From positions 186,001 through 250,000 of the forward strand of contig NZ_WQLV01000007.1 in NCBI RefSeq assembly GCF_009753675.1: a stretch of 64,000 bases of DNA, in the 5' to 3' direction. A model generated the notes under the pieces. That model ran no database searches. It saw nothing but the letters and a program-made list of their open reading frames with translations, and was not told the DNA's origin. The stretch's first letter is position 1. The number at the start of each line of letters is the position of its first letter. This stretch comes from Parasedimentitalea huanghaiensis (GTDB taxonomy: Bacteria; Pseudomonadota; Alphaproteobacteria; Rhodobacterales; Rhodobacteraceae). Shown here piece by piece: positions 1 through 64,000 of the stretch. A program made the translations under genes and the position numbers.

Positions 1-348
1 ATGCTTGGCGGAGAAGCCAACCCATCGGATCTGATCGCCGATATCAAAGATGGCATTTGGGCGGTTGGGTTTGGCGGCGGTCAAGTCGACATTACCAACG
101 GCAAGTTTGTGTTCTCCTGCACCGAGGCCTATCGGGTCATTAATGGTAAGATTGGGGCTCCGGTTAAAGGCGCTACCCTGATTGGCGACGGTGCCACTGC
201 GCTGCATCGTATTCGCGCCCTGGGAAATGACATGGCGCTGGACCCAGGTATGGGGAACTGCGGCAAAGCCGGACAGTGGGTACCGGTTGGCGTTGGCCAG
301 CCAACTGTCCTGATGGACGGGCTGACAGTGGGCGGCGCCGCTGCCTAG
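1..348 (+). CDS. tldD: Metalloprotease TldD, C-terminal part (cut by window start)
   Basis: Last 115 residues of TldD, which pairs with TldE in a zinc protease that degrades unfolded peptides and matures some ribosomal peptides (family knowledge). The visible part carries the conserved end of the family: an ALGNDMALDPGMGNCGK block followed by VPVGVGQP and a closing DGLTVGG. The stop is TAG at 346-348. The ATG at base 1 is internal; whole members run about 470 residues, so the zinc HExxxH region lies before the window. The gene is followed by a 200-base gap holding a hairpin and then dprA. Confidence 0.88.
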   Translation: MLGGEANPSDLIADIKDGIWAVGFGGGQVDITNGKFVFSCTEAYRVINGKIGAPVKGATLIGDGATALHRIRALGNDMALDPGMGNCGKAGQWVPVGVGQPTVLMDGLTVGGAAA

Positions 349-388
349 TTACCTGTGTTAATTTAAAATCAGAAAACCCACGTAAAAA

Positions 389-420
389 CCGCATTGCGAC
401 GCCGATTTTTCGCAATGCGG
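389..420 (+). terminator. Hairpin after tldD
   Basis: A perfect 10-bp stem (389-398 with 411-420, CCGCATTGCG and its complement) with a 12-base loop lies 40 bases after the tldD stop. The T-run is inside the loop and none follows the stem, so it is not a classical intrinsic terminator. It may be a Rho-associated 3' end or an operator-like palindrome. The structure is seen; the function is inferred. Confidence 0.4.
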
Positions 421-549
421 ATTCAAAATTTCCCTTACGTCACCATCATTTGGCAAGTTTTCGGAAAATCTTCTGAAAATCCTTACTTGTTCACTCCCTG
501 TTAACCGTCTTAGCGTTAAACCTGTACATGCAAACAGGCGGAGCAACGG

Positions 550-1701
550 ATGACCGAAGAATTCACTTCTTCCACTCACCCCCCACTCCCACCCACCACG
601 GAAGATATTCGTTATTCCTGGCTCCGTCTGTTGCGTTCTCGCAGGGTTGGTCCGGTGACATTTCACCGCCTGATCGCCGAGTATAATTCAGCGCAGAACG
701 CGCTGGATGCGTTGCCCGAAGTGGCGCGCGAAGCAGGCGTAAAGGGGTATAAAATATGCCCTTCACCTGTGATTGACGCCGAAATCAAGGCCGCAAAAGC
801 CGCCAAAGCGCGGCTTTTGTGCCTTGGCGACGTCCACTACCCTTCACAGCTTGCCCAGCTCAAAGATGCGCCGCCCCTCCTCTGGGTGAAAGGGGATACC
901 GCACGACTGCAATCTCCAATTATTGCTCTGGTCGGGGCGCGTAATGCCTCGTCACTGGGCAGCCGTATGGCCCGTGCACTGGCCCACGACCTTGGCTCGC
1001 AGGGGTACATAATAGTGTCAGGCTTGGCCCGCGGCATTGATACCGCCGCCCATCTGGCATCGCTGGACAGCGGCACAATCGCCGTCATGGCTGGCGGTGT
1101 TGACGTCATCTACCCCACACAGAACACCGGTTTGGCGCAGGATATAGCACAAAGGGGCCTGTTGTTGTCGGAACAGCCTATGGGACTCACCCCACAGGCG
1201 CGCCATTTCCCCAGCCGCAATCGCATCATTTCCGGCCTGGCCCGCGCCGTGATTGTCGTCGAAGCCGCTGCCAAATCCGGTAGCCTTATCACCGCCCGGG
1301 ATGCACTTGATCAGGGCCGCGAGGTGTTGGCGGTGCCTGGACATCCCTTCGATGCCCGCGCCAGCGGCTGCAACATGCTGATCCGCGACGGTGCCCAACT
1401 GGTTCGCAACAGTGACGATGTCATCGCTGCGCTCCCACCTGTTCAACCTCCGGCGCGGGCGTCCGCCCCACAACAGATGCTCCCCCTTGATAGGCCACCA
1501 CAACGGCGGAGCCTGCAGGAAACAGCAGCGCTGCACCAACAAATCCTGTCACGCCTTGGCCCCTCCCCCACGGCCGAGGACCAACTGATCCGAGACATGG
1601 CAGCACCAGCGCGTGACGTCTCACCTGCGCTGACCGATCTTGAACTGGACGGTAAGATCACCCGGCTCGCAGGCGGATTGGTGTCGCGTAAACTCCGTTA
1701 G
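550..1701 (+). CDS. dprA: DNA-processing protein DprA
   Basis: DprA/Smf loads RecA onto incoming single-stranded DNA during natural transformation (family knowledge). The 383-residue protein has an N-terminal helical region, then the Rossmann-like DprA core at about residues 85-290 with SGLARGID (157-164), FPSRNRI (220-226), SGSLITA and AVPG. A C-terminal winged-helix-like segment (about 320-383) is typical of proteobacterial DprA. The ATG has a GGAG six bases upstream. Its TAG stop overlaps by four bases the stop of the convergent gene on the other strand. Confidence 0.95.
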   Translation: MTEEFTSSTHPPLPPTTEDIRYSWLRLLRSRRVGPVTFHRLIAEYNSAQNALDALPEVAREAGVKGYKICPSPVIDAEIKAAKAAKARLLCLGDVHYPSQLAQLKDAPPLLWVKGDTARLQSPIIALVGARNASSLGSRMARALAHDLGSQGYIIVSGLARGIDTAAHLASLDSGTIAVMAGGVDVIYPTQNTGLAQDIAQRGLLLSEQPMGLTPQARHFPSRNRIISGLARAVIVVEAAAKSGSLITARDALDQGREVLAVPGHPFDARASGCNMLIRDGAQLVRNSDDVIAALPPVQPPARASAPQQMLPLDRPPQRRSLQETAALHQQILSRLGPSPTAEDQLIRDMAAPARDVSPALTDLELDGKITRLAGGLVSRKLR

Positions 1702-2132
1702 TAACAGAACTCGGCAATCACCGGTCCCCAGCTGCTACAAAACGGCTCACCAGCGAACCAGACGTCGGTGGCCCCAATCGCATGTTCCACCGCCACCCAG
1801 GTGTTACCCTTTTTAATATACAGCGCCTGCATGTGGGTCCCGTCCATAAAATCTGGACTAAACTCACCGCGGGCAAACCCCGGTGTTGAGGCGATATCTA
1901 TGGGCCTGCCGCCAGGCCGTTGTGGTTGCACCGATGCAAAGGCCCGGTGGCCAGAGACCCGCAAATCATGGACAACAAATTCAACGGGTGCCCCCAGGTC
2001 GACTTCGGCCAGTGGCCGCAACGCATTCATCAGTGCTTTTCGCTCAGCCGTACCGCGTTTTGGCTCGTACCAGTCCTGTGCCGCCAATGGGCTGGCAATC
2101 AATGCAGCCACCACTAGCCATCCTAGTTTCAT
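1698..2132 (-). CDS. Small exported protein of unknown function
   Basis: A 144-residue protein, not assigned to a named family. It starts MKLGWLVVAALIASPLAAQ, a clear signal peptide with likely cleavage after Ala, so it is probably periplasmic. The mature part is rich in loops and ends in a segment with two cysteines, FCSSWGPVIAEFCY, that could form a disulphide. The ATG at 2132 was chosen over an in-frame start at 2216 because GGAGG lies just upstream and the signal peptide begins there. It converges on dprA with a four-base overlap of the stops and diverges from topA. Confidence 0.8.
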   Translation of the reverse strand: MKLGWLVVAALIASPLAAQDWYEPKRGTAERKALMNALRPLAEVDLGAPVEFVVHDLRVSGHRAFASVQPQRPGGRPIDIASTPGFARGEFSPDFMDGTHMQALYIKKGNTWVAVEHAIGATDVWFAGEPFCSSWGPVIAEFCY

Positions 2133-2266
2133 GACATCCTCCAATTCGCCGCCAAATTCATCATCAAATTTGCCTGTAAAACTCTTCGATTGACAATACC
2201 CTCTTGCGCCCCACATCTTGCCCGGCCATAGAACGTGCCGTGTCCGTCCCAGAAGGTTTAGCTTAA

Positions 2267-5005
2267 ATGCCCGTAGTTGTTGTAGAATCGCCAGCCAAAG
2301 CCAAGACGATCAATAAGTATCTCGGCTCTGACTATACAGTTCTGGCATCTTACGGCCACGTGCGCGATCTTCCGCCGAAGAATGGTTCGGTTGATCCGGA
2401 CAACGATTTTGACATGACTTGGGAGATCGGAAACGACAGCCGGAAACATGTCAAAGCCATCGCAGACGCCCTGAAGGAAGACAACGCACTGATCCTCGCG
2501 ACCGACCCCGACCGCGAAGGAGAGGCAATCAGCTGGCACTTACAACAGGCGCTGACCAAACGCCGGTCCATCAAAAAGGACACACCGGTCAGCCGCGTCA
2601 CCTTTAACGCCATCACCAAAGTTGCGGTGCTCGAGGCCATGGCAAACCCACGTCAGGTCGACATGCCGCTGGTTGAAGCCTATCTGGCCCGCCGCGCGCT
2701 GGACTACCTGGTGGGCTTTAACCTGTCGCCCGTTCTGTGGCGTAAATTGCCCGGTGCCAGATCCGCCGGTCGGGTCCAATCGGTCTGCCTGCGTCTAATC
2801 GTCGAGCGCGAAACCGAAATCGAAGCCTTCAATCCGCAAGAATACTGGTCCGTACGCGCCCTTCTGACCACGCCGCGTGGCCAGGAATTTGAAACCCGCC
2901 TGACCGTTTTAGGCGGCGACAAGCTGGACAAATTCAGCATCGCCAATTCTACCGCTGCCGAAATGGCGGTACAGGCCGTCGCCAGCCGCGATTTGTCGGT
3001 GCAATCGGTTGAGGCAAAACCCGCCTCCCGCAATCCTTCTGCCCCCTTCATGACCTCGACCCTGCAGCAAGAGGCCAGCCGCAAATTTGGCATGGGCGCC
3101 AAACAAACCATGAGCACCGCGCAGCGTTTGTACGAGGCGGGCTACATTACTTATATGCGAACAGACGGTATCGACATGGCCCCCGAGGCCGTGACCGAGG
3201 CCCGGGCCGAAATCGACAAGCGGTATGGCGGCACCTACGTCCCAGAAAAACCGCGGGTCTACAAAAACAAAGCCAAGAACGCACAAGAAGCCCACGAATG
3301 TATTCGCCCCACCGATATGAGCCGCGATGCCGCCAGCCTCAAGGTGACCGAAGCAGATCAGCGCAAGCTCTATGACCTGATTTGGAAACGCACACTGGCC
3401 TGCCAGATGGCCAGCTCCAAGATGGAACGCACCACCGTTGACGTTGGCTCCGCTGACAAACAGGTGATGTTGCGTGCGACCGGTCAAGTGATGCTGTTTG
3501 ACGGGTTCATGCGGGTCTACGAAGAAGGCCGCGATGACGTTGTGCAGGACGACGACGACAAGCGCCTGCCGCAGATCATGATGGGTGAGACCGCGAAATT
3601 CGCAGACAGCTCGCTTGTTGGCCAGTTCACCAAGGCTGGCAAAGACGGTGCCAAAACGGATAAAAGCGGTGATCTGCGCAGCAATGGCTCGGCCTTGCTG
3701 TCCAAAAATGAATCAGTACTGGCGCTGCAGCACCACACCATGCCGCCGCCCCGCTACACAGAGGCCACGCTGGTCAAACGGATGGAAGAGCTCGGCATTG
3801 GCCGTCCTTCGACCTACGCCAGCGTCATCACCACGATTCAGGACCGCGAATATGTCCGCAAGGAACAAAACCGTCTGTTCCCCGAAGACAAAGGCCGCAT
3901 CGTTACCATCTTCCTGCTGAACTTCTTCCGTCAGTACGTCGGGTATGAATTCACCGCCAATCTGGAAGGGCAGCTGGATGATGTCAGCGCCGGAAATGGC
4001 GACTATAAGGACCTGTTGGCCAAGTTCTGGCGTGATTTCTCGGCAGCGATTTCCGAAACTTCTGACCTGCGTATTTCCGAAGTTCTGGACGTTCTCGATG
4101 ATGCTCTGGCCCCACAGCTCTATCCACCTCGCGAAGATGGCACAGATGCACGGGCCTGCCCGAAATGTGGCCTGGGCCAATTGCACCTTAAGTCTTCGCG
4201 CACCGGTGGCTTTGTCGGCTGCGGCAATTACCCGGAATGCAATTATACCCGGCCAATTTCTGGCGAAGGCGCCGAAGGCTATGAAAAGATTTTGGGCGAA
4301 GACGCCGGCGACGAGATCCACCTGAAGTCTGGTCGCTTTGGCCCCTACGTTCAGCGTGGCGAGCCAACACCCGAAAACAAGAAGCCCCCACGTTCTTCGC
4401 TGCCAAAACAAAACCGGGATTACCTGCCCGGCTGGGGACCAAACGAAGTAACACTGGAACAGGCCGTCACCCTGCTGACCCTGCCCCGTGAAATCGGCCA
4501 GCACCCCGAAGGTGGCACCGTGGCCGCTAACTTGGGTCGATTTGGCCCTTACGTCATGCACCAGATGCCGGACGAGGAAAAACCAGTCTACGTAAACCTC
4601 AAGAATACTCTGGACGTGTTTGAAATTGGCATGAACCACGCGATGGAAATGCTAGCCGAAAAACGCGCCAACCCGGGCCGCGGTGGTCGTGCTGCCGCCA
4701 AAGCGCTCAAAGAACTGGGTGAACATCCAGATGGTGGTGGTGCTGTCAAAATCATGGACGGCAAATATGGGGCCTACATCAAATGGGAGAAGGTGAACGC
4801 CACCCTACCCAAAGATGTCGAAGTCAAAGACGTCACCATGGACATGGCCGTACAATTGATCACCGAAAAGGCCGGTAAAAAGCCGACGAAGAAGAAAGCC
4901 GCGGCAAAGAAAAAGCCCGCAGCCAAAAAGAAGACAGCTGCCAAAAAGGCGCCAGCCAAGAAAAAGGCAGCGCCTAAGAAATCAACAGAGGACAGCGCCT
5001 CTTAA
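2267..5005 (+). CDS. topA: DNA topoisomerase I
   Basis: Type IA topoisomerase that relaxes negative supercoils. The 912-residue protein begins with the Toprim domain (VVVESPAKAKT, acidic triad TDPDREGE at 79-86). The catalytic tyrosine is Y296 in GYITYMRTDG. One four-cysteine zinc ribbon (ACPKCG ... GCGNYPEC) lies after the core at about 630-660, followed by further topoisomerase C-terminal repeats beginning GRFGPYV. The last 45 residues are a Lys/Ala/Pro-rich tail, common in alphaproteobacterial TopA and probably a non-specific DNA-binding extension. The start is ATG 2267 with an AGG about 11 bases upstream. The gene converges on a TetR gene with overlapping stops. Confidence 0.97.
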   Translation: MPVVVVESPAKAKTINKYLGSDYTVLASYGHVRDLPPKNGSVDPDNDFDMTWEIGNDSRKHVKAIADALKEDNALILATDPDREGEAISWHLQQALTKRRSIKKDTPVSRVTFNAITKVAVLEAMANPRQVDMPLVEAYLARRALDYLVGFNLSPVLWRKLPGARSAGRVQSVCLRLIVERETEIEAFNPQEYWSVRALLTTPRGQEFETRLTVLGGDKLDKFSIANSTAAEMAVQAVASRDLSVQSVEAKPASRNPSAPFMTSTLQQEASRKFGMGAKQTMSTAQRLYEAGYITYMRTDGIDMAPEAVTEARAEIDKRYGGTYVPEKPRVYKNKAKNAQEAHECIRPTDMSRDAASLKVTEADQRKLYDLIWKRTLACQMASSKMERTTVDVGSADKQVMLRATGQVMLFDGFMRVYEEGRDDVVQDDDDKRLPQIMMGETAKFADSSLVGQFTKAGKDGAKTDKSGDLRSNGSALLSKNESVLALQHHTMPPPRYTEATLVKRMEELGIGRPSTYASVITTIQDREYVRKEQNRLFPEDKGRIVTIFLLNFFRQYVGYEFTANLEGQLDDVSAGNGDYKDLLAKFWRDFSAAISETSDLRISEVLDVLDDALAPQLYPPREDGTDARACPKCGLGQLHLKSSRTGGFVGCGNYPECNYTRPISGEGAEGYEKILGEDAGDEIHLKSGRFGPYVQRGEPTPENKKPPRSSLPKQNRDYLPGWGPNEVTLEQAVTLLTLPREIGQHPEGGTVAANLGRFGPYVMHQMPDEEKPVYVNLKNTLDVFEIGMNHAMEMLAEKRANPGRGGRAAAKALKELGEHPDGGGAVKIMDGKYGAYIKWEKVNATLPKDVEVKDVTMDMAVQLITEKAGKKPTKKKAAAKKKPAAKKKTAAKKAPAKKKAAPKKSTEDSAS

Positions 5006-5580
5006 GAGATCGTTGCCCGAACAAGAGCGGCCATTGCCTGTTCGTATGGTTTGGCCGCCTCACCCTGTGCAATCGCCAGGGCTGCCCGGTCATAACCGGC
5101 AGACAGGACTTTGGTCACAGCCTCCAGTTCCTCATCTGACAAATCCGAGTTTGCAGTGGCCAGACCCGTACGCAGGGCTGCCCGCCCTCCTCCTGCATCG
5201 ATCTGATCCATCTCTTGAATCCCCAACACAGCCGGCCCATCAATCAGCAGCAACTGCGCCCGGCCCTGGATAGACATGGCTTCGAAATAGCCCTTGCTCC
5301 CAGTCCCGAGTGGATCATCAATCATGCCCTTGGTCGCGACCTCAATTGCCTGCCTCAGCTCCTTCGCTTCGGCGACAACAACCGCCCTAAACAGGTCCTC
5401 TTTGTCTTCAAAGTGATGGTACAGCGCGCCGCGGGTCACCTGTGCCGACTTTACGATTTCGGGTGTCGACGTTGCGGCAAACCCCTTCTCCACAAACAGT
5501 GAACGTGCGGCGTCCATGAGTTTCTTCCGCATCATCGCACGTCTGTCCGCGTTTGGTGTCCGTGTGGATTTCTCTTGCAT
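5002..5580 (-). CDS. TetR-family transcriptional regulator
   Basis: A 192-residue one-component repressor. The N-terminal helix-turn-helix is typical: [20 protein letters not shown] followed by [17 protein letters not shown]. The rest is a helical ligand-binding domain. The ATG at 5580 is preferred over a TTG at 5619, which would put the second operator inside the gene. It diverges from a glyoxalase-fold gene, and the 67-base gap holds two matching palindromes (5582-5596 and 5612-5628). Autoregulation and control of the neighbour are therefore likely. The ligand is unknown. No strong Shine-Dalgarno sequence is visible. Confidence 0.9.
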
Positions 5581-5581
5581 G

Positions 5582-5628
5582 CATACAGCCTGTATGTTTA
5601 TGAATTGCGCCACATACAAACTGTATGT
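5582..5628. promoter_or_regulatory. Two TetR-type operators between divergent genes
   Basis: Two inverted repeats of the same form, CATACA-N3-TGTATG, sit at 5582-5596 and 5612-5628 (the second extends to ACATACA-N3-TGTATGT). Their centres are 31 bases apart, close to three helical turns, so two repressor dimers would bind the same face. They fill the gap between the TetR gene and the VOC gene. The repeats are seen; binding by the adjacent TetR is inferred. Confidence 0.75.
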
Positions 5629-5647
5629 TTATTTCAGGAGATGCAAG

Positions 5648-6073
5648 ATGAAACCCACTCAGTTCTATCCCGTCATACAAACAGAAAACGTGGAAACGAC
5701 CGCAACATTCTACATCGAGCACTTTGGCTTCAGGGCTGTGTTCACCTCCGATTGGTATGTCCACCTTCAATCTGAAACCGACCCTGCCGTGAACATTGCT
5801 GTACTGGATGGACATCACGAGACCATTCCACCAGCAGGTCGCGGGCTATCAAAGGGGGTTATCCTCAACTTTGAAGTGGCCGATGCAAAAGCAGACTATC
5901 AGCGCCTGACCTCCAAAGGGCTGCCGGTTCTGAAAGATCTCTGCGACGAAGATTTCGGCCAGCGTCATTTCATCACCGCCGATCCAAACGGAGTTTTGAT
6001 TGATGTCATCACCCCGATCGCCCCTTCTGGCAGCTATATCGAGCAATATACCGAAGATGCTCTGCCAACCTGA
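5648..6073 (+). CDS. VOC-fold (glyoxalase/bleomycin-resistance-like) protein
   Basis: A 141-residue protein of the vicinal oxygen chelate superfamily, covering lyases, dioxygenases and drug-binding proteins. The two beta-alpha-beta-beta-beta modules are visible: [20 protein letters not shown]...FGFRAVF at the start, and [18 protein letters not shown] with [15 protein letters not shown] in the second half. The start at 5648 has GGAG seven bases upstream; the longer open frame from 5516 runs back through the operators and the TetR gene. It is divergent from and probably repressed by the TetR gene. Substrate is unknown; thiol-conjugate or antibiotic handling would be guesses. Confidence 0.85.
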
Positions 6074-6155
6074 TCGTCTGCGCGTTAAAACGCTCGGTAG
6101 AAATACGCAACCTTCTACGTATTCTTGACTCACACCAACCGCCACGTCAGAACCA

Positions 6156-6179
6156 CTCCCAACAGGTTGTTGTTGGGAG
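6156..6179 (+). promoter_or_regulatory. Hairpin covering the scoA ribosome-binding site
   Basis: A perfect 9-bp stem (6156-6164 with 6171-6179) with a six-base loop ends seven bases before the scoA ATG. Its 3' arm contains GGGAG, the Shine-Dalgarno sequence. The fold would hide the ribosome-binding site. Whether it switches with a ligand, protein or small RNA cannot be told from sequence. Confidence 0.5.
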
Positions 6180-6185
6180 ACTTCC

Positions 6186-6902
6186 ATGAAAAAAGTTTAT
6201 TCAAACGCCGCAGAAGCGCTCGACGGGCTGCTTCACGACGGCATGTTCATTGCAGCGGGCGGCTTTGGCCTCTGTGGCATTCCAGAATTGCTTCTGGACG
6301 CCATCAAAGACGCTGGCACCAAGGATCTGACCTTTGCGTCGAACAACGCAGGCGTTGATGATTTTGGTATCGGTATCTTGCTGCAGACCAAGCAGGTCAA
6401 AAAGATGATCTCGTCTTATGTGGGCGAAAACGCAGAATTCATGCGTCAGTATCTAAGCAAAGAGCTGGAGCTGGAATTCAACCCACAGGGCACCCTGGCC
6501 GAGCGTATGCGCGCTGGCGGCGCAGGCATCCCCGGCTTCTTCACCAAAACCGGTGTGGGCACCGTGATTGCCGAAGGCAAGTTTGAAAAGCAGTTCCCAA
6601 CTGGCCCGGATGGCGCCATGGAAGATTACATCATGGAAGAAGGCATGTTTGCCGATCTTGCCATTGTCAAAGCCTGGAAGGCCGATGAAACCGGCAATCT
6701 GGTGTTCCGTAAAACCGCCCGTAACTTCAACGCGCCTGCTGCGACCTGCGGCAAGGTCTGTGTGGTCGAGGTGGAAGAGATCGTGCCAACTGGCTCTCTG
6801 GACCCTGACGCGATCCACCTGCCCGGCATCTATGTGCACCGTATCATTCAGGGCACCCACGAAAAGCGCATCGAACAGCGCACCACCCGGCCAGCGGCGT
6901 AA
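6186..6902 (+). CDS. scoA: 3-oxoacid CoA-transferase subunit A
   Basis: Alpha subunit of a family I CoA-transferase that moves CoA from succinyl-CoA to a 3-oxoacid such as acetoacetate, feeding ketone-body and polyhydroxybutyrate carbon into acetyl-CoA. The 238-residue protein has the glycine-rich CoA loop GGFGLCGIPE (25-34) and the family NNAG and EGxxA-like blocks. The ATG has GGGAG upstream, caught in a hairpin. It is 12 bases before scoB, with AAAGGAG between them, so the two are an operon. The context does not separate acetoacetate from other 3-oxoacids such as 3-oxoadipate; the acetoacetate type is preferred from overall resemblance. Confidence 0.9.
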   Translation: MKKVYSNAAEALDGLLHDGMFIAAGGFGLCGIPELLLDAIKDAGTKDLTFASNNAGVDDFGIGILLQTKQVKKMISSYVGENAEFMRQYLSKELELEFNPQGTLAERMRAGGAGIPGFFTKTGVGTVIAEGKFEKQFPTGPDGAMEDYIMEEGMFADLAIVKAWKADETGNLVFRKTARNFNAPAATCGKVCVVEVEEIVPTGSLDPDAIHLPGIYVHRIIQGTHEKRIEQRTTRPAA

Positions 6903-6914
6903 AGGAGAGCGAAC

Positions 6915-7541
6915 ATGTGGGATCGTAATCAAATGGCCGCACGCGCGGCACAAGAACTGCAAGACGGTTGGTATGTGAACCTCGGCATCGGCATTCCGAC
7001 GCTAGTGTCCAACTATATCCCTGAAGGCGTCGAAGTGACCCTGCAGTCGGAAAACGGTATGCTGGGCATGGGCCCCTTCCCGGTTGAAGGCACCGAAGAC
7101 GCCGACCTGATCAACGCAGGCAAGCAGACCATCACCGAACTGCCCCAGACCGCCTATTTCGATAGCGCGCAATCCTTCGCGATGATCCGTGGAGGCAAGA
7201 TCGCCATGGCCATCCTCGGCGCTATGGAAGTGGCTGAAAACGGTGATTTGGCCAACTGGATGATTCCCAACAAGCTGGTCAAAGGTATGGGCGGCGCCAT
7301 GGATCTGGTCGCCGGTGTGGGCCGTGTTGTTGTGGTCATGGACCATGCCAACAAACACGGTGTGTCCAAGGTGCTAAAGGAATGCACCCTGCCGCTGACC
7401 GGCAAAGCAGTTGTAGACCGTATCATCACCAATCTCGGCGTTCTGGATGTTGTCGAAGGCGGGTTGAAGATTGTCGAAACTGCTGACGGCGTCACCGAAG
7501 ACGAGCTGCGCGCCGCAACCGAGGCGACAATTGTCGGCTAA
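6915..7541 (+). CDS. scoB: 3-oxoacid CoA-transferase subunit B
   Basis: Beta subunit, 208 residues, which carries the catalytic glutamate that forms the enzyme-CoA thioester. That residue is E46 in [12 protein letters not shown], preceded by the loop LGIGIPTLV. The start is ATG with AAAGGAG nine bases upstream. It is co-transcribed with scoA and closed by an intrinsic terminator at 7563-7593. Confidence 0.92.
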
Positions 7542-7562
7542 ACTGCGACTACATCGTTAAGC

Positions 7563-7593
7563 AAAAGGCCTGCTTCATCAGCGGGCCTTTTTC
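7563..7593 (+). terminator. Intrinsic terminator of scoAB
   Basis: GC-rich stem AAAGGCCTGC with its partner GCGGGCCTTT (one wobble pair) and a seven-base loop, running into TTTTT. It lies 20 bases after the scoB stop. The A-run on the 5' side means it could also serve the minus-strand TetR gene, which ends at 7615. Confidence 0.85.
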
Positions 7594-7614
7594 CGTTCCA
7601 GCAGGCCAAATCGA

Positions 7615-8208
7615 TCACACTGCTGACAGACCCAGCGCCCCAACGGCAAGTTTGGCAACACGGTGCAGATCGTCGTTACCCGCGCCATCGCGTGCCTGTG
7701 TTGAAAACCCCTGCATCACCGTCGCCACCAGTTTGGCAGCCATCGTCGCAGAAACATCCCTCGGGACATCTCCCTCTTCCTGACCACGCTCAATTCGTGT
7801 TGCAATGGCAGCCTCAGTCGCTTTGCGGTATTGCTCCAGCACCAGTCTTGGCCCCTCATCCATATCCGGGCAGTGAATGGCGCCACTCACAACCAAACAC
7901 CCGCGCGGTTGGGTGTCGTGGACATAGGCATCAACCGTGTCTGAAAGCAGTCGCATCACGGCCTCTGCCGCTGTTGGCTCTTTGGTCAACGCCTCCACAA
8001 CATAGCCGCTATAGCGCTCCACATACCGATCAGCGCATGTCTTGAACAAGGTCTCCTTGTTGCCAAAGGCAGCATAGATGCTGGGCGGACGCAGCCCCAT
8101 CACCCGTTCAAGGTCCGAGAGCGACGTGGCTTCATAGCCCCGCTCCCAGAACAGCCGCAGGGCTTTTTCCAGCACATCATCAACATCAAAGGATTTAGGG
8201 CGTCCCAT
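7615..8208 (-). CDS. TetR-family transcriptional regulator
   Basis: A 197-residue regulator beginning MGRPKSFDVDDVLEKALRLF, with the DNA-binding segment YEATSLSDLERVMGLRPPSIYAAFGNKE. The C-terminal half resembles the TetR C-terminal domain of YxaF/LmrA-type repressors (PRGCLVVSGAIH). The ATG at 8208 was chosen over the longer frame to 8262 because GAGAG lies just upstream. It diverges from an alcohol dehydrogenase-like gene; a 9-base repeat in the gap is a probable operator. Confidence 0.9.
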   Translation of the reverse strand: MGRPKSFDVDDVLEKALRLFWERGYEATSLSDLERVMGLRPPSIYAAFGNKETLFKTCADRYVERYSGYVVEALTKEPTAAEAVMRLLSDTVDAYVHDTQPRGCLVVSGAIHCPDMDEGPRLVLEQYRKATEAAIATRIERGQEEGDVPRDVSATMAAKLVATVMQGFSTQARDGAGNDDLHRVAKLAVGALGLSAV

Positions 8209-8223
8209 CGGCTCTCTTTTTTT

Positions 8224-8285
8224 ATCGATCACTAAAGAAAAAGCGTTGACGCTGCAATTCAAATTTGTTTTGTAGCGATCACTAA
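8224..8285. promoter_or_regulatory. Probable TetR operator pair
   Basis: GATCACTAA occurs twice, at 8227-8235 and 8277-8285, 50 bases apart. With flanks the sites read TATCGATCACTA and TAGCGATCACTA, near-palindromes of a TAGTGATCACTA-like site. They flank the promoter region of the TetR gene and the reductase. Binding is inferred. Confidence 0.55.
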
Positions 8286-8332
8286 TAAACCTCTTCCTCC
8301 GGGACTACCCAAAACCAAGCAAGGAACAGACT

Positions 8333-9193
8333 ATGAAAGCCGCAGTGATCGAAACTTTTGGTGATGCCGATACCTTCCAGCTGAAGGGTATTGCCCGCCC
8401 AGCCATCGAGGCAGGGCAAGTGCTGGTTCGCATTCTTGCCTCTAGCGTTAATCCGGTAGATTTGGGCGTACGTTCGGGTGCGATTGTTCCCCCAGATGCC
8501 GCCCAGTTCCCGATGGTTCTGGGTTGGGACGCAGCAGGTGTGATCGAAGAAGTCGGTGCAGATGTCACCCTCTTTCAGCCCGGCGACCGGGTCATGGCCA
8601 TCACCCAGCAGCCAGCTTCAGGTGTCGGAACCCACGCCGAATTCGCCGCCTTTCCTGCCGACCATGTCACTCACATCGCCGACAACGTGCCTTTTGACAC
8701 CGCCGCAGCAACACCATTGGCCGCGACAACCGCTCTGACCGCACTCAAGGCGCTGAACTTACCTAAGGGGGCGTCGGTCCTGATCAACAACACCGAAGGC
8801 GCTGTTGGGCAGATTGCTGCTGCGATGGCAAAGGCCTTGCAATTGACCGTCGTGTCGACACGCGACCAGACCGTAGACGGCGCGCTGGATGTACGTGGCC
8901 GCGACCATGCCATACAGGCGTTTAATCGGGTCAAGGATGGGGGGAGCTATGTCACAACGGTTCCGGAATGGTGGAAACCTGGCGGTCAGTTTAGTCCTGA
9001 CCGCGGCATTACCCCCGTGGTCTTGGAGCATCAGATAAATCAGTCTGATCTACAACAGATCGCCGCATGGCTGGCCGAGGGCGTGGTGACCCCGCGGATC
9101 GAGACAACATTGCCCTTGGAAGATATTGCCAAAGCACACCGCCTGATGGAACGGCCCGGCCTGACCCAGAAAATTGTATTGTCCCACGGCTAA
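8333..9193 (+). CDS. MDR-family quinone/alcohol oxidoreductase
   Basis: Zinc-independent medium-chain dehydrogenase/reductase of the quinone oxidoreductase branch; such enzymes reduce quinones or enals with NADPH. The 286-residue protein has the N-terminal GroES-like domain (SSVNPVDLGVRSG, DAAGVIEEVG, GDRVMA) and then a cofactor domain starting ASVLINNTEGAVGQIAAAMA. That Rossmann half looks about 25 residues shorter than usual: the stretch that normally follows the second beta strand is reduced to STRDQTVDGALDV. The usual AxxGxxG loop reads TEGAVG. It has AAGGA before the ATG and is probably repressed by the divergent TetR. Confidence 0.85.
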   Translation: MKAAVIETFGDADTFQLKGIARPAIEAGQVLVRILASSVNPVDLGVRSGAIVPPDAAQFPMVLGWDAAGVIEEVGADVTLFQPGDRVMAITQQPASGVGTHAEFAAFPADHVTHIADNVPFDTAAATPLAATTALTALKALNLPKGASVLINNTEGAVGQIAAAMAKALQLTVVSTRDQTVDGALDVRGRDHAIQAFNRVKDGGSYVTTVPEWWKPGGQFSPDRGITPVVLEHQINQSDLQQIAAWLAEGVVTPRIETTLPLEDIAKAHRLMERPGLTQKIVLSHG

Positions 9194-9264
9194 CAACTGT
9201 CACGGTGATCCGGCCGTCAAATGTCGGATCACCATCACTCCAATCATCGCGGCCTGGCTCTGCT

Positions 9265-10074
9265 TTACTGCATCGTCCGAAACACACAACCATCAGAAAT
9301 CAATTCGGGTGGGGTCAAGCACAGCCCTTTTGCCACCTGAAACGCAGCCAGGACCTTGGGGACATAGTCTCGGGTTTCCGGATACGGTGGCACCCCCTGA
9401 TGATCACGAATGGACCCTTCGCCGGCGTTGTATCCCGCCAGAACCAAAACCGGATCGCCGGCAAACTTCTCCATCAACCAATCCAGATATTTGATGCCAC
9501 CCTGTATATTCTGCTGCGCCACCAATGCGTCATCCACTCCAAACCGCGCAGCCGTGTCCGGCATCAATTGCATCAACCCCTGCGCGCCAGCCGAACTGAC
9601 CGCATCAGTTTGCCCTGCTGATTCCACAGCAATGACCGCCAGGATCAAAGCTGGAGATACCTCCGTGCCAATACTGGCAGTCAGGATCGGAATTCCCTGA
9701 GCCGCGGCAATGTCCTGCATCAATTGCAATCGCGGTGCCGACACACCTTCGCCGCCAGCCAACACCATCAAGGCATTGTCTAATCGGCCGGGTCCTGTCG
9801 CGGTCAGCTCGGGCGAGATCTCTTCCCAGAACCAACCATACCGCCCTACGGGCTGACCCGCCGTACCACTAGCTGGACCGGATGCATCATCAGGCAAGGT
9901 CGCAGGCGGATTCTGCTCTGGTTCGATCTGAATAGTGATGCGCTGGCGTGTACCAGGTTTTGGCGGAAGAACCCTCTTTGACTCAAAGCTGGGAAAAGGC
10001 GCTGGGGTATCCGCCTGCACCCACAATGGAACAACAGTAGTTAACACTGCCAGTGTCACAACACGGAGAAACAT
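9265..10074 (-). CDS. Lytic transglycosylase, SLT domain
   Basis: A 269-residue exported murein hydrolase. It begins MFLRVVTLAVLTTVVPLWVQA, a signal peptide, then a Pro-rich linker. The catalytic SLT domain is at about 130-245: VSPALILAVIAVESAGQTDAVSSAGAQGLMQ has the catalytic Glu in AVESAG, followed by LMPDTAARFGV and VLAGYNAGEGSI. The ATG at 10074 was chosen because it opens the signal peptide. It diverges from the tad pilus genes across a 347-base gap, so it may open the wall for the pilus, but such enzymes also occur elsewhere. Confidence 0.9.
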   Translation of the reverse strand: MFLRVVTLAVLTTVVPLWVQADTPAPFPSFESKRVLPPKPGTRQRITIQIEPEQNPPATLPDDASGPASGTAGQPVGRYGWFWEEISPELTATGPGRLDNALMVLAGGEGVSAPRLQLMQDIAAAQGIPILTASIGTEVSPALILAVIAVESAGQTDAVSSAGAQGLMQLMPDTAARFGVDDALVAQQNIQGGIKYLDWLMEKFAGDPVLVLAGYNAGEGSIRDHQGVPPYPETRDYVPKVLAAFQVAKGLCLTPPELISDGCVFRTMQ

Positions 10075-10421
10075 TAGACTGCCCTGATACTTATTTAACG
10101 ATTTCCCAACATATGGGGCAAAAACACCCGCAAAGTGGCCTGAAATTTGACGGTTTCGCCACATTTCCGCTCTCTGCCGCTCTTTGGCCACGGGTATTTA
10201 CAAAAATAGAAATGTATTTGTGTTTACTTTCAACACCCTAACCAAGTTCTTTCCAAAAAGTTAAACTAAGGCGCCAATTTCCGGATTTTGGCCCAAATCC
10301 TGCCACGCTCAACAGGCTATATATGTTCATACCAAGTCGGACATGAGCTTCGCAGGAGAGAGCAGGCTCAAACTGGACGGCAAGGTCGAAACACTTTTTA
10401 GATCCTTTGGAGGGACAAACT
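10075..10421. other. Intergenic promoter region before the tad locus
   Basis: 347 bases with no supported gene between the transglycosylase and the first Flp pilin. The region is AT-rich around 10195-10260 and presumably holds promoters for both directions. A small hairpin, GGATTT with AAATCC around a six-base spacer, lies near 10283-10300. GGAGGG at about 10409-10415 is the ribosome-binding site of the first pilin. No confident -35/-10 pair was found. Confidence 0.5.
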
Positions 10422-10637
10422 ATGATCAAATTCTTCAAAAACTTCCGCAAAGACGAAGCTGGCGCCGTGACTGTTGACTGGGTTGTTCTGACCGCTGCTG
10501 TTGCTGCTCTGGCTGGTGTTGTTTACACTTCCATCGCCGATGGCGCTGCCGACCTGACAGCAGGCACAGCAACCTACATCGGCACACATGACTCGTCAGA
10601 CCTCGCAACTGCTGGCTTCGGTACCACTACACCTTAA
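10422..10637 (+). CDS. Flp-type pilin, first copy
   Basis: A 71-residue type IVb prepilin, the subunit of the Tad pilus. It has a short basic leader ending in KDEAG, then AVTVDWVVLTAAVAALAGVV, a hydrophobic helix. By family rule the prepilin peptidase cuts after that Gly, leaving a mature protein of 57 residues. Position +5 is Asp and +6 Trp, where most Flp pilins have Glu-Tyr. The ATG follows GGAGGG. The mature C-terminus is Gly/Thr/Ala-rich. First gene of the locus, followed by a hairpin that may set its high expression against downstream genes. Confidence 0.9.
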   Translation: MIKFFKNFRKDEAGAVTVDWVVLTAAVAALAGVVYTSIADGAADLTAGTATYIGTHDSSDLATAGFGTTTP

Positions 10638-10665
10638 GCTGACGACGCTATAGCGATTTAAGCTC

Positions 10666-10698
10666 GGGGCCGCGTCTTTCATCCAAAGGCGCGGCCTC
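10666..10698 (+). terminator. Hairpin between the two pilin genes
   Basis: A 9-bp GC-rich stem (10666-10674 with 10690-10698, one wobble) lies 28 bases after the first pilin stop. No T-run follows, so it is more likely a 3'-stabilising or partial-termination hairpin than a full stop. Confidence 0.5.
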
Positions 10699-10734
10699 TT
10701 GCCCAGGGTAACCCCCGGCCCAACGAGGTTCGCA

Positions 10735-10911
10735 ATGAATAAACTAAAATCATTTCTTGCCAGCGATGATGGCGCAGTGACCGTCGACTGGGTTGTTCTA
10801 ACAGCTGGCATTGTAGGCCTGTGTTCAGTGATTGCATCCACCATATTTGATGGTGGGGTAGGACTGGCAAACGCAGTGGTAGCATACATGTCAAATTGGA
10901 ATCTTGGTTGA
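10735..10911 (+). CDS. Flp-type pilin, second copy
   Basis: A 58-residue prepilin with leader MNKLKSFLASDDG and mature start AVTVDWVVLTAGIVGL. It shares the exact AVTVDWVVLTA core with the first pilin but has a shorter tail, giving a 45-residue mature protein. Asp5-Trp6 is again present. GAGG lies eight bases before the ATG. It may be an alternative or minor pilin; a terminator follows at 10933. Confidence 0.88.
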   Translation: MNKLKSFLASDDGAVTVDWVVLTAGIVGLCSVIASTIFDGGVGLANAVVAYMSNWNLG

Positions 10912-10932
10912 TCAGCAGCACCAGAAAGGTGC

Positions 10933-10952
10933 ACCGCAGCAATGCGGTTTTT
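10933..10952 (+). terminator. Short intrinsic terminator after the pilin pair
   Basis: ACCGCA, loop GCAA, TGCGGT, then TTTT. A six-bp stem with a stable GNRA-type loop and a short T-run, 22 bases after the second pilin. It would separate abundant pilin mRNA from the assembly genes. Confidence 0.65.
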
Positions 10953-11049
10953 GGCTTTGACGCATTGCCACCCTATGCACACGCCCTGACGGATCCAGAA
11001 ACCCGGCTGCGCCTACCAAGGGAAAGCACAGCCACAGCGAGGTAACACA

Positions 11050-11910
11050 ATGCGTGCAGTTTTCGGATTGGTATTGATCATCGGTATCGCCTTGGCAGGC
11101 GGTGCGGTGATGATGGCCAAAAACTATATTTCAACCTATCAAAATGCCCTGGCCCAGGCAAATGCAAACCAGGTCGACGCGATCCCTACTGCAAACGTTT
11201 TTGTGGCCAACAAATCTCTGAAATATGGTGAACGCCTGACAGAAGACGCAGTTCGAATGGTACGTTGGCCGTTGGAAAGCCTCCCTGAAGGGGCATTTTC
11301 CACACTAGAAGACTTGTTTCCGCCAGCGTTTGAAGGCGAACAACGCGTTGTTCTGCGTACCATCGAGAAAAACGAAGCCATCCTGCCCGGAAAAGTCACC
11401 AAACCCGGTGAAGATGCCGGCATCACATCACGACTGCAACGTGGGATGCGGGCCTTTGCCATCAAGGTGGATGTGGCCTCTGGCGTTTCGGGCTTCCTAC
11501 GCCCCGGTGACAATGTAGATATCTATTGGACTGGCAGCCTACGCGATGCAGATGACGGTCGACGTGGCGAAATCACCCGGCTGATCCAAGCGAATATTGA
11601 ACTAATCGCGATCGACCAGAGCGCCGGCGGCGACATCAATGGCGCTATCATTGCCCGCACCGTCACGGTCACTGCGTTGCCCAAACAAGTTGCTGCACTG
11701 GCACAGGCACAAACCACCGGGCGATTGTCACTGTCATTGGTTGGCGCTGGAGATGATACTGTTGCCTCTTTTGTCGAGGTCGACCAGCGGTCCTTGCTTG
11801 GACTGGGTGAGCGTGTTTCCGCACCAGAAAGAGAAACCGAAAAAGTATGCACGATCCGTACGCGTCGCGGTGCCGAAGTGGTAGAAATCCCGATCCCCTG
11901 TACCAACTAA
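11050..11910 (+). CDS. cpaB: Flp pilus assembly protein CpaB (RcpC)
   Basis: A 286-residue periplasmic assembly factor of the Tad secretion system. It has one N-terminal membrane anchor (FGLVLIIGIALAGGAVMMA), then an SAF domain at about 45-110 (VFVANKSLKYGERLTEDAVR), then the CpaB C-terminal region ending with a Cys-containing tail. In other Tad systems it works with the secretin. Start ATG with GAGG upstream. It follows the pilins after a terminator, so it likely begins the assembly operon. The tail reads REVxxxCTIRTRRG-like as in other members. Confidence 0.9.
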   Translation: MRAVFGLVLIIGIALAGGAVMMAKNYISTYQNALAQANANQVDAIPTANVFVANKSLKYGERLTEDAVRMVRWPLESLPEGAFSTLEDLFPPAFEGEQRVVLRTIEKNEAILPGKVTKPGEDAGITSRLQRGMRAFAIKVDVASGVSGFLRPGDNVDIYWTGSLRDADDGRRGEITRLIQANIELIAIDQSAGGDINGAIIARTVTVTALPKQVAALAQAQTTGRLSLSLVGAGDDTVASFVEVDQRSLLGLGERVSAPERETEKVCTIRTRRGAEVVEIPIPCTN

Positions 11911-11961
11911 GGGGATGGGTCCGCCAAGCTGCCCCAGCTCAGAATTGCAACACGTCTGCGT

Positions 11962-11988
11962 GAAAGTCGCCCTTATCGGGCGGCTTTC
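11962..11988 (+). terminator. Hairpin between cpaB and cpaC
   Basis: An 11-bp stem (GAAAGTCGCCC with GGGCGGCTTTC, one wobble, loop TTATC) lies 51 bases after cpaB and 141 bases before cpaC. No T-run follows. It could be a processing or partial termination site within the locus. Confidence 0.45.
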
Positions 11989-12129
11989 CAGCATTTCTGT
12001 TGCCCGGGTCACACAGAAGCAGGGGCACCAAACCCATTGATTCTTGCAAAAATTAGCAAACTACCCCAAGGTAGCGCAAAAGACGGGCAAAAGACCCGAC
12101 AACGAGGCGTGATCCGAGAGGCAGGTCAC

Positions 12130-13521
12130 ATGGCATTTAAAGCTATGATAGCAGCAGCCCTAACCGGGCTTGCTTTAACAAGCATTCCAATGACAGGCCC
12201 CGCTTGGGCTGAAGGCCTGCGCATTGTCAAAAAGGGCACCGAAACGCAGCTGAGTGTTCCAATGAACCGGGCTGTAGTGGTAGAAAGCGATGTTCCGTTT
12301 TCTGAACTCAGCATCGCTAACCCTGGCATCGCAGATATTTCATCTTTGTCTGACCGCACCATCTACGTGCTGGGCAAATCACCAGGATTGACCACTCTCA
12401 CCCTGCTGGACGCTACCGGCAGATTGATCACCAATGTCGACGTTCGCGTCTCCGCTGATGTGAGTGAATTCAAAGAGCGGCTGCGGCAGATCTTGCCCAA
12501 CGAAAAAATCGAAGTCCGTACAGCAAATGATGGCATTGTTCTGTCTGGCACCGTGTCCAGTGCCGCTCGACTTCAGCGCGCAATGGACTTGGCCGAACGC
12601 TATGCTCCCGAGCGGGTGTCAAATCTAATGTCCGTTGGTGGCGTGCAGCAAGTCATGCTCAAGGTGCGGTTTGCCGAAATGCAGCGCTCGGTGTCAAAAT
12701 CACTCAGCTCTTCCGTTGCCTTAGGCGGGACCAATTTTTCAGCAGAAACCGGGACCTGGTTGCAGGGCGACAATGGCCTAAACCAACCAAGCCTTACACC
12801 CAAGGCCGACTCTCTGGGCGCCATCTTATTTGGCTTTGATGTCGGCTCGACACAGGTCGGTCTCTTGATCGAGGCCCTGGAACAAAAAGGAATGGTTCGC
12901 ACACTTGCCGAACCGAACCTGTCCGCACTTTCCGGCCAAGAAGCCAAGTTTCTGGCCGGTGGCGAATACCCCGTCCCCGTTCCTCAAGACGATGGTGTCG
13001 TGACCGTCGAGTTCAAACCCTTTGGCATCGAAATGAATTTCATTCCACGGGTTATTGATGGCGACCTGATCAACCTTGAACTCAATACGGCAGTCTCAGC
13101 AATCGACCCGTCTAACTCTATCACTCTGAATGGGTCTCAAGTTGCAGCGTTTACGCGTCGTGAAGCGTCAACCACTGTTGAAATGCGCGACGGCGAGAGT
13201 TTTGCCATTGCCGGCCTGATCCAGGATGACTTTCTAGACAACAATGCACAGCTGCCATGGTTGGGCGACGTTCCGATCCTCGGTGCCCTATTCCGCAGCA
13301 CCGATTACAAGCGTAGCCAGACCGAACTGGTGATCATCATCAGCGCACATCTGGTTACTCCAACTCGTGGGGAGGCCTTGAGCCTGCCAACAGACCGTGT
13401 CAAACCGCCCAGTGAAAATGATCTGTTTCTGTTTGGCCGGGTGTCACGAACCCAAAACGGCCCCGCCGCAGAAGTTGCCAGACAAGACTTCAGTGGCTCC
13501 TACGGCTATGTGATGGATTAA
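12130..13521 (+). CDS. cpaC: Outer-membrane secretin CpaC (RcpA)
   Basis: The pore through which the Tad pilus crosses the outer membrane. The 463-residue protein has a signal peptide (MAFKAMIAAALTGLALTSIP ... AWA), an N-terminal pilus-assembly domain with a BON-like segment (ILPNEKIEVRTANDGIVLSGTV), and the secretin domain from about residue 205 (GGVQQVMLKVRFAEMQRSVS) to 425 (LVIIISAHLVTP). The longer frame from 12037 was rejected because the signal peptide starts at 12130, with GAGAGG upstream. The next gene follows after 14 bases. Confidence 0.93.
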   Translation: MAFKAMIAAALTGLALTSIPMTGPAWAEGLRIVKKGTETQLSVPMNRAVVVESDVPFSELSIANPGIADISSLSDRTIYVLGKSPGLTTLTLLDATGRLITNVDVRVSADVSEFKERLRQILPNEKIEVRTANDGIVLSGTVSSAARLQRAMDLAERYAPERVSNLMSVGGVQQVMLKVRFAEMQRSVSKSLSSSVALGGTNFSAETGTWLQGDNGLNQPSLTPKADSLGAILFGFDVGSTQVGLLIEALEQKGMVRTLAEPNLSALSGQEAKFLAGGEYPVPVPQDDGVVTVEFKPFGIEMNFIPRVIDGDLINLELNTAVSAIDPSNSITLNGSQVAAFTRREASTTVEMRDGESFAIAGLIQDDFLDNNAQLPWLGDVPILGALFRSTDYKRSQTELVIIISAHLVTPTRGEALSLPTDRVKPPSENDLFLFGRVSRTQNGPAAEVARQDFSGSYGYVMD

Positions 13522-13535
13522 TAAGGATGGCGCAG

Positions 13536-14153
13536 ATGATCAAACATGCAGCGTTTTTTGGGCTCAGCCTGACCGTCGCCGCCTGCAGCATTGAAGCCGG
13601 GCACGAATTGGACCGGGGCACCTTTGGCAATTCAACGTTGAACAATGCTCAGGTAATGAGCGGCGAGCAAAACTATGCAATCCAGCTCGCGAAACGGTTT
13701 GCAGAAGAAGTTCCGTCAACAATCAACTTTGAATTCGATAGTGCCCGTCTCGACGCCAATGCCCGTGCAGTTCTGGATCAGCAAGCCGCTTGGATTAAGC
13801 AGTTCCCCGAGGTTCGCTTCCGGGTCTTTGGCCACACCGATGCTGTTGGACCGGCACATTACAACAAATCACTCGGCATGCGCCGTGCGCGCGCCGCCGT
13901 TTCATATTTGTCGACCCGTGGCATCAGTCGCTCTCGCCTAGAAGCCGTTGTTTCTTACGGAGAAACACAGCCTCTTGTTGCGACCCAGGGCCGCGAACGC
14001 CAGAATCGACGCACATTGACCGAAGTTTCCGGGTTCCTTAAGAACCATCCTTCGCTGTTAGATGGAAAATACGCGCAGGTGATCTATCGCGAATACATCG
14101 CCAGCGCGATCCCTCCATCAAACATGACCACAGAACAGTCTCTGGCCGAATAG
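13536..14153 (+). CDS. OmpA-domain lipoprotein in the tad locus
   Basis: A 205-residue outer-membrane lipoprotein: the N-terminus ends in the lipobox LTVAAC, so Cys18 would be lipidated. Residues about 60-170 form an OmpA/MotB peptidoglycan-binding domain (INFEFDSARLDANARAVLD, VFGHTDAVGPAHYNKSLGMRRARA). A 35-residue tail follows. It occupies the position that cpaD (or rcpB) has in Caulobacter-type loci, so it may anchor the secretin to the wall; this is inference. The ATG at 13536 is eight bases after TAAGGA; an upstream ATG at 13527 is too close to it. Confidence 0.85.
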   Translation: MIKHAAFFGLSLTVAACSIEAGHELDRGTFGNSTLNNAQVMSGEQNYAIQLAKRFAEEVPSTINFEFDSARLDANARAVLDQQAAWIKQFPEVRFRVFGHTDAVGPAHYNKSLGMRRARAAVSYLSTRGISRSRLEAVVSYGETQPLVATQGRERQNRRTLTEVSGFLKNHPSLLDGKYAQVIYREYIASAIPPSNMTTEQSLAE

Positions 14154-14188
14154 TCTGACAAAACACCACACGTTTAGACTTTCCCAAC

Positions 14189-14212
14189 TATTGGGGCTTT
14201 TTGGCCCCAATA
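14189..14212 (+). terminator. Hairpin before cpaE
   Basis: A 9-bp stem, TATTGGGGC with GCCCCAATA, around the loop TTTTTG, 36 bases after the OmpA-type gene. No T-run follows the stem. A further 110 bases separate it from cpaE, so a new promoter could lie there. Confidence 0.5.
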
Positions 14213-14322
14213 TCGCCAGAATTGCCCCCGACATTACTTGCAAGAGGTGACGTGCGCCGACCGAGTCGCACGTAGGGACGAACAGGTTGAACCTGTCGTC
14301 ACCCGTAATGAGGATAATGGCA

Positions 14323-15558
14323 ATGAGCAGCGAAACGCCGCACACAGATACGAACGCAATTGTTGCCTGCACCGTCAGCCGCGATGTGCAGAACTTTGAT
14401 CTGTTGATCGAAGACATGGAATCCGCCATGGGTGAAAACTGGGGCGATTTAGGCTTTGCCGAAGCTCTGGCCTTTTTCAACCAACCCGAAGCCGAATCTC
14501 TGAGCTTTATTGCGCTCGCCATAGATGGGAATGACGAGGATAACTTGGTCCTGATGGGTGAAATCATCACTCAGGCAAAGACCCGTGACATCAAGGTGAT
14601 TCTGATTGCAGAAGATGTCACCCCTGCCTCCTTGCATCAGTTACTGCGTCAGGGCGCCGATGAATTTGTCCCCTACCCGCTTCCCGAACAAGAGTTGCAA
14701 GCAGCGATAGAACGGGTGACCACCCCGGAACCCGAACCGGAAGAGGCCATCGCCAATCCGCATCAGCTACAGTCAGGCAGTGCCCGAGAAGGCGCAGTCA
14801 TTGTGTGTCAGGGGCTGGCCGGCGGTTCTGGGTCTACCACACTTGCAGTCAACTTAGCTTGGGAGCTAGCGCTGTTGAGCGATCACGAACAACCCAGCGT
14901 ATGTTTACTGGATCTCGACATGCAGCACGGCTCGGTTGCAACCTATCTGGACCTGCCTCGCCGCGAGATTGTGATGGAGATGTTGGGCCAAATTGATGAG
15001 ATGGACGCCGAGATGTTCGGCCAGGCATTGCTCTCGTTTCAAGACAAGTTGCAGGTCCTAACCGCTCCGTCGGAAATGGTGCCGCTAGAATTCTTCACCC
15101 CTGACGACATCGAGCGATTAATCGCCATGGCGCGCAGCCACTTCGATTTTGTAGTCATCGATCTGCCGCGCACCCTGGTGCAATGGTCTGAATGCGTGCT
15201 CAACAGGGCACATGTCTATTTCTCCCTTATCGAACTCGATATGCGGTCGGCCCAAAACGCCCTGCGCATGAAGCGGGCGTTGCAATCCGAAGACCTGCCT
15301 TTCGAAAAGCTGCGTTTCACATTGAACCGTGCACCCAAGTTCACCGATCTAAGCGGAAAAAGCCGGGTAAAGCGGATGGCTGAATCTCTGGGCATCTCTA
15401 TTGATTTGCAGTTGCCGGACGGTGGCAAACCCGTTGTCCAAAGTTGTGACCACGGCCTGCCGCTTGCGGTTTCAGCGGCCAAAAATCCGCTGCGCAAAGA
15501 AATCGCCAAGCTGGCCCTGTCGCTCCACGAACTCGGACAGCAAGACGTCGCTGCCTAA
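14323..15558 (+). CDS. cpaE: Pilus assembly protein CpaE/TadZ
   Basis: A 411-residue member of the ParA/MinD superfamily that places the Tad machine at the cell pole. Residues 1-135 look like an atypical receiver domain (VIAEDVTPASLHQLLRQGADEFVPYPL); the ATPase half begins EGAVIVCQGLAGGSGSTTLAVNLAWEL. The deviant Walker A reads GGSGSTT: the lysine after the first glycines of the ParA type is missing, as in several TadZ proteins, so ATP hydrolysis may be weak. The ATG at 14323 is eight bases after GAGGA; two earlier ATGs (14308, 14317) overlap that site. Confidence 0.88.
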   Translation: MSSETPHTDTNAIVACTVSRDVQNFDLLIEDMESAMGENWGDLGFAEALAFFNQPEAESLSFIALAIDGNDEDNLVLMGEIITQAKTRDIKVILIAEDVTPASLHQLLRQGADEFVPYPLPEQELQAAIERVTTPEPEPEEAIANPHQLQSGSAREGAVIVCQGLAGGSGSTTLAVNLAWELALLSDHEQPSVCLLDLDMQHGSVATYLDLPRREIVMEMLGQIDEMDAEMFGQALLSFQDKLQVLTAPSEMVPLEFFTPDDIERLIAMARSHFDFVVIDLPRTLVQWSECVLNRAHVYFSLIELDMRSAQNALRMKRALQSEDLPFEKLRFTLNRAPKFTDLSGKSRVKRMAESLGISIDLQLPDGGKPVVQSCDHGLPLAVSAAKNPLRKEIAKLALSLHELGQQDVAA

Positions 15559-15587
15559 CATAAAGTCATCCCTTGGGGGGGTATAAG

Positions 15588-17048
15588 ATGTTTTCCAAGT
15601 ATAAAAAGCAAGCCGCAGCTGGGGCTCCTGCCAAAGCATCCAAGCTGAAGGCGGTCAAACCAGACGCCCCCATTGCCCCCAAACCCGCCGCCAACCAAAG
15701 CGCGTCGCTGCGTCGGCCCATGCCAAAAACTTCAGCCGAAGCCGCCCCTCAGGACAAAGAGCGCAAGCGCAAAGAACGATTGAGCGACATTAAGATCCAA
15801 CTTCACAAAGAACTGTTGGAACAGCTGAACCTTGCAGCCCTGGAAACCGCCAACGAAGCAGAGTTGCGCGCGGAAATCACTACGATCACCACCGAAATTC
15901 TGGAAGAAAAAGGCATCGTTCTCAATCGCGATGACCGCCAGACACTGACCAAAGAGCTGTACGACGAAGTCACCGGTCTTGGTCCTTTGGAAACGCTGCT
16001 ACAGGACGAAACCGTCAACGATATCCTGGTCAATGGTCCGCAACAGGTTTTTGTCGAACGCGAAGGCAAGCTCATGTTGAGCGATGTGACCTTCAAAGAT
16101 GAAAAGCACCTTCTCAGGATCATCGATAAAATTGTTTCGGCTGTTGGACGTCGCGTTGATGAATCCAACCCCTACGTGGATGCCCGCCTTGCAGATGGCT
16201 CGCGCTTCAACGCAATGGTGCCGCCCATTGCGGTGGATGGCTCTCTGGTTTCGATCCGGAAGTTTAAGAAAGACAAGCTGGGTATTGATGATCTGGTAAA
16301 TTTCGGCGCCTTCAACGAGGAAATGGCGGCCTACCTGCAAGCCGCTGTTGCCACTCGACTGAATATTATCGTGTCCGGCGGTACCGGTTCTGGTAAAACA
16401 ACCACCCTAAACGCGCTGTCCAGCTTCATCGACAACGCCGAACGGATCCTGACAATCGAGGATACCGCAGAACTTCAGCTGCAACAGACCCACGTAGGCC
16501 GGATGGAAAGCCGCCCGCCCAACGTCGAGGGCAAAGGTGAAGTCTCCCCGCGCGACTGTCTGAAAAACGCCCTGCGTATGCGTCCCGACCGTATCATTGT
16601 CGGCGAGACCCGTGGCGAAGAAGTGATCGACATGTTGCAGGCCATGAACACTGGCCACGACGGATCAATGACCACCATCCACGCCAACTCGGCTCGTGAT
16701 GGGGTCAGCCGTTTGGAAAACATGATCGCCATGGCTGGCATTGAAATGCCGCTGAAGGCAGTGCGCAGTCAGATCTCGTCTGCGGTGAATCTGATCGTGC
16801 AGGCCTCACGTCTGCAGGACGGGTCCCGCCGCATGACGTCAATCACCGAAATCACCGGCATGGAAGGTGACGTGATATCGATGCAGGAAATTTTCCGGTA
16901 TCAGCGGGTCGGCCTGACCCCAGAGAACAAAATCATCGGCCATTTCACAGCCACAGGAGTGCGCAGCCACTTCTCCGAACGATTCCGTATGTGGGGGTAT
17001 GACCTGCCCGCCTCGGTTTATGAACCCACTAAGATGGAGTCACACTGA
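15588..17048 (+). CDS. cpaF: Tad secretion ATPase CpaF/TadA
   Basis: The hexameric ATPase that powers pilus assembly, of the GspE/VirB11 superfamily. It is 486 residues. After an Ala/Lys/Pro-rich N-terminal tail comes a helical domain, then the core with Walker [10 protein letters not shown] (264-272), the Asp box [12 protein letters not shown], Walker [16 protein letters not shown] and the His box [19 protein letters not shown] 15588 sits just after a run of seven Gs serving as ribosome-binding site. Its TGA overlaps the tadB ATG by one base, a sign of coupled translation. Confidence 0.96.
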
Positions 17049-18016
17049 TGCAACTAAGCGCAGAACCAATCATCTACGGTCTTATTTTCATTGGCGTTTT
17101 GGTACTGGTCGAAGGCCTGTACCTTGTGGCCTTTGGCAAATCCATCAGCCTGAACAGCCGCGTTAACCGCCGACTGGAGATGCTGGATAAAAGCGGAGAT
17201 CGCGAACAGGTGCTGGAACAGCTGCGCAAGGAAATGCAGCAGCATATGCAGTCCCAGTCGATCCCGCTGTATTCCCTGCTAGCGGAAAAGGCGCAAAAGG
17301 CCGCAATCGCCTTCACCCCGCGACAGTTGATCATGATCATGGGCGGGTTGGCCGCATTGGCCTTTGTCGGTCTCAGCATTGGCACCGAAACCGAATTGCC
17401 AGTACGTATCATGGCGTCGGTCATCATTGGGGTTGCTGCAGTATTCATCTGGGTCAACAAAAAGGCCAAGACACGTATGGACATGATCGAGGAACAGCTG
17501 CCCGATGCTGTTGAATTGATTGTGAGAAGCCTGCGGGTTGGCCACCCTTTCTCTTCGGCTATCCAGATTGTCGCAAAAGAAGTCGACGACCCGCTCGCGA
17601 CCGAGTTTGGCATGATCGCAGACGAAAGCGCCTATGGCCGAGACGTCGGTGAGGCACTGAAAGAAATGGCTGAACGACTGGAAATGCAGGATATGCGTTT
17701 CCTTGCGGTCGCCGTGACCATTCAGCAGCAATCCGGGGGGAACCTGGCCGAGGTCCTAGCTGGTCTGGCCAAGGTCATCCGTGCCCGGTTCCGTCTGTTC
17801 CGCCGTGTCAAAGCAATCACAGCCGAAGCACAATGGTCGGGCAAGTTCCTCTCCGCCTTTCCTCTGCTGGCGCTAGGGGGCATTCTGGCCAAGGACCCAA
17901 ACTACTATGACACTGTCCTGGACCACCCCTACTTCATTCCCTGCTGTTTCATCGTGGGCGTGCTGTTGACCGTCAATCTGTTTGTCATGCGCGCGCTGAC
18001 CAACATTAAGGTATAA
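17048..18016 (+). CDS. tadB: Inner-membrane platform protein TadB
   Basis: A 322-residue polytopic protein of the GspF family that forms the platform on which CpaF acts. One N-terminal membrane helix, a paired segment at about 90-135, then the T2SSF domain (QLPDAVELIVRSLRVGHPFSSAIQIV) and two C-terminal helices. Start overlaps the cpaF stop; tadC follows after 12 bases. Together they form the usual TadA-TadB-TadC core. Confidence 0.94.
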   Translation: MQLSAEPIIYGLIFIGVLVLVEGLYLVAFGKSISLNSRVNRRLEMLDKSGDREQVLEQLRKEMQQHMQSQSIPLYSLLAEKAQKAAIAFTPRQLIMIMGGLAALAFVGLSIGTETELPVRIMASVIIGVAAVFIWVNKKAKTRMDMIEEQLPDAVELIVRSLRVGHPFSSAIQIVAKEVDDPLATEFGMIADESAYGRDVGEALKEMAERLEMQDMRFLAVAVTIQQQSGGNLAEVLAGLAKVIRARFRLFRRVKAITAEAQWSGKFLSAFPLLALGGILAKDPNYYDTVLDHPYFIPCCFIVGVLLTVNLFVMRALTNIKV

Positions 18017-18028
18017 GGGGCAAACACC

Positions 18029-19009
18029 GTGGAATTTCTCACAAGTATCAACGCCCAGATTACCAACCAACTGGGTGACTTTGGACCTCTTTTGGTGGTG
18101 GGGCTGCTGGGTCTGTTCATGATCCTGCTGACCATCCCGCTACTGTTGAACCAACGCGAAGACCCGTTGAAAAAGTTGAAAAAGCGCAACAATCCGGACG
18201 CTGGCTCAAAACCCAAGAAAGAACGGCTTCGTCAGGGCAACCGCAACGAACAATTGCAAAAATTTGCGAACTTCCTGGAACCGCAAGACGCCGAAGAGCT
18301 TTCCGCGATGGAGCTCAAACTCCGTCAGGCGGGGTATCAGTCCAAGGATTCTGTTCGCTTTTTCCACTTTGCCCAGTTTGCATTGGGCATCATCGGACTG
18401 ATTGCGGGCTTGTTTTTTGTTTACGTTCTGAACGCCGATATCGAATTTGACGGGCAACAGATGATGATCCGTATTATCGGCCCCGGTGGCGCTGGCTATA
18501 TGTTGCCAAAGTACTGGGTCACCCGCCGGATCGCCGAGCGCAAAGAGAACATTACAGCCGGTTTCCCCGATGCACTTGACCTGATGCTGGTCTGCGTCGA
18601 GGCGGGCCAGTCTCTGGATCAGGCCATCGTGCGCGTTGCCAAAGAGCTGCACGCCTCATACCCCGATCTGGCCGAAGAATTTGATGTCGTCGCTTACGAA
18701 ATGAAAGCAGGTAAGGACAAAGACAAGGTATTGCGCGATATGGCCACCCGCTGTGGAGTTCAGGATCTATCGTCCTTCGTTACCGTGATGATCCAATCGG
18801 CCACCTTCGGCACCTCGATCGCTGATGCGTTGCGCGTCTATGCTGCTGAAATGCGTGACAAACGCGTTATGCGAGCAGAAGAGGCCGCAAACAAGTTGCC
18901 AACAAAAATGACCCTTGCCACAATGGGACTGACACTACCGCCGCTGCTGATCATTCTGGTTGGCCCTTCAATGAAAGCGATCGGTAACCTTGGTAATATG
19001 AGCAACTAA
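18029..19009 (+). CDS. tadC: Inner-membrane platform protein TadC
   Basis: A 326-residue GspF-family partner of TadB. Membrane helices are near the N-terminus (LLVVGLLGLFMILLTIPLLL), about 110-160, and at the C-terminus; the T2SSF domain begins NITAGFPDALDLMLVCVEAGQSLD. The start is GTG at 18029 with AAGGGG nine bases upstream, coupled to tadB. The stop is three bases before tadD. Confidence 0.94.
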   Translation: MEFLTSINAQITNQLGDFGPLLVVGLLGLFMILLTIPLLLNQREDPLKKLKKRNNPDAGSKPKKERLRQGNRNEQLQKFANFLEPQDAEELSAMELKLRQAGYQSKDSVRFFHFAQFALGIIGLIAGLFFVYVLNADIEFDGQQMMIRIIGPGGAGYMLPKYWVTRRIAERKENITAGFPDALDLMLVCVEAGQSLDQAIVRVAKELHASYPDLAEEFDVVAYEMKAGKDKDKVLRDMATRCGVQDLSSFVTVMIQSATFGTSIADALRVYAAEMRDKRVMRAEEAANKLPTKMTLATMGLTLPPLLIILVGPSMKAIGNLGNMSN

Positions 19010-19012
19010 TAG

Positions 19013-19597
19013 ATGACTTCAAAAGATGGGGCTTCGCCCGCATCGCTTCGCAAGATCTTGATTGCCATCACCGCCAGTGCGGTGGTGGCCTCTTGCGGTT
19101 CAACCACTCCGGACCCCAGCAACCCCTGGGCTCCGGGTGTAGATCTTAATAAAGAAGCCGAAGATGGACTGGAAGTCGGCCATAGAATGATGACCGCAGG
19201 TCAGTACGAACTTGCCCTTGATGCGTTCACCCGCGCGGCATTGGAGCATGGAATGACCGGCGAAGTTCTCTCCAGCATGGGCTCAGCCAACCTGGGGCTG
19301 GGTCGCCTTGGTCAGGCAGAAAGCCTGTTGCGACGCGCGGTCAAGGAAGAGCCGGACTGGCCCGAGGCGATGAACAATTTGGGGGTCGTTCTGATGGAAC
19401 AGGGCAATTACGCCGAGGCAGAGCAGTTTTTGCGCCGCGCTTATGCCCTGGATAATGGCGAAAGTGACCCAATCCGCGAGAATCTGCGCTTGGCCCTCGC
19501 AAATTTGGAAAATTCTGCTAATACTACTGGACAAAACCAAGACTATGAATTGGTGCAACGTGGTGGGGGCAATTTCCTGATCCGTACGACGCCATGA
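19013..19597 (+). CDS. tadD: TPR lipoprotein TadD
   Basis: A 194-residue lipoprotein with N-terminal lipobox AVVASC and at least three tetratricopeptide repeats (GQYELALDAFTRAALEHG, GRLGQAESLLRRAVKEEP, GNYAEAEQFLRRAYALDN). TadD in other Tad systems helps the secretin reach the outer membrane. Starts three bases after the tadC stop and lacks a strong ribosome-binding site of its own, so it depends on coupling to tadC. Confidence 0.9.
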   Translation: MTSKDGASPASLRKILIAITASAVVASCGSTTPDPSNPWAPGVDLNKEAEDGLEVGHRMMTAGQYELALDAFTRAALEHGMTGEVLSSMGSANLGLGRLGQAESLLRRAVKEEPDWPEAMNNLGVVLMEQGNYAEAEQFLRRAYALDNGESDPIRENLRLALANLENSANTTGQNQDYELVQRGGGNFLIRTTP

Positions 19598-19625
19598 ACA
19601 AGGCAGAGCAGTAAAGGACGCAAAA

Positions 19626-20474
19626 ATGCGCCAAGTATTTCTTGTATCGGCATGTCTGGCTGGTGGACTATTCCTGTCTGCCTGCGCCAAAGATGATCCA
19701 GCGAGTGTCGAACGGGCGTTTCAGGACGTCAACGTGGTTGATGAAACCGACCTGAATGACGTCATGTTAAGTGCCGCTGACCCCAACGAGGCGGTCAGCT
19801 ATTTCACCAGATCATTGCAGGGCAATACCAACCGTATCGACCTGCAACGAGGTCTCGCCATATCTCTGGTCCGCGCCAAGCGGAACACCGAAGCTGTCTC
19901 AGCCTGGAAAAAGGTCAATTCTCTGGACGGCGCGACCAACGACGACAAGGTAGATCTGGCTGATGCCCTGATCCGCAACGGCGATTGGAAAGCCGCCAAA
20001 GCCGCATTGGACGACGTTCCCCCAACCCACGAGACCTTCAAACGTTATCGGCTAGAGGCGATGGTTGCGGATGCCAATAAAGAATGGAAAAGGGCCGACA
20101 GCTTCTATGAAATCGCGGTTTCGCTGACCACCCGTCCAGCGGGCGTCATGAACAACTGGGGCTATTCCAAACTGACCCGCGGCGATTATACTGATGCTGA
20201 ACGTCTGTTTGGCGAAGCCATCCGTCAGGATCAGGCGCTATTCACAGCCAAAAACAATCTGGTGCTGGCCCGTGGCGCACAACGCAATTACACGCTGCCT
20301 GTGATCCCAATGGGACAGATCGAACGGGCGCAGCTCTTGCATACCTTGGCGCTGACCGCGATCAAACAGGGTGATGTTTCAACCGGCGAAGGTCTGCTGC
20401 GTGACGCAATCAGCACCCACCCGCAGCATTTTGAAGAAGCTGTGCGCAGTCTGCGTGCACTGGAAAGCGCCTAA
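19626..20474 (+). CDS. Second TPR lipoprotein of the tad locus
   Basis: A 282-residue lipoprotein (lipobox LFLSAC at about 15-20) with degenerate tetratricopeptide repeats, for example GDYTDAERLFGEAIRQDQALFTAKNNL. It sits between tadD and the prepilin peptidase, three bases before the latter, so it is part of the same transcript. Likely a second pilotin-like or scaffold protein for outer-membrane assembly; the exact role is not known. Confidence 0.85.
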   Translation: MRQVFLVSACLAGGLFLSACAKDDPASVERAFQDVNVVDETDLNDVMLSAADPNEAVSYFTRSLQGNTNRIDLQRGLAISLVRAKRNTEAVSAWKKVNSLDGATNDDKVDLADALIRNGDWKAAKAALDDVPPTHETFKRYRLEAMVADANKEWKRADSFYEIAVSLTTRPAGVMNNWGYSKLTRGDYTDAERLFGEAIRQDQALFTAKNNLVLARGAQRNYTLPVIPMGQIERAQLLHTLALTAIKQGDVSTGEGLLRDAISTHPQHFEEAVRSLRALESA

Positions 20475-20477
20475 TAC

Positions 20478-20978
20478 ATGCTGGCAATTCCGGCCCATGT
20501 TGCTCTGTGGTTCCTGCCATTTGTGCTGCCCATCTGTTACACCATTATGCTCACCGATCTACGTGGCATGCGGATACCAAACTGGGCAGTAGACCTTACT
20601 GCGGTAATTTTTATCGTAGTGGGGCCATTTTTGATGTCCTGGACCGACTATGGCTGGCAGCTTCTGCATCTTCCAATTGGTGTTGGCCTCGGGTTCTTGT
20701 TCTACAGTGCAGGCATGATTGGCGCCGGAGATGGGAAATTTGCAGGCGCAGCCGCGCCTCTTGTGGCCTTTGCTGATCTCAGGATCATCTTGCTGATATT
20801 TACCGCAAATTTGCTGGCCAGCTTTGTCACGCACAGGATTGCCAAGCACACTCCACTGCGCCGCTTGGCCCCCGATTGGAAAAGCTGGGACGTCGGCCAA
20901 AGCAAATTCCCCATGGGCCTGTGCCTGGGCGGAACACTGGCAATCTATCTGATCCTTGGGGCGCTCTACGGCAGCTAA
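20478..20978 (+). CDS. tadV: A24 prepilin peptidase (CpaA/TadV)
   Basis: A 166-residue membrane aspartic peptidase that cuts the Flp prepilins. It has about four hydrophobic segments and both catalytic aspartates: D27 in IMLTDLRGMRIPN and the GxGD motif GAGDGKF at about 83-89. No N-methylation domain is present, as usual for TadV. It begins three bases after the preceding TPR gene. Finding it at the end of the locus accounts for pilin processing. Confidence 0.9.
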   Translation: MLAIPAHVALWFLPFVLPICYTIMLTDLRGMRIPNWAVDLTAVIFIVVGPFLMSWTDYGWQLLHLPIGVGLGFLFYSAGMIGAGDGKFAGAAAPLVAFADLRIILLIFTANLLASFVTHRIAKHTPLRRLAPDWKSWDVGQSKFPMGLCLGGTLAIYLILGALYGS

Positions 20979-21155
20979 TACGATCCAGTTGCCTAAATCC
21001 CGAGAGACTTAACGCAGCTTGCGCATCGCACAATCGCTGAATTGCTACAGCTTTGCCCCGCTCGTGCCACAGTGCTGAATAAACTGTTCCCAAACGACAC
21101 CTCTCAACTTTGTTGAGCGTGCCGCGATACAGTGACCAGATACAGGCCTCGACCA

Positions 21156-22463
21156 ATGAACATGCAGACTTCCCACGTGACGGCCCCGCCTGCCCCAAAG
21201 GGCATGGAACAAATGCAGCTACCGCTGGTGATGATGCGTGACATCCTGCTGAAAACCATCTTCCGCAAAAATGTCGATATGGTCAGCGAAATAGCCGAGG
21301 CCATCTGTCTGCCAATGTCGGTCACCCAAGAGCTGGTGGATATTGCCCGCGAGCAAAGGCTGTTGGAAGCGACCGGCACCTTGAACGCCAACAGCGGAAA
21401 TGAAATGGGCTATCAGCTGACCGACGCCGGTAAGGCCCGCGCGCTGGATGCCCTTGCCCAGTCCGAGTATTTTGGCGCTATGCCGGTGCCGCTGGATGTC
21501 TACCGCGAACAGGTCAAACGCCAGTCGATCCGCAATATCCAGGTCAATCGCAAACAGTTGACCAATGCCATGGGCCATCTGGTTCTTCCGGATAGCCTGC
21601 TGGACCACCTCGGCCCCGCCGTCAGCGCGGGTCGTTCGATCCTGATGTATGGCCCACCCGGCAATGGTAAGTCCTCTATCTCAAACGGTATTCGCGATGC
21701 CTTGGGCGATCAGGTCTACGTGCCACGGGCTATCGAATATGCCGGTCAGGTGATCACCGTCTATGACCCGATTGTTCATACCGCTGTGGAGCAGGTAGAG
21801 GACGATCCCAATGCCCTACGCCGCACCCGCCGCTTTGACAGCCGTTACGTCTGCTGCGAGCGCCCAACCGTGGTCACCGGCGGTGAACTGACCCTTTCGA
21901 TGCTGGATCTGGTCTATAACCCAACCGCACGCACCTATCAGGCCCCCCTACAGCTAAAGGCAACCGGCGGCATTTTCATCGTTGATGACTTGGGACGACA
22001 GGCCGAACCTCCACAGGCCCTGATCAACCGCTGGATTGTTCCGCTGGAAGAAAGCAAAGATATCCTGGCTCTCCAATCGGGTGAGAAATTTGAGGTGCCG
22101 TTTGATACCCTTGTGATCTTCTCGACCAACTATCACCCCAACGAGATCTTTGATCAGGCGGCCCTGCGTCGGATTTTCTTCAAGATCAAGATCGACGGCC
22201 CAAGTCAGGAAAACTTCCTGAAAATCTTTGCCCTCGTCGCCCGAAAAAAGGGTTTGTCGCTGGATGAGGCTACACTGGTGCATCTTCTTAAAAACAAATA
22301 CCCAACGATCGAAAACACCTACGCAAACTATCAGCCAGTGTTCCTGATCGACCAGATGATCGCCATCTGCGAATTTGAGGGCATCCCAAATCAGATGTCC
22401 CCGGACCTGATTGACCGCGCCTGGGCCAACATGTTCGTCAACGACGAAGTGATCGTGAAGTAG
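21156..22463 (+). CDS. AAA+ ATPase following the tad locus
   Basis: A 435-residue ATPase. Residues about 20-110 resemble a winged-helix segment (VSEIAEAICLPMSVTQELVD ... GYQLTDAGKARA). The AAA+ module has Walker A GPPGNGKS (166-173), Walker B GGIFIVDDLGR (about 271-281) and a sensor-1-like stretch LVIFSTNYHP. Genes of this type commonly follow tad loci in this group of bacteria (family knowledge), but no role is established. The ATG at 21156 is chosen over a GTG at 21132; both have weak ribosome-binding sites. A 177-base gap separates it from tadV, so it may have its own promoter. Confidence 0.82.
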   Translation: MNMQTSHVTAPPAPKGMEQMQLPLVMMRDILLKTIFRKNVDMVSEIAEAICLPMSVTQELVDIAREQRLLEATGTLNANSGNEMGYQLTDAGKARALDALAQSEYFGAMPVPLDVYREQVKRQSIRNIQVNRKQLTNAMGHLVLPDSLLDHLGPAVSAGRSILMYGPPGNGKSSISNGIRDALGDQVYVPRAIEYAGQVITVYDPIVHTAVEQVEDDPNALRRTRRFDSRYVCCERPTVVTGGELTLSMLDLVYNPTARTYQAPLQLKATGGIFIVDDLGRQAEPPQALINRWIVPLEESKDILALQSGEKFEVPFDTLVIFSTNYHPNEIFDQAALRRIFFKIKIDGPSQENFLKIFALVARKKGLSLDEATLVHLLKNKYPTIENTYANYQPVFLIDQMIAICEFEGIPNQMSPDLIDRAWANMFVNDEVIVK

Positions 22464-22545
22464 GCGCGTAAAACAGCGCAACGTCAGTCACCCTCCCGCC
22501 ATCAATACCTCTATGCTGCTCCCAACCTCAAACTGGAGCCGCTAA

Positions 22546-22968
22546 ATGACCGATATCGAAACCCGCATCCGCGACAGCTTTGCCCGGCAAAGCATGATGC
22601 AAACCCTCGGTGCAGAAATAGACGAGGTCAGTGAAGGTAAGGTCGTCATAACCGCCCCCATCCTGCCCTCTAGCCGCCAGCAACATGATGTTGCTCATGC
22701 TGCGCTCAGTTTTGCCATCGGCGACACCGCCGCCGGCTATGCCGCCTTGACCAAGATGCCTGATGATCAGGAAGTGATGACCGCCGAGATCAAGATCAAC
22801 TTGCTAGCGCCGGGGGCTGGTGACTATCTGCGTGCAACCGGGCGTGTCATCAAACCCGGCCGCCGGCTGGTTGTCGTCACAGCCGAGGTCCACGCCATCA
22901 CAGAGAGTTCTGAAAAGCTGATCGCAATTCTTCAGGGCACCATGGTCCCAGTTGCAAAGCAGGGTTAA
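22546..22968 (+). CDS. PaaI-type hotdog thioesterase
   Basis: A 140-residue single-hotdog acyl-CoA thioesterase of the PaaI/YigI type. The conserved segment RQQHDVAHAALSFAIGDTAAGYAA carries the Asn/Asp-Gly-like turn and catalytic acidic residue, and ITAEIKINLLAPGAG follows. GGAG lies seven bases before the ATG. It converges on a LytTR regulator gene three bases away. Substrate not predictable from here. Confidence 0.85.
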   Translation: MTDIETRIRDSFARQSMMQTLGAEIDEVSEGKVVITAPILPSSRQQHDVAHAALSFAIGDTAAGYAALTKMPDDQEVMTAEIKINLLAPGAGDYLRATGRVIKPGRRLVVVTAEVHAITESSEKLIAILQGTMVPVAKQG

Positions 22969-22971
22969 GGT

Positions 22972-23718
22972 CTAGATCAAACCTGCCTGCTTTGCCGCCG
23001 CGCGAAAACTACGGCTTACCGGGACTTCACTTTCGTCCGCCATCAGCAACATGTCTCGCCCGTTCTGGCTTCGGGCGTGGCGCACCGCACCCTTCGCCAC
23101 CCAGTGCGACCGGTGCACACGTTGGCCCGCACCAGAGCCCAATCGCTCGACCACATCGCCAAACCTGAGCAACAAAAGCTCTTGCCCGGCCTCTGTCACA
23201 ACCAGAGTGTAGTGATCCTGCGCCTCCAACCGAACAAGGGCCCCACGTTTCTCGACGGCAAGTCTACCCATCAGCCAGTCGTCGGTTCGCGGTTCTGGTT
23301 GAGGCGCGTTTTGGACCGCTGTTGGCCCAGAGGACAAGAGCAACAAAATGCCCTCAACCCCCAGGGCAACAATCAGTATTACACTGAAAAGAAACCCAAA
23401 CGCCGCCCAACTGGCTGCAACACCAAAGCAGATCTTATTGATCCAGACAATCATCACCCCAAGAACCGCAGCATAGGGCAGATGCGACGCCAGCCGCCAT
23501 TGCCAGGCCCAGTCCCATCCCCCCAACAGGCGGCGCAGCGCCTCCAGTCCCATGGACAGGCCCAGCACCAGCGCCCAATAGCCCAGACGCGGGCCAAGGG
23601 GCATCAGCTCAAACGTACCAAATGGCCCAAGGGTACTGGCCAAAAGTACAAACAGCAGCCAGGCCACTCCCCAGCGCAGCCAAGCAAATTGCCAAATTTC
23701 ACGAAGCGTCAGTGACAT
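22972..23718 (-). CDS. Membrane-bound LytTR transcriptional regulator
   Basis: A 248-residue regulator with four predicted membrane helices in the first 125 residues and a C-terminal LytTR DNA-binding domain (RLEAQDHYTLVVTEAGQELLLLRFGDVVERL ... VHRSHWVAKGAV, split here). LytTR domains bind direct repeats in the major groove by beta strands. No histidine kinase is nearby, so the membrane part is probably the sensor. ATG 23718 is chosen over a GTG at 23763. It diverges from a small DUF2306-like membrane protein that may be its target. Confidence 0.88.
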   Translation of the reverse strand: MSLTLREIWQFAWLRWGVAWLLFVLLASTLGPFGTFELMPLGPRLGYWALVLGLSMGLEALRRLLGGWDWAWQWRLASHLPYAAVLGVMIVWINKICFGVAASWAAFGFLFSVILIVALGVEGILLLLSSGPTAVQNAPQPEPRTDDWLMGRLAVEKRGALVRLEAQDHYTLVVTEAGQELLLLRFGDVVERLGSGAGQRVHRSHWVAKGAVRHARSQNGRDMLLMADESEVPVSRSFRAAAKQAGLI

Positions 23719-23832
23719 GTACGGTTTTACCCTGTTATTCGCGCAGTGTTTCCTGCCATTCACGTATCCCGCTTTGCACTGTCTGAGGTCAAGCCTGCAT
23801 AGCTTTTGAAGCTATTCACCAGGACACGTCCC

Positions 23833-24231
23833 ATGCATCTCACCCCACTGTTGTCGGCTTCTAGTGTTATCCAGATACACACCCTCGCCGCCCTGACACT
23901 TCTTCCCTTAACCGTAACGATTTTCTCTCTACCGCGCGGCGACAGGCGTCATCGCTGGCTGGGATGGTGCTGGGTTGTACTGATGACAACCGTAGCTGTG
24001 TCCAGCCTTGCCATTCACCAGGTCCAGTTGATCGGCCGTTTCAGCCCCATTCACATTCTATCGGCCCTTGCACTTGTTGGCTTGGCTCAGGCCGTAACCG
24101 CCGCACGACGCAAAGATGTCCTGCGTCACAGACGCACCATGGTGAGCATGACGTGGGGCGCCTTGGTCGTGGCTGGGCTGTTCACGCTGCTCCCGGGACG
24201 CATTCTGTTCCAGGTCCTCACTGGTGGCTAA
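23833..24231 (+). CDS. DUF2306-like small membrane protein
   Basis: A 132-residue protein with four hydrophobic segments and the spaced pattern of His residues typical of DUF2306 (IHTLAALTLLPLTV, HRWLGWCWVVLM, SPIHILSALALVGLAQA, RHRRTMVSMTWGALVVAGLF). The conserved histidines suggest haem or metal binding, but this is not established. ATG 23833 follows AGGA; the frame before it (TTG 23806) is rejected. It diverges from the LytTR gene. An intrinsic terminator follows directly. Confidence 0.75.
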   Translation: MHLTPLLSASSVIQIHTLAALTLLPLTVTIFSLPRGDRRHRWLGWCWVVLMTTVAVSSLAIHQVQLIGRFSPIHILSALALVGLAQAVTAARRKDVLRHRRTMVSMTWGALVVAGLFTLLPGRILFQVLTGG

Positions 24232-24232
24232 C

Positions 24233-24272
24233 AACAAAGGCGGCCCTCACGAGCCGCCCTTGTTTCTTTTTG
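24233..24272. terminator. Bidirectional intrinsic terminator
   Basis: AACAAAGGCGGC pairs with GCCGCCCTTGTT around a short loop, one mismatch. Read + it ends the DUF2306-like gene with TTTCTTTTT; read - it follows folD with CTTTGTTGTT. It lies between the convergent genes. Confidence 0.8.
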
Positions 24273-24284
24273 CCTTAAATACTC
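24262..24284 (-). repeat. 23-bp post-stop element, folD copy
   Basis: Read on the minus strand: GAGTATTT, then AAG, GCAA, AA, AGAAAC. It starts 27 bases after the folD stop. The same 23-bp form recurs at 38481-38503, 47008-47030 and 47054-47076. Confidence 0.7.
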
Positions 24285-24311
24285 AAATCCGGCATCACCA
24301 TTGGCGCAGGA

Positions 24312-25211
24312 TCAGGCGGTCAGCCCCTCCGGCTCAGCCAAGCCATTGGCGCGGCAGCAGGCCGTGACCGTATTGGCCAGAAGGCAGGCAATGGTCATTG
24401 GACCAACCCCGCCCGGCACCGGCGTGATGGCGCTGGCGACCTCGGCTACCTCGGCGAAATCGACATCTCCCAGCAGCTTCGTCTTACCGGGTTTTTCTGG
24501 ATGTGGGATGCGGGTGATGCCAACGTCGATCACTGTGGCGCCGGGCTTCACCCAATCCCTTTTGACCATCTCGGCCCGGCCAACGGCCGCAACCAGAATA
24601 TCAGCGTCGCGACAAACTGCGGCTAAGTCCTGTGTGCGCGAATGTGCGATGGTCACAGTACAGTTTTGCTGCAGCAAAAGCTGGGCCATCGGCTTACCAA
24701 ACAAGTTCGAACGTCCGATCACCACAGCATTTTTGCCCGACATGTTACCCACTTGATCACGCAGCAGCATCAGGCAACCCAACGGAGTACAGGACACAAG
24801 GCCCTTTTCCCCACTTGCCAGCAGACCCGCGTTCACCACGCTCAACCCGTCCACGTCCTTCGACGGATCAATACGGGCCACCACGCGGCGTTCATCCAGA
24901 TGGTCTGGCACTGGGAATTGGCAAAGGATGCCATGCACCTTCGGGTCCGCGTTCAGCTCATCGATCAGCGCAAACAGGTCTTCTTCGGAGGTATCCGCAG
25001 GCAGCTTGTGCTCGAACGAAGCCATACCAGCCTCGACCGTGCTCTTGTGTTTGGCCGCGACATAGACCTCGGACGCCGGGTCCATGCCCACCAGAACCAC
25101 AGCCAGACCAGGCGTAATGCCATTCTCTTCTTTCAGGCGGGCAACATGTCCTGCCACTTTTTCACGCACGGTGGCGGCAAAGGCCTTACCGTCAATAATA
25201 CTTGCTGCCAT
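24312..25211 (-). CDS. folD: Methylenetetrahydrofolate dehydrogenase/cyclohydrolase
   Basis: Bifunctional enzyme interconverting 5,10-methylene-, methenyl- and 10-formyl-tetrahydrofolate. The 299-residue protein has the catalytic YVAAK (Y50, K54, as in other FolD) and the NADP-binding segment [21 protein letters not shown] 25211 has AAGGGA eight bases upstream. It lies with chorismate mutase and fhs on the same strand; FolD and Fhs catalyse successive steps of C1-folate metabolism. Confidence 0.96.
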
Positions 25212-25250
25212 TGTTCTTTCCCTTTCCCCCGAGCTTTGAAAGAAGCCCGT

Positions 25251-25556
25251 TCAAATTTCCCGTATGACCCGCGCTTCTCGCGCAATTGACCAGTCAATCA
25301 GGTGCCGCCACAGTGTGTCCACCAGCTCCGGGTCCAGCCCTTCATCACCAGCTGCGTCGCGTACCTTGCTGACCACATCTTCTACCCGCTGTGGTATACG
25401 TGCTGGCAAACCGTTAATTTGCTTTAGCGCAATTGCCCGGTCGATATAAGCCGCCCGTTCACGCAACAGCGAAACCAGTGTGGCATCCAGCTTGTCGATT
25501 TCTGCCCGCACGGCGCTCATGTCCATGCATGCTTGAGGTGAAGTCAATTGGGTCAT
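25251..25556 (-). CDS. Chorismate mutase, AroQ type
   Basis: A 101-residue all-helical chorismate mutase, which turns chorismate into prephenate for Phe and Tyr. It shows the AroQ pattern: DKLDATLVSLLRERAAYIDRAIALK with the active-site Arg and Lys, PQRVEDVVSKV, and a C-terminal helix LWRHLIDWSIAREARVIR. The ribosome-binding site AGGAG (25565-25569) is eight bases before the ATG, and its first two bases are inside a strong hairpin. It lies between fhs and folD, an odd place for aromatic biosynthesis but compatible with one operon. Confidence 0.9.
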   Translation of the reverse strand: MTQLTSPQACMDMSAVRAEIDKLDATLVSLLRERAAYIDRAIALKQINGLPARIPQRVEDVVSKVRDAAGDEGLDPELVDTLWRHLIDWSIAREARVIREI

Positions 25557-25567
25557 GTCTCAAACTC

Positions 25568-25596
25568 CTGCGGCCCGGGGATCCCCCGGGCCGCAG
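25568..25596 (-). promoter_or_regulatory. 13-bp GC hairpin between fhs and chorismate mutase
   Basis: A perfect 13-bp stem (25568-25580 with 25584-25596) and a three-base loop ATC. In the coding direction it follows the fhs stop by 17 bases and ends inside the AGGAG ribosome-binding site of the chorismate mutase gene. No T-run follows, so it is not a clear terminator. It could stabilise fhs mRNA or lower translation of the next gene. Confidence 0.6.
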
Positions 25597-25613
25597 AAAG
25601 CGTATTTTGCAAC

Positions 25614-27290
25614 TTAGAACAAGCCTTCGATCTCGCCTGTCTCATTCAGGCAAATACTTTTGGCTGCTGGATTACGTGGCAGGCCGGGCATAGTCATGAT
25701 GTCACCACAGACCACGACGATGAACCCAGCGCCCGCCGACAGGCGCACTTCGCGAACCGGCACCGAATGGCCAACTGGCGCGCCACGCAGGGTCGGATCA
25801 GTCGAGAACGAGTACTGCGTTTTGGCCATACAGACCGGCAGATTTCCGTAGCCCTGCTCTTCCCATTCATGCAACTGCTTGCGGATCTTGGCATCAGCCA
25901 GAACTTCGTCAGCGCGGTAAATACGCTTGGCGACGGTTTCGATCTTTTCAAACAGTGGCATCTCGTCCGGATAGATCGGTGCAAAGTTGGCCGCATCGGC
26001 ATCAGCGATTTCAGCGACACGGGTTGCCAGGTCTGCAGATCCTTCGGACCCCAGCTCCCAGTGACGCGACAAGATTGCTTCAGAGCCCTGCTCAACCACA
26101 AAGTCCTTGATCGCCTGAACTTCGGCATCGGTGTCCGTGACAAAGTGGTTGATCGCGACAACAACCGGAACACCAAAGCTCTTGAGGTTCTCGATGTGAC
26201 GACCAAGGTTGGCACAACCCGACTGCACTGCGCCAACATTTTCGGTGCCCAGATCGGCCTTGGCTACACCACCGTTCATCTTCATCGCGCGCACAGTCGC
26301 AACCAGAACCACCACCGATGGGGCCAGTCCGGCCTTGCGGCACTTGATGTTCATGAACTTTTCGGCACCTAAGTCAGCACCAAAACCAGCTTCGGTGACA
26401 ACATAGTCCGCTACTTTCAGCGCAGTCTTGGTTGCGATGACCGAGTTACAGCCGTGTGCGATGTTGGCAAATGGACCACCGTGAACAAACGCCGGGTTGT
26501 TTTCCAGCGTCTGCACCAGGTTTGGTTGCATCGCATCTTTCAGCAGCACGGTCATGGCACCATCAGCTTCGATGTCGCGGCAATAAACCGGAGTGCGATC
26601 ACGGCGATAAGCAACAATGATGTCGCCCAGACGTTTTTGCAGGTCTTCCAGGTTGTTGGCCAGGCACAGGATCGCCATCACTTCGGAGGCCACAGTGATG
26701 TCAAAACCGGTTTCGCGTGGGAAACCGTTGGCCACACCGCCCAAAGACGCAGTGATCTGGCGCAGCGCGCGGTCGTTCATGTCAACCACACGACGCCAAG
26801 CCACACGACGAGTGTCGATTTCCAGCGCATTGCCCCAATAGATGTGGTTGTCGATCATGGCTGACAGCAGCGAATGGGCCGAGGTGATCGCGTGGAAGTC
26901 ACCGGTGAAGTGCAGGTTCATGTCCTCCATCGGAACAACCTGTGCGTAACCGCCACCCGCAGCGCCACCCTTCATGCCAAAGTTCGGACCCAAGGACGCC
27001 TCGCGGATACAAACCATGGCGTTTTTGCCAATGCGGTTCAGACCGTCACCCAGACCAACGGTGGTCGTGGTCTTGCCTTCACCAGCTGGAGTTGGGTTGA
27101 TCGCAGTCACCAGAATCAGCTTGCCGTCAGCGCGGTCCTGAACCGAATTGATGAACGACTGGCCGACTTTTGCCTTGTCGTGGCCATAAGGAACTAGGTC
27201 AGCACTGGCGATGCCCAGCTTTTCACCAATTTCCTGGATGGGACGCTTTTGCGCTTCACGCGCAATTTCGATATCGCTTTTGTAGCTCAT
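25614..27290 (-). CDS. fhs: Formate-tetrahydrofolate ligase
   Basis: Makes 10-formyl-tetrahydrofolate from formate, ATP and tetrahydrofolate. The 558-residue protein has the nucleotide loop [10 protein letters not shown] (67-76), the family block [10 protein letters not shown]-like ...[16 protein letters not shown], and the C-terminal ICGD-type segment ([19 protein letters not shown]). ATG 27290 is chosen over the upstream frame start at 27311; AGGGTC precedes it. In marine Roseobacter-type bacteria Fhs and FolD serve oxidation of methyl groups from compounds such as DMSP and glycine betaine (family knowledge). Confidence 0.96.
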
Positions 27291-27326
27291 GACCCTGACC
27301 CTTGATCTCAAGTGTTGAAACTTTTT

Positions 27327-27372
27327 GCGGCAGTTTTGCCGACGCTAATCAAGCCATAGCTGGCTCAGCGTC
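27327..27372 (-). promoter_or_regulatory. Structured leader of fhs
   Basis: Two hairpins lie upstream of fhs. One is nested: GACGCT (27341-27346) pairs with AGCGTC (27367-27372), enclosing GCCA-TAGC-TGGC (27353-27364). The other is GGCA-GTTT-TGCC (27329-27340). They do not match a riboswitch I know. Confidence 0.35.
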
Positions 27373-27469
27373 ATTTCAGCATGTGATTTCCGACATTTTC
27401 AGGACGCGAAGCGGCGTCTGTTCCGCGACGAGTTTCGAATTAGATACCCCGCAAAAACACCTATTCCAT

Positions 27470-28045
27470 TTATGGCGCCCAAGCGCGCTGATCTGGAATA
27501 AAAAGTCGCAGCGGCTGGCCAACGGTCAATTTTCCAGGCCGTTCAACCCAAGCCGTGATTCCCCTGCGGTTCTTTGCAGCGGGCTTAAATTTCGGACCAA
27601 ATCCTGCGTGATCTTTTTCAATTTCCTTGGCTGGAAAAATGCAGGGTCGGTTTTCCGTATCTGTAACCACAGTCACCCCATCTGGCCCCTGCAGTCGTGA
27701 CGCTGGTGGCACAAAGGTAAAATCCGGAATACCGCGCACCACAATCGACACGCCCAAATGCGCCGGGTCCACTTTCTCCATGCCCATGTCAGCGGCGATC
27801 AATGCCAGCTCCTCTTCTGACAAGATGCTCAGTTGTCGTACGTTGCGAATTTCAGTTCCCTGAGGATAAAGGTTCTTCACCCGCACACAGGACTCGCGAT
27901 TGACACCTGCATGCCGTGCACCGGCATCGCCCTCAAACCCTAGATCCATAGTTGAAACTGGTTTGGCTCTTAATCCGTCATTTGCAGCAACGTGCCCGAG
28001 CCATGTAATCACACCCTGAAATTCGGTTTCGATCAACGTTGGCAT
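27470..28045 (-). CDS. MOSC-domain protein
   Basis: A 191-residue MOSC protein; the domain is found in molybdenum cofactor sulfurases and in YiiM-type reductases, with a cysteine that carries sulphur. The family pattern is visible in GDAGARHAGVNRESCVRVKNLYP (about 39-60) with a Cys, and in ELALIAADMGMEKVDPAHLG. GGGG and an A-rich spacer precede the ATG. It stands alone; molybdenum-cofactor genes are not nearby. Confidence 0.8.
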   Translation of the reverse strand: MPTLIETEFQGVITWLGHVAANDGLRAKPVSTMDLGFEGDAGARHAGVNRESCVRVKNLYPQGTEIRNVRQLSILSEEELALIAADMGMEKVDPAHLGVSIVVRGIPDFTFVPPASRLQGPDGVTVVTDTENRPCIFPAKEIEKDHAGFGPKFKPAAKNRRGITAWVERPGKLTVGQPLRLFIPDQRAWAP

Positions 28046-28095
28046 GTCTTTTCCCCTAGCGCGCTCTGGTTTTCAGTTTTGCCAACACGCCCGTT

Positions 28096-28875
28096 CTATG
28101 TCGGAATGTCCAGCTTGAAAAAGAGCCGACGGAAAGAAAACAAAACTGATCCATCAGGCTTGCGTGGGTAAACCGTTTCGATTTCAGCATCATAAAGCTC
28201 AATCAGGTGTTTTTGCTCGGCCTGCTGCAATGTGGCTAGCACGGGCCTCGCAAACGTTGACTCTGTGAACCTGCGAACGGGATGCCCTTCATCAGCCGAT
28301 GGCAGGTGTTGCAGATAGTCCGTTTCCCAAACATCAACACTGCCAAATTGTGAAAGTAACGCATGGTACTCTGTCGCTTTCAGGATCCCCGGCCCCGACT
28401 GCGCATCGAAACGCCCGGGGTAATGGCGATCAACCAGATCATGCCACAACTGGTGTGATGGCGCTTGGTTCTGATTGGGCAGTTGAACCGCAAGAATTCC
28501 GCCTGCTGGCAGCATTGCCACCAACCTTGGCAGCAACGCATCATGATCGGGTAGCCAGTGAAGAACTGCGTTGCAAAAAATAAGAGCCGGTGAGGTCTCT
28601 GGTTCCCAGTGTGCAACATCCGCTTCGACCAGATCATCATAGATATCAAGCGCGGCTGCTTTTGCCAGCATCGCCGGGGAACTGTCTACCCCAACTAACT
28701 GTCTGCCCCGAAACCGGGTTGCCAAGATCGGCCCGACGGTCCCTGCCCCACACCCCAGATCGCATATACCGCCGTCAGGCAATGATCCGATGCGCATTAG
28801 CAGATCAAGCGCAGGTCGTAGTCGAAGCCCTGCAAACTGCCCGTACAAACCCGGCTTCCAGTCAAGCTCGCTCAT
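28096..28875 (-). CDS. Class I SAM methyltransferase, trans-aconitate type
   Basis: A 259-residue SAM-dependent methyltransferase. Motif I is ICDLGCGAGTVGP, motif II VGVDSSPAML, and ALIFCNAVLHWLPDH follows; the C-terminal half (QLPNQNQAPSHQLWHDLVD, HLPSADEGHPVRRFTEST, split) resembles trans-aconitate 2-methyltransferase (Tam). The ATG at 28875 has GGAGAG six bases upstream; the longer frame to 28905 runs into the adjacent palindrome and is rejected. Substrate is inferred only from resemblance. Confidence 0.82.
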   Translation of the reverse strand: MSELDWKPGLYGQFAGLRLRPALDLLMRIGSLPDGGICDLGCGAGTVGPILATRFRGRQLVGVDSSPAMLAKAAALDIYDDLVEADVAHWEPETSPALIFCNAVLHWLPDHDALLPRLVAMLPAGGILAVQLPNQNQAPSHQLWHDLVDRHYPGRFDAQSGPGILKATEYHALLSQFGSVDVWETDYLQHLPSADEGHPVRRFTESTFARPVLATLQQAEQKHLIELYDAEIETVYPRKPDGSVLFSFRRLFFKLDIPT

Positions 28876-28889
28876 TGTATCTCTCCAGA

Positions 28890-28939
28890 CAGCGACGTAA
28901 TACATTGTATACCATGGTACACAATGTATTACGTCGCTG
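28890..28939. repeat. 50-bp near-perfect palindrome
   Basis: Two 25-base arms (28890-28914 and 28915-28939) with a single mismatched pair (28909/28920) and no loop. The centre is TACCATGGTA. It lies between the methyltransferase start and the ftsH terminator, where the methyltransferase promoter would be. It could be a cruciform, an operator, or a folded leader of the methyltransferase mRNA. Confidence 0.8.
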
Positions 28940-28943
28940 CAAA

Positions 28944-28973
28944 CAAAAAGGCCGCGCAGAGCGCGGCCTTTTG
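28944..28973. terminator. Intrinsic terminator after ftsH, bidirectional
   Basis: A 12-bp stem AAAAGGCCGCGC with GCGCGGCCTTTT and loop AGA, 16 bases after the ftsH stop. T-runs on both strands. It closes the long minus-strand tolQ-to-ftsH cluster. Confidence 0.9.
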
Positions 28974-28988
28974 TGAGCTTTGCCTAAT

Positions 28989-30908
28989 TTAGGCCGAAGG
29001 TTCTGGTTCCATGTCACCCTCGGGAGGTGACTTCTTCGGCTTGGCCTTGGGAACGGCAGTGACCGAGGTATTACCTTGATCAGCATCGTCATCTTCGTCA
29101 TCGCTTGCACTGGGCAAATCGCCATTCATGACGCGTTTGATCTCTTCGCCGGTCAGCGTTTCATATTCCAGCAAACCCTGCGCCAGACGTTCAAAGCCTT
29201 CGCTGTTGTCAGTCAGGATCTTACGTGCGCGCTCATAGCCTTCATCGATCAGGCGTTTAACCTCACCTTCAATCAGCTCTTTGGTTGCAGCCGAAACAGA
29301 GAACCCGCCAGCGCCGCCATTGTTCTGATACCCGGCAGCAGCCTCTTGGTAGTCAATGTTGCCAACTTTATCAGACATGCCCCATTGCATCACCATAGCC
29401 CGCGCCAGTCCGGATGCCTGCTGGATATCACCGGCAGGACCGTTGGACACTTCGCTCTCACCATATTTGATGATTTCAGCGGCCTTGCCCGCCATCGCCA
29501 TGGCCAGACGCTGGTGACATTCTTCCTTGAACATATTCAACCGGTCAAACTCTGGCAGGCTCATCACCATGCCCAGTGCACCACCACGCGGAATGATGGT
29601 CGCCTTATAAACCGGGTCACACTTGGGCAGGGAAATCCCCACAACCGCGTGGCCAGCCTCGTGATAGGCAGTCATTTCCTTTTGTTCCTGGGTCATCACC
29701 ATCGATCGACGCTCGGCGCCCATCATCACCTTGTCTTTGGCACTTTCAAAGTCATCCATGGTGACAAAACGACGGCCAATACGGGCCGCCATCAGGGCGG
29801 CTTCGTTCACCAGGTTGGCTAGATCCGCACCAGAGAAACCCGGTGTACCACGCGCGATGATGCGCAGATCAACATCTGGGCCCAGCGGAGTCTTACGCGC
29901 ATGCACGCCCAGGATTTTTTCGCGGCCTTTGATGTCAGGATTGCCAACAGTCACGTTCCGGTCAAAACGACCCGGACGCAGCAGGGCCGGGTCCAACACG
30001 TCTTTACGGTTGGTGGCAGCCAAGATGATCACACCTTCGTTGGCTTCAAAACCATCCATCTCAACCAGCAACTGGTTCAATGTCTGCTCACGCTCGTCGT
30101 TACCACCGCCATAACCGGCACCACGGTGGCGACCTACAGCGTCGATTTCATCGATGAACACAATACACGGCGCGTTCTTCTTCGCCTGTTCAAACATGTC
30201 GCGAACACGGGATGCACCCACACCAACAAACATCTCAACAAAGTCAGAACCCGAAATCGTAAAGAACGGAACACCCGCTTCACCAGCAATCGCTCGTGCC
30301 AACAGTGTTTTACCAGTGCCCGGAGGGCCCACCAGCAGTGCACCTTTGGGGATCTTGCCGCCCAAACGGCTGAACTTCTGCGGGTTGCGCAGGAATTCTA
30401 CGATCTCTTCCAGCTCTTCCTTGGCTTCGTCGATGCCAGCAACATCGTCAAACGTCACTCGACCGTGCTTTTCGGTCAGCATCTTGGCCTTGGACTTACC
30501 AAAGCCCATGGCGCCACCTTTGCCGCCACCCTGCATCCGGTTCATGAAGTAGACCCAAACGCCGATCAGCAACAGAAACGGCAGCAGCGTCAACAAGAAC
30601 GCCTGGAACCCGGATTGGGCCTGCTTTTCAGCACGGACAGGGATGTTGTTCTCGATCAGCAACTTTGTCACTTCGGCATCTGATGGCTTGATGGTGACAT
30701 AGGTATTGCCGTCGGAGCCGGAGAACCGAATCTGTTCGCCGTCCAGGATGACGTTGCTCACGCCACCTCCTTCAACGGCGGTGACGAAGTCGGAAAAGGT
30801 TCTTTCCTGGCTCTGCATCGTGCTGCTCGAGCCGCTGAACATATTGAACAGGGCCAAGACCAGCAGAAACAGAATAACCCAGAAGGCGATATTACGTGCG
30901 TTGCCCAA
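28989..30908 (-). CDS. ftsH: ATP-dependent zinc metalloprotease FtsH
   Basis: Membrane-anchored AAA+ protease that degrades misplaced membrane proteins and unstable regulators. The 639-residue protein has two N-terminal membrane helices (7-26 and about 102-122), Walker A GPPGTGKT (194-201), Walker [10 protein letters not shown], the second region of homology RPGRFDR (311-317) and zinc site HEAGH (416-420). The start codon is TTG at 30908 with AGGAG seven bases upstream, and no better in-frame ATG exists before the first helix. It follows tilS. Confidence 0.96.
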
Positions 30909-30985
30909 GGCAGCTCTCCTAGTTTTCGAAGCGTGCCATTCGGCGCGCCTGCTTTGACACTAAAATAAGGATCATTCGGGCAGGT

Positions 30986-32233
30986 TCAATGCGATAAAAG
31001 GCTTGCATAGAACTCTTCCTCAGATTTTGCCGTTTTAGCCGTCCATTTGTTGCCCATTGCCGCCAGTGGAGCAGCCACCAATTCTTGCGCGTTCCACAGG
31101 GCTGGCGTCGTTTCAAGCACCACTCCGGGACATCCCAATTGGCGCCAGTCCGGGCAAAGCAACAGGCCCGCCTTACCCAGCGACCGCACCTCAATACCCG
31201 AGGGGTCACCACCAGACAAGAGCCAGCGATTGTCCCACAGCTGACCAGGCTGGACAGCCTCATTACCTACCGCATTCAGCTCGCGACAAATCCAGACGCG
31301 TCCCGTTCGGCCCAAAATACGGCAGCCCCCAAGCGTCAGTGAACTGCCTGAACGAACCGCTTCAAGTGCCTCGCCCATAGCCCGGCGACGCAGGGGGTAA
31401 GTCGCCCCCGAAACCCACTGCAAGGCTCGCGTCAGCACCCGATGCAGAATTTCATCTGGCAGACCGCCCAGCTTGGACTGATCCAGAACCACCGCCCCCA
31501 AAACAATCTGCGCGACGTCTCGTGCTGAGATAAAGCTATAGTGTTCAAGTGCTTCCCGTGCCGTGGCCATATTCTCTGCAACCGTCGACAAGGCAGCCGT
31601 GGACAAGCCTAATGGCTCTAACAGGTCCATTGCCTGACGGATCCGAACCCGTTCGAACCTCTGATCATGATTTGAAGGATCCTCGATCCAGGTCTGATCA
31701 AGCGCGGTGAGATAGTCGCGCAACTGCGCCCGTGTCACCGCCAGTAAGGGGCGAAGCAGGGTTACCTTCTCCAATTGGCGACGGACAGGAATTGCCGACA
31801 ACCCATCGACCCCAGCAGATCGCGCCAGCCGCATCAACACGGTTTCCGCCTGATCATCTGCGGTATGCCCCAGCGCCAGAACCGGGATGTCATTGCGGCT
31901 GGCCCATGCCTCCAACAGTTGGTATCGCGCTTGTCGTGCCTGGTCTTGCAGGTTGCCATCGCCCTGCCAGCCCTGCCATTGCAAAACTTCGTGATCAACG
32001 CCCAGTTTGGTGGCCATCTCGGAGACCTGCTGCGCTTCCTGCGCTGAATCCGCGCGCAGCCCATGATCGACGGTTGCGGCCAGTATTTCGACATCTTGCC
32101 CCTGAAAGCACTGCATCAGGATATGCAGCAGAGCCATCGAATCGCCCCCGCCTGACAAGGCGACCCCCAAACGGCGAGGCAGCGGCGTCATAAAATGACC
32201 CCGCACCTCCGATAGTAAATTCATATTCTGCAT
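30986..32233 (-). CDS. tilS: tRNA(Ile)-lysidine synthetase
   Basis: Adds lysine to C34 of the CAU-anticodon tRNA(Ile) so it reads AUA. The 415-residue protein has the PP-loop SGGGDS (27-32) of N-type ATP pyrophosphatases and the family segments GHTADDQAETVLMRLARSAG and RPLLAVTRAQLRDYL, both near the usual positions. It begins nine bases after the cpoB stop; an internal ATG at 32224 is an alternative start. It is usual upstream of ftsH. Confidence 0.94.
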   Translation of the reverse strand: MQNMNLLSEVRGHFMTPLPRRLGVALSGGGDSMALLHILMQCFQGQDVEILAATVDHGLRADSAQEAQQVSEMATKLGVDHEVLQWQGWQGDGNLQDQARQARYQLLEAWASRNDIPVLALGHTADDQAETVLMRLARSAGVDGLSAIPVRRQLEKVTLLRPLLAVTRAQLRDYLTALDQTWIEDPSNHDQRFERVRIRQAMDLLEPLGLSTAALSTVAENMATAREALEHYSFISARDVAQIVLGAVVLDQSKLGGLPDEILHRVLTRALQWVSGATYPLRRRAMGEALEAVRSGSSLTLGGCRILGRTGRVWICRELNAVGNEAVQPGQLWDNRWLLSGGDPSGIEVRSLGKAGLLLCPDWRQLGCPGVVLETTPALWNAQELVAAPLAAMGNKWTAKTAKSEEEFYASLLSH

Positions 32234-32241
32234 CTCTTAGG

Positions 32242-33060
32242 TCAAGAACAGCCTAGGCTCGCCCTCTCCTGCTCGGCTGCAGGAACAATCTCCGATTCGG
32301 GAAACCGGGCCTTGATCTCGGACAGTGTGATACAAGCTTGGCTGGTTTGACCCAAATTCCTAAGCGTGTAGCCAAGCTCAAGCAGCGCTTGTGGCGCCAT
32401 CGGCCCAGTGGGACTGGCACTAAAGGCAGCCAGGAATGCATGTCCTGCCTCTTTGGTGACGCCCAATCCGTTTAGTGACTTGCCGCGGTTAAAGTGGGCC
32501 TCAACGGCCAGCGGGCTGCCGGGATAGGTCACATTGAAGCTGGCAAACCGCGCTGCCGCATCCTGATAGTTTTCTTCAGTCAGTGCTGCCATGGCAGCGT
32601 CAAAGTCAGCCCGCTCACCCAGTGCCAGCTCGCCCGAGGTATCAATGGTGCTCTCTCCAGTGGTTGGAAGCGTTTCGATGCCGCCGCCCAGTGTCGAAGT
32701 TTCACCAAGCTGGCTGATATCGCCGCCTTCCAGCTCGACCAGTCTGAATTCCAGATCCCCAATACGGTTGGTGCCATCCGTCACCACGCTGTTGATCCGG
32801 TGTTCCAGCTGCTCCGTCTGAGAGGTCAGGCCCTGCAAAGCATTCTCAATGGCGCCAACCCGGTCCAACACCGTGTTGCCACCCAGATTGGTGGCAGGCG
32901 CCCCTGTGGTCGACAACTCGCGTTTCAAGCGCTGGATTTCGACATGCAGAACCGTGAGTTCCTGGCGGATATCTGCCAGAGTTTGCTGATCCTGTGCCCG
33001 CAGGCCAGCAGGAAAGAAGCTAACAGCCGCAACAGCAGCAAGAACATAAAGACGCATCAT
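32242..33060 (-). CDS. cpoB: Tol-Pal system protein CpoB (YbgF)
   Basis: A 272-residue periplasmic protein that links Tol-Pal to peptidoglycan synthesis during division. It has a signal peptide (LYVLAAVAAVSFFPAGLRAQ), a coiled-coil trimerisation region (about 28-85) and C-terminal TPR repeats (NYQDAAARFASFNVTYPGSPL, SLNGLGVTKEAGHAFLAAF, split). The pal stop and this ATG are directly adjacent. Position and domain order are those of the standard Tol-Pal cluster. Confidence 0.93.
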   Translation of the reverse strand: MMRLYVLAAVAAVSFFPAGLRAQDQQTLADIRQELTVLHVEIQRLKRELSTTGAPATNLGGNTVLDRVGAIENALQGLTSQTEQLEHRINSVVTDGTNRIGDLEFRLVELEGGDISQLGETSTLGGGIETLPTTGESTIDTSGELALGERADFDAAMAALTEENYQDAAARFASFNVTYPGSPLAVEAHFNRGKSLNGLGVTKEAGHAFLAAFSASPTGPMAPQALLELGYTLRNLGQTSQACITLSEIKARFPESEIVPAAEQERASLGCS

Positions 33061-33558
33061 TTACCCCGTCAGCCCACCAGCCAGAATAGTCACAGCCCGG
33101 CGGTTTTTCGAATAGCAGCTTTCATCCGAACAGATTTCAAGCGGGCGCTCTTTGCCATAGGTCAGAACCTTGATGCGGCTCCCGGCGACACCGCGCGACA
33201 CCAGATACTCGCGCGCGGAATTGGCGCGGCGTGCTCCGAGGGCAAGGTTATACTCGCGGGTCCCCTGCTCGTCTGCATGGCCTTCGATGGTGGCATTGTA
33301 ATCGGTATTGGCCAGCAACCAGTTGGCCTGCGCCAGCAGAATGCCCTGAGCCTCGGTTGTCAGCCCGGACTCATTCACCACAAACAGCACCCGGTCGCCA
33401 ATTTCCTGCTGGAAATAGGCCGGGCTGGTCTGGTCCGCGACACCTGCCGCGCCACCTGAATTCAGGTCTGTTGTATTGCTGTTATCCCAGGCCGCGTTGG
33501 TACAGGCCGAAAGACCCAGTGCCGAAATAACCAGAATTGCTTTTGTTAAACCACTCAT
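33061..33558 (-). CDS. pal: Peptidoglycan-associated lipoprotein Pal
   Basis: A 165-residue outer-membrane lipoprotein with lipobox ALGLSAC and an OmpA domain (about 55-160: VLFVVNESGLTTEAQGILLA, IEGHADEQGTREYNLALGARR). It binds peptidoglycan and TolB and draws the outer membrane inward at division. Two cysteines, CSDESC, near the C-terminus are typical of alphaproteobacterial Pal. Follows tolB after 82 bases. Confidence 0.96.
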   Translation of the reverse strand: MSGLTKAILVISALGLSACTNAAWDNSNTTDLNSGGAAGVADQTSPAYFQQEIGDRVLFVVNESGLTTEAQGILLAQANWLLANTDYNATIEGHADEQGTREYNLALGARRANSAREYLVSRGVAGSRIKVLTYGKERPLEICSDESCYSKNRRAVTILAGGLTG

Positions 33559-33640
33559 GATGTCAGCCTCATGCTGTTACTCTATATTTCGTTGACCCTA
33601 TCACAGGCTATTTTGCCTTGCCATGGGGCTGATCTGCTTC

Positions 33641-34969
33641 TTACTTCTGCAAGGGCGACCATGCTGGGTCCGAGGCCCCATCTGGGGTTCGCACCGGTTT
33701 TAGGTTCCGCCCCGAGATATCCACCGAATACAGCAAGGCCCGCCCGTTGGCGCCCTGAGTTTCACGGGTGAACATGATCACCCGCCCATTTGGAGACCAG
33801 GTCGGCCCTTCATCCAGGAACGAGGCCGTCAACAGCCGTTCTTCTCCGCCATCCGTGCGCATCACGCCAATGTGGAACCGTCCTTTGTTCTGTTTGGTAA
33901 AGGCGAGCAGATCGCCGCGCGGTGACCAAACCGGGGTGCCATAGCGCCCTTTACCGTGACTGATCCGGCGTGCATCCCCGCCGGTTGCGGCCATAACATA
34001 TAGTTGCTGGCTGCCCGAGCGATCACTTTCAAAGACGATCTGGCTACCATCTGGTGAAAAGGACGGCGCTGTTTCGATGGACGGCGCATTGGTCAACCGT
34101 GTACGCTTGCCGCTGGCGATATCCATTGTGAAGAGATCAGTATTGCCGCCCTGCGACTGCGAGTACACAACGGTGCGACCATCTGGGGAAAACCGCGGCG
34201 CAAAGCTCATGATCCCATCATCCGTAGACAGAACCCGTCGTTTCACCTGCCCCACATCCATCACATGGATCTGCGGAAAGCCACTTTCATAGCTGGTATA
34301 GAGCACCCGGTCACCGGTTGGTGAGAACCGCGGTGCCAGCACGATAGAGGCGCTGTTGGTCAGGTATTGAACATTGGCTCCATCGTAATCCATGATCGCC
34401 AACCGCTTACGCCGGTCGTTCTTGGGCCCATTTTCTGAGACATAGACAACCCGGCTGTCGAAGTACCCGCCCTCACCGGTAATTCTGGTGTAGATCGAAT
34501 CCGCAACTTTATGGGCCATTCTGCGCCAGCCTTCGGTGGTGCCGGTGAATTGCAATCCGCCGCCATCCAACTCTTTGTCGGCAAACACATCATATCCGCG
34601 AAAACGCACTGTCAGCCGATTGCCATTGACGCTAACCGCCCCGGTGATCAGGGCCTGCGCATTCACAGCCTTCCAATCGGCATATTGCACCGGCGCGTTA
34701 AAATCTGTGACTTTGGATATATGCGCCGAGGCTGGGATTTCGCGAAACAACCCGGTGCCGCTCAGGTCGGAGGCAATCACCTGTGCAATCTGCGTCGACA
34801 ACTCCGCTGCAGCGGCGGTTTCGGGGACAAAGCTGGGCACCGCGTAGGGCAGCGGTTCAATCACCCCGTCGGTGATTTCAATTCGCAAAGGCCCGTTTTG
34901 CGCTACAACGGCTCCAGCTGGAGCCATAAGCGTTGCCGCCAGCAGAACACCCGTCAGAAAAGTCCTCAT
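33641..34969 (-). CDS. tolB: Tol-Pal translocation protein TolB
   Basis: A 442-residue periplasmic protein with signal peptide, N-terminal alpha/beta domain, and a C-terminal six-bladed beta-propeller made of repeats such as [40 protein letters not shown] and [20 protein letters not shown]. It links TolA to Pal. Its ATG overlaps the tolA stop by four bases. Confidence 0.96.
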
Positions 34970-36093
34970 TTGATCCGCATCCTTTCCGGATTGAACGTCA
35001 TTTCAATATCGCGCCATTGACCATATTTTTCAGGGGGAAGTTGGAACCCCTTTGCCCCACAGCGAATAATCGCCCGTCGTGCAGCCTCGTATGCTTGTTT
35101 TGCGGCAGTCCCAGACCCGCCAGTGCTCGACAACATTCGGATCGTGCCAATGTCCGGCTTGCTTTCCTGGCTGAGGGAGAAACCAACCACAACGGTGGTC
35201 CGCAACGCTTCGCTCGACAGAGAGCCAACATTCCAGCAATTTGAAACCGCAATCCGAAACCCTGTCAGCTCGACATCCGTCAAAGGTGGCCCTGAGGGCT
35301 CGGGTGCAATCACATCCGCACCACCAGACAGGGCCTCGGCCAGAGCATCAGCAACCGCATCACTGGTTTCTTCTTGCGGCTGTTCAGGTGGTGTTTCCTG
35401 GGTCGCTGTTTCAACCGGCGGCTCGGGTGGTGTTGGCCGTCTGGGCCGCGTTTTGGGGCGCAGCGATTGGCTCGGCGCAGCGCTAACCGCCTCGTCCTGC
35501 ACTTCGGCTTCGGTCACAATACGATCATTTGCAGCTTCGGGCGCAGTTGCTTCCTGCACGTCTTGTTGGGTCTCCGAGCCTTCATCTGGCACAATTTCCG
35601 GCTGCACAACGTCATCCACAGCCGTATCCGGCGCAGGCGGCGCAATTGGAACAGGGGCAACGCGGTCAGCAGGTTGTGCTGGCTGAGCCTCAGCTGTTTC
35701 AGGCAGTAGCGCAGGAATATCCGGCAGCGCAGGCGGCTCCGGGGCTTGCGGCACTGGGTCGGGGGTTGGTTCGGGCTCCGGCCGATCCACAACCTCGGGA
35801 TCTGGCGCGGGGGGGGCAATGGGTTCCGGGGGCAAGGCCTCTGGTTCGACATCGCTCTGCGGTGTTAGCTCTGGTGCTGGCGCATCCTGCTGCGGCACAG
35901 TCAGGGCAGCCAGGTCATCTGCAATTTCAGGTGCGGTGTGCTGCTGGCTTAGCAGTGCAAATTCAGCCGTGCTGATCACCGAGACTTCCTGCACCTGAAA
36001 CGGCAATGGCTCAGACGGAAACCAGGCGCCAAACACCACCCATCCCATCAGCCCGACATGGGCCGTCAGAGATATTTTGGTCCCGGTTTGCAA
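34966..36093 (-). CDS. tolA: TolA, Pro/Glu-rich energy transducer
   Basis: A 375-residue TonB/TolA-type protein with one N-terminal membrane helix, a long Pro/Glu/Ala-rich periplasmic spacer (about 60-270) and a C-terminal globular domain ([20 protein letters not shown] ... [19 protein letters not shown]). It lacks the long Ala/Lys helix of enterobacterial TolA and uses an extended spacer instead, as is common in this group. The start is TTG at 36093, with GGAG seven bases upstream and 12 bases after tolR. Energised by TolQR. Confidence 0.9.
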
Positions 36094-36105
36094 GGTACTG
36101 CTCCG

Positions 36106-36588
36106 CTATTGCCCGGCCGTAGCCGGATCAGCCAATTCAGGCCCGCCAATATCCGTGACCAACCCGACGTTCGAAAAACCACCGGCGTTCAACGCGCCCA
36201 TGACTTTCATGACCTGCTCATATGGTAGCCCACCATCCGCCCTTAGAAACACCCGATCCGATGAGCGCTCAGCCGCGATCGCACGCAGCTTGCCCACCAG
36301 ATCAGCCCGCGACACTGGTGTTGTCATGATCTGCACTTCACCCGCCAATGTCAGGGTCACCGTCAACGGCTCCTCCTGATCTCCCGGAAGGGCACTGGCG
36401 GCTGTCTTGGGTAACTCCACGGGAACACCAACAGTCATCAACGGTGCGGCAACCATGAAGATGATCAACAGGACCAGCATGACGTCCACAAACGGTGTCA
36501 CGTTGATTTCAGCCATAGGCTGCGCACGGCCCCGGCGACGGCCCCGACGACGGCCACCGTCTGAGGATTGCTGTACTGCGGCCCCCAT
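36106..36588 (-). CDS. tolR: TolR proton-channel subunit
   Basis: A 160-residue ExbD/TolR protein. After an Arg-rich cytoplasmic N-terminus (RRRGRRRGRAQP) comes INVTPFVDVMLVLLIIFMVA, the single membrane helix with the proton-carrying Asp. The periplasmic domain follows. Three bases after tolQ. Confidence 0.95.
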   Translation of the reverse strand: MGAAVQQSSDGGRRRGRRRGRAQPMAEINVTPFVDVMLVLLIIFMVAAPLMTVGVPVELPKTAASALPGDQEEPLTVTLTLAGEVQIMTTPVSRADLVGKLRAIAAERSSDRVFLRADGGLPYEQVMKVMGALNAGGFSNVGLVTDIGGPELADPATAGQ

Positions 36589-36591
36589 AAC

Positions 36592-37287
36592 TCAGGAATC
36601 CAGCTGGCGGCTAAGGATGGTTGCAAACTCGTCAGCAAAGGCTTCATAGCCGCCAAGGATACGATCGCAATCCGCGCTCAACTTGTTGTAAAAAATCACG
36701 GCTGGAATGGCTGCAAGCAGGCCCAGACCCGTGGCCATCAGTGCCTCTGCAATGCCCGGCGCCACAACGGCCAGGTTGGAATTCTGTTGCTCCGCAATCT
36801 CGATGAACGCGGTCATGATACCCCAGACGGTCCCAAACAAACCTACAAAAGGTGCGGTGGATCCGACCGTTGCCAAAATCGGCAGGCCTTTTTGCAGCGC
36901 TTCGGCTTCTTTGGCGATGGCCACATCCATAGATCTGTCGATCCGGGCCTGTGCACCTGCGATCAAGCCACCATCTGTCCGGTGGCTGCGCCGCCATTCC
37001 GTCATACCAGAGGCAAAAATCTTCTTTGAGGCCTCTTCGGGCTGTGCCCCGATCTGCTCAAACAATCCATCAAGTGGCTCACCTGACCAGAACGCCTGAT
37101 CAAACTGATCCGCGCCGCTTCGGGCCAGACGGTACGAGATGTGTTTTTGGATAATGATGGCCCAGGACCAGATCGAGGCCCCGATCAACATCACCATCAC
37201 CAGTTTCACGGTAAGTGTGGCCCGCGCGAATAGCCCCCACATAGAGAAATCAATCTCCTGTGCCAACGCCAGAGTGTCTGCTTCCAT
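36592..37287 (-). CDS. tolQ: TolQ proton-channel subunit
   Basis: A 231-residue MotA/TolQ/ExbB protein with three membrane helices (about 24-45, 125-150, 170-195), including the conserved GLFGTVWGIMTAF and GLLAAIPAVIFYNKL. With TolR it harvests the proton gradient to drive TolA. First gene of the Tol operon proper; ybgC is 105 bases upstream. Confidence 0.96.
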   Translation of the reverse strand: MEADTLALAQEIDFSMWGLFARATLTVKLVMVMLIGASIWSWAIIIQKHISYRLARSGADQFDQAFWSGEPLDGLFEQIGAQPEEASKKIFASGMTEWRRSHRTDGGLIAGAQARIDRSMDVAIAKEAEALQKGLPILATVGSTAPFVGLFGTVWGIMTAFIEIAEQQNSNLAVVAPGIAEALMATGLGLLAAIPAVIFYNKLSADCDRILGGYEAFADEFATILSRQLDS

Positions 37288-37392
37288 TAGCCTGCTCGCT
37301 CATGTTGTGGCCAGTTTTCTGACCTTATCTTGCCGCAAGCTAGCCTAGATTTGTGGTAAAATCCATTCAAACAGACGTTAACGCCCAAAATC

Positions 37393-37773
37393 TCACAATA
37401 ATGCGCGGATCTCTGCCGGAAGCCGCTGAGGCTTTCCCTGAGCTGTGACACAGGCAACCGTGACTTTGGCGCGGAATATTTCGGTTTCGTCACGCATCAC
37501 CCGCTGCCCCATGATCAGCCGCGCCGGGCTGACCTTTAGCACCTCGGTCTCGATCAACAGCTCATCGTCAAACCGTGCCGGAACCCGGTAATCCGCCTCA
37601 ACCCGCTGCACCACCCAGATCAACCCGGCATCGCGCATTGCATTTTGATCATTACCCAGTTTGCGCACCCAGTCACTGCGGGCCCGTTCAATGAATCGCA
37701 GGTAGTTGGCGTAATAGACCACCCCACCCATATCGGTATCTTCGTAATATACCCGGATTGGAAACTGGTGCAT
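37393..37773 (-). CDS. ybgC: Tol-Pal-associated acyl-CoA thioesterase YbgC
   Basis: A 126-residue hotdog thioesterase with the family box YYEDTDMGGVVYYANYLRF at 9-27, holding the catalytic Asp. YbgC hydrolyses acyl-CoA or acyl-ACP and almost always heads the tol-pal cluster, though its tie to Tol is not understood. AAAGG lies six bases before the ATG. Length matches the family. Confidence 0.93.
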   Translation of the reverse strand: MHQFPIRVYYEDTDMGGVVYYANYLRFIERARSDWVRKLGNDQNAMRDAGLIWVVQRVEADYRVPARFDDELLIETEVLKVSPARLIMGQRVMRDETEIFRAKVTVACVTAQGKPQRLPAEIRALL

Positions 37774-37785
37774 CTGCCGCCTTTC

Positions 37786-38415
37786 TTATGTGGCGCCCTG
37801 CAACCGGGCAAACAGCCTCAGCGCATGGGATTTGTCCGAAGCCACCGCGGGCATCATCCGGTCATACCCCGCCGCAATTACCCCAGCAATTTCAGGCCGC
37901 AGGATGGTTGCACCGGTTTCTGGCAACACGGCCAGTGGTGAGGTTTCCGCAAACGCCTGATCTCCCCACATAACAATCACCTGAACAGCCTGACTGAGCG
38001 CCAGGGTTTCAGCCGGGATATCCGCCATCTCACCCGTCATCCGCAAGAACACAAACGCCGCCTGAATGGCATGATCATTATCAAATCGAAATGCCCGGTA
38101 CTGGCTGGCATTCGCTGCCTTCAACCGTCCAACAAGTGGTTCAAGATCAGGGATCAACCGGCCCAGATCCGGCACATCCAGCAATTCATCCCAGTCCCGA
38201 GAGAAAAAGAACATCAGGTTGGCGCCCAGTTCACCGTCCAGCTCATCCATCTGGGCCCCGGCCAGTGTCGCCACGGCCTCTACCGCACCTTTGACCACCT
38301 TCAGGGTTTCATCCTCTACCCCAAACACCACTGGTACGATCGGCCGCCCCCAACGCGCAAAAGCATACGAACCGTCTGTACGGGTGAATAGCTGTTCAAT
38401 CTGTTCCGGAGTCAT
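37786..38415 (-). CDS. Conserved protein of unknown function upstream of ybgC
   Basis: A 209-residue soluble protein, no signal peptide or membrane helix. I do not recognise a named domain. It is acidic and mostly alpha/beta by eye. GAGG lies eight bases before the ATG, and it ends 12 bases before ybgC, so the two are probably cotranscribed. Its regular codon use and tight spacing support a real, conserved gene. Confidence 0.8.
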   Translation of the reverse strand: MTPEQIEQLFTRTDGSYAFARWGRPIVPVVFGVEDETLKVVKGAVEAVATLAGAQMDELDGELGANLMFFFSRDWDELLDVPDLGRLIPDLEPLVGRLKAANASQYRAFRFDNDHAIQAAFVFLRMTGEMADIPAETLALSQAVQVIVMWGDQAFAETSPLAVLPETGATILRPEIAGVIAAGYDRMMPAVASDKSHALRLFARLQGAT

Positions 38416-38480
38416 CTAAGCTTCCTCAATTCGGGCTTGGCTTTCTATGCCGCGCGCAGGCCGTTCAAACAAGACCCGTC

Positions 38481-38503
38481 GTTTCTCGTTGCCCAAAATA
38501 CTC
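38481..38503 (-). repeat. 23-bp post-stop element, ruvB copy
   Basis: Read on the minus strand: GAGTATTT, then TGG, GCAA, CG, AGAAAC. It starts 21 bases after the ruvB stop. Confidence 0.65.
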
Positions 38504-38524
38504 CCGCCGGAGGCTCCCGCACGT

Positions 38525-39544
38525 TCAACCAAACAAATCATCCGCAGTTCTGGGCGCGTCCAGCCCCAAGTGGGTCCAGGCCTTTTGCGCCAGCATCCGC
38601 CCACGTGGGGTGCGTTGGATCAACCCCTGTTGCAGCAAATATGGTTCGATCACATCCTCCAGTGAATCTCGGCTTTCAGACAGGGCCGCCGACAGAGTTT
38701 CGATCCCCACCGGACCACCGCCATAATTCTCGGCAATCAGCTTTAGATAACGTCTATCGGCCCCGTCGAGCCCGAGATGGTCCACTCCCAGTCGGGTCAA
38801 TGAACTGTCGGCCAACTCACGAGTGATTTTGCCGTCTCCTTCGACCACGGCAAAGTCCACCACGCGGCGCAGCAGACGCCCGGCAATCCGCGGCGTGCCA
38901 CGGGCACGGCGGGCAATCTCTCTCGCGCCTTGATCATCAGCTGGCACACCCAATTTGCGCGCGTTGCGACTGACGATCTCATGCAGCTCGTCCACCGTGT
39001 AAAATTGCAAACGTGTCGGGATGCCAAACCGGTCCCGCAGTGGCGTGGTCAGCAGCCCCATGCGTGTGGTGGCCCCCACCAGCGTAAAGGGCTGCAATTC
39101 GATCCGCACCGTGCGCGCGGCAGGTCCTTCGCCGATCACCAGATCCAATTCAAAATCTTCCATCGCCGGATAGAGAATTTCTTCAACCACCGGGTTCAAC
39201 CGATGGATTTCGTCGATGAACAAGACATCGCGGGCCTCAAGATTGGTCAGGATCGCCGCCAGATCGCCAGCCTTGGCCAACACCGGACCAGAGGTCATTC
39301 GGAAGTTCACACCCAGCTCACGCGCGATGATCTGCGCCAAGGTGGTTTTGCCCAATCCCGGAGGGCCGTGGAACAGCGTGTGATCCATCGCCTCGTCCCG
39401 TTGTTTGGCCGACTGGATGAACACCCGCAAATTTGCACGCGCCTCGGCCTGGCCGATGAACTCCCCCAACCCCTGTGGCCGCAAGGCACGGTCATTGTCA
39501 TCAGGCTGCGGCTCAGCGCGAAGATTTGGGTCGGCATCAATCAT
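38525..39544 (-). CDS. ruvB: Holliday junction branch-migration ATPase RuvB
   Basis: AAA+ motor that drives branch migration with RuvA. The 339-residue protein has Walker A GPPGLGKT (60-67), Walker [12 protein letters not shown], sensor 1 [12 protein letters not shown] and a C-terminal winged helix ([17 protein letters not shown]). The start at 39544 ([12 protein letters not shown]) matches the family N-terminus better than an ATG at 39568; neither has a strong ribosome-binding site. Separated from ruvA by about 200 bases holding three hairpins. Confidence 0.95.
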
Positions 39545-39624
39545 TTTGGTGTCCGCTTTTAGGGGCATTCAATTGGTATGGGTCATCCTTCAGCGCAGCG
39601 AAACATAGGACAGCGCTCGACCTT

Positions 39625-39700
39625 GGGGAGGCGTGAAGCGCCTTCCCATTTTGCCGAAGACAAACCTTCGGTTTGACGGGAAGGTCAGGCGCGGCCCGGC
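39625..39700 (-). repeat. Three tandem hairpins between ruvA and ruvB
   Basis: Three separate inverted repeats in a row: 39625-39633 with 39639-39647 (one mismatch), 39654-39659 with 39666-39671 (CCGAAG/CTTCGG), and 39684-39690 with 39694-39700 (GCCCGGC-GTT-GCCGGGC). This resembles a dispersed intergenic element rather than one terminator. Confidence 0.55.
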
Positions 39701-39740
39701 GTTGCCGGGCTAAAGTGCGGTTTTCGCGGTACTCCATTCC

Positions 39741-40424
39741 CTACCCCTTCGGCGCAAGCAACTTCAGCGCAGCCCTGATCAGGCCCGCCTCACCCAAACC
39801 TGCCTCACTCCCGGCCGCTTCGGCCACCGCCGCTGCCGCGTCACTGGGGCTGTAGCCGAGATTGGACAACGCCGACAAAGCCCCAGCCTGCGCTGCGGCA
39901 TCCGTATTAGGTTTAGAAGGCTTCTTTTTAGACTTGGGCTTGGGTGCGGCTTCTACACTCTCGACCACTTCCAAATCAGGCCCATCCATAGCCTCAGAAA
40001 TGGTGCCGCCCATCGCCATTACACCTGGCGCCTTATCCTTCAGGTCCAGAACAATGCGCTGTGCGATCTTGGGACCAACACCCTTCGCCGCTTTAACACT
40101 CGCCCAATCACCCAGCGCAATTGCGCGGCCAACCGCATCCGGACCCAATGTCCCCAGAATCGCCAGTGAGGCCTTGGCCCCAACACCCTGCACAGAGGTC
40201 AGCAGGTGGTGCCATTCCTTTTCGACCAGCGTGGTAAAACCAAACAGCTGCAACAGATCTTCGCGCACCAGCATCGAGGTATAGAGCGAGATCGCCTCGC
40301 CCACACCGGGCAGCGCCATCATGGTGCGGCTGGAACAGTAGACGATATAGCCGACGCCGCGCACATCGATCAACACATGGTCCTCGGCCCGGTAATCCAG
40401 CCGCCCGGTCAGCTTGCCAATCAT
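39741..40424 (-). CDS. ruvA: Holliday junction protein RuvA
   Basis: A 227-residue protein that binds four-way junctions and loads RuvB. It has the OB-fold start ([20 protein letters not shown]), two helix-hairpin-helix segments ([18 protein letters not shown] and [20 protein letters not shown]) and a C-terminal UBA-like domain. An insert of about 40 residues rich in Lys/Pro precedes that domain, making the protein longer than the usual 200. ATG overlaps the ruvC stop by four bases. Confidence 0.96.
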
Positions 40425-40918
40425 GCCCGCACCTCGCGCAGTTGCCGGTCCGCCGTGCCACGATAGAACGCGTGGCAGATCGCAATCGCCAGCGCATCAG
40501 CGGCATCGGCGTTTTCAGGGTTACAGCCGGGCAATTGCAGTTTGACCATATGCAGGATTTGTTTCTTGTCAGCATGTCCAACGCCCACAACCGTCTTTTT
40601 CACCCGGTTCGGCGCATATTCACCCACTGAAAGCCCCGCCTTGGCCAATGTCAAAAGCGCCACGCCACGGGCCTGACCCAGCTTTAGCGTGCCAGCTCCA
40701 TCCTTATTCACAAATGTTTGTTCAATCGCCGCCTGATCCGGCGCAAAGGCTGTAATCACTTCGGTGACCTGGTTATGCAGCGACAACAGCCGCTCGCCCA
40801 GATCGTCGCCGTCTGAATGGCAAACACCATTGGCAACATGGCTCAACTTGGAGCCCTGTGATTCGATCACGCCCCAGCCAAGGTTCCGCAACCCCGGATC
40901 GATCCCCAAAATCCGCAT
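40421..40918 (-). CDS. ruvC: Holliday junction endonuclease RuvC
   Basis: A 165-residue resolvase of the RNase H fold. The catalytic acids are visible: D7 in [15 protein letters not shown], then E in [10 protein letters not shown] and Asp pair near [12 protein letters not shown]. First gene of the ruvCAB series, overlapping ruvA. Confidence 0.96.
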
Positions 40919-41238
40919 CTTTTGCCCGGTCCCTGCTTGTGCTTTGCATTTATTTTCCGTCGATTAGCACAAAACACGAACATGTCCAAACCCTTTCCCT
41001 GAACAAAAGGTTAGCAGAATTGCGACCGACAGGTCCAAAACCGACCCTTTCCCGCCCCCGTTCGACATTTTGAGACAGCTTGCCGCAGGTTACTCATAGG
41101 TCTTGTTTATATGACCAGAAGCTATGTTCTGAGCGCATATGACAGTTGCAATTTCCCGTCTTGCTCGAACCAAATCTCATCACTAAGTGCCATCCATCAA
41201 ATCACGGTTTTCAACATCTCCAAACAAAGGACAAGGAT
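40919..41238. other. Intergenic region between ruvC and the DUF1127 gene
   Basis: 320 bases with no supported gene. It must hold the divergent promoters of ruvC and the DUF1127 gene. No clear operator or hairpin was seen. Confidence 0.5.
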
Positions 41239-41451
41239 ATGGCTGCTTTTGACACAACCCGCACCACCTATGGCGCAACTGGCCTGATCGGCCGTATCGG
41301 CTCGACGTTTTCCGTCATTGCGGCAGCGTTGGTGCACTGGAATGAGGCGCGCGTGACACGCAACTCTCTGTCAGCCCTGAGCGAACGCGAGTTGACCGAC
41401 ATCGGCCTGTGCCGCGGTGACATTGAAAACATCGCAACCGGCAAATTCTAA
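41239..41451 (+). CDS. DUF1127 small protein
   Basis: A 70-residue protein ending in the DUF1127 motif LSALSERELTDIGLCRGDIENI. The Arg-containing C-terminal helix of such proteins can bind RNA, and members in alphaproteobacteria affect phosphate and carbon metabolism or small-RNA turnover (family knowledge). AAGGA is just before the ATG; the longer frame from 41146 is rejected. Two terminators follow, suggesting strong independent expression. Confidence 0.85.
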   Translation: MAAFDTTRTTYGATGLIGRIGSTFSVIAAALVHWNEARVTRNSLSALSERELTDIGLCRGDIENIATGKF

Positions 41452-41492
41452 CACCCCTTTTCTACTTCGCTCCTCCCTCGGGGTAGAAAGAG

Positions 41493-41526
41493 AACGCCGC
41501 GCCCCAAGGGGCCGCGGCGTTTTTCA
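41493..41526 (+). terminator. Strong intrinsic terminator after DUF1127 gene
   Basis: AACGCCGCG with CGCGGCGTT, extended by CCCC/GGGG with one bulged base, followed by TTTTTC. A stem of about 13 pairs, 41 bases after the stop. Confidence 0.9.
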
Positions 41527-41557
41527 TTTTAAGAGGCGCAAAATTGACCGCACATAC

Positions 41558-41592
41558 AAAAGCCGCAGGGTGACACACCGCTGCGGCTTTTT
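41558..41592. terminator. Second terminator, bidirectional
   Basis: AAAAGCCGCAG pairs with CTGCGGCTTTT around a 12-base loop, T-run on both strands. It serves the minus-strand gene ending at 41618 as well. Confidence 0.85.
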
Positions 41593-41617
41593 GTATTGGT
41601 CCTTCCGCCGTCGACGA

Positions 41618-41965
41618 TTAGCGCAAAACCGGGCCGATTTTTTCTGAAATCAACCGTGACAATGGATCTACCATCATCACATAGGCGCCACCCTGCTCCA
41701 GCACAGACCCCGCCTGCAATTTCGCGACACGATCCTGATATCCATCCAATCCAATGGAGGCGATCAGGAACCCTTTGAACAAGAGGAATGCGCCGAGAAA
41801 CAGGACCACTGCACGCAGTGGCATTCGCGATTCCAGCTTCTTCTGCGGTGCCACAACAATCAGACCGTCAGACCGGATTCGGGCTGTATAGCCATGCGCC
41901 ATAGCATTGTGCTTGCGCTCAAGACGACGCACACGCGACATAAATAGATGATGTTCTTCGCTCAT
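41618..41965 (-). CDS. Small membrane-anchored protein of unknown function
   Basis: A 115-residue protein with a charged N-terminal half (RVRRLERKHNAMAHGYTARIR) and one hydrophobic segment at about 50-70 (RAVVLFLGAFLLFKGFLIAS). No named family recognised. A run of Gs precedes the ATG. It has its own terminator and is divergent from nothing obvious; probably conserved in this group. Confidence 0.75.
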   Translation of the reverse strand: MSEEHHLFMSRVRRLERKHNAMAHGYTARIRSDGLIVVAPQKKLESRMPLRAVVLFLGAFLLFKGFLIASIGLDGYQDRVAKLQAGSVLEQGGAYVMMVDPLSRLISEKIGPVLR

Positions 41966-42068
41966 GTGAGCCCCCCGTACTGGCCCCCACCAGCGGTTAA
42001 GTCATCATGCGACTGGATTGTGGCAAAACTGAGGCAACTACCTCAAATGCGTTATAAACTTAGCTAAA

Positions 42069-42941
42069 CTAGCTCTGCTTCTGCAGCAATAGCGTGGTCC
42101 AGTCACCAATCTCGTCTCTGCGGACCTGATTGATGCCATTTCGTGCATAAACCTCTACCACATTTTGGGCTTGTTCATTGAGAATCCCTGACAAGATCGC
42201 ATAGCCACCAGGGCAAAGATGCGCATTCATATCCGGGGCCAGTGCCACCAGCGGGCCTTTCAGGATATTGGCAAAGATCAGGTCATACGGCGCTGCTGCA
42301 TGAAGGTCCGCATGATCAAAGCCAGCCGCCTCGACACAGCCCACCCGACCAGCCATGCCGTTGGCCCGCAGGTTAGCCTCGGCGACATCCACTGCCACCT
42401 GATCAATATCACTGGCCAGAATAGTACCATCCCAAATGCGGGCAGCTGCCATTGCCAGTACCGCGGTGCCACAGCCGATGTCGGCCACTTTATCCGCCTT
42501 GAACCCTTCACCGATCAGATGGTCCAACGCCCGCAGACACCCCAGTGTCGTGCCGTGGTGACCGGTGCCAAAGGCCATCGCCGCCTCAATCAGAAGTGGG
42601 ATTTTACCCGCTGGCAATTTGTCAGCGTCATGACTGCCGTAGACAAAGAACCGCCCTGCCTCGACCGGGGCCAACTCGCGTCGCACATGGGCCACCCAGT
42701 CTGTGTCTGGAAGTTCGGAGACAGCAAACGGTTTGGAGCCATGCATTGCCGTCAACAGGGCCAGACCAGCCTCATCCGGGGCCTCGGTGAAATAGCCACC
42801 AACTTCCCACAGACCCGAGTCATCTTCGAGGTCGAGAATACCAACTCCGGTGGGTTCCGGTACCAGATGCTCCATCGCCTCGCCCAGCGCCTCGGCGGCG
42901 GCTTTTCCGGATAGGGTGGTAAGGGCGGTAAAGGTGGGCAT
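42069..42941 (-). CDS. prmA: Ribosomal protein L11 methyltransferase
   Basis: Trimethylates L11. The 290-residue protein has an N-terminal substrate-binding domain and a C-terminal SAM domain with VADIGCGTAVLAMAAARIW, LASDIDQVAVDVAEANL and FANILKGPLVALAPDM. The ATG at 42941 was chosen because AGGAG lies six bases upstream; the GTG just before it is the alternative. Confidence 0.94.
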   Translation of the reverse strand: MPTFTALTTLSGKAAAEALGEAMEHLVPEPTGVGILDLEDDSGLWEVGGYFTEAPDEAGLALLTAMHGSKPFAVSELPDTDWVAHVRRELAPVEAGRFFVYGSHDADKLPAGKIPLLIEAAMAFGTGHHGTTLGCLRALDHLIGEGFKADKVADIGCGTAVLAMAAARIWDGTILASDIDQVAVDVAEANLRANGMAGRVGCVEAAGFDHADLHAAAPYDLIFANILKGPLVALAPDMNAHLCPGGYAILSGILNEQAQNVVEVYARNGINQVRRDEIGDWTTLLLQKQS

Positions 42942-43032
42942 CACGATCTCCTGAAACTGATCAGATGCGCCTAGGCTGGCTGGGCCGATAGGTCAAGCGA
43001 AAGGGCCACCTGCGCAGCCCTCTCTGGTTTCC

Positions 43033-44268
43033 TTACTCCGCCGGAGCAGGCATCCGGTATTTACTGAGTACTGTCTCATTGCCCGGCTCAGGGTGGCGCG
43101 GGATCAGCAGTGACAACCCCAGTGAAGTCAGCGCCATAAGGGACGCCAGACCAAACACCGCAGCGGGCGACACCAGCCACAGCAACCCCAGCAGCACCGG
43201 CAGGAACACCGCAGCGATGTGATTGATGGTAAAGGCAACCGCCGCTGTGGGGGCGATATCGGCTGGGTCTGCGATCTTCTGGAAATAGGTCTTTAGCGCC
43301 AGTGCCAGACCAAACAGAATATTGTCGACCACATAAAGAACCGAGGCAAACAGCACGCCCCAGCCAAACCAGTAGATGCCACCATAAGCGACAAAAACCA
43401 GTGTCAGACCAATATACTCCCAGATCAGGGTGCGGCGTTCACCAAAATAGCCAACGGCCTTACCCAGAAAGGGTGCAACAAGCATTTTGACCACTAGATT
43501 GACCAGATACAGGCCAGTCAGCTCGTGCACATCAAAGCCAAAACGTTCAACCATCATGAACCCGGCAAAAACCATAAAGATCTGCCGCCGTGCACCGGCC
43601 ATAAACTGCAGGGCATAATACAACCAATACCGCTTGCGCAGCACCATGGTCTTGTTCTGTGGCGTTGGGGATTCAAACTGCGGATAGGCAAACAGCGCAA
43701 ACAGGGCCAGCCCAACAGTGGTAAAGCCACCCACCATGAACACAATGTTATAGCTTAGGTTCAGGGTTTCCCACATCAACATGATCAGGACAAAGACCAG
43801 CAGTGTTGTTGCAGATCCCATGCCCAGCAACCAACCCAAAACCTGCGGCGCCTTATCTTTGGGCAGCCATTGCAACTGCAACGACTGGTTCACCGTCTCG
43901 TAGTAGTGGAACCCAAGTGAGCTAAGAAACGTCAGCATCAAGATGCCATTCAAGCTTGGGAACCACGCCGTAAAGGCCGTCGCCACCCCCAGCAACACCA
44001 GTGACACCATGCCCAGCACTTGTTCGCGGACAAACAGGATAATGGCGATCACACCGATGGCCATGAACCCCGGAATTTCGCGCACTGTGTGTAGCAGGCC
44101 AATGTCTGATCCATCAAATCCCGCCACCTCGATGACGAAGTTATTCAGCAGTGCATACCACGAGAAGAACGCAATCGGCATCGCAGCTGACATCAGGAAC
44201 AGCAGGGTCACAGGACGGCGCCAAAGGGGCAGACCGGAGGAGTCGGAGAGGAGGAACGGTTTGAACAT
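43033..44268 (-). CDS. Major facilitator superfamily transporter
   Basis: A 411-residue protein with about 12 hydrophobic segments. The N-terminal half has VGLLHTVREIPG-like and LGFHYYETVNQSLQLQWLP; the C-terminal half has GKAVGYFGERRTLIWEYIGL, in which the GERR loop is the usual loop between helices. The substrate is not predictable. It diverges from the YeeE/YedE gene by 126 bases. Confidence 0.85.
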   Translation of the reverse strand: MFKPFLLSDSSGLPLWRRPVTLLFLMSAAMPIAFFSWYALLNNFVIEVAGFDGSDIGLLHTVREIPGFMAIGVIAIILFVREQVLGMVSLVLLGVATAFTAWFPSLNGILMLTFLSSLGFHYYETVNQSLQLQWLPKDKAPQVLGWLLGMGSATTLLVFVLIMLMWETLNLSYNIVFMVGGFTTVGLALFALFAYPQFESPTPQNKTMVLRKRYWLYYALQFMAGARRQIFMVFAGFMMVERFGFDVHELTGLYLVNLVVKMLVAPFLGKAVGYFGERRTLIWEYIGLTLVFVAYGGIYWFGWGVLFASVLYVVDNILFGLALALKTYFQKIADPADIAPTAAVAFTINHIAAVFLPVLLGLLWLVSPAAVFGLASLMALTSLGLSLLIPRHPEPGNETVLSKYRMPAPAE

Positions 44269-44394
44269 CCTTCGCTCTTACGCCTGATCCGCGCCACTGG
44301 GTAGTGCAAAGACGCTGTTGCACATCTGATCTGCATCAATGCAGAGGTCACCAAAAATCATATATCGCAATGCTTGAATGGATTGGAGAGCCCG

Positions 44395-45462
44395 ATGGAC
44401 CTGATCAGTCTGGTTGAACGTATTGGCGAAGCCCCAACCGCCGCCCTGTTTGGGTTGCTTACGGGTGTGGTGTTTGGTGTCGCCGCCCAGCGCGCCCGGT
44501 TTTGCTTGCGCGCGGCTACAGTCGAATTTGCCCGTGGCAAGATGGGTGACAGCGTTGCGGTTTGGTTGCTGACCTTTTCAACCGCACTGGTCTGGGTGCA
44601 AGGCGCGCGGATGTTAGGGCTGATGGACAGTTCCAGCGCCCGCATGATGGCAGTGCCCGGAAGTTGGTCAGGTGCCGTCATAGGTGGGCTGATATTTGGG
44701 GTCGGCATGGTGCTGGCGCGAGGCTGTTCGGGGCGCCTTCTGGTTCTGGCGGCCACCGGTAACCTGCGCTCTGTGGTGTCCGGGATGATCTTTGCCGTTG
44801 TCGCCCAAATGAGCCTCTCTGGCGTCCTCTCCCCCCTGCGCGACAGGCTGGCCAACCTTTGGATTACCGCAGAAGGGCGTAACATGGATCTGTTGACCAC
44901 TTCCGGCCTGCCAGATTTCGCAGGTTTTGTGATCGGTAGCGCGATTGCAGTTCTGGCACTGGTGATTGCCCGGCAAAACCGTATCGGCGCATCCCGTCTG
45001 GTCTTTGCCTCTGGCGTTGGCTTTGCTGTCGCACTGGGCTGGGTGCTGACCTATGCCCTCAGCCAGATTGCTTTTGATCCGGTGCAGGTTGAGAGCGCCA
45101 CCTTTACCGGTCCTTCGGCCAATACACTGATGTTCTTTCTTGAGCGCGGATCGGTGTTGGAGTTCGACATAGGCTTGGTGCCCGGTGTGTTCATCGGGGC
45201 TCTTCTGTCTGCCGCAGTGGCGGGCGAGCTGAAATTTCAGGCGTTTGACGACGCCCCTACGATGCGCAAAGCAATGACCGGGGCCGCCCTGATGGGATTT
45301 GGCGGCATGCTGGCCGGCGGCTGCGCCATTGGCGCAGGTGTCACCGGAGGATCCATCTTTGTCGGCACCGCCTGGCTGGCCTTGTTCTGCATGTGGGTCG
45401 GTGCGATAGCGACGGATTGGTTGGTGGATCAACGCGGCAGGGTACAAGCCGCGCTGAAGTAG
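44395..45462 (+). CDS. YeeE/YedE sulphur transport family protein
   Basis: A 355-residue membrane protein of the DUF395/TsuA family; a member in Spirochaeta takes up thiosulfate through a line of cysteines. The matching cysteines are here: C37 in RARFCLR, C111 in ARGCSG and the C-terminal MLAGGCAIGAG. About nine helices. ATG 44395 has GGAGAG upstream; the TTG at 44374 is rejected. Converges on the Rieske gene. Confidence 0.85.
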   Translation: MDLISLVERIGEAPTAALFGLLTGVVFGVAAQRARFCLRAATVEFARGKMGDSVAVWLLTFSTALVWVQGARMLGLMDSSSARMMAVPGSWSGAVIGGLIFGVGMVLARGCSGRLLVLAATGNLRSVVSGMIFAVVAQMSLSGVLSPLRDRLANLWITAEGRNMDLLTTSGLPDFAGFVIGSAIAVLALVIARQNRIGASRLVFASGVGFAVALGWVLTYALSQIAFDPVQVESATFTGPSANTLMFFLERGSVLEFDIGLVPGVFIGALLSAAVAGELKFQAFDDAPTMRKAMTGAALMGFGGMLAGGCAIGAGVTGGSIFVGTAWLALFCMWVGAIATDWLVDQRGRVQAALK

Positions 45463-45483
45463 GCTGCCCTTCTATCTGCCGAA

Positions 45484-46605
45484 TTAACCCTCGCCCTGTA
45501 TTTTTGCGTTCAAATACCGGGCGAAATCAAAGTTCGGTCGCTCCAGATGTGAAAGCAACCCTGGCTCAGCACTCTTGGCGCAAAGCCCCCGGTACACCTT
45601 TTCGGTGCAGCCGCGATCTTCGTCGTTCACCTCGTCCAGCAGGGTTTTCAGGGCTTTGAAATGTGTCGCAGCCTCTGGGTCATCCCTGAACTCGGGTGCA
45701 AGACCACCACCAAAGAGGATGTTTACATGATCCGGCCCGTCGGGCTGTAACGACAGGTACCAGAAATATCCGGGTGTCAAAGTGATCAACAAGGCCGGAT
45801 AGATCGACAACAGATAGGTCTTGTTGCGGTCGTCCCCAACAAGATGGGTATTGTTGGGATGTGCCAGTGTCAGTGGCATCGTATTGTCTTTCAGTATCCA
45901 ATGGTAGTTGAAGGCTGGCCGCCCCTCGGGACATGTCATTTTCTCCAGATCGACCGTTCCACCAATGGTGCCTGCGTGGCAGACTGGCAGGTGGTAGCTC
46001 TCCATGAAGTTCTCAGCCAAGACCTTCCAATTGGTGTTCCAGCGGTGAGTCTCGCAAAAGCTCTCGACGTAGTTTTCCATGCCATAGTGACCGATAAGCG
46101 CATCAACCTCTGCCAAACCTTCGCCCACTGGGGTCGCGTCAGGGTTCAGTGCCACCATGATCCAGCCCTTCCAGTCCTCACAGCGAATTGTCGGCAGCGA
46201 AATTTCTGATTTACAAAAGGCGGTATTGTGCATCATCGCCGGTGCGCCACGAAGGGATCCGTCCAGATTATAGGTCCAGGCATGATAGGGGCAGACGATG
46301 GATTTCACCGTTCCACGTCCCTCGAGCAGGGTCGACATGCGATGCCTGCAGACATTGGATTGAGCGCGCAGACTTCCGTCGCGATCCCGCAAAACCATGA
46401 TCGGCTCTCCGGCGATTTCCATCGTGGTGTAATCGCCGGGGTTGGGTAAAGAACTGGATCGCCCAGCGCACAGCCAATCTTGGCGGAACACCTTGTCCAG
46501 CTCCTGCTCCAGAAATTCAGTCGAGGTATAAACCGAGGGCGGCATCGCCCGCGCCTGTTCAAACGGAACGGCGACGTTGTCGCTCAACTCGTGCATAGGG
46601 TTCAT
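45484..46605 (-). CDS. Rieske-type ring-hydroxylating oxygenase, alpha subunit
   Basis: A 373-residue oxygenase with a 2Fe-2S Rieske cluster (C86, H88, C105, H108 in NVCRHR and CPYHAW) and a mononuclear iron site with H205 and H210 in NFMESYHLPVCH. The sequence is nearest by eye to the choline/carnitine monooxygenase and quaternary-amine demethylase branch, but no partner reductase is adjacent, so the substrate is open. ATG 46605 is chosen over 46620 because GGAGG lies five bases upstream. Confidence 0.88.
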   Translation of the reverse strand: MNPMHELSDNVAVPFEQARAMPPSVYTSTEFLEQELDKVFRQDWLCAGRSSSLPNPGDYTTMEIAGEPIMVLRDRDGSLRAQSNVCRHRMSTLLEGRGTVKSIVCPYHAWTYNLDGSLRGAPAMMHNTAFCKSEISLPTIRCEDWKGWIMVALNPDATPVGEGLAEVDALIGHYGMENYVESFCETHRWNTNWKVLAENFMESYHLPVCHAGTIGGTVDLEKMTCPEGRPAFNYHWILKDNTMPLTLAHPNNTHLVGDDRNKTYLLSIYPALLITLTPGYFWYLSLQPDGPDHVNILFGGGLAPEFRDDPEAATHFKALKTLLDEVNDEDRGCTEKVYRGLCAKSAEPGLLSHLERPNFDFARYLNAKIQGEG

Positions 46606-47102
46606 TTTGGCCTCCGACATCCGCGCCCTTTACGACGAAGCTGTCCGATTGGCAATTTCCAGAACTTGGCTGATCTGCACAGGTCAAAGAACTGCCAGGA
46701 TGAATGCCCTGTCAGTTTCGATTTTCCTGTGAAGATCTCTCTCGGCGATGCGATCAAATTGGGAATAAGAAAGGCGGTACCGCCAAAGCGGATGCGGACG
46801 GGAGATCAGTCCCGCGTGCTAAACGTTGTCTCTGCGCGCCCCGATCGTGATAGGGCCCTGTTCCAAGTGCTGGGGGTGTCAGGCCCGGCGATAATCGCGA
46901 TTGATTGGCAATCTGTCAGAAAAACTGAAACCCAGAGTGAACAGGCCGCTCGCTGCCTGTGCAACGCTTCCACCGATACGCCAACAGACCTGGTCAGGTT
47001 GCACAATGAGTATTTACAGCAAAAAGAAACATCGACGCGATCAATCAACTTGGGTTTCTTTTTGCTAAAAATACTCAAATTCCAAGCGAACCCCCAGCAC
47101 CG
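46606..47102. other. 497-base gap between the Rieske gene and priA
   Basis: No gene could be supported on either strand: an open + frame runs through here from inside the Rieske gene but has no start context and no recognised domain. It holds the Rieske promoter region and, at its right end, two inverted copies of the 23-bp element (47008-47030 and 47054-47076). Confidence 0.55.
47008..47076. repeat. Inverted pair of the 23-bp element next to priA
   Basis: The + copy (47008-47030) and the - copy (47054-47076) differ at two of 23 positions and are separated by 23 bases. RNA across them would fold into a long hairpin. The - copy starts 26 bases after the priA stop. Confidence 0.75.
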
Positions 47103-49298
47103 TCAGAAAAAGTTCTGCGGATCGATATCAACATTCAACCGCAGTTCACCCGTTAACCGACAGGGCGCAATCCAGCGCGAAATGGCGTCCTGCAGCGGCA
47201 CCCCCTTGTCGGCTTTAACCAGCAGGCGCACCCGATGGCGACCGCGAATACGGGCGATGGGGGCTGGCGCCGGTCCATAGACCTGCGCGCCGATTGATCG
47301 CAGCGGCCCATCATTGCGCGCCAACGCGTTGCCCAGATCAAACACCTGCGCCAGATCTGGCCCGGACAGGATGATCCCGGCCATGCGCCCATAGGGCGGC
47401 ACCCCGGCGGCTTGGCGTTCCGCGGCTTCGGCTTTCCAGAAACCTTCTTCATCCCCTGACAGGATAGCGCGGATCACCGGGTGCTCGGGTTGGAAGCTCT
47501 GCAACAGGGCCTCGCCCGGTTTTTCGGCCCGCCCAGCGCGGCCGGCCACCTGCCGCATCAGCTGGAACGTCCGCTCGGCTGCGCGTAGGTCTGATCCTTG
47601 CAGGCCCAGATCAGCATCAATCACGCCGACCAGTGTTAGCAGTGGAAAGTTGTGCCCTTTGGCCACCAGCTGGGTGCCTAAGATTATATCGGCCTCACCC
47701 TTGGCGATCTCGGATATCCGTTCTTTCAGTGCCCGTGCCGATCCAAACAGGTCCGAGCTGAGCACCGCGATCCGGGCGTCGGGAAACACGCTTGCCGCCT
47801 CTTCCCCCAGCCGTTCGATGCCCGGGCCAACCGGGGCCATTTTGCCCTCGACCTCGCAGGACGGACAGACGGTGGGCAGTGGTTTGGTCTCGCCGCATTG
47901 GTGGCACATCAGGCGGTTCTGGAACCGGTGCTCGACCATGCGGGCGTCACAATGATCACAGGCCACCTGTTCACCACAGGCCCGGCAGATGGTCACCGGC
48001 GCAAATCCGCGGCGGTTCAGGAACAACAGCGACTGCTCGCCATTTTCTATCCGTTTCTCCATGGCGCGGCGCAGGGTGGGTGAGATCCAGGTCGAGGCGG
48101 GGAGTTTCTCGACCCGCATATCAATCGCCTTCATCTCAGGCAGAACAGCAGCGCCAAAGCGTGCGGTCAGGTCCAAGCGGCGGTATTTGCCTGCCTCGGC
48201 ATTGGTCCAGCTTTCCAGACTTGGCGTGGCCGAGGCCAAAACCACCTGCGCCGAACACATCGCCGCGCGCAGCACCGCCATGTCGCGGGCGTTGTACAGC
48301 ACGCCATCCTCTTGTTTGTAGGAGGTATCGTGTTCTTCATCGACAATGATGAGCCCGAGGTTCTGGAAGGGCAGAAACAGTGAGGAGCGCGCGCCGATCA
48401 CAAGTTGCGCATTGCCCTGCCCCACCATACGCCAGACCCGGCGCCGTTCGGTCATTGTGGCGCCGGAATGCCACTCTGCCGGGGTGGCGCCAAAGCGCGC
48501 CTCGACCCGGGTCAGAAATTCAGCCGTCAGGGCAATTTCGGGCAGCAGCACCAGTGCCTGCCGTCCCGTTCGCAGACATGAGGCCACGGCTTCTAGATAG
48601 ACTTCGGTTTTGCCGGACCCGGTGACGCCCTTTAGCAGCGTGGTGCCATAGGCCCCCGATTGCACGGCCTTGGCCAGAACCGCCGCAGCCCCTGCCTGAT
48701 CATCAGTCAGGGTTTTCCCCGGCAGCTCCGGGTCCAGATGCGGATAGGGCAAATCGCGGGGGGCTTCTTCCTCGCGCAGCGCGCCCTGTTTCACCAGCCC
48801 CTTGACCACCGACGGTGTCACCCCGGCCAGGTCCGACAGTTCCTTGGGGGTGAAAGACAGCCCGCCGTAGTCCTCGAGTGCGGCCAGAACCCGCGCGCGG
48901 GCATCGGTCATCCGTTCGGGTTCACTCAGCCCACGGCGTAAAACCTTGCGCATCGACACCGGATCAGACAGCCCCGGCGCACGGGTGGCCAGCCGCAGCA
49001 TCGAGGACATTGGCGTAAGGGTGTAATCTGCGGCGCGACTGAGGAACTGGCGCATCTCTTCACGCATGGGGGCTACATCCAGCACCCGGTTCACCGACCG
49101 CAGTTTGGCCGAATCGAAATCGCCCCGCCCCGGACCCCAGATCACCCCCAAAACCTTTCGCGGCCCCAGTGGCACCTCGACATAGGCCCCGCGGAAACAG
49201 CCGCCCTCGGGCGCGCGGTAATCCAGAACCCGATCAAGCGGTTGCGTGGTCAGAACCCCGACCCGCTCGCCTGCATGAAAAAACTCCTGTTCGCTCAC
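47103..49298 (-). CDS. priA: Primosomal helicase PriA
   Basis: Restarts stalled replication forks. The 731-residue protein has the N-terminal 3'-DNA-binding domain, helicase motifs with Walker A GVTGSGKT, DEAH-like box VDEEHDTSYKQ, and the zinc-binding cysteines (CRACGEQVACDHCDA ... CHQCGETKPLPTVCPSC). GTG 49298 has AAAGG seven bases upstream; an ATG at 49313 is the alternative. Faces away from the transaldolase gene. Confidence 0.95.
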   Translation of the reverse strand: MSEQEFFHAGERVGVLTTQPLDRVLDYRAPEGGCFRGAYVEVPLGPRKVLGVIWGPGRGDFDSAKLRSVNRVLDVAPMREEMRQFLSRAADYTLTPMSSMLRLATRAPGLSDPVSMRKVLRRGLSEPERMTDARARVLAALEDYGGLSFTPKELSDLAGVTPSVVKGLVKQGALREEEAPRDLPYPHLDPELPGKTLTDDQAGAAAVLAKAVQSGAYGTTLLKGVTGSGKTEVYLEAVASCLRTGRQALVLLPEIALTAEFLTRVEARFGATPAEWHSGATMTERRRVWRMVGQGNAQLVIGARSSLFLPFQNLGLIIVDEEHDTSYKQEDGVLYNARDMAVLRAAMCSAQVVLASATPSLESWTNAEAGKYRRLDLTARFGAAVLPEMKAIDMRVEKLPASTWISPTLRRAMEKRIENGEQSLLFLNRRGFAPVTICRACGEQVACDHCDARMVEHRFQNRLMCHQCGETKPLPTVCPSCEVEGKMAPVGPGIERLGEEAASVFPDARIAVLSSDLFGSARALKERISEIAKGEADIILGTQLVAKGHNFPLLTLVGVIDADLGLQGSDLRAAERTFQLMRQVAGRAGRAEKPGEALLQSFQPEHPVIRAILSGDEEGFWKAEAAERQAAGVPPYGRMAGIILSGPDLAQVFDLGNALARNDGPLRSIGAQVYGPAPAPIARIRGRHRVRLLVKADKGVPLQDAISRWIAPCRLTGELRLNVDIDPQNFF

Positions 49299-49340
49299 GC
49301 TGCTGCCTTTCATCCTCAGGGGTTTTTAATGCCTCGCTAT

Positions 49341-49393
49341 TGCGTTAAAGGCTAGCGCAAACCTACGCCGCTGCGTTAAAGGTTAGCGCAAAC
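49341..49393. promoter_or_regulatory. Two direct repeats upstream of the transaldolase gene
   Basis: A 22-base unit occurs at 49341-49362 and 49372-49393, differing at one base, 31 bases apart. Each holds TGCGTTA and TAGCGCA as inverted half-sites. It lies between priA and tal. TTAGCG-type palindromes are targets of LacI-family carbon regulators in alphaproteobacteria (general knowledge), so this may be such an operator. Confidence 0.6.
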
Positions 49394-49423
49394 AATGGCC
49401 AAACCATCTAAAGGATCCGTCTG

Positions 49424-50077
49424 ATGAAATTCTTCGTAGATACCGCTGAAATCGACGCCATTGCCGAGCTGAATGAACTTGGCATGGTGGACGGTGTCAC
49501 CACCAACCCATCGCTGATCAAGAAATCCGGACGTGACATCATCGAAGTCACCAAGGAAATCTGTGATCTGGTAGACGGTCCTGTATCGGCCGAAGTCACC
49601 GCTGTTGACGCTGAGACCATGATCGCCGAAGGCCGCAAACTGGTGGAGATCGCTGAAAACATCGCCGTCAAAGTGCCGTTGACTTGGGATGGGTTGAAAG
49701 CCTGTAAAACCCTGACCGACGACGGTTACATGGTCAATGTCACCCTGTGCTTTTCGGCCAACCAGGCGCTGCTGGCGGCAAAAGCGGGCGCAAGCTTCAT
49801 CTCGCCTTTCATCGGTCGTCTGGATGACATCAACCTGGACGGAATGGAGCTGATCGAAGACATCCGCACCATCTATGACAACTACGGTTTTGAAACTGAA
49901 ATCCTGGCGGCCTCTATCCGCACTGTGAATCACGTGCTCGACTCTGCCCGTCTGGGTGCCGACGTGATCACTGCGCCTCCCGGCGTGATCAAATCGCTGA
50001 TCAACCACCCGCTGACCGACAAAGGCCTGGCGCAGTTCTTGGCTGACATCAAAGCGGCAGACATCAAGATCCTGTAA
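49424..50077 (+). CDS. tal: Transaldolase / fructose-6-phosphate aldolase family (TalC type)
   Basis: A 217-residue short transaldolase, a TIM barrel with the Schiff-base lysine in [13 protein letters not shown] (about K84). Family signatures [13 protein letters not shown] and [18 protein letters not shown] are present. It moves dihydroxyacetone units in the pentose phosphate pathway. The C-terminus reads [12 protein letters not shown], with a small internal duplication. Its last 21 bases recur at 51273-51293. AAGGA precedes the ATG. A terminator follows. Confidence 0.92.
50057..50077 (+). repeat. Direct repeat, left copy (end of tal)
   Basis: The last 21 bases of tal, encoding ADIKIL and the stop, are identical to 51273-51293. 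Confidence 0.85.
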
Positions 50078-50103
50078 ACGGTGCAGACATTTTGAGATTG
50101 AGA

Positions 50104-50132
50104 GGAGGTGCCTAGCGGTACCTCCCTTTTTT
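50104..50132 (+). terminator. Intrinsic terminator of tal
   Basis: A 9-bp stem GGAGGTGCC with GGTACCTCC (one G-T pair), loop TAGC, then C and TTTTTT. It has the same design as the terminator at 51319-51347. Confidence 0.9.
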
Positions 50133-50327
50133 GTTTCGAACGGGCTTCCCAGTTTTAAGTCACCCTAACAATTCGGCACTCCCGTCCCCAGACATTACGA
50201 CAAAAAGGTCGGAGAGGTTGAACAAATTGACTGGGAAAATGCGGTTGGATGCATGCCGCTTTATTCAGTAGCATTTTGGAAAAAAATCAGCCCTATTTCG
50301 TCTCAGTAAATCAGCCGTCGAGGGAAT

Positions 50328-50805
50328 ATGAACAGATTTATTGCGACGTTAGTTCAGGTAACCATCTTTTTTGTTGTTGTGCTTTTCCAGCAAAACTTCA
50401 GCCGCTGAGGATTTGTGCAGTACCGCGTGGTCTAACTATGTGGAAGAGGTTATCAGCATTCGAAACTCAGCGGATCACTATCGTGATGAGGTAATTCTGT
50501 TTTCGGACCCACGAGGCAGGTTGCATGATTGTTTAGGGTTCAAGGTCCCTAACGCAGATCTAAGAATTTTAGAACACGGTGTTGTACAAGCAGACATTTT
50601 AGATCGCGTAGTAGGTAAGCCGGAATTTGAAGCGGAAACCACATGCGGTTCGTTTGGTATGATGAATGAACTGTTTTCAAGAAGAGTGTATGTCTTGAGG
50701 TTTCCAAAAGACACACAAGTTTTGTTGGGACGTCAATGTGAGCAGTTCCGACAAGTAACATTGCCGCAATCACTGGCATTCTTCTTTAGCTTTGAACCTA
50801 GTTGA
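50328..50805 (+). pseudogene. Exported orphan protein gene broken by a frameshift
   Basis: ATG 50328, with GAGGG upstream, opens a signal peptide (MNRFIATLVQVTIFF) but stops at 50406. The adjacent frame continues from the same spot as LLLCFSSKTSAAEDLCSTAW and runs to 50805. Joining them with five instead of six T at 50367-50372 gives one protein of about 158 residues with a signal peptide and three or four cysteines. No family recognised. AT-rich compared with flanking genes. It may be a true mutation, a phase-variable tract or a sequencing error. Confidence 0.6.
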
Positions 50806-50832
50806 CCAATTTCGCAAAATTCCGAAATCTAA

Positions 50833-51140
50833 ATGATTAAATTTGTGGAGCTCCTCGACGATGGCTTTTCAAAACGCGGATCCCGAAAAATCGTCGTAAA
50901 TGACACTGCATTTGTGTGGTTCTGCGGGAGTATGAATTTGAAGGGAAAGACACTATTCGCTTACGGCTGGACGCAGAATCCTCTGGCCAATTGACCGTTG
51001 TGCATATGTGGTTTGGATTTCCGAAAATGTTGGAGGACAATCAGTCTCCGGGCAGATGGTGTTTGCCAGAAGACAAACAATGCATCGTCACCCCGTCGTT
51101 CGTTGCCGAAGCGATAAAGTACGCATTGGGCCTGGGCTGA
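50833..51140 (+). pseudogene. Small orphan protein gene broken by a two-base slip
   Basis: ATG 50833 starts MIKFVELLDDGFSKRGSRK and IVVNDTAFV, then stops early. In another frame VLREYEFEGKDTIRLRLD continues to 51140 with a smooth join at GTGTGG (50914-50919). Removing one TG unit restores a protein of about 101 residues. No family recognised. No good ribosome-binding site; it may have depended on the gene before it. Confidence 0.5.
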
Positions 51141-51245
51141 ACCCCAGAAACGAAAACAATTTTGTTTTGGTGAGACAGCAACAACCGACTGGGTTTGTAT
51201 TCATCTGACTGACGAATCTCACGCTATCAGGTTTCTCATTACAAG

Positions 51246-51293
51246 ACGGACTAAGGTCTGGAGACGTTCCTAGCAGACATCAAGATCCTGTAA
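51246..51293 (+). pseudogene. Remnant of a transaldolase 3' end
   Basis: Read in frame this stretch ends GLETFLADIKIL then TAA, against GLAQFLADI...KIL in tal. Upstream similarity continues weakly for about 25 bases, with a stop replacing the Lys codon. The last 21 bases (51273-51293) equal the end of tal. It is followed by a terminator like that of tal. Confidence 0.7.
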
Positions 51294-51318
51294 GGTCACT
51301 GACAACGACAAGATAAAG

Positions 51319-51347
51319 GGAGGCGCCAATGGGTGCCTCCTTTTTTT
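51319..51347 (+). terminator. Terminator after the tal remnant
   Basis: GGAGGCGCC with GGTGCCTCC, loop AATG, then seven T. Same nine-pair design and same wobble position as the tal terminator. Confidence 0.9.
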
Positions 51348-51420
51348 GTGAACGTTGCTGTGCAGGAGACGAAACATGCTGAGTACCAGCCAGTCATCCC
51401 AATCGGACCGACCCGTTCTA

Positions 51421-52023
51421 TTAAAAACCACTAGGGTTCGGGACCGGATCTAGCACAAGGAGCAAACGTGTTTCGCCTGTGCCCTGAATAGGCGGAGAGC
51501 GATGCATTAGACCGGATCGAGGCTGCTCAGGCCATTGAGTGCCTCGCAGAAGGATCGCAGCGCCGGTTGGCGCTGTGAAAATCCGCTTTGGATCAGCATT
51601 GCCTTGGCCGTTTCCGTATTGCGTCCCTGTCCCGCGGTAAGTGCAGATCAGCCGTGTGGTGACCGCATCAACATGAAACTTGCGACAGGCATTTGTTGTC
51701 ACAACATCAAGGCGCAAACGCAAATACCGCGAGGACACCAGACCTGAAAAGGTTTTGGCCAGCGCGGTAACATCTTCAATCAAAATAGTGCGGTTTTTGC
51801 AATCTGGTGTACCTCTGCTCTCGCAAATCTGAACAACAGCATCCCGCACCGACTCGATAGGTAAGACAATCCTTGCTTTGGGCAACTGCTCTGGTGCGAG
51901 GCCATCGATCCAAGACTGGATTGAAGCACGCAACGGTCTTCGCCAAATTACAGCAGCGCAATCAGGACGATGAATGACCGACAATCCCTCGGCATTCTCA
52001 ACCATGTCAACTCCGACTGGCAT
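51421..52023 (-). CDS. DUF1826 family protein
   Basis: A 200-residue protein matching by eye the DUF1826 family, which is often next to COG0523 GTPases in zinc-responsive operons. Conserved Arg/His/Cys segments include VIHRPDCAAVIWRRPL and KFHVDAVTTRLICTYRGTGTQ. The ATG at 52023 is chosen; a TTG at 52074 would overlap the upstream GTPase by 16 bases and is the alternative. It follows the GTPase on the same strand. Confidence 0.78.
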   Translation of the reverse strand: MPVGVDMVENAEGLSVIHRPDCAAVIWRRPLRASIQSWIDGLAPEQLPKARIVLPIESVRDAVVQICESRGTPDCKNRTILIEDVTALAKTFSGLVSSRYLRLRLDVVTTNACRKFHVDAVTTRLICTYRGTGTQYGNGQGNADPKRIFTAPTGAAILLRGTQWPEQPRSGLMHRSPPIQGTGETRLLLVLDPVPNPSGF

Positions 52024-52058
52024 AAGCCTTGTCACCTGAGGACTAAGCTGAGCGACCA

Positions 52059-53270
52059 CTACTGATGTCCCCAAGCTGGAAACGGATCCGGCAAGTCCAG
52101 CCAGTTATCGGGTTGAAAATTGGCCGTGTCGATCAATGCTGCGTTCAAGCGCTCACAGATTACTTCGCGGTCTAACCCTACGCCTATGAACACTAGCTCT
52201 TGGCGCCGATCCCCCCAAGGCTCGGCCCAGTTCCGCGCGATCTCGGCCTGAGCTTGCGGATGAGTTGGCAGTCGGTCTTCTGGCATGGTCGCCCACCAGC
52301 GTCCCAGTGGAGTGACGGAGGACAAAGCACCTGCAAGGCTGTACTCAGCAGCCCAATTTGGACGGGTTGCGATCCAGAAATGCCCTTTGGCACGGATCAC
52401 TCCGGGCAGTTCTCCGTTCAGCAGATCGTGAAGTCTTTGCGGATGAAAAGGCGCGCGCGCATGGTACACAAAAGAAGTGATGCCGTATTCTTCATCCTCT
52501 GGTGTGTGGTTTGCAAAGCCGTATAGCTCTTTGGCCCACATAGGGTGTTCATGCGCGGTGTCGAAGTCGAACAGACCGGTGTCAAGAATTGATCCTGCCG
52601 ACACGTCCGAGTGGTCTGTTTCAATGATCTTGGCGTCAGCATTCAAGCTGCGAATGATTTTTCGCGCGTTGTCGGACTTTTCTGGCCCTGCATCTGTAAC
52701 TTTGTTGAGAATAATAACGTCAGAAAATTCGATTTGTTCGGTCAACAGGCTAACCAGACTGCGGTCATCCCCTTCGCCCAGGCTTTCCCCACGATCAGTC
52801 AGGAAATCATGGCTGGAAAAATCCTTGAGCAGGTTCACTGCATCTACAACTGTCACCATGGTATCAAGACGGGCGACATCGGACAGGCTCTGCCCCTGTT
52901 CATCTCGAAAATCAAAGGTAGCAGCTACAGGAAGTGGCTCGGAAATTCCCGTAGATTCGATCAGAAGATAGTCAAACCGTCCCTCTTCTGACAGTTGACG
53001 CACTTCTTTCAGCAGGTCGTCGCGCAGCGTGCAGCAAATGCAGCCATTCGACATTTCGACCAATTTTTCTTCGGACCGCGATAGCTGCGTGCCTTCACGC
53101 ACCAGATCTGCATCAATATTCACTTCGGACATATCGTTGACGATAACGGCTACGCGGCGTCCATCGCGGTTGTTCAATACTCGGTTCAGAAGTGTTGTTT
53201 TACCGGCACCTAGAAAGCCGGACAAAATCGTCACGGGAAGGCGAGTATCTTCAGTAATGGTATCTTTCAC
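52059..53270 (-). CDS. COG0523 (CobW/ZigA-type) GTPase, probable zinc chaperone
   Basis: A 403-residue G3E GTPase. Walker A is GFLGAGKTT (18-26), the metal-binding CICC is at 77-80, and NKVTD is the guanine-specificity motif. The C-terminal CobW domain ends with WDLP-like NWLDLPDPF. Members under Zur control supply zinc when it is scarce (family knowledge). The start is GTG with GGAG six bases upstream. A Zur-like box lies 42 bases upstream. DUF1826 follows. Confidence 0.9.
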
Positions 53271-53311
53271 AGGTTTCTCCCGGGTGAATGTGGCGGACCG
53301 TCAAGACTCGT

Positions 53312-53328
53312 ATGTTATAACGTAACAT
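53312..53328. promoter_or_regulatory. Zur-type operator
   Basis: ATGTTA-TAACG-TAACAT, six-base inverted arms with a five-base spacer, 42 bases before the COG0523 GTPase start. It matches the alphaproteobacterial Zur box pattern (GTTATnnnATAAC-like). Binding is inferred. Confidence 0.65.
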
Positions 53329-53519
53329 TTCACAACCCATATTTTCCGAGGCCTGCTCTCACCGCAAAACAATAGAACCGGTCCTTGTCGCGCCTCTGAA
53401 CCGCCCCCAAAAGCACGTAGAGGCCTCTTTCCGGTCGAATGCGCCGCCTTTTGCCGATCTGGGGCTGTTTCAGCCTGCAGAATTTTTCATAACACCAGGC
53501 ATACGATCGGCAAATGACC

Positions 53520-54704
53520 TTAGCCGAGTTCTGAGGCCAGCGCCCCAAGGCCCTTTCCTATGCCGTCGGCGGCTTTGACCAGATTTTGCCCGCCCGCAGC
53601 AATCGTCGAAACTCCACCTGATAGACCAAGGCTGCCGATCCAGATCGCCCATTTGGCCCAAGTGGGATCTTTATGGCGTAATGCATCCACGGCCTTTTGA
53701 GTGCTGTCGCGAAATTTCTCGGCCGGTTTCAGTCTGGCATCAAAATCTTCGATGTCTTTGATAAGCTGTGACGTAGCTTTGCGCGCCTGCTCCATCGACT
53801 CAAACAGACCGTCGATCTTCTTGCTTTTGTATTTTCGATCTTTGACCATTTTACCAAGCTTTTTGTCGATTTCCTTGTCGAGTTTGCTTTGCTGATCGAG
53901 GATTTTGTTTAGCTCTTTGCCCAGCTTGGCGGCTTCCAGATCAAGGTTCTTGAGCTTGGCCTTGTAGGTTTCGAGATGTTTGTCGACCCGGTTAAACCCC
54001 GAGGTTTCAATCATCAGGAAGTCAGCCAGAAACTCTTTGCCGATTTCCTTGGCCTTCACCTTAGCCTTTGATTGCTTGGTATAAGCTGAAACAAGTTCCT
54101 TGATCGCCTTTTCAAGGTTCTGGTGAACCTTCTCCAGATCTGAGGTGACTTTCTGAATTGCCCTTGCCACAGAGACGACGCTTTGGGCGATGCCATAAAT
54201 ACTTGCCGCGATAGAGACCCCGCCTGTCACCGCACCTGCCGCAAGTGACGCGGTGCTGCCGATGGCACAGGCGCTGCCGATAACGATCGTGCTCACCACT
54301 TTAAGACGGTATTTTTTGCGGTCCTTGTTGGCCTGTTTCCACTTACTAAAGTGGGCATTGGCAACACCTTCGATCGACTTTTGGTACTTCGCGAAGATTT
54401 TGTTGATGTCAGCGTCGAACTCTTTGCATTCCTTGTCGGTCAGCGGCATGACCGAACCGAGGTTATCAGCGGCTTGCACACGCAGGCTGACTTCGCCCAG
54501 CAATTTTTTGTACTCTTTGGTTGCGTCATCATAGAGTTTGGCAACAAATCTGGCGTCGGTATCGAGCTCTTTGGCAACGCTGCTGTCAACTTCGCAGCTC
54601 GCCACAAAGGTCATTTTCCCCAGCTCGACGAATTTTGGTTTTACTATCTTGGCGACCTCGTTTTTGACGTCAGCCTTTATAATCGTTAGTTTTTCCTTGC
54701 CCAC
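53520..54704 (-). CDS. Helical protein with coiled coils and an internal hydrophobic segment, function unknown
   Basis: A 394-residue protein, Lys- and Glu-rich. Predicted mostly helical, with long charged heptad-like regions at about 50-135 and 185-345. In between, residues 136-183 form a Gly/Ala/Ser-rich hydrophobic stretch (STIVIGSACAIGSTASLAAG and on), and a second one is at 349-372. There is no signal peptide. The layout, a helical bundle with a buried hydrophobic hairpin, recalls alpha-helical pore-forming proteins of the ClyA/HBL/NheA kind, but no sequence motif proves it. A membrane-associated structural protein is the other option. GTG start with AGGAG eight bases upstream. Confidence 0.75.
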   Translation of the reverse strand: MGKEKLTIIKADVKNEVAKIVKPKFVELGKMTFVASCEVDSSVAKELDTDARFVAKLYDDATKEYKKLLGEVSLRVQAADNLGSVMPLTDKECKEFDADINKIFAKYQKSIEGVANAHFSKWKQANKDRKKYRLKVVSTIVIGSACAIGSTASLAAGAVTGGVSIAASIYGIAQSVVSVARAIQKVTSDLEKVHQNLEKAIKELVSAYTKQSKAKVKAKEIGKEFLADFLMIETSGFNRVDKHLETYKAKLKNLDLEAAKLGKELNKILDQQSKLDKEIDKKLGKMVKDRKYKSKKIDGLFESMEQARKATSQLIKDIEDFDARLKPAEKFRDSTQKAVDALRHKDPTWAKWAIWIGSLGLSGGVSTIAAGGQNLVKAADGIGKGLGALASELG

Positions 54705-54849
54705 GCAAAGCGCTCCTTTTTGCCCCTCTCAAAAGTGTAACGGATATTTGCTAAACCTGTCTTCCTTTAATTTCAGATTTCCAAGACCGCCCTTTAGAAG
54801 TGAAACAGAAGCTATAGATTGGGGTCAAATCAGCCGAAGTTCGGGTGTT

Positions 54850-55260
54850 TTACTGAACCAACAGGCTGGTAAATACATCCCGATAGGACGCCATTGCGAG
54901 ATCCGGTAGCACAGCGGCAAGGCTAATTTGAACCCAGCGCAACTCGCTATGTTCGTCGCCTAAATTGGCGGGATCTTTGTCCCATTCTTCAACAATAAAG
55001 AGATGAAACGTCACATCGGTTCCATCCTGTTGCGGGCGATCATAAAGCCGTGTCAGCAGCATCACTGACCTTGGCGCAATACCAATCTCTTCCAACAGCT
55101 CCCTTTGCAGGGCTTGTTTTAGCGTTTCACCCGTTTCGACATGCCCGCCGGGGAAGCTCCAAGTGTTGGGATATAGACGTCTGTTGGCACAGCGCCGGGC
55201 CATCAGGACTTGCCCATTTCTAACAAGCAACCCGTTTACGATGTCTACCATGCAAGACAC
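54850..55260 (-). CDS. NUDIX hydrolase
   Basis: A 136-residue NUDIX enzyme with the complete box GGHVETGETLKQALQREL followed by LEEIGI (about 38-61). Such enzymes clear nucleoside diphosphate derivatives. The GTG at 55260 has AAAGGA nine bases upstream; an ATG at 55251 is the alternative. Alone, without an operon partner. Confidence 0.88.
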   Translation of the reverse strand: MSCMVDIVNGLLVRNGQVLMARRCANRRLYPNTWSFPGGHVETGETLKQALQRELLEEIGIAPRSVMLLTRLYDRPQQDGTDVTFHLFIVEEWDKDPANLGDEHSELRWVQISLAAVLPDLAMASYRDVFTSLLVQ

Positions 55261-55416
55261 ATCCAGTTATCCTTTCGCGAAACGGCCCATCTACAATCAC
55301 TGCAAGCCTCAAATGGTTACTCGCAATACATGCATGACTGGACCTGCGTCTTTACAGGTATACGAAAATGGGAAATTACCATGTACGAATGTTTCTCGTA
55401 ATAATTGGAATTTTTC

Positions 55417-55551
55417 ATGTGTCGGTTCAAATTGTTTTCGGTCGCGGGCTTGGGAATATTCTTGCTCGCGGGTGCCTCAACCGCGCAATCGCAAATCGGC
55501 GGAACATATGAGGGGGGCATTCATTGTTCCGGCAAAACTATCCGGGATTGA
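55417..55551 (+). CDS. Short exported peptide, possibly a truncated gene
   Basis: A 44-codon frame: MCRFKLFSVAGLGIFLLAG then ASTAQSQIGGTYEGGIHCSG and a short end. It has a signal peptide with a plausible cut after AQS and only about 20 mature residues. A GGA lies seven bases before the ATG. Either a small secreted peptide or the front of a decayed gene; the surrounding 458 bases (55261-55718) hold nothing else I can support. Confidence 0.35.
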   Translation: MCRFKLFSVAGLGIFLLAGASTAQSQIGGTYEGGIHCSGKTIRD

Positions 55552-55718
55552 AGACCCGGCGCTGGCTTTTGATACCCCCCGGATCAAATCAAACTTAGTC
55601 GCCATTTGAGAGCATGCCACGCCCCGCACTGCGCAAAAAACTGCCCCTTCATAAAAAATCCCCACTTTTCATTAAAACCCGTGTTATACCGTGCGCCAAA
55701 CCCAGCAGAGGTCAAAGA

Positions 55719-56426
55719 ATGAGCAGCAGTCCCGTCCTAGAAGAATCCCTACGCAAAGCAATTGTCGACAAGCCCGATGCGGTGCTTGAAGATCAAACCG
55801 TGATGAACGCGCTGGTTTCGGCCAATGAACGTTCCATGGGGGCCAATATCGTCGATCTTCGTGGCATTGCCATGGACCGGATGGAGGCACGTCTGGACCG
55901 TCTGGAAGACACTCATCGGTCAGTGATTGCAGCCGCTTATGACAATCTGGCGGGCACCAATCAAATTCACCGCGCTGTGCTGCGGCTGATGGATCCCACA
56001 AATTTTGAAGACTTCCTGCAAAACCTGCGGGGGGAATTGTCTGAGATCATGCGGCTTGATGCTATCACTCTGGTCCTGGAATCAGCCCAGAACGATCAGA
56101 CCAACGCCGTAGAGCGCATGGGTGAGGTTCTGAATATTGTCGAACCAGGCTTTATTGATGACTACATCAGCCAGGGTCGTGGCGGCATGGTCCGCCCTGT
56201 CACCCTGCGTCAGGTGCAGGGTGGGATGCCGCAGCTTTATGGCGACAAGGCTGACTGGGTCCGCTCAGAGGCCTGCCTGAAGCTGGACTTTGGTGACGGG
56301 CGTCTGCCCGGCCTGCTGGTTATGGGCGCCGAAGACCCACATCAATTCACCCCACAACATGGCACTGAACTGCTCACCTTTTTTGGCGGCGTGTTTGAGC
56401 GGTCGATGCGTCACTGGCTGTCGTGA
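55719..56426 (+). CDS. DUF484 family protein
   Basis: A 235-residue protein with a GAF-like fold, typical neighbour of xerC in proteobacteria. The N-terminal part has VLEDQTVMNALVSANERSMG and IVDLRGIAMDRMEARLDRLE; the C-terminal part is GAF-like. ATG 55719 has AGAGG upstream. The stop overlaps the GTG of xerC by four bases, so the two are translationally coupled. Confidence 0.88.
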   Translation: MSSSPVLEESLRKAIVDKPDAVLEDQTVMNALVSANERSMGANIVDLRGIAMDRMEARLDRLEDTHRSVIAAAYDNLAGTNQIHRAVLRLMDPTNFEDFLQNLRGELSEIMRLDAITLVLESAQNDQTNAVERMGEVLNIVEPGFIDDYISQGRGGMVRPVTLRQVQGGMPQLYGDKADWVRSEACLKLDFGDGRLPGLLVMGAEDPHQFTPQHGTELLTFFGGVFERSMRHWLS

Positions 56427-57343
56427 GCCTGATCTCGCCAGCTTGTCGTGATGCGTTGCAGAACTGGCTGGCCAGTAAAAAGGCGTTGAATGGTGCCGCA
56501 AACAATACCCTGACCGCGTATGCCGGTGACGTGAGCGAGTTTCTGTCGTTCATGACATTGCATTTTGGTACGCCTCAGGGGCTGGGCGCCCTACAGTCGA
56601 TCTCTACCGCCGACATGCGCGCCTGGATGGCCGAGACGCGCAACAGTGGCACTGGCGCCCGCTCGCTGGCCCGCAAACTGTCAGCCGTCAAAAGTTTCTA
56701 CCGCTGGCTGGCAGAACGTGAAGGGTTTGAACCCACTGCCGTCTTGATGGCCCGCACCCCCAAGTTTCAAAAGAAGCTACCGCGTCCGCTGGCCGCTGAT
56801 GCTGCCAAGGCCGTACTGGATACAGTTGAGCTACAATCAGGCTCAGACTGGGTTGCCGCCCGCGATGTGGCTGTGGTGACGTTGCTGTATGGCTGTGGAT
56901 TGCGGATTTCCGAGGCGCTGGGATTGCTTGGTAAAGACGCACCTATTGCAACGGTGCTGCGCGTCACCGGCAAAGGCGGCAAGGAACGCATCGTTCCCGT
57001 GATCGACACCGCCCGCACTGCGGTTGACCGTTACCTGACCCTGTGTCCGCACCCACATGAGGCGGATGGCCCGCTATTTCGTGGGGTACGCGGTGGCGCG
57101 CTGAACCCCCGCATTATTCAGGGAGTCATGGCCAAGACCCGCGCCCAATTGGGGCTCCCTGCCACGGCCACCCCACATGCCTTGCGCCACAGCTTTGCCA
57201 CCCATCTGCTGGAGGCCGGCGGCGACCTGCGATCTATCCAAGAATTGTTGGGACACGCCTCGCTGTCCACAACTCAGGCCTATACAGCCGTTGATAGCGC
57301 ACACCTGATGGACGTTTACAACCGCAGCCACCCCAAGGCCTGA
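56423..57343 (+). CDS. xerC: Tyrosine recombinase XerC
   Basis: Resolves chromosome dimers at dif with XerD. The 306-residue enzyme has the catalytic set R161 (GLRISEA), K184 (TGKGGKER), H252 and R255 (HALRHSFATH), H278 (LGHAS) and Y287 (TTQAYTAVD). GTG start. The DUF484-xerC overlap marks it as chromosomal XerC rather than a mobile-element integrase. Confidence 0.95.
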   Translation: MSLISPACRDALQNWLASKKALNGAANNTLTAYAGDVSEFLSFMTLHFGTPQGLGALQSISTADMRAWMAETRNSGTGARSLARKLSAVKSFYRWLAEREGFEPTAVLMARTPKFQKKLPRPLAADAAKAVLDTVELQSGSDWVAARDVAVVTLLYGCGLRISEALGLLGKDAPIATVLRVTGKGGKERIVPVIDTARTAVDRYLTLCPHPHEADGPLFRGVRGGALNPRIIQGVMAKTRAQLGLPATATPHALRHSFATHLLEAGGDLRSIQELLGHASLSTTQAYTAVDSAHLMDVYNRSHPKA

Positions 57344-57444
57344 CGCGTCACGGGCTTGTGTAGCATCGTGCACAGCAAGGCCGCCAAAAACCTGTAATTT
57401 TGTTCTGCCTATCTGGTGAGAGAATAACAACAGGAGCCAACACT

Positions 57445-58032
57445 ATGACCCATGTCTTGAAATTTGCGACTGTATTGTCAGCCATGATATTCCTTGGCGC
57501 TGCCGCGCAGGCACAGGATTGCCCCGTATCAATCACTGAACCGTTTGATCTGGAAGCCGCTGACATTGCCAGCATCTATGACTGCATCGGCGATAAAATG
57601 CCCGAAGGATACAGCAAAGGCGGCGATATGGTGGCCAAAGACTACCGCAACTGGACCGTCACCGGCACCCGGCATGGCGTGGCCGGAGCCCATGGTAACC
57701 GGTTGCTGATGACCTATGCCAACGACATTGCTGCCGAACAATATCTGAAGTTTGCCGAAGATGGTGTCATGATGCCGGTTGGATCAATATTGGCCAAGGA
57801 AAGCATCAAGATCAACAAGAAGACACAAGCCGCTGTGGTGGGGCCTTTGTTTATCATGACCAAACTGGAGGCTGGCGCCGCCGCTGAGACCAATGACTGG
57901 TTGTACGGCGGGATCCAGCCCAATGGGAAACCCATGAAGTTCCGCCAAGCATTCTGTCATGACTGCCATAGCAGCTGGGAAGATCAGGATTTTCTGGCCT
58001 ATCCACTGGAAGAGGTACGGGTCGGCAACTGA
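57445..58032 (+). CDS. Cytochrome P460 family protein
   Basis: A 195-residue exported c-type haem protein with signal peptide (to about residue 23, AQAQ) and one CxxCH, CHDCH at 171-175. The fold region WTVTGTRHGVAGAHGNRLLM and VVGPLFIMTKLEAG fit the P460 family, some of which oxidise hydroxylamine. Whether the extra Lys-haem link exists cannot be judged; a lysine-rich stretch IKINKKTQ is present. CAGGAG precedes the ATG. It stands between xerC and pcs. Confidence 0.82.
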   Translation: MTHVLKFATVLSAMIFLGAAAQAQDCPVSITEPFDLEAADIASIYDCIGDKMPEGYSKGGDMVAKDYRNWTVTGTRHGVAGAHGNRLLMTYANDIAAEQYLKFAEDGVMMPVGSILAKESIKINKKTQAAVVGPLFIMTKLEAGAAAETNDWLYGGIQPNGKPMKFRQAFCHDCHSSWEDQDFLAYPLEEVRVGN

Positions 58033-58153
58033 CGCTTTCAGCCGCAACAGCACCTGGCAAGGTATCAGGATCCAGATCTACGCACTGATGGAAATTCGCC
58101 GATCTGACAGCTGACCTCTTGCAGGCGGTGGGGAAATTCGCCATCACATGTAA

Positions 58154-58861
58154 ATGACTCCACAGATCCGCGCCCTTAGTGTCCATCTTTTCACCGCCAC
58201 TGGCGCCGTTCTGGCGATGTTGGCGATGTTGGCAGCTGTTGAACAGGAATGGAGCCTGATGTTCCTGTGGCTTGTAGTGGCTTTTGCCGTTGACGGTGTT
58301 GACGGCCCCCTCGCCCGCCATTTCGAGGTCAAAACCTATGCGCCGGAATTCGATGGCGTGTTGCTGGATCTGATCATCGATTATCTGACCTATGTGTTCA
58401 TTCCTGCCTTTGCCCTGTTTAATTCGGGTTTGATGGCTGGCTGGACAGGCTGGTTTGCGATCATTGTCATCACCTTTGCCAGCGCGATGTATTTTGCCGA
58501 CACCCGGATGAAGACCAAAGACAATTCGTTTGCCGGTTTTCCCGGCTGCTGGAACATGCTGGTCTTGGTGATCTTTGCGTTACAGCCCAGCCACTGGACC
58601 AGCCTCGCACTGGTCACCCTGCTATCCGTCGGCATGTTTGTTCCACTGAAATTCATTCACCCCGTCCGCACCGAACGCTGGCGCTGGATTTCATTACCCG
58701 TGGCACTGGCCTGGACCTTCTTTGCTGGATGGGCCGCATGGGTCGATTTTCATCCGCAAAGCTGGGCGCATTGGGGATTGGTTGTGACATCCTTGTACCT
58801 ACTGTTTGTCGGCATTGTTCAGCAGATTATCCCTGCTCGGTGCAAGTCCAGAGCAAGCTGA
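58154..58861 (+). CDS. pcs: Phosphatidylcholine synthase
   Basis: Condenses CDP-diacylglycerol with choline in the inner membrane. The 235-residue protein has the CDP-alcohol transferase motif in DGVDGPLARHFEV and EFDGVLLDLIIDYLT, and about seven helices. Pcs is common in alphaproteobacteria living with hosts or choline-rich waters. Weak ribosome-binding site. Ends a few bases before the convergent DMT gene. Confidence 0.93.
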   Translation: MTPQIRALSVHLFTATGAVLAMLAMLAAVEQEWSLMFLWLVVAFAVDGVDGPLARHFEVKTYAPEFDGVLLDLIIDYLTYVFIPAFALFNSGLMAGWTGWFAIIVITFASAMYFADTRMKTKDNSFAGFPGCWNMLVLVIFALQPSHWTSLALVTLLSVGMFVPLKFIHPVRTERWRWISLPVALAWTFFAGWAAWVDFHPQSWAHWGLVVTSLYLLFVGIVQQIIPARCKSRAS

Positions 58862-58867
58862 AGCTCG

Positions 58868-59704
58868 CTAGATCCGCGTCAACACCACACCGCCAACGAT
58901 CAATACGGTGGCTGCTGCTTTGGCGCGGTCAAACTTCTCGCGAAACACCACCACTCCAATGAGCACGGCAAACAGAATCGATGTCTCGCGCAGTGCTGTC
59001 ACCAGTGCAATTGGGGCCTGTGTCATCGCCCAAACAGCGATCCAATAGGCCCCCAGCGACGCCCCACCTGCCATGCAGCCGCGCAGCCAGACCCGACGCC
59101 GCGCCGACAGCACAGACTGACCGCGCAGCCACAGCGCCCATGAGCCAAAAATCACCCCATCGATCAGGAACATCCAGGCGACAAAAACAGTGGCGTCGCC
59201 AGCCGCGCGGGCGCCCAGCCCATCAATCAGGGAATAGCAGGCCGTCATCAGGGCTGATGCAAAAGCAAATCGCAGCATATGCTGGCTTTCGCCATTGCTG
59301 AACACGCCGCGCGCCATCGCGATGATCCCACAGCCCAGCGCCGCAATTCCCACGTACTCAAGCACAGACAATTGGTCGGACAGGAAAAACACCCCTGCGA
59401 GTGCCACCAACATGGGCGCCAACCCGCGGGCAATTGGATAGACCCGGCTCAGATCACCGTGTTCATACGCTGAGGTCAGAAAGAATTTGTACAGTGAGTG
59501 CACCAAGCCTGAAGCCAACAACCACAGCCAGACCTGCCCCTGTGGCATCGGCAGTACAAGGGCCATCAGCAGCCCTATCACCCCTTGCGAGGTCGACAGG
59601 ATGAACATCGCCTGAAACTTGTCGCCACCGGTTTTGACCAGCGCATTCCATCCCGCATGCAAAAAGGCCGCAAACATTACGGCCAGAAAAATTGTCGCGC
59701 TCAT
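58868..59704 (-). CDS. DMT-superfamily (EamA) transporter
   Basis: A 278-residue membrane protein with ten hydrophobic segments in two EamA repeats (for example VYPIARGLAPMLVALAGVFF and LVTALRETSILFAVLIGVVV, near their conserved places). Substrate unknown. Seven bases after ogt on the same strand. Confidence 0.85.
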   Translation of the reverse strand: MSATIFLAVMFAAFLHAGWNALVKTGGDKFQAMFILSTSQGVIGLLMALVLPMPQGQVWLWLLASGLVHSLYKFFLTSAYEHGDLSRVYPIARGLAPMLVALAGVFFLSDQLSVLEYVGIAALGCGIIAMARGVFSNGESQHMLRFAFASALMTACYSLIDGLGARAAGDATVFVAWMFLIDGVIFGSWALWLRGQSVLSARRRVWLRGCMAGGASLGAYWIAVWAMTQAPIALVTALRETSILFAVLIGVVVFREKFDRAKAAATVLIVGGVVLTRI

Positions 59705-59711
59705 GCGGCCC

Positions 59712-60179
59712 TCAAATCAGCAGCCCAGCTGCGCCTTCATGTTTCAGCAATGTGACCTTGGTCTCGACACCGCCTGCACCAGAGAACCCGCCCAACCCGT
59801 TTGCCCCCAATACACGGTGACATGGGATGATCACCGGGATTGGGTTGGCACCGCAGGCATTGCCGACCGGTTGCGCAGAGCCACCGAGTTCACGCGCGAT
59901 ATCGCCATATGTCAGGGTCTCACCAAAGGGGATGGCCGACATGGCATCGCAAACGGCACGCTGGAAATCAGAGCCCTGCACATAAAGCGGCAGATCGAAA
60001 ACCTGCAATTCCCCTGCAAAATAGGCCTGCAGTTGATCCAGCGCCGCATCCAGCAGCGCAGTTCTGGCAGTGGCTTCGCTGGACCAGCTCAGGCGTACAA
60101 TCGCGCCATCCTGCTCTTCAAGAGAGAGCTGGCCAACGGGTGTATGAAGGGAAGCAATGGGCATAAGGCGCACCCTCAT
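59712..60179 (-). CDS. ogt: Methylated-DNA-protein-cysteine methyltransferase
   Basis: Suicide repair enzyme that takes alkyl groups from O6-alkylguanine. The 155-residue protein has the active-site IIPCHRV with C120 and the helix-turn-helix segment IPFGETLTYGDIARELG with the Tyr-Gly. ATG 60179 is used; ATG 60164 has an equally good ribosome-binding site. Confidence 0.92.
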   Translation of the reverse strand: MRVRLMPIASLHTPVGQLSLEEQDGAIVRLSWSSEATARTALLDAALDQLQAYFAGELQVFDLPLYVQGSDFQRAVCDAMSAIPFGETLTYGDIARELGGSAQPVGNACGANPIPVIIPCHRVLGANGLGGFSGAGGVETKVTLLKHEGAAGLLI

Positions 60180-60361
60180 TCATTCCTACACGCAGCGCAA
60201 GAGGCGACAGGTGTTAACACCTCCATCAATGAAATCAGCCCGCGGATAACAAACAAAAGGCACCCGGTTCGCCTGCGCGTTAACCTTTACTAAAATTTGC
60301 GCCCCAGTTTTCCTAAAATTCAAGTAAACCTTAGGAAGGATTTAAACGAAAGGCGAAGCAA

Positions 60362-60793
60362 TTGATCTCAGCAGTCTCCGGCAACATAAGCGTTTACAAG
60401 CCCGTTCAGCGTACCGTTGAGGCCGCGATGATCCAAGCCGACGCGATTGTCACGTTGGAGGAAAACAAAGAGATCATCCGGACCACCATCGCTGCGAAGA
60501 CTGTTGAAGATCAGCGTCAAAAGTACCTGCAGACCGAATATGTAGGCCCAGCGCGTGAAGCTGCCCGTCTGGCCGCGCTTGGTGGTGCACTGGCGCAGCA
60601 GTTGTTGACCCAACACGTTGGACCCGCCCGTGCCGAGGCCCGGCTGGTCGCCCTGGGCAAAGCGCCAAACGGAGCCCTGGCCCTGCAGTCCGATGCTCAG
60701 GACCTTCGGTCGGGTTGTTATGCAGGTCCAAAACCTGTCAGCGTGATTCAAGCGGATCAGCAGTACCGCTTGGCACTTGGCGTGCTATCGTAA
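60362..60793 (+). CDS. Orphan protein with a duplicated VGPAR repeat
   Basis: A 143-residue protein without a recognised family. Two 14-residue units, VGPAREAARLAALG (61-74) and VGPARAEARLVALG (86-99), lie 25 residues apart. The N-terminus is polar and helical; no signal peptide. The TTG start has AAAGG eight bases upstream and the frame begins just before a possible CtrA half-site-like TTAA at 60280-60290. A short hairpin (60799-60816) follows the stop. Confidence 0.7.
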   Translation: MISAVSGNISVYKPVQRTVEAAMIQADAIVTLEENKEIIRTTIAAKTVEDQRQKYLQTEYVGPAREAARLAALGGALAQQLLTQHVGPARAEARLVALGKAPNGALALQSDAQDLRSGCYAGPKPVSVIQADQQYRLALGVLS

Positions 60794-60798
60794 GTTCC

Positions 60799-60816
60799 GC
60801 CGCCCGGGTTGGCGGC
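60799..60816 (+). terminator. Hairpin after the orphan gene
   Basis: GCCGCC with GGCGGC around CGGGTT, six bases after the stop. No T-run. Confidence 0.4.
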
Positions 60817-61023
60817 CCAAATGCCCGGTTCGCTAAAGTTTTAAGCGATATAGGATTTGCTCCCGAAGGAAATTACCTCAGCCCTTTCAGCCCTTTGTTC
60901 ATCTAAGATAAATTCTAATCAGTCTGGGCAGGCTCCGGCCGTCCTCGTCATCCATTTTCTAGTAGTTTCATCGTAATTTGGTGGCAGCACACATATGCCA
61001 TCACTCTACGTTGGAGAAACACT

Positions 61024-61392
61024 ATGAACTCGGTCTCATCAGTTGGCGGCCTTAGCAACGCGCTTAACTCTACAACCAACAGTAAACAACCTGGCCCCCC
61101 AGATCATGCCAAAGCCTGGGGTTGGCGGGCTAAACAAGCTGCCGCCGCTGAGGAAACACAAGCCGCGCAAACGGCCACGGTCACCGACGCAACAGCGACA
61201 ACCGAAACGCCGGACGCTGTGACACCCGCGACTGCAATGGACGAGACATCGCAGGATGCGGCGGCAACCCTGCCTCCGCCAGACGAGGCAGACATGGGAT
61301 CGGTCATTGCCGGTCTGATTGCAGGACCATCCGAGACAACCACGGTTGACGCCAGCACCGAATACAATGTCGTTCAGACCCTGCTCGGCTAG
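61024..61392 (+). CDS. Low-complexity orphan protein
   Basis: A 122-residue protein, rich in Ala, Thr and acidic residues (about 55-105), with no signal peptide and no known domain. The N-terminus MNSVSSVGGLSNALNSTTNS is Ser/Asn-rich. It lies 230 bases after the preceding orphan gene; both are in the same direction and could be co-regulated. The 3' neighbour converges. Confidence 0.6.
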   Translation: MNSVSSVGGLSNALNSTTNSKQPGPPDHAKAWGWRAKQAAAAEETQAAQTATVTDATATTETPDAVTPATAMDETSQDAAATLPPPDEADMGSVIAGLIAGPSETTTVDASTEYNVVQTLLG

Positions 61393-61456
61393 AACAAGAG
61401 GCCACCCAACACCTTGGGTTGCCTTTCTCGTCACCTCGCAACCGTCAAAAGACAGT

Positions 61457-62413
61457 TCACAACTTGAGAGATCGGATCAGGTTTGGACGATCTCTTAGCG
61501 CGTCGTAGCCTTGCATGTCTCTTGCCGCTAAAAGCGCGTTTAGGATGGCCTCTTCCGTGGCTTCGATCACTGCTTCGAACAGGGGCGAACACTGGTCGTT
61601 GGGCATGTCAGCAGACGTGCTGGTGAAGGCCAAAGCATAATCACCGGAGCCATTTGACAGGCTGGAGCCAATGCGCGCCAGTCCTGCAAAGCTGCGCGTT
61701 GCCAGACGGGTTAGATTGCGCGCGCAAAGCGGTGCATCGGTGGCAATGACAATGACGATGGACCCATCAGCATCTGCTTTGGATGTTTCATGGAGCTCTT
61801 GCCCATTGACCCGCAGTGTGCCGCCGAAATTGGACTGCACCAGCACCCCTAGGCTATGCCCCTCTACCAGACGCGACGCGGTGCCAATTCCGCCCTTCAG
61901 CCCAAACGAGATGGTCCCAGTACCTGCCCCAACTGCGCCCTCTGCGACGGGACCTTTGGACGCTGTACTCAGCGCCAGTCGCATCTCTTCAATCGTTGGG
62001 CGTGCTGCACGAATGTCATTGAGACGCCCGTCGTTGGTTTCGCCAACCACGGCATTGATAGAGGTCACCAATTTGTTTTCGGGATGCGCCAGAGTGTGCT
62101 GCACCAGCGCCTCTACGGCCCGTCCGGTGGCAAGTGTATTGGTCAGAAGGATTGGGGTTTCCAGCTCGCCCAGCTCTTGCACCTGGGTGGCGCCAGCAAA
62201 TTTTCCAAAGCCGTTGAGCACCGACAGACCTGCCCGTGGTCGGTTGGTAAATACATTGTCAGAATGAGGCAGGATCGCAGTGGCACCTGTGCGGGTGCGC
62301 TCCCCTTCGATCAGAGTGACATGGCCGATTTTAACACCGGCCACATCAGTAATGGCGTTTAATGGACCGGGCGCAAAGCGCCCGATCTTGATGCCATGTT
62401 CACGGGCGCGCAT
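61457..62413 (-). CDS. P1 family (DmpA-type) peptidase
   Basis: A 318-residue N-terminal nucleophile peptidase that cuts itself before a serine. The predicted nucleophile is S218 in DADGSIVIVIATDAPL, after Gly217, where DmpA and BapA cleave. Other family segments are NAITDVAGVKIGH and FGLKGGIGTASR. DmpA-type enzymes release N-terminal residues from peptides or beta-peptides. The ATG overlaps the ileS stop by one base (TAATG). Confidence 0.9.
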   Translation of the reverse strand: MRAREHGIKIGRFAPGPLNAITDVAGVKIGHVTLIEGERTRTGATAILPHSDNVFTNRPRAGLSVLNGFGKFAGATQVQELGELETPILLTNTLATGRAVEALVQHTLAHPENKLVTSINAVVGETNDGRLNDIRAARPTIEEMRLALSTASKGPVAEGAVGAGTGTISFGLKGGIGTASRLVEGHSLGVLVQSNFGGTLRVNGQELHETSKADADGSIVIVIATDAPLCARNLTRLATRSFAGLARIGSSLSNGSGDYALAFTSTSADMPNDQCSPLFEAVIEATEEAILNALLAARDMQGYDALRDRPNLIRSLKL

Positions 62414-64000
62414 TAGCCCAGCGCGTCATTACAACGGCCACAGACATCCGGGTGCGCGTGATGGCCTACGTCTGGCAAGATCTTCCAGCAACGTTGGCAC
62501 TTGTCGCCTTCTGCCTTCTCGAACACCACCGAGATGCCGTCATATTCGGGCATACGGAAGGCTTCGGCCGGGGCCGGATCACCCGTCAGGACAACACCAG
62601 AGGTGATGAACAGATCATCCAGTGGCACGGTGCGCAGGATAGCAACGACCTCGGGATCTTCGACATGCACCACTGGCGCGGCCTCAAGGCTGGACCCGAT
62701 CACCTTATCCTGACGCTGCAACTCCAACGCCGCTGTGGTCACCCGGCGCACGCGGCGGACTTTGGCCAGGTTCTCTGCCAATGGCTCGTCCAGCCAATCG
62801 GCAGGTGTATGTGGGAAGTCCGTCAGGTGGATCGATGCATCCTCTTCCGAATACCGCTCTAGCCAGACCTCTTCCATGGTGAAGACCAGGATTGGCGCCA
62901 GCCAGGCGGTGATACGGTGGAACAGCAGGTCCAACACGGTCCGCGCCGAGCGCGCAGCCAGTGTGTCGCCATCGCAGTACAGCGCATCCTTGCGTACATC
63001 AAAGTAGAAGCTGGACAGGTCTACAGTGGCAAAGTTGAACACGGCAGAGAATACACCCTGGAAATCAAACGCCTGATAGCCACTGCGCACTTCGTGATCC
63101 AATTCGGCCATGCGGTGCAGCACCCAGCGCTCCAGACGCGGCATGTCTTCTGGCTCAACCTTTTGTGCGTCATCAAACCCATCAAGACTGCCGAGCATGA
63201 ACCGCATGGTGTTGCGCAGGCGGCGATAGCTGTCGGCCACACCTTTCAGGATTTCCGGGCCGATCCGCTGATCCGCCGTGTAATCGGTTTGGGCCACCCA
63301 GAGACGCAGGATATCCGCACCGTACTGTTTGACCACAGTTTCCGGCACGATTGTATTGCCCAGGGACTTGGACATTTTCATGCCTTTTTCGTCCAGTGTG
63401 AAGCCGTGGGTAACAACGTTGCGATACGGCGCGCGGCCCTTGGTGCCACAGGCTTGCAACAGGGATGAGTGGAACCAACCACGGTGCTGGTCGGTGCCTT
63501 CCATGTAGACATCGGCAATACCGTCTTTGGTGCCGTCTTCGCGGTCGCGCAGCACAAAGGCGTGGGTCGAGCCAGAGTCGAACCACACATCGAGCACGTC
63601 AAACACCTGCTCCCACTCATCCGCGTTATAGTCATCACCAAGGAAGCGTTCTTTGGCGCCGTCCATGTACCAAGCGTCTGCGCCTTCGGCCTCGAACGCC
63701 GCGACAACACGCGCATTCACGGCGTCATCACGCAGCAGGAAGCCCTCGTCCGTTGGCAACAGACCCTTTTTGATAAAGCAGGTCAGCGGTACACCCCAGG
63801 CGCGCTGGCGTGACAGAACCCAGTCAGGGCGGGTTTCGATCATCGCGTGCAGACGGTTGCGGCCCTTGGCCGGGGTCCATTTGACCAGTTCGTCGATCGA
63901 GGTCAGGGCACGGTCGCGGATGGTTTTTCCGTAGGTGTCCTGATCATCGCCGATCTCACGATCCACGGCGGCAAACCACTGCGGCGTGTTGCGATAGATG
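62413..64000 (-). CDS. ileS: Isoleucine-tRNA ligase, C-terminal part (cut by window end)
   Basis: The C-terminal 528 residues of IleS. It has the KMSKS loop in MKMSKSLGN, the tRNA anticodon domain and the C-terminal zinc ribbon CQRCWKI ... CGRCNDALG. The reading frame runs on beyond base 64000, so the start and the HIGH motif are outside. A GTG at 63966 is internal. Coupled to the downstream peptidase by a one-base stop/start overlap. Confidence 0.95.
   Translation of the reverse strand, partial: IYRNTPQWFAAVDREIGDDQDTYGKTIRDRALTSIDELVKWTPAKGRNRLHAMIETRPDWVLSRQRAWGVPLTCFIKKGLLPTDEGFLLRDDAVNARVVAAFEAEGADAWYMDGAKERFLGDDYNADEWEQVFDVLDVWFDSGSTHAFVLRDREDGTKDGIADVYMEGTDQHRGWFHSSLLQACGTKGRAPYRNVVTHGFTLDEKGMKMSKSLGNTIVPETVVKQYGADILRLWVAQTDYTADQRIGPEILKGVADSYRRLRNTMRFMLGSLDGFDDAQKVEPEDMPRLERWVLHRMAELDHEVRSGYQAFDFQGVFSAVFNFATVDLSSFYFDVRKDALYCDGDTLAARSARTVLDLLFHRITAWLAPILVFTMEEVWLERYSEEDASIHLTDFPHTPADWLDEPLAENLAKVRRVRRVTTAALELQRQDKVIGSSLEAAPVVHVEDPEVVAILRTVPLDDLFITSGVVLTGDPAPAEAFRMPEYDGISVVFEKAEGDKCQRCWKILPDVGHHAHPDVCGRCNDALG

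Follow-up and report, generated by a model that had tools for sequence, protein, structure and literature searches.

A displaced transaldolase gene end behind an intact tal gene: a probable recombination scar at a variable chromosomal slot

Why should the end of a housekeeping gene occur twice, 1.2 kb apart, when the gene itself is intact? The question is raised by tal in the window (the whole 64,000-nt stretch of DNA that was analysed), which lies on a 256-kb contig, C37, of a 4.86-Mb genome, G000. By tal, the closest named relatives are roseobacters, e.g., Phaeobacter and Leisingera. A sequence-only reading of the window had claimed that the last 21 bases of tal recur exactly at 51273-51293, and the repeat is indeed exact. 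The features of the locus are the following (window coordinates).

49424..50077, + strand: tal (transaldolase/fructose-6-phosphate aldolase, 217 aa; Pfam TAL_FSA, 1.8e-65), the intact anchor gene
50057..50077, + strand: left 21-nt core, the last codons and stop of tal
50078..51244, no strand assigned: inserted segment, AT-rich (GC 42-48%)
50104..50125, + strand: left terminator (9-bp stem, 4-nt loop, T run), an allele of the tal terminator of the genus
50371..50805, + strand: 144-aa frame, open from a TTG start, of an uncharacterised family of small proteins
50833..51140, + strand: second small gene, an orphan split over two frames (50833-50994, 53 aa; 50916-51140, 74 aa)
51245..51293, + strand: decayed tal 3' tail, or relic (28 nt at 71%, a 15-nt deletion, then the exact core)
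51273..51293, + strand: right copy of the 21-nt core
51319..51340, + strand: right terminator, orthologous to the terminator directly 3' of tal in the sister species G003
51353..53506, - strand: second block, a DUF1826 gene and a cobW gene, without counterpart at this place in G003
53520..54704, - strand: gene for a 394-aa protein common to the window and G003 (Pfam matches below cut-off, mostly coiled-coil)
55614..56426, + strand: DUF484 gene, the conserved right border of the variable slot
56423..57343: tyrosine recombinase gene (Phage_integrase, 1.3e-33), outside the slot and 5 kb downstream

The two cores form a direct repeat with a spacing of 1,216; an exact 21-nt repeat is expected by chance about 1e-9 times in 6 kb and 2e-6 times in the genome. 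Six syntenic stretches from the genus, the window included (454,563 bp), hold two exact direct repeats of at least 20 nt that lie 60-6,000 bp apart: the tal-tail pair and a GC-simple 23-mer in genus member G006. When mismatches were allowed (blastn self-comparison at E 1e-4, repeats 300-6,000 bp apart, a search that missed the G002 scar described below), six direct repeats were found in 476,563 bp of eight genomes, and two of the six are tal tails, one in the window and one in G001. Of the eight genus genomes, G000 has two copies of an 18-nt tail pattern, five have one and two have none; the reversed control matched none of the eight. The in-frame similarity to tal that had been noticed upstream of the right core (GLETFLADI against GLAQFLADI) is real but short, covering 51245-51272 with 20 of 28 positions identical. 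A TAA stands in frame just upstream of GLETFLADI, and the 15 nt that the relic lacks are flanked in tal by two GACATCAA repeats. Upstream of 51245, alignment to tal did not rise above shuffles (p 0.34-0.46). When the tal end and terminator were aligned locally with the DNA behind them, the score was 71, compared with a mean of 26.5 and a maximum of 36 in 30 dinucleotide shuffles (z 15).

Each tail copy is followed by a terminator, and the observation that both have a nine-pair stem with the same wobble stands: both stems are 9 bp with a G.U at pair 7. The pairing was read from the sequence; both terminators fold, and a simple terminator scan catches the left one and misses the right one. Because similar stems follow tal in other genus members, the design is inherited. 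Both copies belong to the tal terminator family of the genus, with identities of 0.90 between the right copy and G003, 0.84-0.86 between the left copy and G003 and 0.83-0.85 between the left copy and G006. The left and right terminators are different alleles, an assignment that relies mainly on the spacer, since the left one also aligns with that of G003 at 0.84-0.86; no donor was found for the origin of either end. An Rfam match to sraL over the right terminator fell below threshold (20.2 bits against 39) and was discarded.

The segment between the tails is AT-rich, as had been stated, with a GC content of 42-48% compared with 51-57% in tal; that of the divergent neighbour priA is 60-67%. It had also been described as holding two broken orphan genes, which is true of the second gene, split over two frames, but not of the 144-aa frame, which is open from its TTG and may have a longer N-terminus in another frame. 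The family of the 144-aa protein is sparse, with weak matches in 4 of 393 other family genomes (E 5e-5 to 0.01). These relatives (L101-L104) are open frames with a signal-like start; they share four conserved cysteines, a tryptophan and a CL pair at 22-24% identity. The second gene has one marginal match (E 0.009), with stops inside. Neither gene found a useful match in Pfam, PHROGs or NCBIfam. As DNA, the segment matched nothing in 394 family genomes besides its own genome and a 33-nt terminator match, nothing in plasmids and nothing better than E 0.05 in the seven other genus genomes, all of which lack the cargo. No viral relatives of the cargo were found, and the genus, family, plasmid and viral sequences searched contained no donor for the insert.

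The locus without the insert can be seen in G003, a related genome with a single tal tail at the same place. Its tal is 98.3% identical to that of the window, and the last 96 nt of the gene are the same in both. The sequence-only reading had suggested looking for relatives in which tal is followed directly by the right-hand terminator, and G003 has this arrangement (80 nt at 91%, spacer and stem). There, tal and the right-type terminator are followed by 77 unmatched nt and then by DNA orthologous to the window from 53507 onward; because the G003 sequence resumes at that position, both 50078-51272 and 51353-53506 are absent at this place. The second of these, the DUF1826/cobW block, sits in the window between the old tal terminator and the 394-aa gene. 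A stretch related to it (76%) is found elsewhere in G003, and its cobW part has a further 69% match at G000:C8. Over the 64 kb of synteny between the window and G003, four slots of at least 250 bp differ, and the tal slot alone exceeds 1 kb. The opposite outcome, small genes that are ancestral and a right copy that is unrelated sequence, was not seen among the relatives compared.

Is the place behind tal variable more widely? We compared 88 loci, with a priA match in 85 and a measurable tal-DUF484 gap in 77. In the named set (80 loci, 70 measured, with the genus of the named loci not matched against that of the window), the gap is at most 306 bp in 58 of 70, below 500 bp in 63 and above 800 bp in 5. 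In the genus, it is 821-5,651 bp in all seven measurable members; G001 is not among them, as its contig ends 1,176 nt behind tal. Different inserts at the same site had been named as support for an insertion hotspot, and other species do differ in the genes that they carry at the tal-DUF484 slot. G002 has a frame of 227 aa, G004 one of 133 aa and G006 one of 86 aa; G005 has a ferric-reductase-like protein, and G001 has a frame of 174 aa together with a decayed tal tail of its own. The contents are mostly, not wholly, different, since the 394/401-aa gene is common to the window and G003, and G007 has a 309-nt stretch that is 68% like the NUDIX region of the window. Variable slots are common at this scale: comparing the window with each of four more distant members gave 8-13 slots of at least 250 bp per 64 kb. 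Thus, the place at tal is one among several, although in each of these comparisons no other slot is larger on the window's side.

Displaced ends of an anchor gene, lying beyond an insert and beside the intact gene, were found in three genomes: at tal in the window and G001, and at priA in G002. In G001 (L011), 72 nt of tal (-125 to -53 from the stop; z 16.6) recur 730 nt beyond the intact gene, past the 174-aa gene on the other strand, and are followed by an eroded terminator-like stretch. Both the cargo and the stretch of tal covered by the relic differ from those of the window. The contig end behind this relic may resemble the start of an insertion sequence. All 88 loci were scanned for 3 kb behind tal; apart from the 16 best-scoring loci, z was at most 2.3, and the window and G001 were the only two of the 88 in which a tal relic within the gap was counted. 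L021, which has a longer gap, was rescanned whole and gave no tal relic. L027, L049, L066 and L072 also gave matches (z 4.4-6.2), but these fall past the DUF484 start, out of the slot, and were left out of the count.

On the priA side of tal, the G002 locus (L012) has a priA-tal gap of 1,703 nt. In the seven other members of the genus this gap measures 79-110 nt, and its median over 85 loci is 80 nt. The insert (L012 10771-12365) contains a short-chain dehydrogenase gene and a MerR regulator gene, and on its tal side lies a decayed 126-nt repeat of the 5' end and leader of priA. This alignment scores 71, whereas shuffles average 24.5 and reach 34 at most (z 15.9). In the corresponding scan at priA, which measured 85 of the 88 loci and left gaps below 150 nt unscored, only G002 stood out among eight scored. 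This scar, at the 5' end of priA, is the mirror image of those behind tal.

We consider it probable that the window holds a gene-end displacement scar, produced by recombination at a variable slot between tal and DUF484. Incoming DNA, with cargo genes as well as a tal 3' end and a tal-type terminator of its own, would have joined the chromosome at the 3' end of tal. The gene would thereby keep an intact end and gain a new terminator, and the old tail and old terminator would come to lie 1.2 kb downstream, where the tail, no longer under selection, would decay. The join may have relied on homologous recombination within the gene at one edge and on short-homology or illegitimate joining at the opposite edge (homology-facilitated illegitimate recombination); alternatively, a single crossover with a circle may have made it. 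Termination behind tal should be normal as before, and transcription of the plus-strand cargo would stop at the old terminator. Such displacement accounts for the duplication of the end with its flank, for terminators of different alleles, for a gene that is intact, for cargo that changes and for an insert free of integrase. We count in its favor that the right terminator and spacer are orthologous to those of G003, where the segment is absent, as well as the scars in G001 and G002, the longer gaps in the genus and the lack of a site-specific recombinase among the gap genes scanned. A gene transfer agent or transformation could have brought in the DNA. That linear DNA is imported is plausible in this genus because all eight genomes hold matches to GTA_TIM (in two pieces in G003) and DprA, and this machinery may have acted at tal; DprA is also above cut-off in 10 of 14 control genomes, so its presence in the genus says little.

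The sequence-only reading had left the choice between a small element that entered at the 3' end and an allele tail captured by recombination. The latter fits better, given the lack of an integrase in the insert and the other gap genes scanned, the lack of the tail pattern in the viral contigs, the differing relic stretches and the mirror scar in G002, and the former is less supported. A small integrative element, or its remnant, that used the tal 3' end as its attachment site with the 21-nt repeat as att core, restored the end and terminator of the gene and then lost its integrase or relied on one in trans is, in our judgment, unlikely. It would account for the exact direct repeats at both ends, the restored gene and the displaced native terminator, and the segment joined end to end would hold exactly one tal tail and one terminator. 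A tyrosine recombinase gene does lie 5 kb downstream, but its position behind DUF484, presumably that of xerC, is conserved in the genus members aligned (G001 excepted), and it is therefore not part of the insert. Between the tails there is no integrase, as had been claimed: the frames of the segment have no integrase domain, no site-specific recombinase was found among the gap genes scanned at the tal-DUF484 slot, and among the gap frames scanned only L021 has an rve-type transposase. The exact tail pattern had no match in viral contigs, a search that would miss divergent sites, and the segment had no plasmid match. An att core would also fit less well with tal-like sequence that continues upstream of the core and with a G001 relic that spans another stretch of tal, both relics being decayed. 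Scars at gene borders on both sides of tal would not be explained by a single attachment site at its 3' end. The literature searched yielded no paper that joins transaldolase with integrase, integration site and attachment site. We regard as highly improbable a cassette system of this genus in which small circles without an integrase, each combining cargo with a housekeeping gene end and its flank, enter repeatedly at the borders of tal; if it existed, the gene end itself would be the docking site.

A different matter is when the displacement took place. Upstream of the core, 8 of 28 relic positions are changed, which has a probability of 5e-5 at 5% divergence and 0.005 at 10%; the relic is thus too diverged for a displacement after the split from G003, and either the donor brought an already decayed tail or an older insertion was lost by G003. 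It is possible, if doubtful, that the insertion predates the split of the two species and that a deletion between the 21-nt repeats restored the single tail of G003, an event that would leave exactly the present G003 tal and right terminator; the timing would change and the entry route would be the same. In favor of this, the decayed relic and split reading frames imply long residence, the last 96 nt of tal are the same in both species, and deletion between repeats shorter than 30 bp is documented as giving rise to such variation (PMC2884548). However, an extra event is needed, and the window's cargo is found in none of the other seven genus genomes. Although the relic is short, chance resemblance, misassembly or plain tandem duplication can be almost entirely dismissed: chance is opposed by the z of 15 and the expectation of about 1e-9, a 21-nt repeat in a 256-kb contig would hardly mislead an assembly, and the right terminator is orthologous to that of G003. 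All three are contradicted by G003 and by G001.

Gene-end displacement by recombination, the reading that we prefer, has published counterparts, and the layout at tal is the outcome of the models for Rhs and Vibrio cholerae type VI secretion (T6SS) genes. For Rhs C-terminal tips, Jackson et al. 2009 (PMC2935791) presented a model with a circular intermediate and a single crossover. There, as here, a conserved gene body receives a new end with the DNA that follows, and its former end moves downstream as a detached fragment; Rhs tips differ in sequence, whereas at tal the same protein end is kept in a housekeeping enzyme and the terminator and cargo change. For V. cholerae T6SS effector modules, sequential displacement by homology-facilitated illegitimate recombination was proposed (Kirchberger et al. 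2017, PMC5361080). These modules likewise have a homologous anchor on one side, a non-homologous join on the other and displaced 3' ends that remain, but the anchor here is tal, and none of its cargo was recognised as effector-immunity genes. The small variable segments of PMC2884548, with direct repeats flanking 10-18% of them, resemble the insert in having repeats of less than 30 bp at their edges; those repeats are described there as general, whereas here they are a gene tail with its terminator. The integrative elements reported in dusA (PMC4482086) also use a site at one end of a conserved protein-coding gene, but they bear an integrase and sit at the 5' end of dusA, and the tal insert has no integrase. 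The literature searched described no system closer than these four. In it, gene-end displacement is described for Rhs and T6SS genes; at tal and priA it would have affected housekeeping genes, which remain intact.

Within a single genus, three scars surround one housekeeping gene; the protein is unchanged, and the terminator or leader is replaced. They suggest that foreign genes may find neutral entry points at the borders of conserved genes. They also offer a signature for genome-wide searching, namely a second gene end that has decayed, together with its flank.

Some further elements of the window were recorded. Between the divergent priA and tal genes, 49341-49393 contains two tandem 22-nt copies (95% alike), TGCGTTAAAGG(C/T)TAGCGCAAAC, with inverted half-sites, which look like a candidate operator pair of a regulator; tal of G002 is also preceded by a similar pair. 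The dprA gene is at the start of the same window (550-1701; DprA domain at G000:C37:186796-187407), and a direct repeat of 44 nt (84%, 310 nt apart) is present at 10454-10807.
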